A DNA stretch of 46,396 nucleotides from Myxococcales bacterium (GTDB lineage: Bacteria > Myxococcota_A > UBA9160 > UBA4427). A model generated the notes under the pieces. That model was not told the origin of the DNA. It worked only from the letters and a program-made list of their open reading frames with translations, and did no database searches. Positions 1 to 46,396 of this stretch are shown here, one piece after another. The position numbers and the translations under genes are program-made. Numbering within the stretch: the first letter of the stretch is position 1; every line of letters begins with the position of its first letter. The stretch lies in NCBI GenBank assembly GCA_022563535.1, contig JADFNE010000005.1, positions 1 through 46,396 on the forward strand, given 5' to 3'.

Positions 1-195
1 GGTCATGCGCCGCCGGTGAAGATTGACGAGGCTTCTTCGGGCAGCCAGTTCGACGGTTGGCGCGCAAGCTCTGAGAGCTTGCGCGTGAAGGCATCCACCC
101 AAGAAGATGTAGGAGTCGCCAAGGCAGCAAGCTGGCTCCTCAGCAAAGGCTGGCGCAAACGCGGCCTAATCAACCTCTCCACAATTCCCGGCTAA
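1..195 (+). CDS. C-terminal end of an unidentified protein (5' truncated by window edge)
   Basis: Frame 1 is open from the first base to a TAA at 193-195, giving 64 residues that end in LLSKGWRKRGLINLSTIPG. I do not recognise the family. The residues are mixed polar and basic with no membrane segment, and there is no start codon context because the gene begins outside the window. It is convergent with the glycosyltransferase gene that ends at 315. The 119-nt spacer between them is C-rich and shows no clear terminator hairpin. The call rests on the open frame reaching the edge and on plausible codon use, so it is tentative. Confidence 0.5.
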   Translation, partial: GHAPPVKIDEASSGSQFDGWRASSESLRVKASTQEDVGVAKAASWLLSKGWRKRGLINLSTIPG

Positions 196-314
196 AAACA
201 CTCCCCCACCCAGCCCCGTCGCCCAACCCGTCCGCACTACCAGACCGGCCCTTTTCCCTAACCGCCCAACGGGCAACCAAGCCGGGAGGAAGGAATCCCC
301 GCAACACCCTCCCC

Positions 315-1742
315 CTAATCCCCCGCGCGAATCAGCTGAACCTTCAAAAGCAGCGCAACCCCAACACACTGAACGATCACAGTACTGAAAAGCATTCGCC
401 CATATCCCCCGTGCGTCAGCGCCACGGCGAGCATGCAGGAGAGCAGAATCGCGAGACAGAGTTGAGAGGAGTAGCGTCGAAGCGTCAGGGCGAAGCCTGC
501 CAGCGAGGCGACGATGAGAGCGAGGATGTAGAGGTTCTTGCCCGGGAAGATCTCGTTGACGAGCTTGAGGACGACGAGCCTGGGGATCCTGGCGACAAAA
601 CCGTCTTCCCGCAGCATGTAGTGGAAGAGTTCCTTGCCCGCTCGGGCCATCTCGAGTTCGCCTTTGATCGTGCGTCCCGTCTGTGCCCGATAGTAGTCAA
701 AGCTCGCTGTGCGAATCTTGTAGAAGTCGCTCATTCCCGATCGAGCGAGTTCGCGCGAGTAGGCGGCTGGCATGTCGTTCCAGCCGTTCGTGCCGGTGAT
801 GAAGACGAGATCGTGGGTGACTTGCCAGCTGTTGATGAAGAGCGGCAGGGAAACAATCAGGGTCGTAACGGCCGCGACCGCCCCCTGGCGCAGGGTGAAG
901 TCCTTGCGCCAAAAGCCGGCCAGAAAGATCAGGGCGTATACAGGCAGGAGCAGCAAGAACTGTTTCTTTGCCAGAATCAAGAGTCCAACTCCGATGCCGA
1001 GCAAGACGCACGTGCGAAGCGATCTGGAATCGTCGATCTGCAGGCAGACCAGCACGAGTCCCGCGACGACGCTTGTAGCCAGGGTCTCGGTCATGAGTAG
1101 TGAGGCGTGGAGTGGCGTATAGGGGTGGACGAGGTAGAGGCCGGCGCAGAGGACGGAGAGTGTGTGCCCGACGCCGATCCGCTTTGCGACAAAGAAGATG
1201 AGTAGCGCGTTGAAGCAGACAAGGAAGAAGTTCAGCAGGCGCAGCGCCAGGAATGGATCACTGGCGTCCGCAAAGATCGACGCCACATAGGGATACAGAA
1301 TGTCACGGTAGGCGGTGCGATCGGGGCGATCGGGGTACTCGTCGTCGAGCAGTCCGCGTTTCGACAGGGCGTCGATCTCGTCCTCGCTGTAGGGGACGGC
1401 GCCTTCCTTGGTTTGATAGTTCTGGAAGAGTTGCGTCAGTTCGGGGGAATCGTCCCGGGAAAAACCTCGACCGTGGGCGATCGCGTGAGCGATCCGGAAC
1501 AGATCGATCTGGTCGCCGTTCCCCATTACCGGCGGCCGACTGAGATCCTCGTAGTTGATTTCGTAGTAGGCAAAGAAGCGAAGCGCGCAGGCGAGGATCA
1601 AGATTGCGACGCAGATGGCGTCGGCCCTGCGGACGCCTCCCACCAACGGGCCAACGACACCCTGAGAAATGGGCGGCTGTATCCCTTCCCCGAGCTTATC
1701 TTCCGCCGACCAGATCGGCTGATTTTCTGGTTCGGCTTCCAA
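315..1742 (-). CDS. Integral membrane glycosyltransferase, GT-C / ArnT-PMT (GT39)-like
   Basis: This is a polytopic membrane protein of about 475 residues. From the start chosen here, the first membrane segment (ADAICVAILILACALRFFAY) lies near residues 40-59. A long loop with an acidic GDQIDLF motif follows, then roughly ten more hydrophobic segments. A first membrane helix followed by a loop with acidic residues is the usual plan of GT-C enzymes that move sugars from polyprenyl-phosphate carriers on the periplasmic side. I chose the TTG at 1742 because AGGAGG lies 4 nt upstream. The frame stays open to a GTG at 1934, but those extra 64 residues are polar and low in third-position GC. It is divergent from the acyltransferase at 2023, and both may modify surface polysaccharide. 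The substrate cannot be read from sequence. Confidence 0.65.
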   Translation of the reverse strand: MEAEPENQPIWSAEDKLGEGIQPPISQGVVGPLVGGVRRADAICVAILILACALRFFAYYEINYEDLSRPPVMGNGDQIDLFRIAHAIAHGRGFSRDDSPELTQLFQNYQTKEGAVPYSEDEIDALSKRGLLDDEYPDRPDRTAYRDILYPYVASIFADASDPFLALRLLNFFLVCFNALLIFFVAKRIGVGHTLSVLCAGLYLVHPYTPLHASLLMTETLATSVVAGLVLVCLQIDDSRSLRTCVLLGIGVGLLILAKKQFLLLLPVYALIFLAGFWRKDFTLRQGAVAAVTTLIVSLPLFINSWQVTHDLVFITGTNGWNDMPAAYSRELARSGMSDFYKIRTASFDYYRAQTGRTIKGELEMARAGKELFHYMLREDGFVARIPRLVVLKLVNEIFPGKNLYILALIVASLAGFALTLRRYSSQLCLAILLSCMLAVALTHGGYGRMLFSTVIVQCVGVALLLKVQLIRAGD

Positions 1743-2022
1743 GCCGCCTCCTCGCGGAGATCTCACCCCAGTGTTGCGCTGGGGGTCCCGCTCTCCGCAA
1801 GACCTCGTTTCGTCCAGTTTTCCCTTCAGCGTGAGTATCAGTTGCGCATTGCTGAAACTGCCGAAAGCAGATTCAGATGTGGGCCGGCAGTCGAGCTGGA
1901 ACTCTATGGCCCCACGCGAGCCCTCAGGCGCCACACCTCAAGTTCGGTAAATCGGGAACCGCATCAGAAAGAACCGACCCGCGCCACTACGCCCGGAACG
2001 GTGTTCTCAGGATGTAGCGGGC

Positions 2023-4029
2023 ATGAAGTATCGGGCGGACATAGACGGTCTCAGGGCGCTAGCGGTTCTGCCTGTATTGCTGGCCCATGCTCATTTTGGG
2101 TTCTTCAGCGGCGGATTCGTCGGCGTCGACATCTTCTTCGTTATCTCCGGGTTTCTCATCACCTCGATCCTCGCCAAAGAGGGACGGGATGGATCCTTCT
2201 CGCTGCTCTCCTTCTACGAACGGCGTGCGCGACGAATTTTTCCAGCTCTGTTCACCATGATCGCGTTCACCTGCGTCGCGACCTTTATCTATTTTCCCGC
2301 CAGGGAGTTCGAGGCCTTCGGCAGAAGCGTCATTGCGACGACGTTCTTCGTCTCCAATATGCTTTTCTGGAAAGAGACGGGCTACTTCGATGTGCTGGCC
2401 GAAAATCGGCCTCTGCTCCATACCTGGTCCCTGTCCGTCGAAGAACAGTTCTATGTGTTGTTCCCGATCTCCGTTTGGCTCACCTATCGCTACCTGCGAG
2501 GTCGATTTGAACTCTGGATTCCTGCGGTCACGCTCGCTTCGCTCGCGCTGAGCATCTGGTGGGTCGAGTCACATCCGACTGCCGCGTTCTATCTCGCTCC
2601 CACTCGCGCATGGGAGCTGCTGGTTGGCTCGGCCCTGGCGCTCGGAATGGTTCCGCCCCTGCAGAGTCGCCGCCTGCGCGAAGGTGCCGCGTTTCTCGGC
2701 ATCGTCTGCATCGCGTTCAGCATCACGATGTTTACCGACACCACGCACTTTCCCGGCATCAATGCAATCCTCCCCTGTGCAGGCGCGGGACTCATCATTC
2801 ATGCGGGGCAGGGCGGCAGTTCCCTGGTCGGGCGTGTTCTCAGCTGGCGACCCGTTGTCTTCATTGGATTGATTTCGTACTCGCTCTATTTATGGCACTG
2901 GCCACTGCTCGTGTTCGCGAGGTACCTTTCACCCGAACCCCTGTCCGTCTCTTCGGCGATGGCCGTCCTGGCTTTTTCCGGGATCATCGCGACCTTGTCC
3001 TGGCGCTTTGTCGAAAGACCATTTCGCAAAGCCAAGCAGACGCGTGAAGACGAGGTCGTGTTTTCGCGCAAGTCGATCTTCTCGGCCTCGGCCACCGCTA
3101 CGGCGACCACGCTGGTCTTCGGGTTCGGGGTCGTGGCCTCGAGCGGAATCCCGAGCCGCAATCCCAGCGTGGAAGCGCTTGTCGCTGGTCCAGAGTTCGA
3201 CAAGATCGAACGACTTACGGATTGCGATCCCTACAGTCTTGACGTCGATGAGATTCGAGCCCACTGCAGCTTCGGTGACGTAGACGCAGAACAGACCATC
3301 GTCGTCTGGGGCGACTCCCATGCTGTCGCCTGGTATCCGGTCTTCGCGCGTTATGCGCGCGATAATCGGATGAAGGGGATTCTCCTGAGCTCGACGGGCT
3401 GCCCCCCATTGGTTGGGGCTTTCCGGCCGAGCACTCGAATCAAAAGTAATAAGTGTATAGCCGGCATTACCGAAGAGTTCGAAAAAATTGCCGTCGGATT
3501 CGACCCAGTCACGGTCTTTCTGGTTTCTCGTTGGAGTATCTACAACCGAGGCTGGATCAGTAACGGCGTCCTCCACGGAGACACCCATTACCTTTCCGAC
3601 GCCGAGCTCACCTCGGCTACCGCCGAGGATGCGCAGCAAGTATTCGCCCGCGCTCTGCGTCGAACCGTCGAAGCCCTGCGGAAGCACGGAATCCCGGTGG
3701 TGCTCGTCAAGACCGTTCCTGTCCTGGGAGACTCTCCGACCAAACTCTATTGGAGCGAGAAGCGAGGAAGGCGGGTGGAGACTGTGCTGGCGGAGCATCT
3801 CGATTGGCAGCGTCACGGCCTGGCGCAATTCGAGCAGTTGGTCGACGGTCGCGGGGTCCTGGTACTCGACCCCACCCCTGTTCTATGCCCGAGTTCACGC
3901 TGCCGGTATCGAGATGAAGAGGGCTTCTACTACCGTGACGACAACCATCTATCCCGCTATGGAAGCAGCGTGGTCTACGCGGGTCTGAGTGAGCAACTGG
4001 AAGCCATCAGCGAAGCGATTCGCCGCTGA
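2023..4029 (+). CDS. Acyltransferase 3 family protein with C-terminal SGNH domain (OafA/YrhL-like)
   Basis: This 668-residue protein has two modules. Residues 1-340 form the acyltransferase-3 membrane domain, starting with YRADIDGLRALAVLPVLLAH, whose His22 fits the family's conserved His. The typical SYSLYLWHWPLLVF segment lies near 285-298. Residues 390-668 form an SGNH hydrolase-like domain with a GDSHAVAW block (D431, S432, H433) and a C-terminal DDNHLS block supplying the Asp/His pair. This architecture O-acetylates surface glycans such as O-antigen or exopolysaccharide: the membrane part passes acetyl across the inner membrane and the SGNH part transfers it in the periplasm. Its neighbour is a GT-C glycosyltransferase, so a surface polysaccharide target is likely. 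AGGA lies 10 nt before the ATG. Confidence 0.9.
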   Translation: MKYRADIDGLRALAVLPVLLAHAHFGFFSGGFVGVDIFFVISGFLITSILAKEGRDGSFSLLSFYERRARRIFPALFTMIAFTCVATFIYFPAREFEAFGRSVIATTFFVSNMLFWKETGYFDVLAENRPLLHTWSLSVEEQFYVLFPISVWLTYRYLRGRFELWIPAVTLASLALSIWWVESHPTAAFYLAPTRAWELLVGSALALGMVPPLQSRRLREGAAFLGIVCIAFSITMFTDTTHFPGINAILPCAGAGLIIHAGQGGSSLVGRVLSWRPVVFIGLISYSLYLWHWPLLVFARYLSPEPLSVSSAMAVLAFSGIIATLSWRFVERPFRKAKQTREDEVVFSRKSIFSASATATATTLVFGFGVVASSGIPSRNPSVEALVAGPEFDKIERLTDCDPYSLDVDEIRAHCSFGDVDAEQTIVVWGDSHAVAWYPVFARYARDNRMKGILLSSTGCPPLVGAFRPSTRIKSNKCIAGITEEFEKIAVGFDPVTVFLVSRWSIYNRGWISNGVLHGDTHYLSDAELTSATAEDAQQVFARALRRTVEALRKHGIPVVLVKTVPVLGDSPTKLYWSEKRGRRVETVLAEHLDWQRHGLAQFEQLVDGRGVLVLDPTPVLCPSSRCRYRDEEGFYYRDDNHLSRYGSSVVYAGLSEQLEAISEAIRR

Positions 4030-4056
4030 CCCATGATGCCGTGTCGGGGGTCAGCG
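4024..4056. terminator. Hairpin spanning the convergent ends of the acyltransferase gene and purN
   Basis: A 9-bp inverted repeat, CGCTGACCC (4024-4032) and GGGTCAGCG (4048-4056), encloses a 15-nt loop. It contains the stop codon of the acyltransferase gene and the end of purN. Position and symmetry fit a shared bidirectional terminator, although neither side has a clean U tract (the plus side reads AATAATATG). Confidence 0.4.
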
Positions 4057-4704
4057 AATAATATGAGTTTGCTGATTTACCAGCTTGACCCGGCCTTCGG
4101 CGATCAGCCTGATGGCTTCGGGGACCAATCTGCGTTCGGCGGCAATTACCCGCGCGGACAGACGCGAGATAGTGTCACCCTCCAACACCGGAACGGCCTC
4201 CTGGGAGATGATCGGGCCCTTGTCGTACTCTTCGTCGACGAAGTGAACCGTGGCGCCCGAAATCTTGACTCCCGAGTCCAGCACCGCTTGGTGCACTCGC
4301 TCGCCATAGAAACCCTGGCCGCAGAATGCCGGAATCAGGGCTGGGTGAACGTTGAGCGTGCGGCCTTCGAATTTCCCTCGCAGTTCAAAGAGCGAGAGGA
4401 AGCCGAGCAGAGCGACGAGATCGACCTCGTGTTTGGCTAGCTCCGCGTGAATGGCGTCATTGAAGGATGTGAGATCCGGTAGCTTTTTGCGCGACACCGC
4501 CACGGCCGGGACGCCGTGCAAACGCGCCCGTTCGAGTCCGTACGCGTTCTGCTTGGAAGAGATCACGACCTCGACTTGCGCCGGCAGGCCTTTGTCGATG
4601 TGGTCGAAGAGGTTTTCGAGACTCGTTCCACCGCCGGAAAGCAGCACCGCGATCCGAAGTGGCCGGACGGCCTGCTCGTCATGCTCATGGCTTACCACTG
4701 CCAC
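4051..4704 (-). CDS. purN: Phosphoribosylglycinamide formyltransferase (GAR transformylase)
   Basis: PurN transfers a formyl group from 10-formyl-tetrahydrofolate to GAR in step three of purine synthesis, in the cytosol. The 217-residue length is normal. The N-terminal RIAVLLSGGGTSLENL is the phosphate-binding loop. NVHPALIPAF carries the catalytic Asn118 and His120, and HFVDEEYDKGPII carries the catalytic Asp161. The GTG start at 4704 is supported by AAGGA 8 nt upstream. It lies 37 nt downstream of metF on the same strand, so both folate one-carbon genes are probably co-transcribed. It is convergent with the acyltransferase gene. Confidence 0.93.
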   Translation of the reverse strand: MAVVSHEHDEQAVRPLRIAVLLSGGGTSLENLFDHIDKGLPAQVEVVISSKQNAYGLERARLHGVPAVAVSRKKLPDLTSFNDAIHAELAKHEVDLVALLGFLSLFELRGKFEGRTLNVHPALIPAFCGQGFYGERVHQAVLDSGVKISGATVHFVDEEYDKGPIISQEAVPVLEGDTISRLSARVIAAERRLVPEAIRLIAEGRVKLVNQQTHIIR

Positions 4705-4741
4705 TAGTCAGTCCTTACGCCGCTGTTTGGTCTTGGAGCCG

Positions 4742-5632
4742 CTATTTGGGTTGCTCTTTTGGGAACAGGTTCTCGAAAATATTCCGAGCCGCTGAACTCT
4801 TGTTCAGCGTATAGAAGTGAATGCCCGGCACGCCGTTTTCCAGCAATTCCTGGCACTGCAGCGTGCCCCAATTCACGCCCAGTCTCTGGGTGGCCACTTC
4901 ATCGTCCCCGATTCTCGCGAGTTTTTTGTCGAGTTCCTCGGGAATGACGCAGCCACACATTGTCGTCATGCGCCTGACTCCCGTATGACTGACGATGGGC
5001 ATGATTCCCGGAACGATCGGCACTTCGATTCCCGCGGCGCGTACCCGGTCCATGAACGAAAAGAACTTTTCATTGTCGAAGAACAGCTGGGTGATCAACA
5101 ATTCAGCGCCGGCGTCGACCTTGCGCTTGAGATTGTCCATATCCACTTCGGCACTCTGCGCCTCCGGATGCACTTCGGGGTAGCAGGCCGCCACCACGCA
5201 AAAGCCGCGATCTTGCTGTTGGATGTAGTCAATCAAGTCGTTTGCGTGGCCGAAGCCGTCGCCCGGGACGACGAAATCCGTGTTGTCCTTGGGGAGATCA
5301 CCGCGCAGGGCGAGAACGTTGCAGATTCCATTGCTGTCGAGTTGTTCGAGAATCGTGCCAATCTGATCTCGCTCGAATCCAACACAGGGGAGATGAGCCA
5401 TCGCGGTGAGTCCAGTTTCGCGCTCGATTCGAATCACCAGATCGACCGTCTTGCTTCGGGTCGAACCTCCTGCGCCCATCGTTACGGAAACGAAGGCCGG
5501 CTCCAGCGATTGCAGTTCTTCGATGGTGCGAAACAACGAGTCAAAGCCGCCGTCCGTCTTTGGCGGAAAGAACTCAAAAGAAATTACCGGTTTATCCGCT
5601 TTGAAACGCCCACTGATCCTCATTGGGCGCAT
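4742..5632 (-). CDS. metF: 5,10-methylenetetrahydrofolate reductase
   Basis: MetF reduces 5,10-methylene-THF to 5-methyl-THF, the methyl donor for methionine synthesis, using an FAD-bearing TIM barrel. Visible landmarks are KPVISFEFFPPKTD at the N terminus, FVSVTMGAGGSTR, ALRGDLPKD, the Gln-rich AELLITQLFFDNEKF strand, and VPIVPGIMPI. The ATG at 5632 gives 296 residues, a normal MetF length. The frame extends upstream to 5710 but those residues (RQSRDPVPGRQW) do not look like MetF. No strong Shine-Dalgarno is visible. It is followed by purN and divergent from an adenosine-kinase-like gene, a sensible grouping because both serve the S-adenosylmethionine and one-carbon cycle. Confidence 0.93.
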   Translation of the reverse strand: MRPMRISGRFKADKPVISFEFFPPKTDGGFDSLFRTIEELQSLEPAFVSVTMGAGGSTRSKTVDLVIRIERETGLTAMAHLPCVGFERDQIGTILEQLDSNGICNVLALRGDLPKDNTDFVVPGDGFGHANDLIDYIQQQDRGFCVVAACYPEVHPEAQSAEVDMDNLKRKVDAGAELLITQLFFDNEKFFSFMDRVRAAGIEVPIVPGIMPIVSHTGVRRMTTMCGCVIPEELDKKLARIGDDEVATQRLGVNWGTLQCQELLENGVPGIHFYTLNKSSAARNIFENLFPKEQPK

Positions 5633-5673
5633 ATTAACGCGCCAACAGGTCCGACACCATTGACGCCCGGGTA

Positions 5674-5698
5674 CGGGGTCGCGAGACTGCCGACCCCG
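5674..5698 (+). promoter_or_regulatory. Leader hairpin abutting the adoK ribosome binding site
   Basis: An 8-bp GC-rich stem, CGGGGTCG (5674-5681) with CGACCCCG (5691-5698), encloses a 9-nt loop. Its 3' arm ends at the first G of the GGAGG Shine-Dalgarno (5698-5702), so folding could limit ribosome access. It sits in the 77-nt divergent spacer with metF. I do not recognise it as a known riboswitch. Confidence 0.4.
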
Positions 5699-5709
5699 GA
5701 GGTTCTGCA

Positions 5710-6672
5710 ATGTCGATTTTGTGCACTGGGTCGATCGCTATCGACCAAATCATGATTTTCCAAGATCACTTCAAAAACCACATCTTGCCCGACAAGATTG
5801 ATAAGGTGAACGTATCGTTCTACGTGCCCTCACTGGAAAAGCGCTATGGCGGTACGGCCGCCAATATTGCTTTTCATGTGAAAATTCTCGGAGCCGACCC
5901 CATTTTGCTCGCGGCGGTGGGCAGCGACTTCGGAGTCTACGCCGATTGGATGGACGCGCACGGTTTGCGCCGCGACTGGATCAAGACAATCGACGACGTC
6001 TATACCGCGCAGTGCTTCATTACCACCGATCTCGATCACAATCAGATCAACTCCTTTCATCCAGGTGCGATGGACCGGGCACACGAGGCCACCCTCGAGA
6101 GCGTGGACGAACCCTATTGCGTCGGGATCGTGTCGCCCAACGGGAAGCGAGCCATGGTGGAATACGCGGCCGGGCTCAAAGCCCAGGGCAAGATTTGCGT
6201 GATCGATCCCGGGCAGGCGATGGGGATCTTCGACGGGGAAGAACTGATATCGCTGCTCGACGGCGCTTCGGTCTACATCGTGAACGACTACGAATGGTCG
6301 ATGACCCAGGAAAAGACTGGGCTCACTGAAGACGAGATCGCAGAACGTGTTGGCGCGATCGTGATGACCCGGGGAGCTGCGGGCTCGACGCTGCGCAAAG
6401 GAACGGGGGCGGCGAGCGTGCTCATCGAACAAGAGCGCAGTGACGTGCCCGCTGTAAGTGCGGCACAAGTGGTGGACCCCACCGGCTGTGGTGACGCCTA
6501 TCGTTCGGGGATTCTCTATGCATTGGAAAAGGGGCTGTCCCTCGAAGCCGGTGCTCGCATCGGCAGCCTGATCGGCTCCCTCAAAGTCGCCGTTGCCGGA
6601 CCCCAGGGCCTCGAACTCGACCTCGAAGGGTTCCGCGCTGCTTATCGCAAAGAGTACGGCGAAGAGTTCTGA
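5710..6672 (+). CDS. PfkB-family carbohydrate kinase, adenosine-kinase-like
   Basis: The 320-residue protein has PfkB ribokinase-fold features: a GSIAIDQIM start, the GGTAANIAFHVKILG substrate-binding block (47-61), the hinge GSDFGVY, and the C-terminal signature DPTGCGDAYRSG with the catalytic Asp262. The N-terminal region with FQDHFKNHILPDKI resembles bacterial adenosine kinases, which phosphorylate adenosine released from S-adenosylhomocysteine. Divergent metF supports a methyl-cycle role, but ribokinase or inosine kinase activity cannot be excluded. GGAGG lies 7 nt before the ATG. The stop overlaps the next start by 1 nt (TGATG), so the antiporter gene is probably translationally coupled. 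Confidence 0.8.
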   Translation: MSILCTGSIAIDQIMIFQDHFKNHILPDKIDKVNVSFYVPSLEKRYGGTAANIAFHVKILGADPILLAAVGSDFGVYADWMDAHGLRRDWIKTIDDVYTAQCFITTDLDHNQINSFHPGAMDRAHEATLESVDEPYCVGIVSPNGKRAMVEYAAGLKAQGKICVIDPGQAMGIFDGEELISLLDGASVYIVNDYEWSMTQEKTGLTEDEIAERVGAIVMTRGAAGSTLRKGTGAASVLIEQERSDVPAVSAAQVVDPTGCGDAYRSGILYALEKGLSLEAGARIGSLIGSLKVAVAGPQGLELDLEGFRAAYRKEYGEEF

Positions 6673-7913
6673 TGCACCGGGACGGCCCTCGCGCTCGCCG
6701 CCGAGATCTCATCTGGTTCACCCTGGGCCTGGGTCTGCCCTTGCCCTGGGTGATTGCCGAAGCGCTGCACGGTCTCGGAATTCAAGCCGAAATGGTGGCG
6801 CCGCTCGCCGGCATGGCAATTCTCGGTGCCGCGTTCCTGTTGGCGTGGTCCTGCGAGATCGCCGAGCGGGACATCCCCCAGTCCCTGGCTTTGTTGGTGC
6901 TGGCGCTGGTCAGTGTCCTTCCCGAGTACGCGATTGATCTGCACTTTGCCTGGCGGGCCGGATTCGATCCCAGCTACGCCCCCTACGCGACCGCAAACAT
7001 GACTGGCGCCAATCGCATGTTGATTGGTCTCGGCTGGACGGCCGTGATTCTGGTGGGATGTTGGCGCAGCGGTTCGGATCATCTCGTGGTTCACCCGCGG
7101 CAAAATCTCGAACTGCGCTACCTGATCTGGGCCACCGTCTATTCGTTCTTCATTCCCCTCGGCGGAGAGATCAGCCTGATCGATGCGGGTGTCCTGTTCC
7201 TGCTGTTCGCGGCCTATGTGCGGGCTGCGATGGGTGGCGAAACCGCGGAGGTTGATCTCGAAGGTCCCGCTGCACTGATCGATCGGGAATTCAAAGACAC
7301 GGGGCGGAGAATCTGGGCGCTCTTGCTCTTTCTCTTCGCCGGATACGCCATTTATGTTTCGGCGGAACCCTTCGCCGAGAGCCTGGTCACGATGGGGCGT
7401 CGCTACGACGTAGACGAATTCTTGCTGGTTCAGTGGATTGCGCCGCTGGCCTCCGAGTCCCCGGAGTTCATCGTGGCGGTGTTGTTTGCCCTGCGCATGC
7501 GCGCTTCGACTGGAATCGGCACATTGGTGTCCTCCAAGGTCAATCAGTGGACACTCCTGGTCGGCGCGTTGCCCATCGCGTATGCGATTTCTGCGGGAGG
7601 GTTTTCCGGCTTGCCCCTGGACGAACGACAGACCGAAGAACTCTTGCTCACTTCGGCACAGTCTCTGTTCGCGGTGATCTTGCTTTCGGACCTGCGTGTC
7701 AGCCGCAACGCAGCACTCGGACTTGCCGGGCTCTTCCTGGCTCAACTCTTCATGACCAGCATGGCTGTTCGGAGTGGCTTTACGGTGATCTATCTGATGC
7801 TTTCGGTTGGGTTGCTCGCATTTGGGTCGGTCAACCGGCGGCGAGCGTTTTTCGCACTCCTCTGGGGACGAGGTTCCCTGCATCGAGGGGGCGACCCAGC
7901 CCCGGGAGGTTGA
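6672..7913 (+). CDS. CaCA-superfamily cation antiporter (sodium/calcium exchanger-like)
   Basis: This 413-residue polytopic protein has about ten to eleven hydrophobic segments in two related halves. Each half carries an alpha-repeat: SVLPEYAIDLHFAWRAG then TANMTGANRMLIGLGW (about 81-121, Glu85), and LASESPEFIVAVLFALRMR then GTLVSSKVNQWTLLVGALP (about 259-301, Glu265). Acidic residues in paired repeats coordinate Ca2+ in this superfamily, so cation/H+ or cation/Na+ exchange across the inner membrane is expected. The ion is uncertain. The first half is divergent from standard CaCA repeats and the loop between halves is polar. It overlaps the kinase gene by 1 nt and ends 8 nt before the FAD oxidoreductase start. 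Confidence 0.75.
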   Translation: MHRDGPRARRRDLIWFTLGLGLPLPWVIAEALHGLGIQAEMVAPLAGMAILGAAFLLAWSCEIAERDIPQSLALLVLALVSVLPEYAIDLHFAWRAGFDPSYAPYATANMTGANRMLIGLGWTAVILVGCWRSGSDHLVVHPRQNLELRYLIWATVYSFFIPLGGEISLIDAGVLFLLFAAYVRAAMGGETAEVDLEGPAALIDREFKDTGRRIWALLLFLFAGYAIYVSAEPFAESLVTMGRRYDVDEFLLVQWIAPLASESPEFIVAVLFALRMRASTGIGTLVSSKVNQWTLLVGALPIAYAISAGGFSGLPLDERQTEELLLTSAQSLFAVILLSDLRVSRNAALGLAGLFLAQLFMTSMAVRSGFTVIYLMLSVGLLAFGSVNRRRAFFALLWGRGSLHRGGDPAPGG

Positions 7914-7921
7914 CTTCCCCA

Positions 7922-9067
7922 GTGGACGCAGACTTCGATACTGCGGTGATCGGTGCCGGGGTGGTTGGACTCGCGGCCGCCGCAGCATTGTCGGCGAGCG
8001 GGCGAACGGTCGTGATTTTCGAAGCGCGCGATGCAATCGCCCAGCTGGGGACCAGCCGCAACAGCGAAGTGATCCACGCCGGAATCTACTATCCCAAAGA
8101 GAGTCTCAAGGCCCTGCTTTGTCGGCGCGGAGCCGATCTGCTCTACCGTCGCTGCGCTGCGCGGGGGGTCGAACATCGGCGGACCGGCAAGTTGATCGTT
8201 GCGACTCGAGACGACGAGTTGCCCAGACTCGAGAGCCTGCTCGAAGCCGCGTTGGACAACGACGTGCCGGAAATTCGTTTGATCGACCGCGCGCGGTTGC
8301 GCGAGCTCGAACCTTCGGTCGACGGGGTCGCCGCACTCGAGTCTCCATCCACTGGCATTGTCGATGCTCACGGACTCGCGCTCTCGTATCTCGCCGAGGC
8401 CGAGGAGCACGGTGCCAGCTTGTTGGTGGGGCACACGGTGATTGCCCTCGAACGCGACTCGTCTCTCTGGCGGGTCGTGGTTCGCCTGGCGGGGGGCGAC
8501 GAAGAACAATCCCTGCGCTGTCGAGAGATTGTCAACGCGGCGGGGCTCGACGCCGATCGCGTGGCCGCGCTGGCCGGGATCGATGTCGAGGCCCGGGGCT
8601 ATCGCTTGCATCTTTGCAAGGGCGAGTACTTTGCCTTGACGAGCGACGCACCGATCGCACTCGACCGGTTGATCTATCCAGTCGGAAGTGCCTCGGGGGC
8701 GGGGTTGGGGATTCATGCGACCTTGGATCTTGGGGGCCGGATCCGCTTCGGTCCAAACGCACACTACATTTCAAATGCCGATGCTTCCGAACCCGACTAC
8801 GCCGTTGTGGCCTCGCGGGCGGCTGAGTTTGCCGAAGCGATCCGGTGCTATTTACCGCAGATGCGCGGTGAGTGGCTGACCCCAGACTTTGCGGGCATTC
8901 GCACCAAGCTCGCGGGACCCGGTGAGGGGTTTCGAGACTTCGTCGTCGCGGAAGAGAGTGGCGATGGGCTTGCGGGGTTGATCAATTGCATTGGGATTGA
9001 ATCGCCGGGACTGACTGCGTCAGGGGCGATCGCCGAACGGGTGGTCTCTCTGCTCGATGGAGAGTGA
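7922..9067 (+). CDS. FAD-dependent oxidoreductase, L-2-hydroxyglutarate dehydrogenase/oxidase-like
   Basis: This protein of about 381 residues opens with a dinucleotide-binding motif, DTAVIGAGVVGLAAAAALSA, followed by the family block GTSRNSEVIHAGIYYP and later FRFGPNA-like and PDFAGIRTKL segments, as in LhgO/L2HGDH. That family oxidises L-2-hydroxyglutarate to 2-oxoglutarate and feeds electrons to quinones, acting as a metabolite-repair enzyme. I start at GTG 7922, with GGGAGG about 12 nt upstream. The frame is open far upstream, but that part lies inside the antiporter gene and is a shadow. The gene closes a kinase-antiporter-oxidoreductase run of tightly packed genes. Related glycerol-3-phosphate or glycine oxidases are possible alternatives. 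Confidence 0.82.
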   Translation: MDADFDTAVIGAGVVGLAAAAALSASGRTVVIFEARDAIAQLGTSRNSEVIHAGIYYPKESLKALLCRRGADLLYRRCAARGVEHRRTGKLIVATRDDELPRLESLLEAALDNDVPEIRLIDRARLRELEPSVDGVAALESPSTGIVDAHGLALSYLAEAEEHGASLLVGHTVIALERDSSLWRVVVRLAGGDEEQSLRCREIVNAAGLDADRVAALAGIDVEARGYRLHLCKGEYFALTSDAPIALDRLIYPVGSASGAGLGIHATLDLGGRIRFGPNAHYISNADASEPDYAVVASRAAEFAEAIRCYLPQMRGEWLTPDFAGIRTKLAGPGEGFRDFVVAEESGDGLAGLINCIGIESPGLTASGAIAERVVSLLDGE

Positions 9068-9082
9068 CGCGGAGGTCTTGTG

Positions 9083-9889
9083 TCAGGGGTGGATCCAGGT
9101 TGCGCAGGCAAGATTATCGCCAGCCTTGTTTTTTCTTTGAATTGACACGGTGGATTCGGCAACGCCGCGACATGTTTCGACCGGGCGAAGTTCGCCTTCG
9201 CACGTCAGGCTGCGGGTCTGAATGGTGTGGAGTTCCGCTGCCGGCGAGTCGTGACCAATCCCTTCCTCGGAGAATCCGTCTGTGATGAGCACGAGGGATC
9301 GTGTACCGGCCAGCGATTCCCAGGCGATCGTATGTCTGGCCTCGTGTTCTACTGCATCGAAGTAGCCCATGTAGGCCGGCCGCTCGCTTGCGTGCGCAGC
9401 CCAACCGAGGTCGAGTGGGGCAGCTTCACGGGTCCAGAAAATGTGGCTGTCGCCCACGGATACGTGCAGCAAAAGGTCTTCGCCGGGTCGCACCAGGACA
9501 AAGCAGAGGGTGGTTGGAGATGGGGGTAGCTTGCAGCGCTCGGCTTCGACCAGGATCGCGCGATTGATGGCCGCAAGTGCTTCGGCGGCTTCGCCCGCCA
9601 GCGTATCTACCGAACCCGCGCTCTCCCGGGTCCAGGCGGGCGCCGCGTGATCGAGTAAATGGCGCATGGCGATTTCGGCTCCCGCGGCCCCGTGATGGCC
9701 ATCTGCGACGGCAATCAGCGCACCGCCGGGACCCATCGCGAACAGGCACGCGTCTTCGTTGGGTTCGGTGTGGGAGTAGTTCTTTGCCGCGCCGCCCCGG
9801 GAAATCGAAATCGCGCAGGGCCCCTCGGCAACCACGTCAATGGCTCCAATTTCGTTGTGTTCGCGACCCGCCAGGAGTGCAGAGCGCAT
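9083..9889 (-). CDS. PP2C-family protein phosphatase
   Basis: The 268-residue protein shows the PP2C (PPM) metal-binding motifs in order: NEDACLF (Asp46), VADGHHGAAG (Asp63, Gly64), SVGDSHIFW, LVLITDGFSEEG and a late GDNLACATW. This family hydrolyses phospho-Ser/Thr using two Mn2+ or Mg2+ ions. I start at ATG 9889, 5 nt after the stop of the ferredoxin gene. The frame stays open to 10183, but only through the ferredoxin gene in another frame. No kinase, PAS, GAF or membrane domain is attached. The partner kinase is not in this window. Tight linkage to a ferredoxin-like protein on the same mRNA is unusual. Confidence 0.8.
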   Translation of the reverse strand: MRSALLAGREHNEIGAIDVVAEGPCAISISRGGAAKNYSHTEPNEDACLFAMGPGGALIAVADGHHGAAGAEIAMRHLLDHAAPAWTRESAGSVDTLAGEAAEALAAINRAILVEAERCKLPPSPTTLCFVLVRPGEDLLLHVSVGDSHIFWTREAAPLDLGWAAHASERPAYMGYFDAVEHEARHTIAWESLAGTRSLVLITDGFSEEGIGHDSPAAELHTIQTRSLTCEGELRPVETCRGVAESTVSIQRKNKAGDNLACATWIHP

Positions 9890-9894
9890 TTCGG

Positions 9895-10272
9895 CTACTC
9901 GCGTTCCGCTTGTGGGGAAAGCGGACTCCGGCTGAACGCGAGGTCCGCGACCGGGGTACCGCCTATCAGGTGTTCTTGGATGATGCGCTCCAGGTTTTCT
10001 GTCGTGCACTGTCGGTACCAGGTGCCCTCTGGATAGACCAGCGCGATCGGACCGTCGATACAGACGCGCAGACACTGGGCCTTTGATCGAAAGATGCCTC
10101 GCTCCACGTCGACGAGTTGCAGTTCGGCGAGCCGCTGTTTTAGGAAAGACCAGGAACGCGCCTGTTCCTCCTCGTCGGCGCACGTCCCTCCCACGCAGAG
10201 GAAGATGTGGCGTCGAATGCTCTCGAGTTCGAGCTTTTTCGACATGCGAGCGAGCTGCTTGTCAAAGTTCAT
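9895..10272 (-). CDS. Thioredoxin-like [2Fe-2S] ferredoxin
   Basis: This 125-residue protein has the thioredoxin-like ferredoxin layout: a [12 protein letters not shown] strand with Cys26 and Cys31, and [20 protein letters not shown] with Cys67 and Cys71, followed by [19 protein letters not shown]. The four cysteines should bind one [2Fe-2S] cluster, as in the NuoE-like 'Shethna' ferredoxins and (2Fe-2S) ferredoxin family. The ATG at 10272 matches the family's N terminus. An ATG at 10290 is possible and neither has a strong Shine-Dalgarno. The C-terminal 20 residues ([19 protein letters not shown]) are a polar tail. It is followed 5 nt later by the PP2C gene, so the two are likely co-translated. 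Confidence 0.85.
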
Positions 10273-10428
10273 CGCGCCGGAATTTACCATGGGTAGCTGA
10301 GGGAAAAAACAGACCCGGGTAATTGCTCGCCAACTGCGCCACAATGAACCGGGAGATCGAACGATTTTTGCGCCTGCGGGTTCTTTCGGAACATGGTGAC
10401 CGCGCGGACGAGGATCGAGGAGAACTCA

Positions 10429-11079
10429 ATGTCGGCCCGGTCATTTCGCGAGCCCGCTACGGACTCGGCGGATCTCGTATTCGCCATGTGTCACGAGATC
10501 TCGAATCTCGTGGCGGCCGTCCGGCTTCAGGCCCACCTGCTCGACGAAGAGCTGGACGCGCGGGGTCTCGCGGTGGCATCGCTCGAAATTGATGATCTCT
10601 CGGCGAGGACGGCGTGGATGCTGGCTCTCGTCCGACCGGTGCTGAGTGCACCCCCGGAAGAAATCCCGCCCATTGGGTCCGGAGTCATCGCGTTGGGTTT
10701 TGAGCGGGCCCTGGTCGAGCATGGTGAAAGAGGGTTCGAGATTGTCTTCGAGATCGAACCCGAGTTGCCCGACGTCTGCGCCGAACCCGAGGTGTTTCAC
10801 TACCTCCTGCTCTGTCACGCATTTGGCGCGATGGAGGCCATGGATGCTGGTGGGCGGCTCCGCATCGAGGTTACCGCCAGTGAGAAGGAAGTGGTCTTCG
10901 CGATCGAAGATCGCGCACCGGCAGATGATCAGCATCTCACGTGGTGGAAGTCGAGTCTGAGAGGACGGGTGCTCGAGAGTGCGCTGGCACATCACATCCT
11001 GACGAAGCGGGGCGCGCGTTTCGAAGTGAATCGCCTCGCCGACTGCACCCGCACTGAGATCGCCGCGCCGCGGGTCTGA
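10429..11079 (+). CDS. Histidine-kinase-like protein with degenerate catalytic domain
   Basis: This 216-residue soluble protein starts at ATG 10429, with AGGAG 6 nt upstream. An H-box-like segment, AMCHEISNLVAAVRLQAH (His22), resembles the dimerisation helix of sensor kinases, and a second helix follows (about 40-65). The region from about 90 to 216 has HATPase-like spacing: FHYLLLCHAFGAMEAM where an N box would sit, IEDRAPADD where the DxGxG box would sit, and a late SALAHHILTKRGARFEV like the G2 region. The N-box Asn and the glycine boxes are missing, so ATP binding is doubtful. It may be a phosphotransfer (Hpt/ChpT-like) or regulatory relic. No receiver or sensor domain is present. It is divergent from the ferredoxin/PP2C operon. 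Confidence 0.55.
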   Translation: MSARSFREPATDSADLVFAMCHEISNLVAAVRLQAHLLDEELDARGLAVASLEIDDLSARTAWMLALVRPVLSAPPEEIPPIGSGVIALGFERALVEHGERGFEIVFEIEPELPDVCAEPEVFHYLLLCHAFGAMEAMDAGGRLRIEVTASEKEVVFAIEDRAPADDQHLTWWKSSLRGRVLESALAHHILTKRGARFEVNRLADCTRTEIAAPRV

Positions 11080-11420
11080 GCTGGCTGGCTCTCCACCACG
11101 GTCCGCCAACTCTCCACCACGGTCCGCCAACTATCAATTTCCGTAGATTTTGCTAGCTTGCGCCCGCCTCGGTGGATTTTGCGTCGCCTCAGACCCAGAG
11201 ACCCCCAAAACAATTTTGGTAATTACCGGCAGTTCCTGGGCAGGTTGTCCACGGTCCGCCAGGTAAGTCCTCGGTTAGAATAACCCCGTGCGATGAAGAC
11301 CCGCGCAAAATCGCAAGCGTACAGGATCCGTCGCGGAGTTCCGAGGATGCAAGCTATATCTCAACCGCTGCCAACTCCGTACCCGCGAGTGTTGTGCTGC
11401 CTAGCTTAGAAAGTGTCCTC
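11080..11420. other. Intergenic region upstream of bipA
   Basis: This 341-nt gene-free stretch holds the 21-bp tandem repeat and its partial third copy. Further on, a small inverted repeat GGTTAGAATAACC (11273-11285) contains TAGAAT (11276-11281), a possible -10 element for bipA, without a convincing -35 at 16-18 nt. I see no small gene or RNA in it. Confidence 0.5.
11091..11132. repeat. Perfect 21-bp tandem duplication
   Basis: Two identical, directly adjacent 21-bp units (11091-11111 and 11112-11132) carry the core CCACGGTCCGCCA. The same 13-bp core recurs as CCACGGTCCGCCA at 11249-11261. All three lie between the histidine-kinase-like gene and bipA. The unit has no internal palindrome, which fits a direct-repeat binding site or recent slippage. 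Confidence 0.9.
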
Positions 11421-13232
11421 GTGTCGAACGCCGCTCCTAGAGAAGATCTCAGAAACATCGCCATCATCGCCCATGTCGATCACGGCAAGACGACCCTCGT
11501 CGATGCCATGCTGCGGTTTTCCGGGTTATTCCGCGACAACCAGGTGGTTGCAGAACGAGTGATGGATTCGGGTGAACTCGAGCGAGAGCGCGGCATCACG
11601 ATCTCGTCGAAGAGCACCTCGATCGAATTCGACGGTACGAGGATTCAACTCGTAGACACGCCCGGCCACGCCGACTTCGGCGGTGAAGTCGAGCGAATAC
11701 TCGGCATGGTGGACGCCGTATTGCTGTTGGTCGATGCCGTCGAGGGGGTGATGCCGCAGACGCGATTCGTTCTGCGCAAAGCTCTCGCACACGGACTCAA
11801 ACCGATTCTAGTCGTCAACAAAATTGATCGACCCGAACAGCGCGCCGAAGAGATCCTCGATGAAGTCTTCGATCTCCTCGTTGAACTCGGAGCCAATGAC
11901 GAACAACTCGATTTTTCAACGGTCTACACCTCAGCCAAGGCGGGCCTGGCAAAGCGCGATATGTCGGATGAAGCCAAAGATCTTCGCCCTCTGATGGAGG
12001 CGATCCTCGAATGCGCCGATGCGCCGGTGGTCGATCTCGAGGGACCTACGCAGTTTCAGGCTGTGACCTTTGGCTATGACGTTTTCGTGGGTCGCCTGGT
12101 GATCGGTCGGGTCAACCGTGGCGTGCTCAAACGGGGTAGCACCGTGGTGCGGGTCTCCAAGAACGGCACCGCAAACACGTTTCGCGTGACCAAGCTGTTC
12201 GGCACCCACGGTATCGAGCGCGTAGAGCTGGAAGAGGCTCGCGCGGGCGACATCGTCATTCTTGCAGGCATCGATTCGATCGAAATTGGAGACACGATTT
12301 GCGATCCGTCGTTTCCTGAGGCGCTGCCGCGTATCGAGATCGATCCGCCGACCATCAGCGTGCATTTCTCCGTCAATACATCTCCGTTCGCTGGCCGTGA
12401 AGGGAAGTTTGTCACGAGCCGCCAGATCGGAGATCGCCTGCGCCGCGAAGGACTGACGAACATCTCGATCCAGGTCGAAGCGACCGATCGCCAGGATACC
12501 TTCAAGGTCTCGGGTCGCGGTGAGTTGCAGATTGCGATTCTCGTCGAGACCTTGCGCCGAGAATCGTATGAGTTTTCGGTTTCACGTCCCGAAATCATCC
12601 CCCGTGATGTCGACGGCAAGAAGTGTGAACCCGTCGAAGCCGTGGTGATCGATGCGCCGGAGTGGGCCGCCGGATCGATCATGGAGAAACTCGCAGTCCG
12701 CAAGGGACGCATGTTGGACATGAACCAGGAAGGCGGCCGCGTGACTTTCAAGTTCGTCGTGCCCAGCCGGGGTCTTTTTGGCTATCGCAATGAGTTTTTG
12801 ACCGATACTCGCGGTGAGGGAATCATGTACGCGACCCTCGATGGTTACGAACCGTGGGCCGGCGATCTCGCAAAGCGGAGCGTCGGAGGCATCGTCTCGA
12901 CAGACCAGGGGCAGACCACTCCATTTGCCATCGCGAAGATCCAGGAACGCGCCGCACTGTTCGTCGAACCCGGAGTCCAGGTTTACGAGGGCCAGGTCGT
13001 CGGGGAGAATCGACGACCCGGTGATATGCAGGTGAACGTGTGCCGGGCGAAGAAGTTGGACAACATGCGCGCCGCGGGCAAAGACGACACCCCGATCATA
13101 ACGCCAGCCCGCAAGCCCACGATCGAGAGTGCGCTGGAGTGGATCGAGGACGACGAGCTGCTGGAAGTCACGCCGGGGAACCTGCGCATACGCAAGAAGC
13201 TGCTCCGACGTAATTTGCGCAAGCGGGCGTAG
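11421..13232 (+). CDS. typA: Ribosome-associated GTPase BipA/TypA
   Basis: BipA is a translational GTPase of the EF-G type that binds the 70S ribosome and assists 50S assembly under stress or cold. The G domain is complete: [14 protein letters not shown] (G1), RGITISSKS (G2), [14 protein letters not shown] (G3) and NKIDRPEQR (G4). Domain II and the EF-G-like domains III and V follow. The BipA-specific C-terminal domain contains [19 protein letters not shown] and a basic tail [15 protein letters not shown] prefer GTG 11421 (603 residues, [19 protein letters not shown]), which matches family N termini. GTG 11394 adds nine residues. It is convergent with thrH, and a GC-rich hairpin overlaps its stop. 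Confidence 0.95.
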
Positions 13233-13239
13233 CCCGCTT
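13221..13239. terminator. GC-rich hairpin at the bipA stop codon
   Basis: AAGCGGGC (13221-13228) pairs with GCCCGCTT (13232-13239) around a 3-nt loop. The bipA TAG lies at the loop and 3' arm. It sits between convergent bipA and thrH. There is no U run on either strand, so a role as terminator or mRNA 3' stabiliser is only suggested. Confidence 0.4.
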
Positions 13240-13278
13240 CGATCCGCGCTTTGACAGGCCGCCCCACCCAAAGAGCGC

Positions 13279-13896
13279 CTATGCCCGAAGATCTCTCGAT
13301 GAGGCTTTGCTGAACTCCGTCCGCAGGTCGGCGTAGGTCGTCGCGACGGGGAACTGCGGGAATTCGTCGATCACGTTCTGCGGAGGGCAGAACAAGATCC
13401 CCGCGTCCGCTTCGCCGAGCATGTTGGTGTCGTTGTAGGAATCGCCGGTGGCGATGACCCGAAAGTTCAGGTCGTGAAACGCCTGTACGGCCTTTCGCTT
13501 CGGGTCGTCCTGGCGCATGTGGTAGTCCACGATCATGCCGCGGTCGTCGGTTTCGAGCTTGTGGCAGAAGAGCGTCGGCCAATCGAGTTGGCGCATGAAG
13601 GGTTCTGCGAATTCGTAAAACGTGTCCGAAAGGATTACGACCTGGAAGCGTTCGCGCAGCCAATCCAAACACTCTTTGGCGCCTTCGAGTGGGGTCAGGC
13701 CTGCGATCACTTCCTGAATGTCGGCCAGGCCGAGATTGTGCTGGGCGAGGATCTCCAGTCGTTGACGCATCAAGACATCGTAGTCGGGGATGTCACGGGT
13801 CGTTGCCCGCAGTTCGTCGATGCCGGTGCGCTCCGCAAAACTAATCCAAATTTCGGGGATCAATACCCCCTCTAGATCCAAACAAGCCAATTCCAC
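13279..13896 (-). CDS. thrH: ThrH: phosphoserine phosphatase / homoserine phosphotransferase, HAD family
   Basis: The 205-residue product matches the ThrH layout: [13 protein letters not shown] at the N terminus (HAD motif I), [16 protein letters not shown] in the cap, [11 protein letters not shown] (motif II), and [19 protein letters not shown] (motif III-IV). ThrH, described in Pseudomonas, dephosphorylates phosphoserine and can transfer the phosphate to homoserine. The GTG at 13896 has GGGAGA about 6 nt upstream and gives the typical length. The longer open frame upstream has no homology-like content. No serine or threonine pathway genes are nearby, so its metabolic role here is inferred only from the family. 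Confidence 0.9.
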
Positions 13897-14103
13897 GACT
13901 TTCTCCCAACTACGGTGTATGCGATCTCCGGTTGGGCCAAGTGATTGAAACGGCCGCCGGGGATGAATGCCGCGGGAGTCTCGCGCAGCAGTGGGGGCCG
14001 TGTCGAGGGCGCCCGTGATTCGGGCGGGTTTTGGGGCCATTCGGTAGGATCCGAGAATGTCCCAAAGTCCCGAATGCAACGCCAGGATCTTCGAGGGTGC
14101 GCT

Positions 14104-14889
14104 TTGAGCCACCTTGAAGCGCTTTTACTCGGAGTGGTGCAGGGGCTGACCGAGTTTCTTCCGGTGTCGAGTTCGGGCCATCTCGTCATGTTCTCGACCC
14201 TGCTCGGACTCGAATCCGAAGGGGGATTGCTCTTTGAAGTGGCGGTACACGTCGCGACCCTGCTGGCGATCGCGCTCTATTACCGCGCAAAAATTCTCGA
14301 ACTCGTGATCGGTGTCGTGGGCCGCGAAGCCTCGGCACTGCGCTATGTCGGCAAGCTCATCGTGGCGACGCTCCCCGCCATCGCCGTGGCATTGATCGCG
14401 CGGGGAATCCTCGAACAGGTTCTGTCGAGCCCCGCAGTCGCCTCTGCAGGGCTTCTCGTTACCGGGGCCATCCTGTGGTCTACCCGCACAACACTCGAGA
14501 AAGCCGATCAGACCGAGCCCAGCTGGGCCGGTGCACTCTTGATCGGCGTGGCCCAGGCCTTTGCGATCTTGCCGGGAATCTCGCGCAGTGGCTCGACCGT
14601 GGCGGCGGCGCTGGCCCTGGGTGTGGCGCCTGCGGCGGCCGCCGAATTTTCGTTCTTGATGGGAATCATCGCGATCAGTGGTGCGGCGGTCCTCATGCTC
14701 CCGGGGCTCGGCGACGCAAGCCCGGAAACGCTGATGGCAATCGCCCTCGGTTGCTGTGCAGCGCTGAGTTCGGGTCTGGTGGCGATCTGGCTATTCGTCA
14801 TGCTGCTGCGCCGCAAGACCTTCTATCAGTTTGCCTATTACACCTGCACGGTTGGCGTGCTGTTTGGGCTGTTTATCTACTTTGGTTGA
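14104..14889 (+). CDS. uppP: Undecaprenyl-diphosphatase (BacA/UppP family)
   Basis: UppP removes a phosphate from undecaprenyl pyrophosphate, recycling the lipid carrier for peptidoglycan and other wall glycans, and confers bacitracin tolerance. Both family motifs are visible: [20 protein letters not shown] at the N terminus and [18 protein letters not shown] in the second half. The roughly seven hydrophobic segments and 261 residues are normal. The TTG start at 14104 is chosen because GAGGG lies 5 nt upstream and the product then begins [10 protein letters not shown]. It is divergent from thrH with a 207-nt spacer and is followed 48 nt later by xthA. Functionally it supports the cell-wall cluster found farther right. 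Confidence 0.92.
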
Positions 14890-14937
14890 CACGTGCGAGC
14901 TGACACGTGTGTGACACTGCATTGGAAAGAACAATCG

Positions 14938-15738
14938 ATGGCAAGAAAGTCGGTGCGACTCTACTCCTGGAACGTCAACGGCATTCGCTCGGTGACGAAG
15001 AAAGGCCTGATCAAGTGGCTCGACGCAGCGAATGCTGAGATCGTCGGGCTCCAGGAGATCCGCGCCTGGCCGGAGGACATTCCCGAAGAAGTCAGGGCCC
15101 TCGAGGACTATCACCAGACCTATACCCATCCCGAGCGAAAGGGATATAGCGGGGTCGGCATGTTTTCGAAACGCAAGCCGGACTCGGTCGAGACGAGCCT
15201 CGGAGAGGAGCGCTTCGATGTAGAGGGGCGGCTGCAGATCGTACGTTTCGGCCGCTTGATCGTCGCAAACGGTTACTTCCCCAACGGCAACGGCAAGGAT
15301 CGCGACAACAGTCGGATCCCCTACAAACTCGACTGGTACCGCGCTCTCTTCGACAAAGTCCAGCGTCTGCGCCGCGGCGGTTATCGTGTGCTGGTGATCG
15401 GAGATCTGAACACCGCCCACAAGGAAATCGATCTCGCTCGACCCAAGGCAAATCGGAAGATCAGCGGTTTTTGTCCAGAAGAATGCGCCGAGATCGATCG
15501 CTGGATTGACGCCGGTTGGGTCGACACGTTTCGTGCGTTCGAAGCAGGCCCCGAACACTACAGCTGGTGGAGTCAGCGCTTTGGGGTGCGGGAGAAGAAT
15601 ATCGGTTGGCGCCTGGACTACGTTCTGGCTTCACCGGCGGCGATGAAGTTCGTGCGCAACGCGTTCATCCATCCCGACTCGAGAGGCTCCGATCACTGCC
15701 CGGTGGGTGTCGATCTCGACCCCGCGATCTTTGGTTGA
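14938..15738 (+). CDS. xthA: Exodeoxyribonuclease III (AP endonuclease, XthA family)
   Basis: This enzyme cuts DNA 5' to abasic sites and has 3'-5' exonuclease activity in base-excision repair. The 266-residue EEP-fold protein shows LYSWNVNGIR (metal-site Asn), EIVGLQEIRAW (Glu), VIGDLNTAHKEIDLA (catalytic Asp and Asn), and SRGSDHCPVGVD (catalytic Asp-His). ATG 14938 is preceded by GGAAAGA at good spacing. The upstream open frame to 14893 is not supported. It may be co-transcribed with uppP. A 108-nt spacer with a candidate promoter separates it from the tungstate transporter. Confidence 0.94.
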   Translation: MARKSVRLYSWNVNGIRSVTKKGLIKWLDAANAEIVGLQEIRAWPEDIPEEVRALEDYHQTYTHPERKGYSGVGMFSKRKPDSVETSLGEERFDVEGRLQIVRFGRLIVANGYFPNGNGKDRDNSRIPYKLDWYRALFDKVQRLRRGGYRVLVIGDLNTAHKEIDLARPKANRKISGFCPEECAEIDRWIDAGWVDTFRAFEAGPEHYSWWSQRFGVREKNIGWRLDYVLASPAAMKFVRNAFIHPDSRGSDHCPVGVDLDPAIFG

Positions 15739-15788
15739 ACTCCCGCGAACACCCGCGAGGCTCCCAGTTTCCACCGCCCCCCAGCACT

Positions 15789-15816
15789 TTGACCCGTTCA
15801 TGGCTGTGCTTGCAAT
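15789..15816 (+). promoter_or_regulatory. Candidate sigma-70 promoter for tupBCA
   Basis: TTGACC (15789-15794) and TGCAAT (15811-15816) are separated by 16 nt, matching 5 of 6 and 4 of 6 consensus bases. The predicted start near 15823 leaves a leader of about 24 nt before tupB. No clear operator for a metal-oxyanion regulator is visible. Confidence 0.4.
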
Positions 15817-15846
15817 TCACAATCCAGGGGGGCAAGCTCCCGGCCC

Positions 15847-16554
15847 ATGCAAAATCTCGTCGATGCATTTTCGACCGCAATTCAGCTGCTTGTGACACTT
15901 GATTCGGATCTGATGGAAATCGTGACGCTCTCGCTCGAGGTGTCGCTCAGCGCGGTATTGCTCGCGGCGTTGGTCGGCCTGCCGGTTGGCGCCGCCATTG
16001 CGGTGTCCCAGTTTCCCGGACGCAGCGCCCTCGTCGCCGTGTTGAACGCGATGATGGGGCTGCCCCCTGTGGTGGTAGGTCTCGGCGTGTATCTCGTGCT
16101 CTCACGATCGGGGCCGATGGGGTTTCTGGGTTGGCTCTTTACGCCCCAGGCGATGGTGATCGCCCAGTTTCTGCTGATCGCTCCGCTGATCGCCGCGCTG
16201 TCGCGCCAGGCGATCGAGGATCTGTGGGAGGAGTATCGCGAACTGCTGCAGTCTCTCGACGTCGGCCGTTGGGCCACCGTACAGACGTTGCTCTGGGACG
16301 CGCGCCACAGGCTGCTGACCACCCTGCTCGCAGGTTACGGACGCGCGATCGCCGAGGTCGGTGCCGTGATCATCGTGGGCGGAAACATCGCTCACGTGAC
16401 TCGGGTCATGACCACCGCGATCGCGCTGGAAACCAGCAAGGGAGACATCGCGCTGGCGCTCGGTCTGGGAATCGTGCTGTTGATAATCAGCCTGTTCATC
16501 AATGGAGCCGCCGCAATCAGCAGTCATGTCTCGCAGCGCGCGCAGACTTCATGA
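15847..16554 (+). CDS. tupB: Tungstate ABC transporter permease
   Basis: This 235-residue inner-membrane permease has about five to six hydrophobic segments. The cytoplasmic loop carries the EAA-like signature QSLDVGRWATVQTLLWDARH, which contacts the ATPase, and ARRLLTTLLAGYGRAIAEVGAVIIVGGN is the typical TupB end segment. With TupA and TupC it imports tungstate, and possibly molybdate, for pterin cofactors. The downstream order is tupC and tupA. Its stop overlaps the tupC start by 4 nt (ATGA). The identification as tungstate-type rests on the TupA neighbour and on resemblance to TupB-like permeases. Confidence 0.85.
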   Translation: MQNLVDAFSTAIQLLVTLDSDLMEIVTLSLEVSLSAVLLAALVGLPVGAAIAVSQFPGRSALVAVLNAMMGLPPVVVGLGVYLVLSRSGPMGFLGWLFTPQAMVIAQFLLIAPLIAALSRQAIEDLWEEYRELLQSLDVGRWATVQTLLWDARHRLLTTLLAGYGRAIAEVGAVIIVGGNIAHVTRVMTTAIALETSKGDIALALGLGIVLLIISLFINGAAAISSHVSQRAQTS

Positions 16555-17267
16555 CATCGATTCTTCCCCTTTCGCTCGAGGAAATCCAGTTTCGGGTAGA
16601 CGGCCGCGTCTTGCTGGAGCCCCTCAGTGTGAGCTTCGAATCCGAGGGTCGCTCGATCATCATCGGCCCCAATGGGGCCGGCAAGAGCCTGACCATGCGC
16701 ATCGCCCACGGTCTGCTCAAACCGACCGCGGGTCGGGTGGTCTGGAACGGGGGCAGTTCGGGTGCGTTTGCCCGAGAGCAGGCAATGGTCTTTGAACGTC
16801 CGGTTCTGTTGCGCCGGAGCGCATTGGCAAACGTCGAATACGCCCTCGCCCGACGCGGCGTTACCGGCCACGAGGGAAGACGCAAAGCCGTGGAGGCGCT
16901 CGAGCGCACCGGTTTGATGGAATTGGCGCAGCGCAATGCCCGAGTTCTATCGTCCGGGGAACAGCAGCGTCTAGCCCTTGCTCGGGCCTGGGCCGTCGAA
17001 CCTCAAGTCCTGTTTCTCGACGAACCCACCGCCGCTCTCGATCCATCGGCGACTCGAACAGTCGAACAGATCATTGAAGCGATTGTGGAAGCTGGGACCA
17101 AGATCATCATGATCACCCATGACATGGCCCAGGCCCGGCGTCTTTCGGATGAGATCCTTTTCTTCAACCGTGGGAAACTGGTCGAGCGCGCCCCGACCGA
17201 ACAGTTCTTCGAAGCACCCGAGTCCGACGATGCGCGTGCATTTGTGAAAGGTGAATTGTTGTGGTGA
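16551..17267 (+). CDS. tupC: Tungstate ABC transporter ATP-binding protein
   Basis: The 238-residue ATPase has all nucleotide-binding motifs: Walker A GPNGAGKS, a Q-loop near QAMVFERPVLLRRS, the signature LSSGEQQRLALARAWA, Walker B VLFLDEPTAALDP and the switch His in IMITHDMAQARR. It energises the TupB permease. ATG 16551 overlaps the tupB stop by 4 nt. The open frame reaching back to 16131 lies within tupB and is a shadow. Its own stop overlaps the tupA start. The short C terminus lacks the extra regulatory TOBE domain found in ModC, which fits the Tup rather than the Mod type. Confidence 0.9.
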   Translation: MTSILPLSLEEIQFRVDGRVLLEPLSVSFESEGRSIIIGPNGAGKSLTMRIAHGLLKPTAGRVVWNGGSSGAFAREQAMVFERPVLLRRSALANVEYALARRGVTGHEGRRKAVEALERTGLMELAQRNARVLSSGEQQRLALARAWAVEPQVLFLDEPTAALDPSATRTVEQIIEAIVEAGTKIIMITHDMAQARRLSDEILFFNRGKLVERAPTEQFFEAPESDDARAFVKGELLW

Positions 17268-18106
17268 ACGTTCAGTCGATCAATTCAATCAGGTGTTGTG
17301 GGTTCGCACTCGCTTGCTGTCTGACGCTGATTCTCGGAACACGAGTCGCCGCTGCCAGCGCCGAGACGTTCATCACCCTGGCTTCGACGACTTCGACCGA
17401 CAACTCCGGGCTGCTCGACGCCATTCTCCCGCAGTTCAAAGCCGAGACGGGCATTGCGGTACGGGTCGTTGCAGTGGGTACGGGTCAGGCCTTGCGGCTC
17501 GCGCGCAGCGGCGACGCGGATGTCTTGTTGGTTCACGACCGGAAATCGGAAGAACGCTTCGTCGCCGACGGATGGGGAGTCGCGCGTCACGCACTCATGC
17601 ACAACGACTTCATCATCGTCGGCCCCAAGACAGACCCGGCAGATATTCGCGGGCTCGTCGATGTCGGTGAGGCGCTGGCACGCATCGCCGACCAACAAAG
17701 ACCGTTCACATCCCGCGGCGATGACTCCGGAACCCACAAGGCCGAACTGCGACTTTGGCAGGCGGCAGAACGCGATCCGGTCGCCTTCTCGGGCAGCTGG
17801 TACCGGGAAACCGGGTCCGGCATGGGGGCAACCCTGAACACGGCCGCCGCAATGGACGCCTATGCGTTTGTGGACCGCGGCACCTGGCTTGCGTTCAAGA
17901 ACCGGCTGGGGCTGGAAGTTCTCGTGGTAGGCGACCCCAGGCTCCGCAACCCGTATGGAGTCATTCTGGTGAATCCCGAACGCCACCCACACGTGAAGGC
18001 CGGGGCCGGGCAGGCCTTCATAGATTGGCTGCTCTCGCCCAAGGGGCAGAAAGCAATTGGGAGCTTTCGGGTCAGCGGGGAAGTGCTGTTCATTCCGGAT
18101 CACTAA
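17261..18106 (+). CDS. tupA: Periplasmic tungstate-binding protein
   Basis: The 281-residue substrate-binding protein has a signal peptide (hydrophobic ALACCLTLILG, likely cleavage after AAASA near residue 33) and then the family-diagnostic ITLASTTSTDNSGLL. The TTSTDNSG stretch binds the oxyanion in TupA proteins. Further landmarks are SRGDDSGTHKAEL, which adds the other binding arm, and YAFVDRGTWLAF. It delivers tungstate, or a related oxyanion, to TupBC. The start is GTG 17261 or GTG 17264, both overlapping the tupC stop at 17265-17267. The gene order B-C-A places the binding protein last. Confidence 0.9.
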   Translation: MVNVQSINSIRCCGFALACCLTLILGTRVAAASAETFITLASTTSTDNSGLLDAILPQFKAETGIAVRVVAVGTGQALRLARSGDADVLLVHDRKSEERFVADGWGVARHALMHNDFIIVGPKTDPADIRGLVDVGEALARIADQQRPFTSRGDDSGTHKAELRLWQAAERDPVAFSGSWYRETGSGMGATLNTAAAMDAYAFVDRGTWLAFKNRLGLEVLVVGDPRLRNPYGVILVNPERHPHVKAGAGQAFIDWLLSPKGQKAIGSFRVSGEVLFIPDH

Positions 18107-18133
18107 CCCGCACAATTTGAGCCTGAAACGAAA

Positions 18134-18159
18134 CGAAGCGGCGCCGAGGCGCCGCTTCG
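18134..18159 (-). terminator. Intrinsic terminator, best oriented for the sigma-factor gene
   Basis: A 10-bp perfect stem, CGAAGCGGCG (18134-18143) and CGCCGCTTCG (18150-18159), has a 6-nt loop. On the minus strand it is followed by TTTCGTTTC, a U-rich tract, so it should stop transcription of the sigma-factor gene ending at 18209. It lies 27 nt past tupA and may also slow that transcript. Confidence 0.7.
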
Positions 18160-18208
18160 AGGTTTCCAGTGGCTCGGGCTGTCGCCCGACCCCTCACTGC
18201 ATCTGCAG

Positions 18209-19594
18209 TTACGGCTCCAGAATCGGATGCAACCGCAATGCAGGCTGAGTTTCCCGCAGTCGCTTGAGCGCCCGCGCTTCCAACTGCCGGACACGTTCTC
18301 GGCTCAGCCCAAGCGTCTGGCCGATTTGCTCGAGGGTGTGCTCCTCTTCGCCCGCAAGGCCGTAGCGCAGCCGCAGGATCAGTTGTTCGCGTGGGGTGAG
18401 TGAACCGATCAACGTGCCCACGCCGGTGCGCAAGCGATCGTTGTCCATTCCGCCGTCGGGCATCGCGCCCTGCTGGTCCGCAACGAAGTCCTCGAGCCGC
18501 TTTTCGGTGCCCGAAACGTTCGATTCGAGCGAGATTGCCTCTCGGGACAATCGATCCAATGCCTCCAGGGCTTCGGTGTCGGTACCCAGCGCCGGAGCGA
18601 GTTCGGCCGGGGTGGGTTCGCGACCCAACTTGCCGGTCAACTCTGCGCGAACCCGCTGGCTTCGCTGGAGCCGATCGTGCACATGAGACGGAAGGCGAAT
18701 GGTCCGTGAGTGATTCTGAATCGCTCGAACCAGTGCCTGTCGAATCCACCAAACCGCGTAGGTCGAGAACTTGAAGCCGCGTCGATGATCGAATTTCTCA
18801 ACCGCCCGGATCAGACCGAGATTTCCTTCCTGAATCAAATCGGGAAAGGAGAGGCCGAGATTTCGGTAGTCCTTGGCGATGGCCACAACCAACTTCAGGT
18901 TGTGCTCGATGAAACGGTTCTTGACCGTGGTCATCTGCTCCTGAGCATCTTCGACGTCTTCCGCGAGCTTGAGCATGCGCGCCTTGTCGACGCCCGTCTC
19001 ATCCTCGAGTTCGGCCAGACGCTTGGTCCGCCTGCGAGTCTTGCGAATCTCTCGCGCCAGGGTCAGCGCGTTTTCTCGCAACTCGACCAGCAACACCAGG
19101 GAAAGGCGAGCGTTGTGCATTTCCTTCGAGATTTTGCCGTCGACCTTCGCCAGGTCGGAGTTGTAATCGCCGGCGGCGGCCTCGTGGTGCTCCGCTCGCG
19201 TCGCCAGCAGAACTCGCAACTTCTTGACCGCTCGTTCGACTCGTGCGGCGATCTCGCCGGTCTCTTCATCCCCCACCGACTCGGAAAGTTTCGCACCGGT
19301 GTGGGACAGGGCGCGGAGCGCGTCCCAGCGTGAAACCACGTGTCGAGCAGAACTCGGCACTAAGTAAAGAGCATCGCGCAGGGCCGCAGTGGCCGCTTCG
19401 AGGTCCTTCGCGAGGAAGACCTCTTCTTCGCGCTTCAACGTGCGGGTACCGCCGATCTCCTGGAAGTACGACTCCAGCGGTCGCCGTTCGCGACCGGGAT
19501 CGAGTTCTTCCGCCGAGACGACGGGTGTCGCCCCTGTCACAGCCTGCCGGCCGTCATCTTTCGAGGTTGTCTCAACCTGCTGTTCCGCTTTCAA
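18209..19594 (-). CDS. RNA polymerase sigma-70 family factor (RpoD/RpoS-like, group 2 candidate)
   Basis: The 461-residue sigma factor carries region 1.2 ([20 protein letters not shown]), a non-conserved spacer of roughly 150 residues, and region 2 ([57 protein letters not shown]). Region 3 ([10 protein letters not shown]) and region 4 with a helix-turn-helix ([20 protein letters not shown]) complete it. It lacks a long region 1.1, so it is more likely an alternative group-2 factor than the housekeeping RpoD, though it is longer than a typical RpoS. The TTG start at 19594 has GTGAGG just upstream. Control and target genes cannot be told from sequence. A terminator hairpin follows it. Confidence 0.85.
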
Positions 19595-20750
19595 TTCCTC
19601 ACCCCTTCGGCTTGTCAGTGCACTTCCAATAATTGGATCGGATACCGCCTGAATCGCGCCGGTTCTATTGCTTGGTTGGTTGCGTTCTGTTCCTTGTCTA
19701 TGTACGTACAGAGCCTGACCGTGTTACTGCGCCCGGTACCGGTTCTGGTTTTTGTCTTTCTCAATTCATGTTGCCGCTATGCTGGGTCGAACCGTCTTTT
19801 TTGATCCGCCTCTGGCGGAAACATCGGGGACGTGGGACGAGAGCCAGCTTGCGCGCGGTGTCTTATGTCCAGTCTTTCATTCAGTCTTCGACTCATCAAT
19901 CTCGGTCATGCGCAAACCTGCGCTTTCTTGGTGATTGATGGATCCAAATACGGCACACTAGATGTGATGCTGACCACGTGAATTGAGCGCTTGTTCGATC
20001 GTGGCCGCCCCCATCGGCGTCGCGATCTTCTGGTCTCGTGGTTCCAATTGCGGTGTCGTCGACCGTCTCACCTCGTGGGCATTGCCCGCTGCTTGGGGCG
20101 CGTCAAGCGACCTCGGAGTTTGAAGGCTCAGCGCCTAGTTTGCCAGCATTAATTTGGCTGTCGGACGAAAACCTTGCGGTTCCTCGGTTCTCAGGTCTTC
20201 CTACGGAATTAAGTAGGAGCTTGTTCCGGTGCTTTTGGAGACAACCTGACCCTGGTCGGGCAAATTCTGCCTACAAAATGGAACTCCGATGATGCTTCCC
20301 GGGCTGTCTTTATACCCAAGACTCGCCGATGACCGCAAGTGTCGTCTTAACTATTTGATTCTCCTTTAGTATTACAGCACCTAACTCAGTGCTATGAGCG
20401 GCGCCTCAGAGCTTCGTACAATTACGGGGTCTTTTGCCCACATGCTTCTTCATCGGACCGGCACCCCCTTACCCCAAGAGATTCCTTGTCGCGTTTGTCA
20501 ACCGGGTGCTTTTTACAACATCTCTGTAATAAGGCCAAGAAGCCTCTATCTTAAGGTGGCCGTGGAGCCCGGGCTGGTGACGAGAGAATCAATCCTGCAA
20601 CGAATTCAAACGGTCCAGGTAGTCTGATTCCGGTCGTGGCTCTGAGTTCGCCATAAAATCCGTAAATCTGGCGTCCCCGCGGGTTTTGCGCTGGGGCCAG
20701 GTCCGAAGGATTCCCGTGCAGGTCTCGCTCAATTCGTCACACTGCGCGCG
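19595..20750. other. Long AT-richer intergenic region without a convincing gene
   Basis: About 1.15 kb between the divergent sigma-factor and ArgA-like genes. Base composition looks clearly lower in GC than the flanks, and the short open frames (such as 19633-19938, 20038-20292 and 20394-20627) lack ribosome sites and recognisable domains. A TGTACGTACA palindrome lies near 19710-19720 upstream of the sigma gene. It may hold promoters, a decayed gene or an unannotated RNA. I cannot support any of these. Confidence 0.5.
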
Positions 20751-21866
20751 GTGGAGTCCAATTCTCAAATACCTGTTCCGTTCTCTGAACGAGACTTTTA
20801 TCTCGCCGAATTTCGCGGGCGCACCCTCGCAATCGCCCTGCCTGAAGAGCCCGCGGTCGCCGGAGAAGATCGTCTGGTAGTGGAACAGGTCCTGGCCGAC
20901 CTCGCCGCCAACGACACCCGGGTGATCTTGCTGGGAGCTGATACACGGCTGCTGAGCGAGTTTTCAGGCACGGCTGCGCTCGAGACACTCGGCTCCGATT
21001 GGGTGGGGACGGCGTGGCGCCAGCTTCAGAAGCATCCGTCGATCGGTCTCGTGGGCTCGCCCGGCGAGAGCCTGCCCGCACTGTGTTCCCGGGTCACCCT
21101 CGAGCTCAAACTGGCCAAGCTCGTGTGGCTCGGAAGCCGCGGTGTGTTGTGGCTGCCGGAAGGACGGCGGCGGTCGTTGGTTGATCTGGCCGATCTCGCC
21201 GAACTCTGTGCGCCAGCGCTGGGATCCGGAGAGGGGACTGAAGCAGCTGCGGCTGCTGGAGACCTCGATGTCGAGTTGTTGCGCGAGATCGAAAAAATGA
21301 TCTCCGGCGGACTCGCTTCGGTCAGCGCGTGTCTACCCGGTGCGCTCGCAGACGAGCTCTTTACCTATGTGGGCTCGGGCACCTTCTATTCGCCCGAGGG
21401 ATACACCGAAGTGCGGGCGCTCGCTCTCGACGAATACGACGCGGCAGAGAACTTGATACAGCGGGGTATCGAAGAAGAATATCTGCTGTTTCGGTCCGAT
21501 CGAGAGGTCGAACTCGCGCTGACCAACGGATTCGGGGCCTTCGTCGAAGGGCGCTACCTCGCTGGAATTTGCGCGCTGTTGCCCTATCCCGAGGATCGGG
21601 CCGGAGAGATCGCCTCGCTCTATGCGCTCACGCGATTTCTCGGAGAAGGTGTCGGCGCTCATCTGCTCCGGTTTGCGGTCTCTCGCGCGAAAGACCAGGG
21701 CATGAAGTACGTATTTGCCTGCACGACGTCGCCCCGGGTCGTTGACTTCTTTCGCCGAGCAGGCTTTTGCACTGCGTCCCACGCTGAGTTGCCCGACGCC
21801 AAATGGAATGCGTACAACCCGGACCGCCTCGGGGAGATTCGCTGTCTCAGGCTGGACCTGGACTGA
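20751..21866 (+). CDS. ArgA-like amino-acid N-acetyltransferase (short AAK-like region plus GNAT)
   Basis: This 371-residue protein has the ArgA layout in reduced form. An N-terminal amino-acid-kinase-like half (about 1-215, ending in ISGGLASVSACLPGALADEL, which matches the 'nGGv.rvhll.g..dgalL.EL' end of the kinase fold) precedes a GNAT domain (about 216-371). The GNAT part includes YLAGICALLPYP, FLGEGVGAHLLRFAVSRA (acetyl-CoA loop) and VVDFFRRAGF. ArgA makes N-acetylglutamate in arginine synthesis. Here the kinase-like half is about 70 residues shorter than in ArgA and may not bind arginine. The GTG at 20751 has no clear Shine-Dalgarno, so the start is uncertain. It is convergent with rnpB. 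No arg genes are nearby. Confidence 0.65.
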   Translation: MESNSQIPVPFSERDFYLAEFRGRTLAIALPEEPAVAGEDRLVVEQVLADLAANDTRVILLGADTRLLSEFSGTAALETLGSDWVGTAWRQLQKHPSIGLVGSPGESLPALCSRVTLELKLAKLVWLGSRGVLWLPEGRRRSLVDLADLAELCAPALGSGEGTEAAAAAGDLDVELLREIEKMISGGLASVSACLPGALADELFTYVGSGTFYSPEGYTEVRALALDEYDAAENLIQRGIEEEYLLFRSDREVELALTNGFGAFVEGRYLAGICALLPYPEDRAGEIASLYALTRFLGEGVGAHLLRFAVSRAKDQGMKYVFACTTSPRVVDFFRRAGFCTASHAELPDAKWNAYNPDRLGEIRCLRLDLD

Positions 21867-21959
21867 TCGGGTCGAGGGAGTTCCGGGGCAAAATGTGGGA
21901 GCCCAGCGGGAATGATCGATTTCTCGACTTCCTCCCGCCGGGTCCTGACCCATTCAATC

Positions 21960-22423
21960 GGCCAGCAGTGGACTGTAAGCCGGGTCCTGTTCTGCAAAGG
22001 GCTCTCGCCCTCCACAGTGAGGATCATTCATCTAGGCGACACGTTGCCGTGCCGCTCGAGCGCTCTCACCCGGATACCCTAGATCGGCGCGAGCCGATCT
22101 ATTAGGACGGGTCATCCTCTACGGTATCCCTATTCGAGCTTGCTCCGGGAAGGGCTTGCCTCGCCGCCGGTCACCCGGCTGTCGCGCGTGGGCTCTTACC
22201 CCACGATTTCAACCTTACCTGTGCTGGGTTGGCGCGAAGCGCCAACCCGAACGGCAAGCTCAATTGAACTTGCAGTTACAAAGCCATCGGCGGTGTGATT
22301 TCTGTTGCGCTTTCCCTCGGGTTGCCCCGGGTCGCTGTTAGCGACTTCCCCACCCTGCGGAGCCCGGACTTTCCTCCCGCGAACGATAAGTGTCCGCCGG
22401 CGATCCTCCGTCCACCTCCAACG
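21960..22423 (-). ncRNA. rnpB: RNase P RNA (bacterial type A)
   Basis: RNase P RNA is the catalytic subunit that matures tRNA 5' ends. On the minus strand the universally conserved GAGGAAAGTCCGGGCTCC lies at 22359-22376 and the matching 3' block CCCGGCTTAC lies near 21973-21984. P1 forms from the ends, with GTGGAC near 22410-22415 pairing with GTCCAC near 21968-21973. A GGTTGGCGCGAAGCGCCAACC hairpin (about 22225-22247) fits the P12 arm. At about 460 nt it is longer than the E. coli RNA (377 nt). Ends are approximate. It is convergent with the ArgA-like gene, and divergent from the quinone oxidoreductase gene. Confidence 0.93.
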
Positions 22424-22612
22424 GGCGAGAACGTAACCCATGCCCCGGAATAGCGCGCCGCGCTGGCTCTGGGGAATGGGGCGGTCGGAGCCTCGAAATG
22501 AGTTCGTTCCTGAGGGTTTTTGAACGCGGGCTAGTGTTGGGAGCCAATTGAATGGTATCTGTGACCCGGGCCCGCGGGTCGAGAAGAGCAAAATTTCGCA
22601 GAGGAGTCGGTT

Positions 22613-23593
22613 TTGAAGGCCATCACGATAGAAGAACCCGGTGACGAGTCGTGCATGAAGCTCGCAGAGGTCGAAGCACCGGCGATGCGTCCCGGGTGCG
22701 TGCGCATCCGCGTAGCGGCAACCTCGGTCAACCGCGCTGATCTGCTGCAGCGTCAGGGGCTTTATCCTCCACCTCCCGGTGCCTCTCCGATCTTGGGACT
22801 CGAATGCGCAGGTGAGGTCATCGAAATTGCCGACGATGCCGCGGATTTTGCAGTCGGTGATCGCGTGATGGCTTTGCTCTCCGGAGGGGGATACGCCGAA
22901 GAAGTCGTCGTCGCAGCGGGCAGTGTGATGCGGATTCCAGAGAGACTCAGCTACCTGGAGGCGGCTGGGTTTTCCGAGGTCTTCCTGACGGTCTTCCTCA
23001 ATGTGTTTCAACTCGCCGGACTCCCCGACGGAGGTAGCGCCCTGGTACACGGGGGAGGCAGCGGCATTGGCACGGCCTTCATCCAACTCGTGAAGGCCGC
23101 GGGAGCGACTTGTGTCGTGACCGCGGGCAGTGATGAAAAGTGCGAGCGTTGTCTGGATCTCGGTGCCGATGTCGCGGTCAACTATCGCACGGGCGACTTT
23201 GTCGCGGCGGCGCGCGAGGCGACGGGAGGTGACGGAGTCGATGTAATTCTCGATTCGATCGGCGGTCCCTATTTGGGACAGAACCTGAGTAGTCTCGCGA
23301 CCGGCGGGCGGCTTGTGCTGATCGGCTTGATGGGTGGTGCCAAGGCAGAAATATCACTCGGCCAACTTTTGCTCAAGCGACTTCAGATCATGGGTTCGAC
23401 CCTGCGCGGCCGCACAGACCTCGAAAAGGCTGCAATCGTTCAAGGCCTGATGGCTCGCTTTGCAGACGCCCTCGAGAACGGCGCGATCGGCCCGGTCGTG
23501 GACCGGGTGTTGCCCTTGGAGCAAGCGCCCGAGGCCCATCGGGTCATGAAAGCCGGTGAACACTTTGGCAAGGTGGTGCTCTCGCTTTCCTAG
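22613..23593 (+). CDS. NAD(P)H-quinone oxidoreductase, PIG3/QOR type (MDR superfamily)
   Basis: The 326-residue zinc-independent medium-chain dehydrogenase has the PIG3-type N terminus (VNRADLLQRQGLYPPPPGAS followed by GLECAGEV). It has a Rossmann domain with LVHGGGSGIGTAFIQLVKA near residues 144-162, and it ends with a typical EAHRVMKAGEHFGKVVL. The family reduces quinones with NADPH. The catalytic Zn ligands of alcohol dehydrogenases are absent. The TTG start at 22613 is supported by GAGGAG 6 nt upstream. It is followed 89 nt later by ndk in the same direction. Confidence 0.88.
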   Translation: MKAITIEEPGDESCMKLAEVEAPAMRPGCVRIRVAATSVNRADLLQRQGLYPPPPGASPILGLECAGEVIEIADDAADFAVGDRVMALLSGGGYAEEVVVAAGSVMRIPERLSYLEAAGFSEVFLTVFLNVFQLAGLPDGGSALVHGGGSGIGTAFIQLVKAAGATCVVTAGSDEKCERCLDLGADVAVNYRTGDFVAAAREATGGDGVDVILDSIGGPYLGQNLSSLATGGRLVLIGLMGGAKAEISLGQLLLKRLQIMGSTLRGRTDLEKAAIVQGLMARFADALENGAIGPVVDRVLPLEQAPEAHRVMKAGEHFGKVVLSLS

Positions 23594-23682
23594 CGATAGT
23601 GCAGCCGCTACGTTACCGGCCCGCGAAAGGGGAGAGGCAAACACAAGCGTCCGCCAGGTGACGGCGCGAGCAGAGGAATTTC

Positions 23683-24123
23683 ATGGCGAAGCAACAACGA
23701 ACATTTGGAATCATCAAGCCGGACGCCGTCGCGGCGGGCAGTGCGGGGAAGATTCTCGCGAAGATCGACGAAAGTGGTCTCAAAATCATTGCAATGAAAC
23801 TGATGAGACTGAGCGAAGCCCAGGCGCAGGGCTTCTACGCCGTTCACAAGGAGCGGCCATTTTTCGGAGATCTGGTCAAATTCATGACGGAAGGGCCGGT
23901 CGTCGCGATCGTCATGGAAGGCGATGACGCCATCGCTCGCTGGCGCGATTTGATGGGCCCCACCAACTCTGAAGAGGCGCCCGCCGGAACGATTCGCGGC
24001 GACTTCGGCACCGACATCGAACGCAATGCATCCCACGGCAGCGATGCCCCGGAAACCGCGAATCTAGAAATTTCCTATTTCTTCAATGCGATGGAAATTC
24101 AGGCCCCGAGCGAGGCGCTCTAG
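23683..24123 (+). CDS. ndk: Nucleoside diphosphate kinase
   Basis: Ndk moves the gamma-phosphate from ATP to other nucleoside diphosphates through a phosphohistidine. The 146-residue length is standard. [12 protein letters not shown] near the N terminus binds the nucleotide, [14 protein letters not shown] is the central core, and [19 protein letters not shown] carries the active-site His in NASHGSD. The ATG at 23683 has GAGGAA about 5 nt upstream. The C terminus extends a few residues past the usual end (EIQAPSEAL). It may share a transcript with the upstream quinone oxidoreductase gene. Confidence 0.96.
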
Positions 24124-24165
24124 CACCTCAAGGGCGGACCGGAAGGGCGATATCTCAGCGAAATC

Positions 24166-24252
24166 TCAGGCGTATGCCCGGGCCATCAGTAGCAGCAGGC
24201 CGACATAGGTGACGGCCAACCACAGATTGTGACTTCGAAGTGCGCGGCTCAC
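24166..24252 (-). CDS. Possible 28-residue single-span membrane peptide
   Basis: GTG 24252 to TGA 24166 encodes 28 residues: a short basic N terminus, then LWLAVTYVGLLLLMA as a hydrophobic span, and a polar end. GGGGGAG lies 6 nt before the GTG, a near-ideal ribosome site. It sits alone in the 431-nt gap between ndk and the crotonase gene, pointing back at ndk. Small proteins of this type are common, but nothing here proves translation. Confidence 0.35.
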   Translation of the reverse strand: MSRALRSHNLWLAVTYVGLLLLMARAYA

Positions 24253-24554
24253 GAGAGCTCCCCCCTGTGATTCTTTTCGAACGATCCTCGGTTCTCGCGA
24301 TGTGCTGACGACTTATTGTTGCATCGTCGTTGCGCGGGAACTTAGAGTCTCTTTCGCGTTTCATCCAATGTTCTTTAGGTATCGGGCGAAATAAAATTCT
24401 CAATGTGGCAGAAGTCACATGAGAAGAGACGATTCGATGCTGGGTGTGATGGATTTACGCTGGGAGACGGCGAGAATCGTCAATTTGGTGTCCATTGGAC
24501 GGAACTCGAGAGACGTCTGCGCCATCTATCCACATTAGGTACTGACGAAACAGG
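24253..24554. other. Intergenic stretch between ndk/small ORF and the crotonase gene
   Basis: About 300 nt of moderately AT-rich DNA. It could hold the promoter for the 28-residue peptide on the minus strand and the 3' end of the crotonase transcript. I see no convincing hairpin terminator, tRNA or further gene. Confidence 0.4.
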
Positions 24555-25388
24555 TCAACGCCCCTCGAATTCGGGTGTGCGGCGCTCCAGTGCTGCGGCG
24601 AGCCCCTCCAGCATGTCATCACTCTCGAAACAAGTCGCTTGCTCGGACGATTCGAAGTCCAACTGGGCGGCCAGATCGACTTCGGGCGAGTGGGCGAGGC
24701 CCTTTTTGAGGGAGCGGACGGCCACAGGAGAGCAGCTGGCGATTTCCCGGGCAACTTTCAGGGTCGCGGGCAGTACTTCGGCCGCCGGCAGGCAGCGGCT
24801 GGCGAGTCCCAGTGCGGCGGCCTCCTCTCCAGTCACCGTACGGCTCGTGTAGAGCAATTCAGCGGCCAGGGACGGGCCGATCAGGCGGGGCAGGGTCCAG
24901 GAAACGCCCATGCCCGGGTGCAGCCCGAGTTTGGTGAAGTTGAGCCCCAGTTTGGCTTCTCGGGCGACGTAGCGAATGTCGCAGGCGAGGGCGACGCCCA
25001 GCCCGGCCCCGATCGCATGGCCGTTGATCGCCGCCAGAGTCGGGACGGGCAGCGTGCGGAGCGACAGGAAGAGTTCGTAGAACGATCGCATGAAGGCCTG
25101 GATCGACGCTCGCGCATCGCCTCGTCGGGCCTGCTGGGCGAGTCCCTCGATCATGTCGAGGTCACCCCCGGCAGAAAATGCGCTGCCGCTTCCGGTGATG
25201 ACGACCGCACGCACGGCCGCGTCGTCCTTCAACCGCTGGATGCAGTCGCGGAACGCTTCGCCCATGGGTTGGGTCATGGCATTGAGATGGGCCTGATCGT
25301 TGAACGTCAGCGTGACGATCTCGTCCTCACACGCCTCGAGAATCCACGCGTCACGATTCGATTCATGGCCCGATAGATTGTCCGTCAC
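24555..25388 (-). CDS. Crotonase-family enoyl-CoA hydratase/isomerase
   Basis: The 277-residue crotonase fold protein shows the oxyanion-hole segments GSAFSAGGDLDMIEG and NGHAIGAGLGVALACDIRY, then LGLHPGMGVSWTLPRLIG. Members act on acyl-CoA thioesters. By my hand alignment the first catalytic Glu of enoyl-CoA hydratases (seven residues before the Pro of the PGxG turn) is replaced by Phe, while the second (in AAELL) is present, so isomerase or another activity is as likely as hydratase. GTG 25388 has GGGAGAAG about 6 nt upstream. It lies just after the ftsZ terminator and is a separate unit. Confidence 0.85.
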   Translation of the reverse strand: MTDNLSGHESNRDAWILEACEDEIVTLTFNDQAHLNAMTQPMGEAFRDCIQRLKDDAAVRAVVITGSGSAFSAGGDLDMIEGLAQQARRGDARASIQAFMRSFYELFLSLRTLPVPTLAAINGHAIGAGLGVALACDIRYVAREAKLGLNFTKLGLHPGMGVSWTLPRLIGPSLAAELLYTSRTVTGEEAAALGLASRCLPAAEVLPATLKVAREIASCSPVAVRSLKKGLAHSPEVDLAAQLDFESSEQATCFESDDMLEGLAAALERRTPEFEGR

Positions 25389-25429
25389 GGCTCTTCTCCC
25401 GACTCGTCACACCAAATCCGCGCGTACGC

Positions 25430-25474
25430 GAAACAAAACAAAACGCACCGGAGAGTAGCGTCCCTCCGGTGCGT
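25430..25474 (-). terminator. Intrinsic terminator of the dcw operon after ftsZ
   Basis: An 11-bp stem, ACGCACCGGAG (25443-25453) with CTCCGGTGCGT (25464-25474), has a 10-nt loop. On the minus strand it is followed by TTTGTTTTGTTT, a clear U tract. It lies 42 nt past the ftsZ stop and should end the long dcw transcript. Confidence 0.9.
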
Positions 25475-25515
25475 CAAGTCGCACGGGTGCAAATACCGAA
25501 CCTTCAGCAGAGGGA

Positions 25516-26880
25516 TTAGTCCTGGGCGCGGCGCAAGAACGCCGGTTCCTCCGGGTCTTCCTCCCGTTCGCTTTGTCTGCGTCGCAGGAACGCCGGAGTA
25601 TCGAGTTCGTCTTCAAAAGGTGAGGCGAACTCCCCCGCGCTCGCCTCCGCGTGTGCCATCTCGTCGGCGCTCATCGGGATGGGTTCGAGTTCCGATTCGT
25701 CAATCTGAGCCGCGGGTTCGCTTTGCCGCTCCTGTTGCGCAACTTCGGATTCCATATGCAGGGACGTGACGTTGGCCGGAGCCGTCAGAGGTGTGCAGAT
25801 CTCGTCGTCGTAGCTGCGCCGCCGAGGTGGTCGCGTTCGCGATTGGACCCCTTCGAGACCGGTCGCAATGACGGTGACCCGGATCTCGTCGTCATCCATG
25901 GTTTCATCGATCACCGCACCGAAGATGATGTTTGCGTCTTCGTGCGCTGCTTCTTGAACCAGTGTCGAGGCTTCGTTTACCTCGAACAAGCTCATGCTTT
26001 CGCTGCCGGTGATGTTGATCAATACGCCGCGCGCTCCCTCGATCGAAAGATCTTCGAGCAACGGGCTCGAGATTGCCGACTGGGCGGCGTCGACCGCACG
26101 CGATTCGCCGCGTCCGATCCCGGTCCCCATCATGGCGACACCGGCTTCGTTCATCACCGTGCGAACATCAGCGAAGTCGAGATTGATCAGGCCGTGGATC
26201 GTGATCAGATCGGAAATGCCGCGAACTGCATTGAGCAAGACATCGTCGGCGAGGGTGAAGGCATCTTGGATACCGGTGTTCTTTCCGGCGAGGGCCAGCA
26301 GGCGCTGGTTGGGAATCGTGATCAGGGTATCGACGACCTGGTGCAGTTCGTCAATTCCGCGATCAGCGTGCTTCGTTCGCACCTTGCCTTCGAACATGAA
26401 AGGTTTGGTGACCACACCCACGGTCAGGGCGCCAATTTCTCGTGCGACTTCCGCGACGATCGGTGCAGCACCGGTTCCGGTTCCGCCGCCCATTCCGGCA
26501 GTCACGAAGATCATGTCGGAGCCTTCGAGAAGCTCTCGCAAGCGCTCCCGCGCCTCGAGGGCAGAAGCGCGACCGCGATCAGGATTGGCTCCACAGCCGA
26601 GACCCCGGGTGACCTCGGCTCCCAACTGAATCTTGATCGGAGCCAGGTTGTGCTTCAAAGCCTGGGCATCCGTGTTCGCGGCGATGAAGTCGACCCCGCG
26701 GAGTCCCGACCGGATCATCGTGTTCAGGGCATTCCCGCCGCCGCCGCCAACCCCGATGACCTTGATCGTCGCCGATTGGTTCGCCGACGCTTCGAATTCC
26801 AGGAATTCCTGCCCGTCGTCCGGGCCGATCTCGAGCAAATCGACAGGTTCGGACTTCTTGTTCCGCTTCTTCTTCGCCAT
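25516..26880 (-). CDS. ftsZ: Cell division protein FtsZ with a doubled C-terminal peptide
   Basis: FtsZ is the tubulin-like GTPase that forms the division ring. The GTPase domain is clear: [20 protein letters not shown], the tubulin signature [10 protein letters not shown] and [11 protein letters not shown]. At 454 residues it is longer than most. There is an N-terminal extension of about 38 residues (basic KKKRNKK, then acidic) and a long acidic linker after the core. The tail holds two C-terminal-peptide-like motifs, TPAFLRRRQ (428-436) and EPAFLRRAQ (445-453). This peptide binds FtsA and other tethers. ATG 26880 follows GGGGAAAG; an in-frame start at 26904 is less likely. It is the last dcw gene, 116 nt after ftsA. 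Confidence 0.97.
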
Positions 26881-26996
26881 TTCTTTCCCCCTACGCGCTC
26901 TCAATGGCTCGTGCGCGCTAAATGTAACACCAAATTAAGTTTTTGTGCCCATTCTTTTCTGCCGGTCGGGTTGGAAATTGGGGGGTCGACTCGAAG

Positions 26997-28232
26997 CTAT
27001 GCGAACTCGGTGTAGAACCAGTCGCGCATACGCTGTTTGACCCGACCGAAGATCGACTCGTCGCGAATTCGGAAGCCCTTGAAACGAGTTGATTCCTGGG
27101 AAAACCCGTGACAGACCAGGCCGACTCCCGTTGCGTACATCGGGCTCTTGACCACATTGAGCAGTCCGCCGACGTTGATCGGCGTACCGATCCGGACCGG
27201 CGCTTCGAAGATTTCCTCAGCGAGTTCGGCAATTCCGGCCAGGGCCGCCGCTCCGCCGGTGAGGACTACCCCCGACGGAATGCGATCGGCGAGATTCGAG
27301 CGCACGATCTCCTGTCTCGCCAAGGTGAGGATTTCTTCCGCCCGGGGCTCGATGATTTCGCACAAGATCTTGCGCGACACCTCCCGTGGCCGTCGCCCCC
27401 CGACCGACGGAACCGTGAGCACGTCGTCGCTCGAGAGAAAACGCGCCGACGCCACACCGAAGGTCTTCTTGATGCGCTCGGCTTCGTTGAAGGGTGTGCG
27501 CAGACCGACCGCGATGTCGTTGGTCAGGTGATACCCGCCAAATCCGAGCACCGAGGTGTTCTTGATCGAACCGTCGGCGAATACAGCGATGTCCGTCGTG
27601 CCGCCGCCGATGTCGATCATGCACACGCCGAGTTCCCGCTCGTCACTCGCCAGCACGGCCTGGGCTGAAGCCAGGGGTTCGAGCACGATATCGATGACGT
27701 TGAGCCCGGCCTTGTTGCACGACTTCACGATATTTTGCGCGCTCGTCACGGCCGCCGTGACGATGTGGATCTTCGCTTCGAGTCGCACGCCGCTCATGCC
27801 GAGGGGTTCGCGGATTCCATCCTGTTCGTCGATCACGAACTCCTGGGGGATGATGTGGATGACCTCGCGATCCATCGGAATGGCTACGGCCTTGGCGGCG
27901 TCGATCACGCGACGGATGTCGCTTTGGCGAACCTCGCGATCCTTGAGTGCCACGACGCCGTTGGAGTTGAAACCGCGAATATGACCTCCCGCGATTCCGG
28001 CATAGACCGAGGCAATTTCGCAATCCGCCATCATCTCGGCTTCTTCAACCGCCATCTTGATTGAGTGGACAGTGGCATCGATGTCAATCACGACACCCTT
28101 GCGCAGGCCCTTCGAAACGTGAGTCCCGATGCCGATGATATTCACACCGTTCTCCGTTCGTTCTCCCACGATTGCGCAGATCTTGGTGGTGCCGATGTCC
28201 AACCCGACGATCAAGTCTTCCTTGCGTGTCAT
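26997..28232 (-). CDS. ftsA: Cell division protein FtsA
   Basis: FtsA is the actin-like ATPase that anchors FtsZ to the membrane. The 411-residue sequence has VGLDIGTTKICAIVGE (phosphate 1), the 1C subdomain region, GVCMIDIGGGTTDIAVF (phosphate 2) and GVVLTGGAAALAGIAEL (adenosine motif). The C terminus, RVKQRMRDWFYTEFA, is an amphipathic helix that would be the membrane-targeting sequence. The ATG at 28232 follows a purine-rich GGGGGGTGAGG. A 95-nt spacer separates it from ftsQ and 116 nt from ftsZ. Confidence 0.97.
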   Translation of the reverse strand: MTRKEDLIVGLDIGTTKICAIVGERTENGVNIIGIGTHVSKGLRKGVVIDIDATVHSIKMAVEEAEMMADCEIASVYAGIAGGHIRGFNSNGVVALKDREVRQSDIRRVIDAAKAVAIPMDREVIHIIPQEFVIDEQDGIREPLGMSGVRLEAKIHIVTAAVTSAQNIVKSCNKAGLNVIDIVLEPLASAQAVLASDERELGVCMIDIGGGTTDIAVFADGSIKNTSVLGFGGYHLTNDIAVGLRTPFNEAERIKKTFGVASARFLSSDDVLTVPSVGGRRPREVSRKILCEIIEPRAEEILTLARQEIVRSNLADRIPSGVVLTGGAAALAGIAELAEEIFEAPVRIGTPINVGGLLNVVKSPMYATGVGLVCHGFSQESTRFKGFRIRDESIFGRVKQRMRDWFYTEFA

Positions 28233-28327
28233 GCCTCACCCCCCTTAAGCGGCCACCGGTTTCCCGCATGGCACTCGATGGACGACCCCGCGCATCCGCG
28301 CGAAACCGCCACTATTAGTCTCCTCCC

Positions 28328-29293
28328 TCACCGAGACGGAGACCGACTCCTCAGAACTGCACGGTCTGCGAAGCGAAGATCGATTTCCTCCGCTCCTCGC
28401 GCCGACGGCAGGTCGGAAGCGAGCAGCAGAGCGAGTCTTTCGAGGCGAGGTTCGAGTTCTTTCTCGCCCAGGATGACGGTGTGGGGAAGCGTCTGGGAGT
28501 GCAGCACCCAGCCCCGGCCCGCGTCGCGCGCGGGAAGTTCGATTTCGCGCGCCCCCAGGCGTCGCCCGGCGTGGCTGCGCATGAACCTCACGATCGAGAG
28601 TGCCTCGACCAGGGTGGGATCGATCTCGCCCGTCGCCAGGGTCCGCTGACTGCGCAAGCGGGGCAGGCGACTCCAATCCTCGGCCCGGGTTCGCGCAAAG
28701 GGCGTGCCGGTTGCATCCACAAGACGCCAGACGGTTTGGTTTTCGGTGTTGTCGGCGTTTCGGGAGTCTCGCACCACTTCTCGTACCAATGCGATCGGTT
28801 TGCGCTCTTTGATGCGGACGAGCAATTTGCCGTCGGGCAGCAGGGTCGCCTCGGCACGTCTTATCCAGGGATGTTGTTCGAGAGTCTTTGCGACCTGCGC
28901 GGAATCGACTTCACTGGCGAGGCTGTCGGGTGCGACGCCACTCGCCCGGGCAACGTCGGCCAATGAAAGCCGATGGTTGCCCAACACTGCAACGGATTGA
29001 ACCCGGACCTGCAGCGCGCTCTGCTTGTCTCCCCGGGAACTTTCGATGACCGGGTGGCTGACCAAAACGCCAAGCACCAGCGCAATGAAGAACAGTCCCG
29101 CGACGGCGGGACGAAAGTAAACAGCAAAGGAACCTCGCTGAATTCGCCCGGGTCCGACGCGACCGCGACTGCGCCCTGCACCGCGGACCCCGCGTCCGAG
29201 CGGGGGCCAGCGTTGCGTCAGTCGGCTGACCCACGAACTCTGGCGTCTGGCCTTGCCGCTGGCTTTTCCCCGAGTCGTGCGTTTTGGACTCAT
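28328..29293 (-). CDS. ftsQ: Cell division protein FtsQ/DivIB
   Basis: FtsQ is a bitopic protein that links early and late divisome proteins with FtsL and FtsB. The 321-residue product has a basic cytoplasmic N terminus of about 70 residues (rich in Arg, Lys and Gly), a single membrane span near AVAGLFFIALVLGVLVSH, and a POTRA domain (VQSVAVLGNHRLSLADVAR through IRRAEATLLPDGKLLVRIKE). A beta domain, ending IDLRFADRAVLR, follows. ATG 29293 overlaps the murB stop by 4 nt, which decides the start against an open frame reaching 29539. The cytoplasmic tail is unusually long and basic. Confidence 0.92.
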   Translation of the reverse strand: MSPKRTTRGKASGKARRQSSWVSRLTQRWPPLGRGVRGAGRSRGRVGPGRIQRGSFAVYFRPAVAGLFFIALVLGVLVSHPVIESSRGDKQSALQVRVQSVAVLGNHRLSLADVARASGVAPDSLASEVDSAQVAKTLEQHPWIRRAEATLLPDGKLLVRIKERKPIALVREVVRDSRNADNTENQTVWRLVDATGTPFARTRAEDWSRLPRLRSQRTLATGEIDPTLVEALSIVRFMRSHAGRRLGAREIELPARDAGRGWVLHSQTLPHTVILGEKELEPRLERLALLLASDLPSARGAEEIDLRFADRAVLRSRSPSR

Positions 29294-30210
29294 GCCGCCT
29301 CCCTGCCGAGGATTCGCACCTCGGGTTGCAACTGGATGCCGGTCTTTGCTTTGACCTGTTCCTGGACTTCGCGCATCAGGGCCAGCACGTCTGCGGCTTT
29401 GGCGCCGCCGGTGTTGGCAATGAAGTTTGCATGGATGGTGGAGATCTGGGCGCCTCCGCGCACGGCGCCCTTCAGTCCGGCGGCTTCGATCAACCTGCCC
29501 GCGAAGTCTCCCGCCGGGTTCTTGAACACGGAGCCGCAAGTGGGTACGTCCAGCGGTTGCGAACCCGCACGCGCTGCGAGCAGTCGCTTGACTTCATCTT
29601 TGACCGCATCGGGATCTGCAATTTCGACGGCGAGCAGCGCGGAGACGATCACGCTTCCCGCTGCGAGGCCGCGCAGGGAGCGATACGAAAACCGCAGCGC
29701 GTCGCGGCCGAGGTGGGAACGCTTGCGCCCGGTTGGGCTCACGACTTCGACTTCGATCACCACGTCCTTGGCTTCGCGCGACCCGATACCGGCGTTCATC
29801 GCGATCCAACCCCCTACGGTCCCGGGAATGCCGGCTCCGAATTCGAGTCCGCTGTAACCCTTTTGGGTGCACAGGCGCATAAGGCTCGCGTGAGAAACAC
29901 CGGCCTGGGCGCGTAAGCCTCCGCCCGGGCGTTCTTCCAGACTGCGCAGCTTGTTGGTCAAGAGCGTGACTCCTTCGATCCCGCCGTCGAGCACCAGCGT
30001 ATTGAATCCGTTGCCCAGCACCGTGTGAGGGAGCCGGAAGCGATGGCAGATCCGGAGCAGGGCAGCGGTTTCGTCAGCGCTCGCCGGTGCTGCGACCGCG
30101 TCTGCCCGACCGCCAATGCGCAGGGAAGTGTGGCGGGACATGGGAACATCGAAGGAGATTCGCTCTCCGAGCAACTGCACCAACGCTTCTTGGGCCCGCT
30201 GTTCCATCAC
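29290..30210 (-). CDS. murB: UDP-N-acetylenolpyruvoylglucosamine reductase
   Basis: MurB reduces the enolpyruvyl group of UDP-GlcNAc-enolpyruvate with NADPH, using FAD, to make UDP-MurNAc. The 306-residue protein has LRIGGRADAVAAP (FAD-binding start), LGNGFNTLVLDGG, LEFGAGIPGTVGGWIAMNAG and CGSVFKNPAGDFAGRLIE, whose Ser is the general acid. The short form with a Ser in GSVFKNP matches the type II (S. aureus-like) enzymes. The start is GTG 30210, overlapping the murC stop by 4 nt, or ATG 30207. It is translationally coupled to murC and ftsQ. Confidence 0.95.
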   Translation of the reverse strand: MMEQRAQEALVQLLGERISFDVPMSRHTSLRIGGRADAVAAPASADETAALLRICHRFRLPHTVLGNGFNTLVLDGGIEGVTLLTNKLRSLEERPGGGLRAQAGVSHASLMRLCTQKGYSGLEFGAGIPGTVGGWIAMNAGIGSREAKDVVIEVEVVSPTGRKRSHLGRDALRFSYRSLRGLAAGSVIVSALLAVEIADPDAVKDEVKRLLAARAGSQPLDVPTCGSVFKNPAGDFAGRLIEAAGLKGAVRGGAQISTIHANFIANTGGAKAADVLALMREVQEQVKAKTGIQLQPEVRILGREAA

Positions 30211-31598
30211 GTCGACGCCCCCGTACGCAGTCGTTCGAGCAGCCTGGGCCCGAGTTGAGTGACGTCTCCTGCACCCAGGGTGAGGACGAGGTCTCCGCTC
30301 TTGAGCGAAGCTTGCAGGGCATCGATGATGTCTGCGAAGCGATCCATATAGCGAACATCCGGATGACCGGCCTTCTGGATATCGCGCGCGAGATCGCTCG
30401 CCGACGCGCCCTGGATCGGCGACTCACCCGCCGCGTAGGTGTCGGTCACGATCAACACATCGCAATCCGCAAATGCGTGGCTGAACTCGTCCATGCAGTC
30501 TCGGGTTCGCGAAAAGCGGTGGGGCTGAAAGATCGTGACGATTCGGCCCGAATGGAGTGCGCGCGCGGCGCGGAGAGTGGCCCGGACTTCGATCGGATGA
30601 TGTCCGTAGTCGTCGATCACTCGCACGCCGCCGACGCTTCCCTTGTCTTCAAAGCGGCGAGCCACGCCGCGGAAGCTCGCCAGGCCAGCGGCCGCCTGGG
30701 CGAACGGAACGCCGACTTCGAGGGCCACGCCCAAGGCCGCCAGGGCGTTTTCGACATTGTGGATTCCGGGCAGCGGGAGTTCGACCTCGCCGAGTTGCGA
30801 ACCCCCTCGCTCGACGCCAAAGCGCATGCCCATGGCGTCGCTCACCAGGTCTCGGGCTCGGAGTTCTGCGCCCTCTTGTGTTCCGTAGCGGAGTACCCGG
30901 CCGCTGAGTTGCCGAGAAAGCGAGCGCACACGAGGATGATCGGAACACACGACGCACAGGCCCCAGAAGGGGATGTTGCGCGCGAAACGAAGGAACGCGG
31001 CTTCGAGGATTTCCATCTTCCCGTAGTGGTCGAGGTGGTCCGCGTCGATATTGGTAACGACGCTGATGCACGGTGACAGTTCGAGGAATGAGCCGTCGCT
31101 CTCATCCGCTTCGGTCACGAGCCAATCGCCGCCGCCGATGATCGCCCCTTCCGTGCGGCCGGGATGACCCTGAAGCCGACCTCCGACCAGGGCGGTCGGG
31201 TCGAGTTTGGCCTGGACCAGTAGATGGGCGATCAGTGCGGTGGTGGTCGTCTTGCCGTGGGTTCCAGCGATCGCAATGCCCTGCATCCCTCGCATGGCTT
31301 CCGCCAACATTTCGGCGCGCCGGATGACCGGAATTCCGCGGCGTCTGGCTTCCACGAGTTCGGCGTTCTGGGCATCGATCGCGGTCGAATGGATCACGAC
31401 ATCCGCATCGCGAACCCGTTCCGCGCTATGGCCTACCCCAACCGCAATCCCCAGCTGCTTCAGATGATCGACGATGCGGCCGCCCGTGAGATCCGAACCG
31501 CTGACTTCGTAGCCCCGGCTGTGCATCAGTTCGGCGAGTCCGGACATGCCGACCCCAGCGATTCCCACGAAGTGCATGTGTCGCACGCGGTGTTTCAC
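30207..31598 (-). CDS. murC: UDP-N-acetylmuramate--L-alanine ligase
   Basis: MurC joins the first amino acid, L-alanine, to UDP-MurNAc with ATP. The 463-residue Mur ligase has the N-terminal VGIAGVGMSGLAELMHSRG nucleotide-substrate fold, the P-loop AGTHGKTTTTALIAHLL, EADESDGSFLELSP, TNIDADHLDHYG and VIDDYGHHPIEVRATLRAAR. HxHH-like and Asp-rich sites bind Mg2+. The start at ATG 31598 overlaps the murG stop by 4 nt, and its own stop overlaps murB. The order murG-murC-murB is common in dcw clusters. No ddl gene lies between murB and ftsQ. Confidence 0.96.
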   Translation of the reverse strand: MKHRVRHMHFVGIAGVGMSGLAELMHSRGYEVSGSDLTGGRIVDHLKQLGIAVGVGHSAERVRDADVVIHSTAIDAQNAELVEARRRGIPVIRRAEMLAEAMRGMQGIAIAGTHGKTTTTALIAHLLVQAKLDPTALVGGRLQGHPGRTEGAIIGGGDWLVTEADESDGSFLELSPCISVVTNIDADHLDHYGKMEILEAAFLRFARNIPFWGLCVVCSDHPRVRSLSRQLSGRVLRYGTQEGAELRARDLVSDAMGMRFGVERGGSQLGEVELPLPGIHNVENALAALGVALEVGVPFAQAAAGLASFRGVARRFEDKGSVGGVRVIDDYGHHPIEVRATLRAARALHSGRIVTIFQPHRFSRTRDCMDEFSHAFADCDVLIVTDTYAAGESPIQGASASDLARDIQKAGHPDVRYMDRFADIIDALQASLKSGDLVLTLGAGDVTQLGPRLLERLRTGAST

Positions 31599-32734
31599 GT
31601 GGACGGGCCCCCCGTATTCCCAGCGCTTGCGGTCACAGTCGCGGAGAACATCTCCGCCGTGCAGGTTTCGATGATTTCGCGTGCAGCCTGGGGGTGGGCC
31701 ATGCTGCGCGCCGCGGTTCCCATGGCGACGAGTCGCGTCGGGTCCGAAAAGATATTCCGCAATGCCGATACCACGCGCTCGCCACCCGCCACGGGCTCCT
31801 CGAGACCGGTAAGCCTGAGAGCCGCGCCGATGTTTTCGAGTTCCACTGCGTTTGCCGTCTGGTGATCGTCGGCCGCGTAGGGATAGGGAACGAGCAGGGC
31901 GGGGAGACCCGACAGGGCGAGTTCGGCGATCGTGAGTGCCCCGGCGCGACAGATGGCGATGTCAGCCCAGCGGTAGCGAGCGGGGAGGTCGGATTCGAAG
32001 GCTACGGTCTCGGCCCTCACCCCGGCCTTTTCGTAGCTCTCGGCGACGCGATCTCGATCGGCTTTCCCCGCTGAGTGGAAGACCTCGACCTCGAGTTCCG
32101 CGAGACCCGGAGCGGCCGTCATCATGGCCTCGTTGATTTGGCGGGCGCCTTGGCTGCCTCCGAATACGAGCAGTCGAAAAGGTGCGGTCGCGGCGCGCCG
32201 CTCATCTTCGCGATCGAAAGCCTCGATCAACGACTCGCGCAACGGTACGCCGAGCGAGTGACTGCGCGACTCCACTGCGAGACGTTTTGCCGTGATCTCG
32301 AAGCCCGGAAAGACGAGACGTGCAAAGCGCGCGGTCAAGCGATTGACTCGCCCGGGAATCGCGTTGGGTTCGACCAGCGCGATCGGAATTCTCATGCAGA
32401 TGGCGGCCAACAGCGAGGGCATGGCCGCGTATCCCCCGACCGAGATCACTGCGTCCGCCCCGCACTTGTTGAGCGCGCGCCTGGCGGAGAAGGCTGCGGC
32501 CACGATCCAAAGTGCCCCGAACAAACTCCCGAGCACCCCGCGTCCCACCACCTGTCGACTCGACAACGCGACCAGTTCGAATCCGGCGCTGGGGACGAGT
32601 TCGGTCTCGAGCCCGCTTTGTGAACCCAGTACGAGGACGCGTTCGCCCCGACGCTGCAGCGCTTCGGCCAGGGCGATCGCCATGGTCACATGACCCCCGG
32701 TGCCGCCGCCGGCGATGACCCAGGAAAGCGTCAT
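31595..32734 (-). CDS. murG: Undecaprenyldiphospho-muramoylpentapeptide beta-N-acetylglucosaminyltransferase
   Basis: MurG adds GlcNAc to lipid I, forming lipid II on the inner face of the membrane. The 379-residue GT-B enzyme has the N-terminal VIAGGGTGGHVTMAIALAEA, the lipid-contact LVEPNAIPGRVNRL, LVFGGSQGARQINEAM at the C-domain start, and ICRAGALTIAEL plus PYPYAADDHQTANA for UDP-GlcNAc. The usual GTGGHxxP Pro is replaced by Met-Ala-Ile (GTGGHVTMAI), a small deviation. The ATG at 32734 overlaps the ftsW stop by 4 nt; an in-frame upstream extension to 32827 is only overlap with ftsW. Confidence 0.95.
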   Translation of the reverse strand: MTLSWVIAGGGTGGHVTMAIALAEALQRRGERVLVLGSQSGLETELVPSAGFELVALSSRQVVGRGVLGSLFGALWIVAAAFSARRALNKCGADAVISVGGYAAMPSLLAAICMRIPIALVEPNAIPGRVNRLTARFARLVFPGFEITAKRLAVESRSHSLGVPLRESLIEAFDREDERRAATAPFRLLVFGGSQGARQINEAMMTAAPGLAELEVEVFHSAGKADRDRVAESYEKAGVRAETVAFESDLPARYRWADIAICRAGALTIAELALSGLPALLVPYPYAADDHQTANAVELENIGAALRLTGLEEPVAGGERVVSALRNIFSDPTRLVAMGTAARSMAHPQAAREIIETCTAEMFSATVTASAGNTGGPST

Positions 32735-33933
32735 ACGCCGCCCCCCGGACTGCGCCGCCGATTGCTGACGATGATGGCGGGACCGCGTTGGCGAGAGATT
32801 CCGAGCAGGACCCCCAGGATCGTGCAACAGATTACGAGGGAGGTTCCCCCGTACGAGAGAAATGGCAGCGTGAGTCCCTTGGTCGGCAGCATGCCCATCA
32901 CCACCGCCGCGTTCACGATCGCCGGGACTGCGAGCAGACAGGTCGTTTCGAACGCCATCAGCAGGGCGAAGCGTGAATTGGCGCGTCGGGCGATTCGAGT
33001 TCCAGAGATCAGCAATGCGGCGAATGCGCCGAGCACCACGAGAATGCCGACCAGTCCGAGTTCTTCGGCGACCAGGGAAAGAATGAAATCCGTGTGGGCT
33101 TCGGGGAGGTAGAAGAGTTTTTGTCTGCCGTTGCCCAGGCCGACGCCGAAAAAACCGCCCTGGTTGAACGCGATGAACGACTGAACGAGTTGAAAGCCCG
33201 CACCCTGGGGATCCTTCCAGGGATCGAGAAAGGCGACCACCCGGCGCATCGCGTAGGGGTTGAAGGCGATATAGGTCGCAATTCCGAGACAGGCCACGAG
33301 TCCAGGTGCCACCAGGGTCCGGAGAGGAATGCCCGCCACGATCAGGAGCATTGCGACCAGCGCTGCGAGCAAGATCGCATTGCCGAGATCGGGCTGCATG
33401 AGAAGAAACAAGATTGCGGGCAGTGCGACGCCGATTGCGGCGAGTGCGCGCCCGCGGCTGAGTTGAGTGCGGCCGTCCTGGGGCGCGATGATCGCGGCGA
33501 CCGCGAGCAGGGTTGCAAACTTGACGGGCTCAACGGGCTGAAAGCGGATACCCGTACCCGGGATCGCGAGCCAACGCTGCGCTCCATTGACCTCTACGCC
33601 GAACAAGAAGGTGGCGAACAACATCAGGACGCCCAGGATCCAGATCGGTAGCGCGATTCGGTGCCACATGACGAGCGGTACGAAAGCCGCCGCGGTTGCG
33701 GTCATTAGCCCGATCGCAAGAGCGGTCATGTGGTGTACGAAGAGCGGTGGGATGGTTTGGTCGATGGAGAGCGGTGCTGTGGTGCTGTAACTCATCACGA
33801 CACCGATCCCGACCAGCACCAGTGCGGAGAGCAAGAGCCCACTGTCGATGTGCGAGTGGGAGATCGCACTCTCGCGGCCGGCCGCTGCGGTGATTCGTCC
33901 GTTTCTGCTTCTGCGCGCTTCGCGGACACCCAT
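32731..33933 (-). CDS. ftsW: Peptidoglycan polymerase FtsW (SEDS family)
   Basis: FtsW polymerises lipid II at the septum together with FtsI. The 400-residue protein has about ten membrane segments and SEDS landmarks: ISHSHIDSGLLLSALVLVGI at the start, GAQRWLAIPGTGIRFQPVEP, KFATLLAVAAI, LMQPDLGNAILLAAL and the long loop with QLVQSFIAFNQGGFFGVGLG and PEAHTDFILSLVAEELGL. The last part, GLTLPFLSYGGTSLVICC, is the family end motif. It overlaps murD by 1 nt (TGATG) and murG by 4 nt. The 29-residue cytoplasmic N terminus is basic. Confidence 0.96.
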   Translation of the reverse strand: MGVREARRSRNGRITAAAGRESAISHSHIDSGLLLSALVLVGIGVVMSYSTTAPLSIDQTIPPLFVHHMTALAIGLMTATAAAFVPLVMWHRIALPIWILGVLMLFATFLFGVEVNGAQRWLAIPGTGIRFQPVEPVKFATLLAVAAIIAPQDGRTQLSRGRALAAIGVALPAILFLLMQPDLGNAILLAALVAMLLIVAGIPLRTLVAPGLVACLGIATYIAFNPYAMRRVVAFLDPWKDPQGAGFQLVQSFIAFNQGGFFGVGLGNGRQKLFYLPEAHTDFILSLVAEELGLVGILVVLGAFAALLISGTRIARRANSRFALLMAFETTCLLAVPAIVNAAVVMGMLPTKGLTLPFLSYGGTSLVICCTILGVLLGISRQRGPAIIVSNRRRSPGGGV

Positions 33934-35282
33934 CAGTTTTTTGTCTCCTGCGCGGTCTGTTCGGTCTGTGCGATAGCGCGGACGGCGAGACGAAAGTGAT
34001 CGCCGCGGTCTTCGAAGCTCTTGAATTGATCGAAGCTCGCGCAGGCGGGCGCCAGCAGTACGGTGTCACCCGATTGCGCGATCGTTGCCGCCAGCGCGAC
34101 AGCTTCGGCCAGATCTTCGACTCGACGTACATCGATGCGGCCGGCGAGGGCCTCTGCCAGGAGCCCTGCGGACTCGCCGTAGAACAGCGCAGACTTCACC
34201 CGCGCGGCCGCCATGTCCGCGAGTTCCGCGAAGTCGAGCCCCTTGTCCCGGCCCCCGGCGATCCAGACCACCGGTGAGTCGAAGCCTTCGAGCGAGCGAA
34301 CGGCGGCGCCCGGGTTCGTGGCCTTTGAGTCGTTGATGAAGGTCACTCCCGAAACGGATGCAACGTACTCAGAGCGATGGGGCAGGCCAGGGAAGTCGAG
34401 CACCGCGCCGATCGCGCGACTGGGATCGACCCCCAGCGCCGTGACCGCGGCGAGGGCAGCGAGAACATTTTCGAGATTGTGCACGCCGGCAAGGCGCAGG
34501 CCGTCGATGGAAACGCGCCGGACCTGTTTGCCGTCGCGAATCAAGGCGACGCCGGCATCGAGGCAGACGCCGTTCTCGACCGGTTGCCGTCGGCTGAAGC
34601 CCCAGATCTGCGCCTCGCAGCGATTTTCAAACTCGCGGGTCACGGGATCATCGAAATTGAGGATCACCACGTCGTCGGGCCCCTGTCGTTCGACGATGCG
34701 CAGCTTGGCCCGGCGATAGGCTTCGAAGTCGCCGTGTCGATCCAGGTGGTCCGGGCTGATGTTCAAGACGACCGCCACCCGGGGACGAAAGTGTTCGACG
34801 GCCTCGAGCTGGAACGACGAGACTTCGAGCACCGCGGCATCCAGGGGTTCGCCGACGAGCGAAAGCGCCGGGGTGCCGAGATTGCCGGCCGCCCTGGCCC
34901 GCAGCCCTGCGCCCTGCAACATCGCTTCGATGAGACGCACCGTGGTCGACTTTCCATTGGTGCCCGTGACGGCCACGATCGGAATCTCGAGAAACTGCCC
35001 GGCGAGTTCGATGTCCCCCGCGACCGCACGAGCGCGCTCGGCGTATCGTGCGTTGGGAATCCCGGGGCTGGGCACGACGAGATCAAAGTCGGCGGGATCC
35101 GGCAGCGCGGTTCCGGTTACGGTCTCGATACCCGGTGCCAGGGCGTCGAAGCCGCTGATCTCTGATGCTGGCGCCTCGTCGGCGGCGAGCACCAGGGCTC
35201 CCTTTGCGGCGCAAAAATTCGCCGCACTGGTTCCCGAAATTCCAAGCCCCAATATCAAAACTTTTTTTCCCGACAGGTCCAT
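33933..35282 (-). CDS. murD: UDP-N-acetylmuramoylalanine--D-glutamate ligase
   Basis: MurD adds D-glutamate to UDP-MurNAc-L-Ala. The 449-residue protein begins MDLSGKKVLILGLGISGTSA and has the P-loop VAVTGTNGKSTTVRLIEAML, VLNISPDHLDRHG, FINDSKATNPGAAVRSLEGF and WIAGGRDKGLDFAELAD. Its C terminus (LAPACASFDQFKSFEDRGDHF) is family-typical. I chose ATG 35282; a TTG at 35309 is in frame with GAGGAG inside the added part, so a 9-residue longer product is possible. An 84-nt spacer separates it from mraY. It overlaps ftsW by 1 nt. Confidence 0.96.
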   Translation of the reverse strand: MDLSGKKVLILGLGISGTSAANFCAAKGALVLAADEAPASEISGFDALAPGIETVTGTALPDPADFDLVVPSPGIPNARYAERARAVAGDIELAGQFLEIPIVAVTGTNGKSTTVRLIEAMLQGAGLRARAAGNLGTPALSLVGEPLDAAVLEVSSFQLEAVEHFRPRVAVVLNISPDHLDRHGDFEAYRRAKLRIVERQGPDDVVILNFDDPVTREFENRCEAQIWGFSRRQPVENGVCLDAGVALIRDGKQVRRVSIDGLRLAGVHNLENVLAALAAVTALGVDPSRAIGAVLDFPGLPHRSEYVASVSGVTFINDSKATNPGAAVRSLEGFDSPVVWIAGGRDKGLDFAELADMAAARVKSALFYGESAGLLAEALAGRIDVRRVEDLAEAVALAATIAQSGDTVLLAPACASFDQFKSFEDRGDHFRLAVRAIAQTEQTAQETKN

Positions 35283-35366
35283 GCCGACCCGGTGCTCCTC
35301 ACCGCGCAAAGCAGTCCATCACTCCGGAATCGTCCCGGATCATCCACGTCGAACTTGCCCGCCAGT

Positions 35367-36440
35367 TCAGCGGAGCTTGAGCGACGAAAGCGCTACCAGC
35401 GCGAGAATGATCGAGATGATCCAGAAGCGAACTACAATCTTTTGTTCCGCCCAGCCGAGTTTCTCGAAGTGGTGGTGGATCGGTGCCATCAGAAAGACAC
35501 GCTTCCCGGTGAGCTGGAACGAGGCCACCTGAATGATCACGGAGATGGTCTCCACGACAAAGATGCCTCCCACCACCGCCAACAAGATCTCCTGACGGAT
35601 TAATACTGCGATGGTTCCGAGTGCGCCTCCGAGAGCCAGGGAGCCGACATCGCCCATGAAGAGTTCCGCCGGAGACGTGTTGAACCACAAGAAACCGAGT
35701 CCGCCCCCAACCATGGCACCGCAGAAGATCGCGAGCTGCCCGGCACCGGAGACGTGCTTGATGTTCAAATACTCGGCGATCCCCGCGTGGCCGGCGGCAT
35801 AGGAAAGCATCAGAAAGGTCGCCGCGGTGATCATCACGGGCCCGATGGCCAGACCGTCGAGTCCGTCGGTGAGATTGACGCCGTTGCTTGTGGCTACGAT
35901 GATGAAGACCGCCAGCGGTACGTAGAAGATGCCGAGGTTCGGGGTGAAGTTCTTGAAGAACGGCACCGCGATTTCCTTGTCGAAGTTCGGGTCGGTATAG
36001 ATCGCTACTGCGACGCCGAGTGCGAGGACCACCTGCCAGACGATCTTCATGCGCGCGGAGACTCCGGCACTGCTGCCATGCTTCACTTTTTTGTAGTCGT
36101 CGATGAAACCGAGGATCGCGTAGCCCCCGGTGAGTGAGATCAGGATCCAGACCATTCGATTGTCGAGTTCGCTCCAGAGCAGTACGGAGACGAGTATCGA
36201 GAACAGGATCAGCAGCCCGCCCATGGTCGGCGTGCCTTCCTTGGATTGATGATCCGGTCCGATCTCTCGGATGGGTTGGCCGACGCGAAGCGCTGCGAGC
36301 CTTCGGATCAGCCAGGGGCCGATCACAAAGCAGATGAACAGCGATGTCAGCGTTGCCGCAGCGGTGCGGAAGGTGATGTAGCGCACGACGTTGAAGCCGC
36401 CGTACACGTCGGCGAGTGGATAGAGGAGGTGATACAACAT
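35367..36440 (-). CDS. mraY: Phospho-N-acetylmuramoyl-pentapeptide transferase
   Basis: MraY links UDP-MurNAc-pentapeptide to undecaprenyl phosphate, giving lipid I. The 357-residue membrane protein has about ten spans. Family motifs are HQSKEGTPTMGGLLILFSIL, GFIDDYKKVKHGSSAGVSAR (two active-site Asp), TSNGVNLTDGLDGLAIGPV and FMGDVGSLALGGALGTIAVL, and the C-terminal APIHHHFEKLGWAEQKIVVR includes the conserved HHH cluster. The start ATG at 36440 directly follows the murF stop at 36441-36443, with no gap. Downstream, 84 nt precede murD. Confidence 0.97.
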   Translation of the reverse strand: MLYHLLYPLADVYGGFNVVRYITFRTAAATLTSLFICFVIGPWLIRRLAALRVGQPIREIGPDHQSKEGTPTMGGLLILFSILVSVLLWSELDNRMVWILISLTGGYAILGFIDDYKKVKHGSSAGVSARMKIVWQVVLALGVAVAIYTDPNFDKEIAVPFFKNFTPNLGIFYVPLAVFIIVATSNGVNLTDGLDGLAIGPVMITAATFLMLSYAAGHAGIAEYLNIKHVSGAGQLAIFCGAMVGGGLGFLWFNTSPAELFMGDVGSLALGGALGTIAVLIRQEILLAVVGGIFVVETISVIIQVASFQLTGKRVFLMAPIHHHFEKLGWAEQKIVVRFWIISIILALVALSSLKLR

Positions 36441-37844
36441 TTAGCTTGACTCCTCGTTGGCGAGCATCTCGACGACTCGATTCATTTTGGAGGCGCGGGA
36501 ACCCTTGACGAGAATCCAATCGCCTTCTTGTGACGAACTTGTAAGGATGCTGACGGCCGCTTCATGGGTACCGCAGCAGTGGACATGTTGGATCGGCATG
36601 CCGGCGGATACCGCACCTTTGGCGATGCCCTGCGCGCCCTCTCCCACGGTGAGGAGCATTGCGACCCCCGCTTGGTAGATCAGTTTGCCCGCATCGTGAT
36701 GGGCTTGTTCTGCGGCATCGCCCAATTCGGCCATCTCACCCAGAACTGCGACGGCGCGGCCGCTGCCCCGGAGATCGGCGAGGCTCTTGATCGCCGCGTT
36801 CATCGACTGAGGATTTGCGTTGTAGGAGTCGTCGATCAAGGTGACGTTGCCGTGCAATGACTTCTTGCTCATACGTCCCTCGATGCCGCGGTAGTCTGCG
36901 AGTCCCCGGGCCACGGCCGAGGGTTCGAGGCCACAAGCAATGCCCGTGGCTGCTGCGGCCAGCGCGTTGATCACGGTCGTACTGCCGAGACCGCAGACGC
37001 GAGCCTCCGCAATTCCTCGATGGGTAGCCAGCGTGAAGTGAAAGAGTCCCTCGGGATCAAATCGCACATCTTCGGCGCGCACCATGGCTTCGGGATCCAT
37101 GCCAAAGGACACGACATCACACGCTGCGCGCTGGGACTGCTGGCGCACGTTGGCGTCGTCCCAATTGGCAACGGCACGACCCTCTGCAGGCAGGGCGGCG
37201 AAGAGATCTCCCTTTTCTGCGGCGATCTCCGCCTGGCTGCCGAGGTATTCGATGTGTGCCGTCCCGATATTGATGACGAGCCCGATGTCGGGTTGGGCAA
37301 TTTCGGCGAGTCGCGCAATTTCACCTCGATGGTTCATGCCCATTTCGATCACCGCGCGCAGGTGCGTTTCTTCCCGGGACAGCAAGGTCAAGGGGACGCC
37401 GTAGTCGTTGTTCAGATTGCCTCGGTTTTTGAGACACGGGCCCTCGCTTTCGAGCACGGACGCGGTCATCTCCTTGGTCGTGGTCTTTCCGCTGCTGCCC
37501 GTCAAGGCGACCAGCGTGCCATTGAAGCCGCGCCGATGACCCGCTGCGAGATCTCCGATGCCGCGAGTGGTGTTCGGAACCGCAATGACGGGCAGGTCGC
37601 TCGCATTGCCCCAGTTGGCCTCGCGACCCGCTTCGACGAGAAGTCCGCCGGCGCCGGCGCCGATCGCCTGGGAGAGGTATCCGTGGGCATCGTGATTGGG
37701 GCCGACGATCGCTGCGAATAGCTGTCCGGACTCGATGCTGCGGGAATCGATCGACAGTCCCGACAGCGGGGCGTCGGGCGATCCTTGCAATAGCGTGCCT
37801 CCGCACCAGGTCACAACGTCGGCAGCGGTGTAGCGAGTGCTCAT
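36441..37844 (-). CDS. murF: UDP-N-acetylmuramoyl-tripeptide--D-alanyl-D-alanine ligase
   Basis: MurF attaches the D-Ala-D-Ala dipeptide to complete the UDP-MurNAc pentapeptide. The 467-residue ligase has the N-terminal GGTLLQGSPDAPLSGLSIDS, the P-loop VALTGSSGKTTTKEMTASVL, AVIEMGMNHRGEIARLAEIA, LVINIGTAHIEYLGS, IDDSYNANPQSMNAAIKSL, and GDWILVKGSRASKMNRVV at the end. ATG 37844 overlaps the murE stop by 4 nt and fixes the start; an in-frame extension to 37856 is not needed. The D-Ala-D-Ala ligase gene that supplies its substrate is not in this window. Confidence 0.96.
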   Translation of the reverse strand: MSTRYTAADVVTWCGGTLLQGSPDAPLSGLSIDSRSIESGQLFAAIVGPNHDAHGYLSQAIGAGAGGLLVEAGREANWGNASDLPVIAVPNTTRGIGDLAAGHRRGFNGTLVALTGSSGKTTTKEMTASVLESEGPCLKNRGNLNNDYGVPLTLLSREETHLRAVIEMGMNHRGEIARLAEIAQPDIGLVINIGTAHIEYLGSQAEIAAEKGDLFAALPAEGRAVANWDDANVRQQSQRAACDVVSFGMDPEAMVRAEDVRFDPEGLFHFTLATHRGIAEARVCGLGSTTVINALAAAATGIACGLEPSAVARGLADYRGIEGRMSKKSLHGNVTLIDDSYNANPQSMNAAIKSLADLRGSGRAVAVLGEMAELGDAAEQAHHDAGKLIYQAGVAMLLTVGEGAQGIAKGAVSAGMPIQHVHCCGTHEAAVSILTSSSQEGDWILVKGSRASKMNRVVEMLANEESS

Positions 37845-39388
37845 GCAGTCTCCCACTTGCGGAGCGCGCTGCGCGCTTCTTCGCGGTCGTCGAAGGGCAG
37901 CTTTGTACTGCCGATAATCTGGTAGTCCTCATGTCCCTTGCCCGCCAGAATGACGGTGTCTTCGGGACGAGCAATCGACATCGCGTAAGCGATCGCTTCG
38001 CGGCGGTCGGAAACCACGGCATAGGATCGCTCGTTCGCGTCCAGCGCTTCGGGCTCGACGCGGTCGAGTTGGCCGAGGCCCTTTTCGACGTCGTTGAGAA
38101 TGGCCAGCGGGTCCTCGGTGCGCGGATTGTCGCTGGTCGCGAGGGTACGGTCGCTGTGGCGCGCCACTGCCTCGGCCATCAAAGGGCGCTTGCTGCGGTC
38201 GCGGTCGCCACCGCAGCCGAAGACGGTGATCAGGCGACCCTCCGAAAGGGGTCGAATCGCGGTCAACAACTTTTCCACTGCGTCCGGTGTATGGGCATAG
38301 TCGACGATCACGGTCGGCGCGTTCGCAAGCTCTGCGCCCACGACTTCCATGCGGCCGGGAACCTGGGGGCAGGCGGCAACTCCCTCGGCGATGATCTCCG
38401 GTGCGATGTCGAGTGCCACGCAGATGCCACACGCGACGAGCAGGTTTTCGAGATTGAAGTCACCGACCAATGGCAACTCAAAATCGCAAACTCCCGAAGG
38501 CAGTGCGAGCTGAACGTGGCTTCCCGAGAGCGTGACGTCAGCGTTCAACAGCTTTACTTCGGCGTTGAGATCCAGATTGCGCGTAACCTGGATCACTCGG
38601 GCCCCACCAGCGCGCGCGGCGTCTATGAACCGTGACGCGCTCGCATCGTCCAGGTTGACCACCGCCGTGCCATCCCTCGCGAGATAGCGTCCAAAGAGCA
38701 ACAACTTGGACGAGAGATACGATTCCATGTCGCCATGAAAGTCGAGATGGTCCTGGGTGACGTTCGTGATGGCCGCGACCTGGAACTCGCAACCGCAAAC
38801 TCGTTCGAGTTTGAGCCCGTGAGAGGAAACCTCCATCACGACGCTGTCCACGTTTTGGGTGCGCATGCGGCGCAGGATGCTCTGGAGGTCGAGGCTCTCG
38901 GGCGTGGTGTTGACTGCGGGTTGTGCAACCCCTGCAAAGCGCACCTCGACAGTTCCGATCAGGCCGGTGCATTTGTGGGCTTTGGCGAGGATCGACTCCA
39001 CCAGGTAACTCGTGCTGGTCTTGCCGTTGGTTCCGGTAATGCCGATCAGTGTGACTTCCTTGCTGGGTTCGCCGAAGAATCGCGTGGCGATGTGCGCCAG
39101 GGCCCGTCGGGTATCGGGAACCACAGCCGCGGTGCAGCCTGCAGGGAGCTTTTTGTCCGGGGCGGCTTCTAGCAGGAGCGCCACCGCACCCAGGGCAATG
39201 GCGCGTTCGAGGTAGTCGTGGCCGTCGCTCACGCTGCCGCGCAGCGCGATGAACAGATCGCCCGGGGAAACCTTGCGGGAGTCGTAGGTAATGCCGCGAA
39301 TCAACGGGTCGCGTTCGGCTTCGGCGCCAAACTGCTGGGAGGTCGCGAGTTCGTCCGGCAGGGCTGCGAGCAGGTTCGATAGCTGCAT
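37841..39388 (-). CDS. murE: UDP-N-acetylmuramoyl-L-alanyl-D-glutamate--2,6-diaminopimelate ligase
   Basis: MurE adds the third amino acid of the stem peptide. The 515-residue protein has RGITYDSRKVSPGDLFIALR, the P-loop LIGITGTNGKTSTSYLVES, TTPESLDLQSILRRM, NVTQDHLDFHGDMESY and VFGCGGDRDRSKRPLMAEAV. The DNPRTEDP motif in the C-terminal domain is the signature of enzymes using meso-diaminopimelate rather than lysine. The ATG at 39388 overlaps the ftsI stop by 1 nt, and the stop overlaps murF by 4 nt. It indicates A1gamma-type (DAP) peptidoglycan. Confidence 0.97.
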   Translation of the reverse strand: MQLSNLLAALPDELATSQQFGAEAERDPLIRGITYDSRKVSPGDLFIALRGSVSDGHDYLERAIALGAVALLLEAAPDKKLPAGCTAAVVPDTRRALAHIATRFFGEPSKEVTLIGITGTNGKTSTSYLVESILAKAHKCTGLIGTVEVRFAGVAQPAVNTTPESLDLQSILRRMRTQNVDSVVMEVSSHGLKLERVCGCEFQVAAITNVTQDHLDFHGDMESYLSSKLLLFGRYLARDGTAVVNLDDASASRFIDAARAGGARVIQVTRNLDLNAEVKLLNADVTLSGSHVQLALPSGVCDFELPLVGDFNLENLLVACGICVALDIAPEIIAEGVAACPQVPGRMEVVGAELANAPTVIVDYAHTPDAVEKLLTAIRPLSEGRLITVFGCGGDRDRSKRPLMAEAVARHSDRTLATSDNPRTEDPLAILNDVEKGLGQLDRVEPEALDANERSYAVVSDRREAIAYAMSIARPEDTVILAGKGHEDYQIIGSTKLPFDDREEARSALRKWETA

Positions 39389-41490
39389 CAGCTTTCGCGG
39401 CCCCCATTGCTGAACGATACGAGAACCTGCCGCTGAGAGCCCATCACAATGGTGCCCGGAGTGGGGCGCTGATCGATCGCGAGACCGGTTCCCCTGATCT
39501 CGAGGTTGAGTTTGTTGTGGGCCGCCATTCGGCGAACCGACTCGAGGGTTTCGCCGCGGAAGTTGGGTATCAAGACGGGATCGTCGCTCTGTTGTGTCGC
39601 GAGTGCGCGCTTCGGAGGCGCCGATACCGCAGCTGGCCTTGCAGTCGGCGCTCGCGCGGGCTCGATCTTCGCTCGGCTCGCGGTGACGGTCTTGGACTTG
39701 GGCTTGGCCGCCTTTGGCTTGAACATAGTCTTGGACTTAGCCTTGGACTTGGCGAGCATTTCCGGAATCGTCTTCACTCGGCGCAGGGCCGGAATGGGTT
39801 CGGGGCGTGTGACGATTCCAAGTCGAGCGAGTTGGCCGGCGGCAACGCTTGCGAACAGTGGCGCCGCCACGTCGCCTCCACCGTGGGCGCGCCCCTTGGG
39901 TTCGTCGAGCATCACGACGATGACCAGCTTCGGATCGTCGGCCGGAACGGCACCCATGAACCAGGCGGTGTAACGGGTCTTCGAGTATCGGCCTCGCTTG
40001 GTGTCGAGCTTCTGGGCCGTGCCGGTCTTGCCCGCGACCCGCACGCCTCTGAGTGCAGCTTTGCGACCGGTTCCCTCTGCGCTCACCACGGATTCGAGCA
40101 TCTTCAGGGTCCGGGTCGCCACCGCTCGGCTGATTACCGGTTTCGGCTTATGGTTCGCCACACTCCGCCATTTCCCCCCCGCCTCCCGCCGCGCCGACAC
40201 CAGATGTGGGGTGCGCAGCATTCCATCTCCGGCGAGTACGCCCATGGCGGCGACCAGTTGAATCGCCGTCACTCCGAGTCCCTGTCCGTAGGCCGCGGTT
40301 GCTTGATCGACGGGTTTCCAGTCCTGCCAGGCTCGCAGCAGGCCACTGGATTCGCTGGGGAAGCCGCTTCCGGTTTTCTTCCCAAATCCGAAGCGCAGCA
40401 GCGCCCGATGATATTCCTCGCGCCCGAGCAGTACAGCAATTTGAACCGCACCGACGTTGCTCGAAAATTTGAGCACCCCGGTCGGATCGATCACGCCATA
40501 GGGCCGATGATCGCGGATCGTCATGCCCGGAATTTTCATACTCCCGTCACCCGTGTCGATGCGCTGTTCCGGGCCGATCGCACCGGCGTCCAGTGCGGCA
40601 GCGACCAAAAACGCCTTGAGCACTGAACCCGGCTCAACCGCATCCTGAAAGGCCGGCGAGCGCGTTTCGCTGTACTTGACCGTACGAAAGTCGTTCGGGC
40701 TGAAGCCTGGAGCTTCGGCCAGCGCCAGGATTTCTCCACTGAGTGGATCGTAGGTGATGACACAGCCGCCCTTTGCACCGCTCTTCTTGATCGCGTTGCG
40801 CAGGGCCGTTTCCGCCTCGGCCTGCATGGCCAGGTCGATCGTCAGGGCGACGTCGCCCCCGGAAGAGGAAAGGGGTGCAATGGATTCGCGCGTCATCAAT
40901 TGTCCCCGGGCGTCTCGTTCGACCGGGGTGCGGATCGGAGTGCCGCGCAGCCATTGGTCTTCTTGTTGTTCGATGCCGCGAACTCCCTCGCCATCGATGT
41001 TTGCGAATCCGAGGACGGACCCCGCGAGTTCGTCGGCCGGGTAGGCGCGTCGCGGTTCGAGCACGATGCCAACCCCGGGCAGGTTGAGCGCCTTGACCCG
41101 CTCGGCGACCTTCTCGCTGACCCAACGGCCGACAAAGGTGAAGCGTTCGCGTTCTTGCAAGCGGCGAGCGAGGCTGCTGGTCTTGCTGCCCATGGCCCTG
41201 GCCAGCGCGGCGAGATTCGCTCGATTTCCGTCGAAGTCGCGCGGTCGCACGTAAATGGACGGCGCGTGCAGGGTGAGGGCCAGTTCGATCCCGTTGCGAT
41301 CCACGATCTGGCCGCGCATCGCGGGCAGCACGATCACGCCTTCGAGCTGTCCCTTGGCGCGAATTTCACCGCGGCTGGTGACCACCGTGAGGTGGGCAGC
41401 GCGGGCGGCGAGTACGACGAAGAGCGCGAGAAAGACGACCCGGAGCAAGGCGACCCTGCGACCGGCGGCCCCCAATTCTGCCCCTCTCAT
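39388..41490 (-). CDS. ftsI: Division-specific transpeptidase FtsI (PBP3) with C-terminal PASTA domain
   Basis: FtsI crosslinks septal peptidoglycan with FtsW. The 700-residue class B PBP has a membrane anchor (residues 12-33), the dimerisation domain (RGQIVDRNGIELALTLHAPS) and the transpeptidase core: SVLK with Ser289 and Lys292, SSN at 343-345, and KTG at 488-490. From about 570 to 635 runs a linker rich in Lys, Ala and Pro, followed by a PASTA domain (637-695) starting with VLIPNFRGETLESVRRMA. PASTA domains are best known in Gram-positive PBPs but also occur here. It overlaps ftsL by 4 nt and murE by 1 nt. Confidence 0.96.
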   Translation of the reverse strand: MRGAELGAAGRRVALLRVVFLALFVVLAARAAHLTVVTSRGEIRAKGQLEGVIVLPAMRGQIVDRNGIELALTLHAPSIYVRPRDFDGNRANLAALARAMGSKTSSLARRLQERERFTFVGRWVSEKVAERVKALNLPGVGIVLEPRRAYPADELAGSVLGFANIDGEGVRGIEQQEDQWLRGTPIRTPVERDARGQLMTRESIAPLSSSGGDVALTIDLAMQAEAETALRNAIKKSGAKGGCVITYDPLSGEILALAEAPGFSPNDFRTVKYSETRSPAFQDAVEPGSVLKAFLVAAALDAGAIGPEQRIDTGDGSMKIPGMTIRDHRPYGVIDPTGVLKFSSNVGAVQIAVLLGREEYHRALLRFGFGKKTGSGFPSESSGLLRAWQDWKPVDQATAAYGQGLGVTAIQLVAAMGVLAGDGMLRTPHLVSARREAGGKWRSVANHKPKPVISRAVATRTLKMLESVVSAEGTGRKAALRGVRVAGKTGTAQKLDTKRGRYSKTRYTAWFMGAVPADDPKLVIVVMLDEPKGRAHGGGDVAAPLFASVAAGQLARLGIVTRPEPIPALRRVKTIPEMLAKSKAKSKTMFKPKAAKPKSKTVTASRAKIEPARAPTARPAAVSAPPKRALATQQSDDPVLIPNFRGETLESVRRMAAHNKLNLEIRGTGLAIDQRPTPGTIVMGSQRQVLVSFSNGGRES

Positions 41491-41909
41491 GGTCGAGGCT
41501 CAGCGCCCACCGGGGCTGCATCGAAGTCGAATCGCGTCGAAAGCGTGATCACGCGGTCGGGCTTTGCAAAACCCAGCGCCGCCGCTCGCTCGCTCAGCAA
41601 TTTGGGCTCGCGCAGGCGCAGGAGTTGGACAGTGATGTTGCGTTTTTCATCGAGCAATTCTTGCTCGAGGCTGACGGCCTGGGCGCTGGCGTAGCTCATG
41701 CGCACGACGTCCATCCTCAAGCCCACCAGAAATAGTGCCGCGATCACAACCGCGGCAATCGCGGGTACGAGAGTTTGATTTCGCCGGGTCTCGCTCCATC
41801 GGGCCATGTCGACTCCGATCAAGTCGAGACGGTTCGAGTGCCCGGTATCGCTCCGGTTGAGCCCGGCCACGGCGCGCATCCAGGCGCTGATGGGATCGGC
41901 GATGTTCAT
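41487..41909 (-). CDS. ftsL: Cell division protein FtsL
   Basis: FtsL is a small bitopic protein that activates FtsWI with FtsQ and FtsB. The 140-residue product has a cytoplasmic N terminus of about 47 residues, a membrane span (LVPAIAAVVIAALFLVGLRM, about 47-66) and a periplasmic coiled coil (AQAVSLEQELLDEKRNITVQ followed by LLRLREPKLLSERAAALGF). The ending RVITLSTRFDFDAAP fits. Sequence conservation is low in this family, so gene order is decisive: it lies between rsmH and ftsI with 4-nt overlaps at both ends. The N-terminal extension is longer than in E. coli FtsL. Confidence 0.85.
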   Translation of the reverse strand: MNIADPISAWMRAVAGLNRSDTGHSNRLDLIGVDMARWSETRRNQTLVPAIAAVVIAALFLVGLRMDVVRMSYASAQAVSLEQELLDEKRNITVQLLRLREPKLLSERAAALGFAKPDRVITLSTRFDFDAAPVGAEPRP

Positions 41910-42853
41910 GCCGCTTCCCCAATGCGCTCTGCCGCGCGCAATTTACCCGAGCGCGCGCGAGGGTTGATCTGGATCTCAGAGGCTTTGGGTTGAATGGGTC
42001 GCCTGGTGATGACGCGCAACGTGATCCTCCCGCCACAAATGCAAATCGGCGTGGCAGGTGGACAGGTGCATCCCTTTGCCGCCACGCGCATAGAGTGCTT
42101 CACAATGCGATCTTCGAGAGAGTGGTACGCGATCACCACCAGGCGACCCCCAGGTCGGAGGACCCGTATTGCTGCATCCAGGCCGTCGCGCAATGCACCC
42201 AGCTCATCGTTGACCGCGATGCGTAGGGCCTGAAAAACTAAAGTGGCCGGGTTGTGCGAGCGCCCCCGACCGATTCGAGCTTGCTGGATCACCCGCAGAA
42301 GATCGGCGCTGGTCTTGATCGGCGCGTCCTTGCGGGTTTCGACGATGGCCTGGGCCAGGCGCTTGGAGCCGGGAAGCTCGCCGTAGTTCTGAAACCAGTT
42401 TTGCAGCTGCTCGGCGCTGGCGGTTCTCAGCAGCTGCTCGGCGGTATTGCCCGACTCCGGGTCCATGCGCATGTCCAGCGGAGATGCGTCGTGTGAAAAG
42501 CGAAAGCCGCGGGTCGTGGAGTCGAGCTGATGGGAAGAGACGCCGAGATCGAACAACACGCCGTCGACATGGTCGATTTCGAGTTCCTCGAGGACAATTT
42601 CGAGCTTGCGAAACGAGGCCGGCACTGTCCGCAGCCGTTCGCCAAAGCGAGCGAGCCGAGCCCGGGCCGCGTTGCGCGCTTCGGGGTCGAGGTCCAGGCC
42701 GATCAGGATTCCGTCGGGTGAGGTCCGTTCGAGGATCGCACCGGCGTGCCCCCCGCCACCGAGGGTTCCGTCCACGATCGTTGCACCCGGGGTGAGATTG
42801 AGTTGGTGGAGGCTTTCGTCGAGGAGAACGGGGCGGTGTTCGAAGTCAGTCAT
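41906..42853 (-). CDS. rsmH: 16S rRNA (cytosine-1402-N4)-methyltransferase
   Basis: RsmH (MraW) methylates C1402 of 16S rRNA using S-adenosylmethionine. The 315-residue protein has FEHRPVLLDESLHQLNLTPG, the SAM motif IVDGTLGGGGHAGAILE, VLFDLGVSSHQLDSTTRGFR, LVFQALRIAVNDELGALRDG, LRPGGRLVVIAYHSLEDRIV and the C-terminal Cys-rich GCTCPPATPICICGG zinc-like segment. The start ATG at 42853 is the best match to the family; upstream codons to 42979 are not supported. A 198-nt spacer with two hairpins separates it from mraZ. Its stop overlaps ftsL by 4 nt. Confidence 0.95.
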   Translation of the reverse strand: MTDFEHRPVLLDESLHQLNLTPGATIVDGTLGGGGHAGAILERTSPDGILIGLDLDPEARNAARARLARFGERLRTVPASFRKLEIVLEELEIDHVDGVLFDLGVSSHQLDSTTRGFRFSHDASPLDMRMDPESGNTAEQLLRTASAEQLQNWFQNYGELPGSKRLAQAIVETRKDAPIKTSADLLRVIQQARIGRGRSHNPATLVFQALRIAVNDELGALRDGLDAAIRVLRPGGRLVVIAYHSLEDRIVKHSMRVAAKGCTCPPATPICICGGRITLRVITRRPIQPKASEIQINPRARSGKLRAAERIGEAA

Positions 42854-42982
42854 TACGAGAGCCGCTTGCCTCCCGCCTGCACCGGGATTGGGGAAAACCT
42901 GTTTCCGGGTGGAGAGGTGCTGGGGGCCCTGGGTCACCCGTGAAATGGCGCGTACCCCCCAGTAACCACGCCAAATCACGAT

Positions 42983-43034
42983 GGGTGTCCCAGGACACCC
43001 CAGCCTCTCTACAGGAAGAGCGAGCTCTTCCTGT
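42983..43034 (-). promoter_or_regulatory. Two tandem hairpins between mraZ and rsmH
   Basis: Hairpin one pairs ACAGGAAGAG (43011-43020) with CTCTTCCTGT (43025-43034), a perfect 10-bp stem and 4-nt loop. Hairpin two pairs GGGTGTC (42983-42989) with GACACCC (42994-43000) around a 4-nt loop. Neither is followed by a U tract on the minus strand, so full termination is unlikely. Pausing, attenuation or mRNA processing that separates mraZ from the rest of the operon is possible. Confidence 0.45.
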
Positions 43035-43051
43035 CCCCCACCTGTGTTTCC

Positions 43052-43495
43052 CTAGCTCGGAGGACTTCCGTCCACCGAGAGCTGAATCTCCTCGAGCCGG
43101 CTCATTGTTTCGAGCTTTGTTGTTTCAAAGAGTTGTGTGTCCCAGATCTCGATGCAGTCGAGTACGCCTGCGATCGTGACCTTGCTCTTGAGCATGGCGT
43201 GCGACCGCATTGAGGGCGGCACGAGAATACGTCCCTGGCTGTCGATGGGGCATTCGGTCGACCCGGAAATCACGAAGCGTGTGTACGCTATGACGTCGGG
43301 TTGGAGTCTCGACTTTGCCTGCAGGTTTTGCTCAATCACTAGCCAGTCCTCGTAGGGATAGAGCGCCAGGTAGTTCTTGTAGTTCGTCAAAATCGGAGGT
43401 TTCTCGCTGCGTCGCAGGATTTCGTTTCGAAAGCCGGTCGGGATTTTGAGCCGTCCCTTTGCGTCTATAGTGTGATCGTGCCGGCCACGAAACAT
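43052..43495 (-). CDS. mraZ: Transcriptional regulator MraZ
   Basis: MraZ is a ring-forming DNA-binding protein of the AbrB/SpoVT fold that represses its own dcw operon. The 147-residue product contains the two related half-domains: MFRGRHDHTIDAKGRLKIPT near the start, and STECPIDSQGRILVPPSMR near residues 79-97. The DxxGR motifs (DAKGR, DSQGR) make DNA contacts. It is the first dcw gene, and an array of six MraZ-box-like repeats lies 47 to 104 nt upstream. Read-through into rsmH crosses a 198-nt hairpin-bearing spacer. Confidence 0.95.
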   Translation of the reverse strand: MFRGRHDHTIDAKGRLKIPTGFRNEILRRSEKPPILTNYKNYLALYPYEDWLVIEQNLQAKSRLQPDVIAYTRFVISGSTECPIDSQGRILVPPSMRSHAMLKSKVTIAGVLDCIEIWDTQLFETTKLETMSRLEEIQLSVDGSPPS

Positions 43496-43541
43496 GTTGG
43501 GATTCCTACTCCGTCAGTTCGCTACCTCCGTGATGCGGACC

Positions 43542-43599
43542 CCACCTTAAGCCACTTGAAACCACTTTGTAACCCTTTGAATCTACTTTGATCCACTTT
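43542..43599 (-). promoter_or_regulatory. Array of six MraZ-box-like repeats upstream of mraZ
   Basis: On the plus strand, heptads at 43542 (CCACCTT), 43552 (CCACTTG), 43562 (CCACTTT), 43572 (ACCCTTT), 43583 (CTACTTT) and 43593 (CCACTTT) are spaced 10, 10, 10, 11 and 10 nt. Read on the minus strand they are AAAGTGG-like. MraZ operators known elsewhere are short direct repeats (GTGGG or AAAGTG type) spaced by one helical turn. Position directly before mraZ supports autoregulation. TTGACG (43621 to 43616, minus) lies just upstream and could be a -35 element, but no good -10 is visible. Confidence 0.75.
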
Positions 43600-43688
43600 C
43601 TTAAAAAAACTTCTGCGTCAAACGATGTCTCGCCACGATACACAACATTTAGACTACTGAATTCGGTCATTTTCCGAAGGGTGCTCCG

Positions 43689-44780
43689 CTACGAGTGAAC
43701 ACTGCGGCTCGGGCTGATGCTCGAGTAGGTCTCGGAATGTGCCTGCGAAACCAGGGAGGCGATCTGGTTCAAGTTGCTTCCTTCCCTGGGCGCCGCTGCG
43801 GGGGGCGGCGTCGCGCGTTCGAGATCGGCTGCGAGCATCCCTTCCAGCACCGCTGTGGTTCCTTCAAAGAGACCCGACGCGGAGTACCCACCCTCGAGGA
43901 TGTACACGATTCTGCCTCCACAGACGGTTTCCGCCACTTCTCTGACGATCTGGGTCATGCCCAGAAAGCCCGCTGCACTGAGCTGCATCGATCCGAGGGG
44001 GTCTGCTTGATGGGCGTCGAAGCCGCAGGAAATCAGGATGAAGTCCGGATCGAACTCGATCGCGATCGGCGCGAACAAACGCGTGAGGACGCCGATGTAT
44101 TCGTAGTCTCCACAGCCCGGTGGCATGGGGATGTTCACGGTCGCACCGCGTCCCCGGTCGATCCCCACCTCTCCGGCAGCACCAGTGCCCGGGTAGAAGG
44201 GAAACTGATGGGTAGACATGTAGAGGACCGAGGGATCGTCTTCGAAGCTGTGCTGGCTGCCGTTGCCGTGGTGGACATCCCAGTCGAGGATTAAAACCTT
44301 TTCAATTCCAGCGACTTGCTGAAGTGCGCGCGCCGTGATCGCGACGCTGTTGAAGAGGCAGAAGCCCATCGCGCGATCGGATTCCGCGTGGTGGCCGGGG
44401 GGGCGCAAGGCCGCAAAACCAGAATCCAGTTCAGCTCGAGCCACATGCATGGCCAAATCCACACAGCTCCCGGCCGCAAGCAGGGCGACGTTCAAGCTCT
44501 CGGCTGACACGAAAGTATCGGCGTCCAGGTGCGTCGGAGCCCGAGCGACCGCCGCCTCGACCCGGTGCAGATGGTCGAGGGTGTGGACGCTGAGGATTTC
44601 CTCGTCGCTCGCGAGGCGGGGCTCGATGCGCTCGATCGAGCCCGGCGAGCGCTTCTCCCAAGCGCTCAAGGCCTGTCCCACCGCGACCATTCGGGCGGCG
44701 GCTTCCGGATGGCCATCCGGGGCCGTATGGGTCTGAAATCGAGGGTCTTCGATCACGCCGATTCGTCGCGTGACGTCCAT
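43689..44780 (-). CDS. Histone deacetylase family (AcuC/acetylpolyamine amidohydrolase-like) hydrolase
   Basis: The 363-residue zinc hydrolase has the arginase-deacetylase fold motifs: RPPGHHAESDRAMGFCLFNS (double His of the charge relay), LDWDVHHGNGSQHSF (Asp and His zinc ligands), MSTHQFPFYPGTG, and ILISCGFDAHQADPLGSMQL (Asp ligand), ending with YILEGGYSASGL. It removes acetyl or other acyl groups from lysine or polyamines. The bacterial substrate is unknown. ATG 44780 fits the domain start; upstream frame to 44900 is unsupported. A C-terminal tail of about 45 polar residues follows the domain. It ends 90 nt before the MraZ boxes and is divergent from the epimerase gene. Confidence 0.9.
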   Translation of the reverse strand: MDVTRRIGVIEDPRFQTHTAPDGHPEAAARMVAVGQALSAWEKRSPGSIERIEPRLASDEEILSVHTLDHLHRVEAAVARAPTHLDADTFVSAESLNVALLAAGSCVDLAMHVARAELDSGFAALRPPGHHAESDRAMGFCLFNSVAITARALQQVAGIEKVLILDWDVHHGNGSQHSFEDDPSVLYMSTHQFPFYPGTGAAGEVGIDRGRGATVNIPMPPGCGDYEYIGVLTRLFAPIAIEFDPDFILISCGFDAHQADPLGSMQLSAAGFLGMTQIVREVAETVCGGRIVYILEGGYSASGLFEGTTAVLEGMLAADLERATPPPAAAPREGSNLNQIASLVSQAHSETYSSISPSRSVHS

Positions 44781-44859
44781 GGCAAGGGATGGTATCTGAC
44801 AGAAGGAGAGCGTCGAGGGACTAGTCTCGAATGCTCCTGGGGACGGGAGAGACAGGCCC

Positions 44860-45828
44860 GTGGAACCACCGCGCAGCATTGCCTTTACAGGGATCGACAC
44901 CTACTTCGGCCGACGGCTGATCGACCGGCTGGCGGCGCGTCCAGGTCCGCTGCGGATTGTCGGCCTGGACTCCCACGATCCGCCGAATCCCGCGCCGCTG
45001 ATCCATTTTCATCGAGTGGATTTGACCCAGCCGGGGATCGGCGCGCACATCGCGGAAATTCTCTGCAAGGAACAGGTCGATGTGGTCGTCCATCTGGCGT
45101 TCAAGGAAGTGCCGAGCGCAAATCGCGATGCCGATCACGAGATCGAGGTTTCGGGCAGCCTGGAAATTTTGAACGCCTGTGCCGAGGCCAACGTCGGCAA
45201 GCTCGTCATTCCCTCTACCACCATGTGCTACGGCCCGCGTCTCGAGAACGCCCATCAACTCTGCGAAGACGCACCGCTCCGCGGTCACGCCGGCGCGCAC
45301 TGGATTTCGAATCGAGTGCAGGTCGAGCGCGCTGTCGAACGCTACCGCAAATCGACGCCCGCTTGCAGCGTCACCGTATTGCGTCACTGTTGGATCATGG
45401 GGCCGCAATTCGTCGATCCCATCGTGCGTTTCTTCGAGGCGCAGTGGGTCCCCACGCTCCTGGGTTACGACCCGCTGCTGCAGTTCGTGCACGAAGATGA
45501 TTTGCTGGCGGTGCTCGAGGCGGCGATTTTCGAGTCTCATCCGGGAGTCTTCAACGTAGTGGGCGAGGGCGTACTGCCGCTTTCGGGGTATCTCCGCCTG
45601 GCGGGCAAACGCAATGTCTCACTTCCCAGGATATTGCTCTCCCGTATCCCGGGAGCGCCGATTGCCCTCAGCAGCGCTGATTCTGAGGACGGATTTTACG
45701 ACTACCTGAAATACATATGGGTCGCGTCTGGAGAACGCCTTCGGACAGAATTCGGCCCGCTCGCCTACACGAGCCAGGAAGCCTGGTCTGCGATGGTGAG
45801 TTCCCGGAGACTGCAGCACTATCGATAG
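44860..45828 (+). CDS. Atypical NAD-dependent epimerase/dehydratase (extended SDR)
   Basis: The 322-residue protein has a Rossmann N terminus (IAFTGIDTYFGRRLIDRLAA, a TGxxxxxG-type motif), VDVVVHLAFKEVP, IPSTTMCYGP and a C-terminal substrate domain. The catalytic YxxxK of extended SDRs is not visible; the equivalent stretch AHWISNRVQVERAV has Trp and Arg instead. It probably binds NAD(H) without standard epimerase chemistry. GTG 44860 lies 79 nt from the deacetylase start. It is followed 32 nt later by the acyltransferase gene, so the two may form a unit. Confidence 0.75.
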   Translation: MEPPRSIAFTGIDTYFGRRLIDRLAARPGPLRIVGLDSHDPPNPAPLIHFHRVDLTQPGIGAHIAEILCKEQVDVVVHLAFKEVPSANRDADHEIEVSGSLEILNACAEANVGKLVIPSTTMCYGPRLENAHQLCEDAPLRGHAGAHWISNRVQVERAVERYRKSTPACSVTVLRHCWIMGPQFVDPIVRFFEAQWVPTLLGYDPLLQFVHEDDLLAVLEAAIFESHPGVFNVVGEGVLPLSGYLRLAGKRNVSLPRILLSRIPGAPIALSSADSEDGFYDYLKYIWVASGERLRTEFGPLAYTSQEAWSAMVSSRRLQHYR

Positions 45829-45860
45829 GAAGTGCGCGTTAGCCCGAGGATTCGAGGAAG

Positions 45861-46396
45861 ATGACTCCCGACGACTCTGCGCGACCCACAGGATTTCAGC
45901 GAGACGAGCGAAGCCAGCATGCGGCTCCACAGATCGAGCAACTGCGAAAGGCACTCACCGGCTTGGGAGACGAGATTCGCTCCCAGCAGCGTCGCGCGCC
46001 CGACCCGCAGCGAAAAGCCGGCAGCGGGACCGAGTGGGGAGCGTTGTTCGATGAGTTGCGCCGGTGGGTCGGCATCCTCGGCATGGTCGAGCAATACCCC
46101 GGGGTGGATGACTTTGGCATGGAGGCGGATTATCTCAAACGACTCCAGCCACTATTCGATTTCCTCTATGAACGCTACTGGCGCGTCCAACTGACGGGAG
46201 ATGAGTCGCTTCCGAGCAAGGGCCCCGTGCTGTTCGTTTCCAACCGCTCGGGGCTGCTGCCCTGGGACGGGATGATGCTGTCCCACGCAATTGATCGAAG
46301 TCCTGTGCAACTCGAGCGGCCGCGATTCCTGGTCGAAGACGAGCTGTTGCGACTCCCGTTTGCCCAGGCACAGCTGGCTCGGGTAGGCGGGGTACG
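45861..46396 (+). CDS. PlsC-like acyltransferase, 3' end beyond the window
   Basis: An open frame from ATG 45861 (GAGGA 2 nt upstream) runs to the edge with 178 full codons and no stop. The first 90 residues are polar and charged. Then comes PVLFVSNRSGLLPWDGMML followed by PRFLVEDELLRLPFAQAQL and the edge residues RVGGV. This resembles the N-terminal catalytic block of glycerolipid acyltransferases, where 'NHSGxLPWD' supplies the His and Asp; here the His position is Arg. Members acylate lysophospholipids or glycerol phosphate at the membrane. The rest of the gene is needed to judge activity. It follows the atypical epimerase gene by 32 nt. Confidence 0.7.
   Translation, partial: MTPDDSARPTGFQRDERSQHAAPQIEQLRKALTGLGDEIRSQQRRAPDPQRKAGSGTEWGALFDELRRWVGILGMVEQYPGVDDFGMEADYLKRLQPLFDFLYERYWRVQLTGDESLPSKGPVLFVSNRSGLLPWDGMMLSHAIDRSPVQLERPRFLVEDELLRLPFAQAQLARVGGV

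Follow-up and report, generated by a model that had tools for sequence, protein, structure and literature searches.

The stretch of DNA analysed here, 46,396 nucleotides in length and referred to as the window, carries an mraZ gene on its minus strand (43052..43495). Its predicted product of 147 amino acids matches TIGR00242 with 107.5 bits, where the cut-off is 98.35. MraZ is a very widespread bacterial regulator. The gene stands at the head of the dcw operon and is followed by rsmH (mraW; 41906..42979, minus strand) as the second gene, which matches TIGR00006 with 313.8 bits. This match begins at residue 43 and the true start of rsmH probably lies further in than the listed start of its open reading frame. 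An ftsL-like gene comes next (41487..41909, minus strand), which scores 31.9 bits against NF053549, below the cut-off of 55, and is named from its place in the operon. Upstream of mraZ, a gene that runs in the same direction (43689-44900, minus strand) has the look of a histone-deacetylase-type amidohydrolase and found no NCBIfam match at E 0.001. There is no terminator-like site to be found between 43490 and 43700.

The three nearest relatives of the MraZ protein come from Myxococcales/Myxococcota MAGs and share 87, 78 and 69% identity with it. A model predicted from ten sequences has a mean pLDDT of 87.8, and it matches the MraZ structures of M. pneumoniae and M. genitalium with Z values of 17.9-19.7 and the cryo-EM entries that include promoter DNA with Z values of 17.9-18.3. 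Structure matches below the MraZ entries (Z under 5) were left uninterpreted. Both DxxxR motifs, which are presumably tied to MraZ function, are invariant in all ten of the aligned sequences. Residue 17 of the window protein, two residues past the first of these motifs, is a lysine. Among 72 MraZ proteins of the class that have a readable motif, 63 carry a serine at this place and only the window carries a lysine, which might alter the reading of the boxes described below.

Boxes and phase in the mraZ leader

In the mraZ leader, six heptads on the minus strand form an array of 58 bp (43542-43599) with steps of 10, 11, 10, 10 and 10 bp, and 46 bp separate its end from the mraZ start codon (43495). 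The sequence-only reading had described six such repeats with a 10-11 bp period directly before mraZ, and this description holds. To score them, a matrix was built from 270 GTGG sites outside the window, each paired with another at a distance of 10 or 21 bp, together with 36 in-between lattice places without GTGG; E. coli contributed to it and the window did not. The consensus of the 270 sites is AAAGTGGGAT. Judged by its sequence, this is the known MraZ box, and the core repeat of Mollicutes has the same period.

The six places are not equal. The upstream pair consists of box 1 (AAAGTGG, 43593..43599), which scores 7.7 bits, and box 2 (AAAGTAG, 43583..43589), which is weak at 3.3 bits. The downstream triple consists of box 4 (AAAGTGG, 43562..43568), box 5 (CAAGTGG, 43552..43558) and box 6 (AAGGTGG, 43542..43548), with 9.8, 9.2 and 10.1 bits. 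Between pair and triple, lattice position 3 (AAAGGGT, 43572..43578) scores -0.3 bits, which is below box level even though the lattice places without GTGG make the matrix favour odd boxes such as this one. A model of six equal boxes was therefore rejected. The repeats at 43572 and 43583 had earlier been called weaker than the others; both are indeed low, but only the second is a weak box, whereas the first is not a box. At a threshold of 2.5 bits or more, the layout is thus five boxes arranged as two, a vacancy and three, with steps of 10-21-10-10, and at 5 bits or more the best chain is the contiguous triple of boxes 4-6. The earlier reading did not contain this layout, nor the fact that the vacancy falls where relatives have a -10-like sequence.

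Single heptads are near the chance level in the window, and the phased array is well above it. Heptads of the AAAGTGG type with at most one mismatch occur 98 times in the whole window, where 83 are expected and 6 of 100 shuffles hold as many. The scores of the five boxes sum to 40.0 bits. With a floor of 0.5 bits, the best chain of the leader has six elements and 41.4 bits, wherein the sixth element adds about 1.4 bits and is not position 3. None of 5,000 dinucleotide shuffles of the leader reaches this total (the best has 29.2 bits), and 18 of the 5,000 hold five or six elements of any strength above the same floor. The matrix scores, the shuffles and the known consensus uphold the claim that MraZ-type boxes stand at the dcw operon. 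A second chain in the window (13852-13912, minus strand) lies inside an open reading frame and has 23.4 bits, fewer than the best shuffled leader, and was taken as chance.

In the window's own genome (an assembly that is 97.88% complete), a strict three-box pattern has two matches, namely the mraZ leader and an exact decamer repeat of GGGTGGCGCT, and its reversed control has one. Beyond the GGGTGGCGCT repeat, this strict pattern reveals no second MraZ target in the assembly. The repeat itself (L107; G000:C48:12437-12462) is short, and its three-box match is probably due to chance.

Boxes around the predicted -10 in related leaders

One mraZ leader per genome was collected from relatives and from E. 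coli. The class of the window is represented by 73 leaders from 75 sampled genomes, the window included; two genomes (G018 and G069) have no MraZ match, the mraZ gene of G031 is truncated, and one of the two mraZ genes of G074 was used. These two genes lie on different contigs (L064 and G074:C96:89819-90220). Other classes of the phylum supply 44 leaders from 46 genomes, and Planctomycetota supply 38 leaders from 43 genomes with a match among 49 sampled. In total, 174 loci were reduced to 156 leaders by dropping duplicates and by setting aside L106 and L107, which are not independent mraZ leaders. RGTGG pairs at a spacing of 10 bp were counted in 91 distinct leaders, the window and E. coli among them: the coding strand has 122 and the opposite strand 7, and there are further peaks at 20/21, 30/31, 40/41 and 51 bp. 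Three or more boxes on the reverse strand occur in 3 of the 73 class leaders. The comparison of mraZ leaders proposed earlier as a check thus finds both the boxes and their phase kept across the class.

Five or more boxes of at least 2.5 bits are present in 20 of the 73 class leaders, counting the window (15 have five and 5 have six), in 8 of the 44 leaders from other classes of the phylum, and in 3 of the 38 from Planctomycetota. Five boxes are more than the three or four of studied operators, and yet this number is ordinary within the class. The notion that an array of six boxes is exceptional is not sustained by these counts, or by the five boxes that score here. The layout of 10-21-10-10 recurs in L028, from another family, and in L043, from another genus, and both have the same distance to the start codon as the window (-104 to -53).

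Promoter-like sequence often lies across the 20-22 bp steps of related leaders, such as TTGACC - 17 - TATACG in L026 and TTGAAG - 17 - TATAAG in L028. Among steps of exactly 21 bp, of which there are 32 (L001-L070), the columns counted from the upstream box read T (0.78) at +9, A (0.69) at +10, mixed at +11, A (0.91) at +12 and A (0.75) at +13. The pattern TAnRAn is found in 21 of 44 gaps, against an average of 6.6 and a maximum of 15 over 2,000 shufflings of the gaps. A 20-22 bp gap with TAnAn is present in 31 of the 73 class leaders, representing 19 of 43 genera and 7 of 12 families. The window is one of the 42 leaders that fail this test. Most of the gap matches (23 of 31) are at offset +9, and in three of these 31 leaders the -35 agrees at no more than two of its six positions. 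Elsewhere, such gaps are found in 1 of the 44 leaders from other classes of the phylum and in none of the 38 from Planctomycetota.

A second test was anchored on the predicted -10 of the 46 class leaders whose predicted promoter reaches at least 10 bits. GTGG cores were located to within 1 bp, and the anchors were permuted among leaders. A core stands at -6 in 20 of the 46 leaders (permuted maximum 10), at +15 in 39 (permuted maximum 13), at +25 in 33 and at +35 in 27 (permuted maximum 12 for each). There is no enrichment at the vacancy (+5), where 7 of the 46 leaders have a core (permuted mean 4.0, maximum 11), or at the second upstream place (-16), with 3 of the 46 (permuted mean 3.1). By chain pattern, a pair of boxes precedes the gap in at least 15 of the 73 class leaders, including the window, and 12 of these 15 are outside the anchored test because their best promoter scores under 10 bits. 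Among 34 leaders from other classes of the phylum, the +15 place is enriched (13, permuted maximum 7), the -6 place is not (2), and the -16 place holds a core in 5 (permuted maximum 6).

The sigma70 weights used for these predictions are approximate, and the last position of the -10 was relaxed after TATAAG had been seen, which leans the scan to TATAAG-like hexamers; control groups were scored in the same way. Of the 64 class leaders whose best promoter reaches at least 6 bits, 31 have the -10 within a 20-22 bp gap, a count that includes TAGATT of the window, and in the others it lies upstream of all boxes (9), in a contiguous part of the array (10) or elsewhere (14). In other classes of the phylum, the best -10 is upstream of the boxes in 12 of 19 scored leaders, as it is in E. 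coli. On the footing of these predicted promoters and start sites, the boxes appear often to flank the -10 in the class.

Boxes 1 and 2 of the window are upstream of the place where class relatives have their -10, and position 3 coincides with the place of the -10-like hexamer itself. The window's own -10 is poor. Here, at +9 from box 2, relatives carry TATAAG or TAGAAA and the window carries TCAAAG (43575..43580, minus strand), which is without the A of a -10-like hexamer. The best-scoring hexamer in the sigma70-type scan is TAGATT (43580..43585, minus strand; 9.0 bits), which overlaps box 2 at +4 and whose tentative -35-like partner, TTTTTT (43603..43608, minus strand), is a poor match located 17 bp before it. 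Tentatively, both TAGATT and TCAAAG are retained as candidates for the -10. A stricter, standard promoter scanner predicts no promoter in the window leader. A TTGACG upstream of the array was considered as a -35 and set aside, since no good -10 follows it at a distance of 16-18 bp (5.0 bits).

Three congeners of the window (G001, G003 and G002, in this order below) show which positions are kept within the genus. Position 4 scores 11.1, 12.5 and 12.9 bits and position 5 scores 11.0, 11.0 and 11.1 bits, such that both are strong in all four species when the window is counted. Position 6, with 4.8, -3.3 and 6.3 bits, reaches at least 4.8 bits in three of the four. Upstream, position 1 has 6.5, 3.4 and -8.0 bits and position 2 has 9.8, 4.9 and 1.1 bits, and these reach at least 3.4 and 3.3 bits, respectively, each in three of four species. 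Position 3 scores -0.6, 0.0 and 2.9 bits, the last of which is barely over the threshold of 2.5. Across the vacancy the window has a step of 21 bp, versus 20 bp for the three congeners under the anchoring used, and no congener shows a clear -10 there. A GGG core (GGGT or GGGG) replaces GTGG at position 3 in each of the four species (the window and leaders L032, L027 and L024 of G001, G002 and G003), and this may be a variant box that has been conserved or else belong to a promoter element that went unrecognised.

Possible roles of the array

The array is very probably a real MraZ operator, with binding predicted from the box sequences, of a variant architecture that is common in the class and in which boxes lie on both sides of the -10 place. 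Our preferred reading, which we regard as likely, is that it serves as the autoregulatory MraZ operator of the dcw operon, is split across the promoter as in the class, and has the ring bridging the -10. Each helical turn of the coding strand carries one MraZ box (AAAGTGGGAT), which places the boxes on one face of the DNA and would let consecutive subunits of a single MraZ ring read one box each. In the class, the promoter would often split this row: one or two boxes occupy the -35/-10 spacer, the -10 hexamer fits into a following two-turn step of about 21 bp, and another two or three boxes begin close to the transcription start. A ring bound in this way would span the -10 and shut out RNA polymerase from either side. 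We infer MraZ binding, the use of one ring per array, repression and the place of transcription start from these sequence patterns. Likewise, a ring that reads successive boxes could plausibly span the two-turn step.

A more specific version of this mechanism is possible, but we give it somewhat less than even odds. The operator would have grown upstream across the -10 in one class of the Myxococcota, and a single ring would clamp the promoter so that the -10 is held on the ring surface, with the vacancy faced by a subunit that reads no bases. If this is true, box number and ring size would co-evolve.

The main competitor to an operator that straddles the promoter is one in which only the downstream triple (boxes 4-6) functions, as in E. 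coli, and the upstream part is decaying or incidental. This fits the best chain at 5 bits or more, which is the triple alone, and it fits the congeners in which positions 1 and 2 are lost (-8.0 and 1.1 bits in G002) or weak (3.4 and 4.9 bits in G003). It also agrees with the upstream -10 of E. coli and of 12 of the 19 scored leaders from other classes of the phylum. However, box 1 has 7.7 bits in the window, G001 has 6.5 and 9.8 bits at positions 1 and 2, and across the class a box stands at -6, upstream of the predicted -10, more often than in any permutation (20 of 46 against at most 10), which leaves this explanation unlikely. We judge it still less probable that MraZ occupies all six positions, using two rings or a wider arc of a single one, to give a tighter or graded switch. 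There are indeed six in-phase places over the 58 bp, six or more scored places occur in 5 of 73 leaders in the class and in 5 of 44 in other classes of the phylum, and the GGG core at position 3 is kept in four of four species of the genus, with 2.9 bits in G002. Nevertheless, position 3 has only -0.3 bits in the window and -0.6 and 0.0 bits in two congeners, and the number of rings is not readable from sequence.

Two further explanations do without MraZ boxes. A G-quadruplex formed by G-rich repeats has been proposed for the mraZ leader of S. aureus, where a G4 motif is reported downstream of the mraZ promoter (PMC11796246). By comparison, the array of the window has two runs of three or more Gs and no four-run motif, the top 25-nt G4Hunter window of its leader reaches only 1.08, a four-run motif is present in 18 of the 73 class leaders, and both the 10/21 period and the AAAGTGG consensus would be left unexplained. 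A G-quadruplex was rejected for the window leader on the missing four-run motif and the G4Hunter maximum, and we consider this role very improbable. That the array is a chance run of heptads is harder still to credit. Single heptads are near chance (98 versus 83 expected) and, by element number alone, 18 of 5,000 shuffles reach five or six elements, but no shuffle reaches the total score, the strict three-box pattern is found at two places in the genome against one for its reversed control, and the recurrence of boxes and phase across the class contradicts it.

Studied MraZ operators

Reportedly, the MraZ operator of Mollicutes was the subject of Fisunov 2016 and the mraZ operator of E. coli that of Eraso 2014. 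When scored with the same matrix, the E. coli mraZ leader has three boxes at 5 bits or more and four at 2.5 bits or more. It shares the box consensus and the 10-bp step with the window, but all of its boxes are downstream of the -10 in the sigma70-type scan used here.

Two reports give the Mollicutes operator as (AAAGTGKN3)3 (PMC5282649, PMC8475190). The AAAGTGG heptad, the 10-bp period, the location in the mraZ leader and the direct orientation of the repeats are common to this operator and the window, whereas the Mollicutes core is three contiguous repeats and the window spreads five scored boxes, with one 21-bp step among them, over 58 bp. In Burkholderia cenocepacia, four 7-nt repeats with 3-nt spacers in the dcw promoter are bound by MraZ, and they are located downstream of the -10 and over the start site, as in E. 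coli (PMC7761207). There the boxes follow the -10, whereas the class of the window often has boxes before the predicted -10 as well. The M. genitalium MraZ-promoter complexes determined by cryo-EM (9r4j and 9sz7) contain proteins with the fold of the window MraZ and DNA from that organism's own promoter. One of the two titles reads '4 box promoter', and none of the entry titles listed mentions a split array. With three repeats in Mollicutes, four in B. cenocepacia, four in this title and three or four in E. coli, the earlier estimate that known operators have about three to four repeats is in agreement with these sources. Among the literature titles listed, which leave most subscription journals outside reach, none concerns an MraZ operator that straddles the -10 or MraZ boxes of Myxococcota.

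MraZ heads a cell-division operon, and its studied operators considered here have three or four boxes that follow the -10 where its position is stated. A class with an often straddled predicted -10 and two-turn phasing offers natural variants for asking how many subunits of the ring read DNA. The same variants bear on the mode of repression, which might be occlusion of the start site or a clamp on the promoter.

Another regulator of Mollicutes, HsdC, has a site of GTG-core direct repeats that overlap the -10 and the start site (PMC5282649). MraZ also binds this site, as a single octamer, despite a 1-nt difference from the spacer of its own site (PMC5282649). The HsdC site belongs to a different regulator and a different operon than the array of the window, and the GTG-core repeats are common to both. 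In S. aureus, the G-quadruplex reported in PMC11796246 is located at the place expected for MraZ boxes, and its G tracts may be MraZ boxes.
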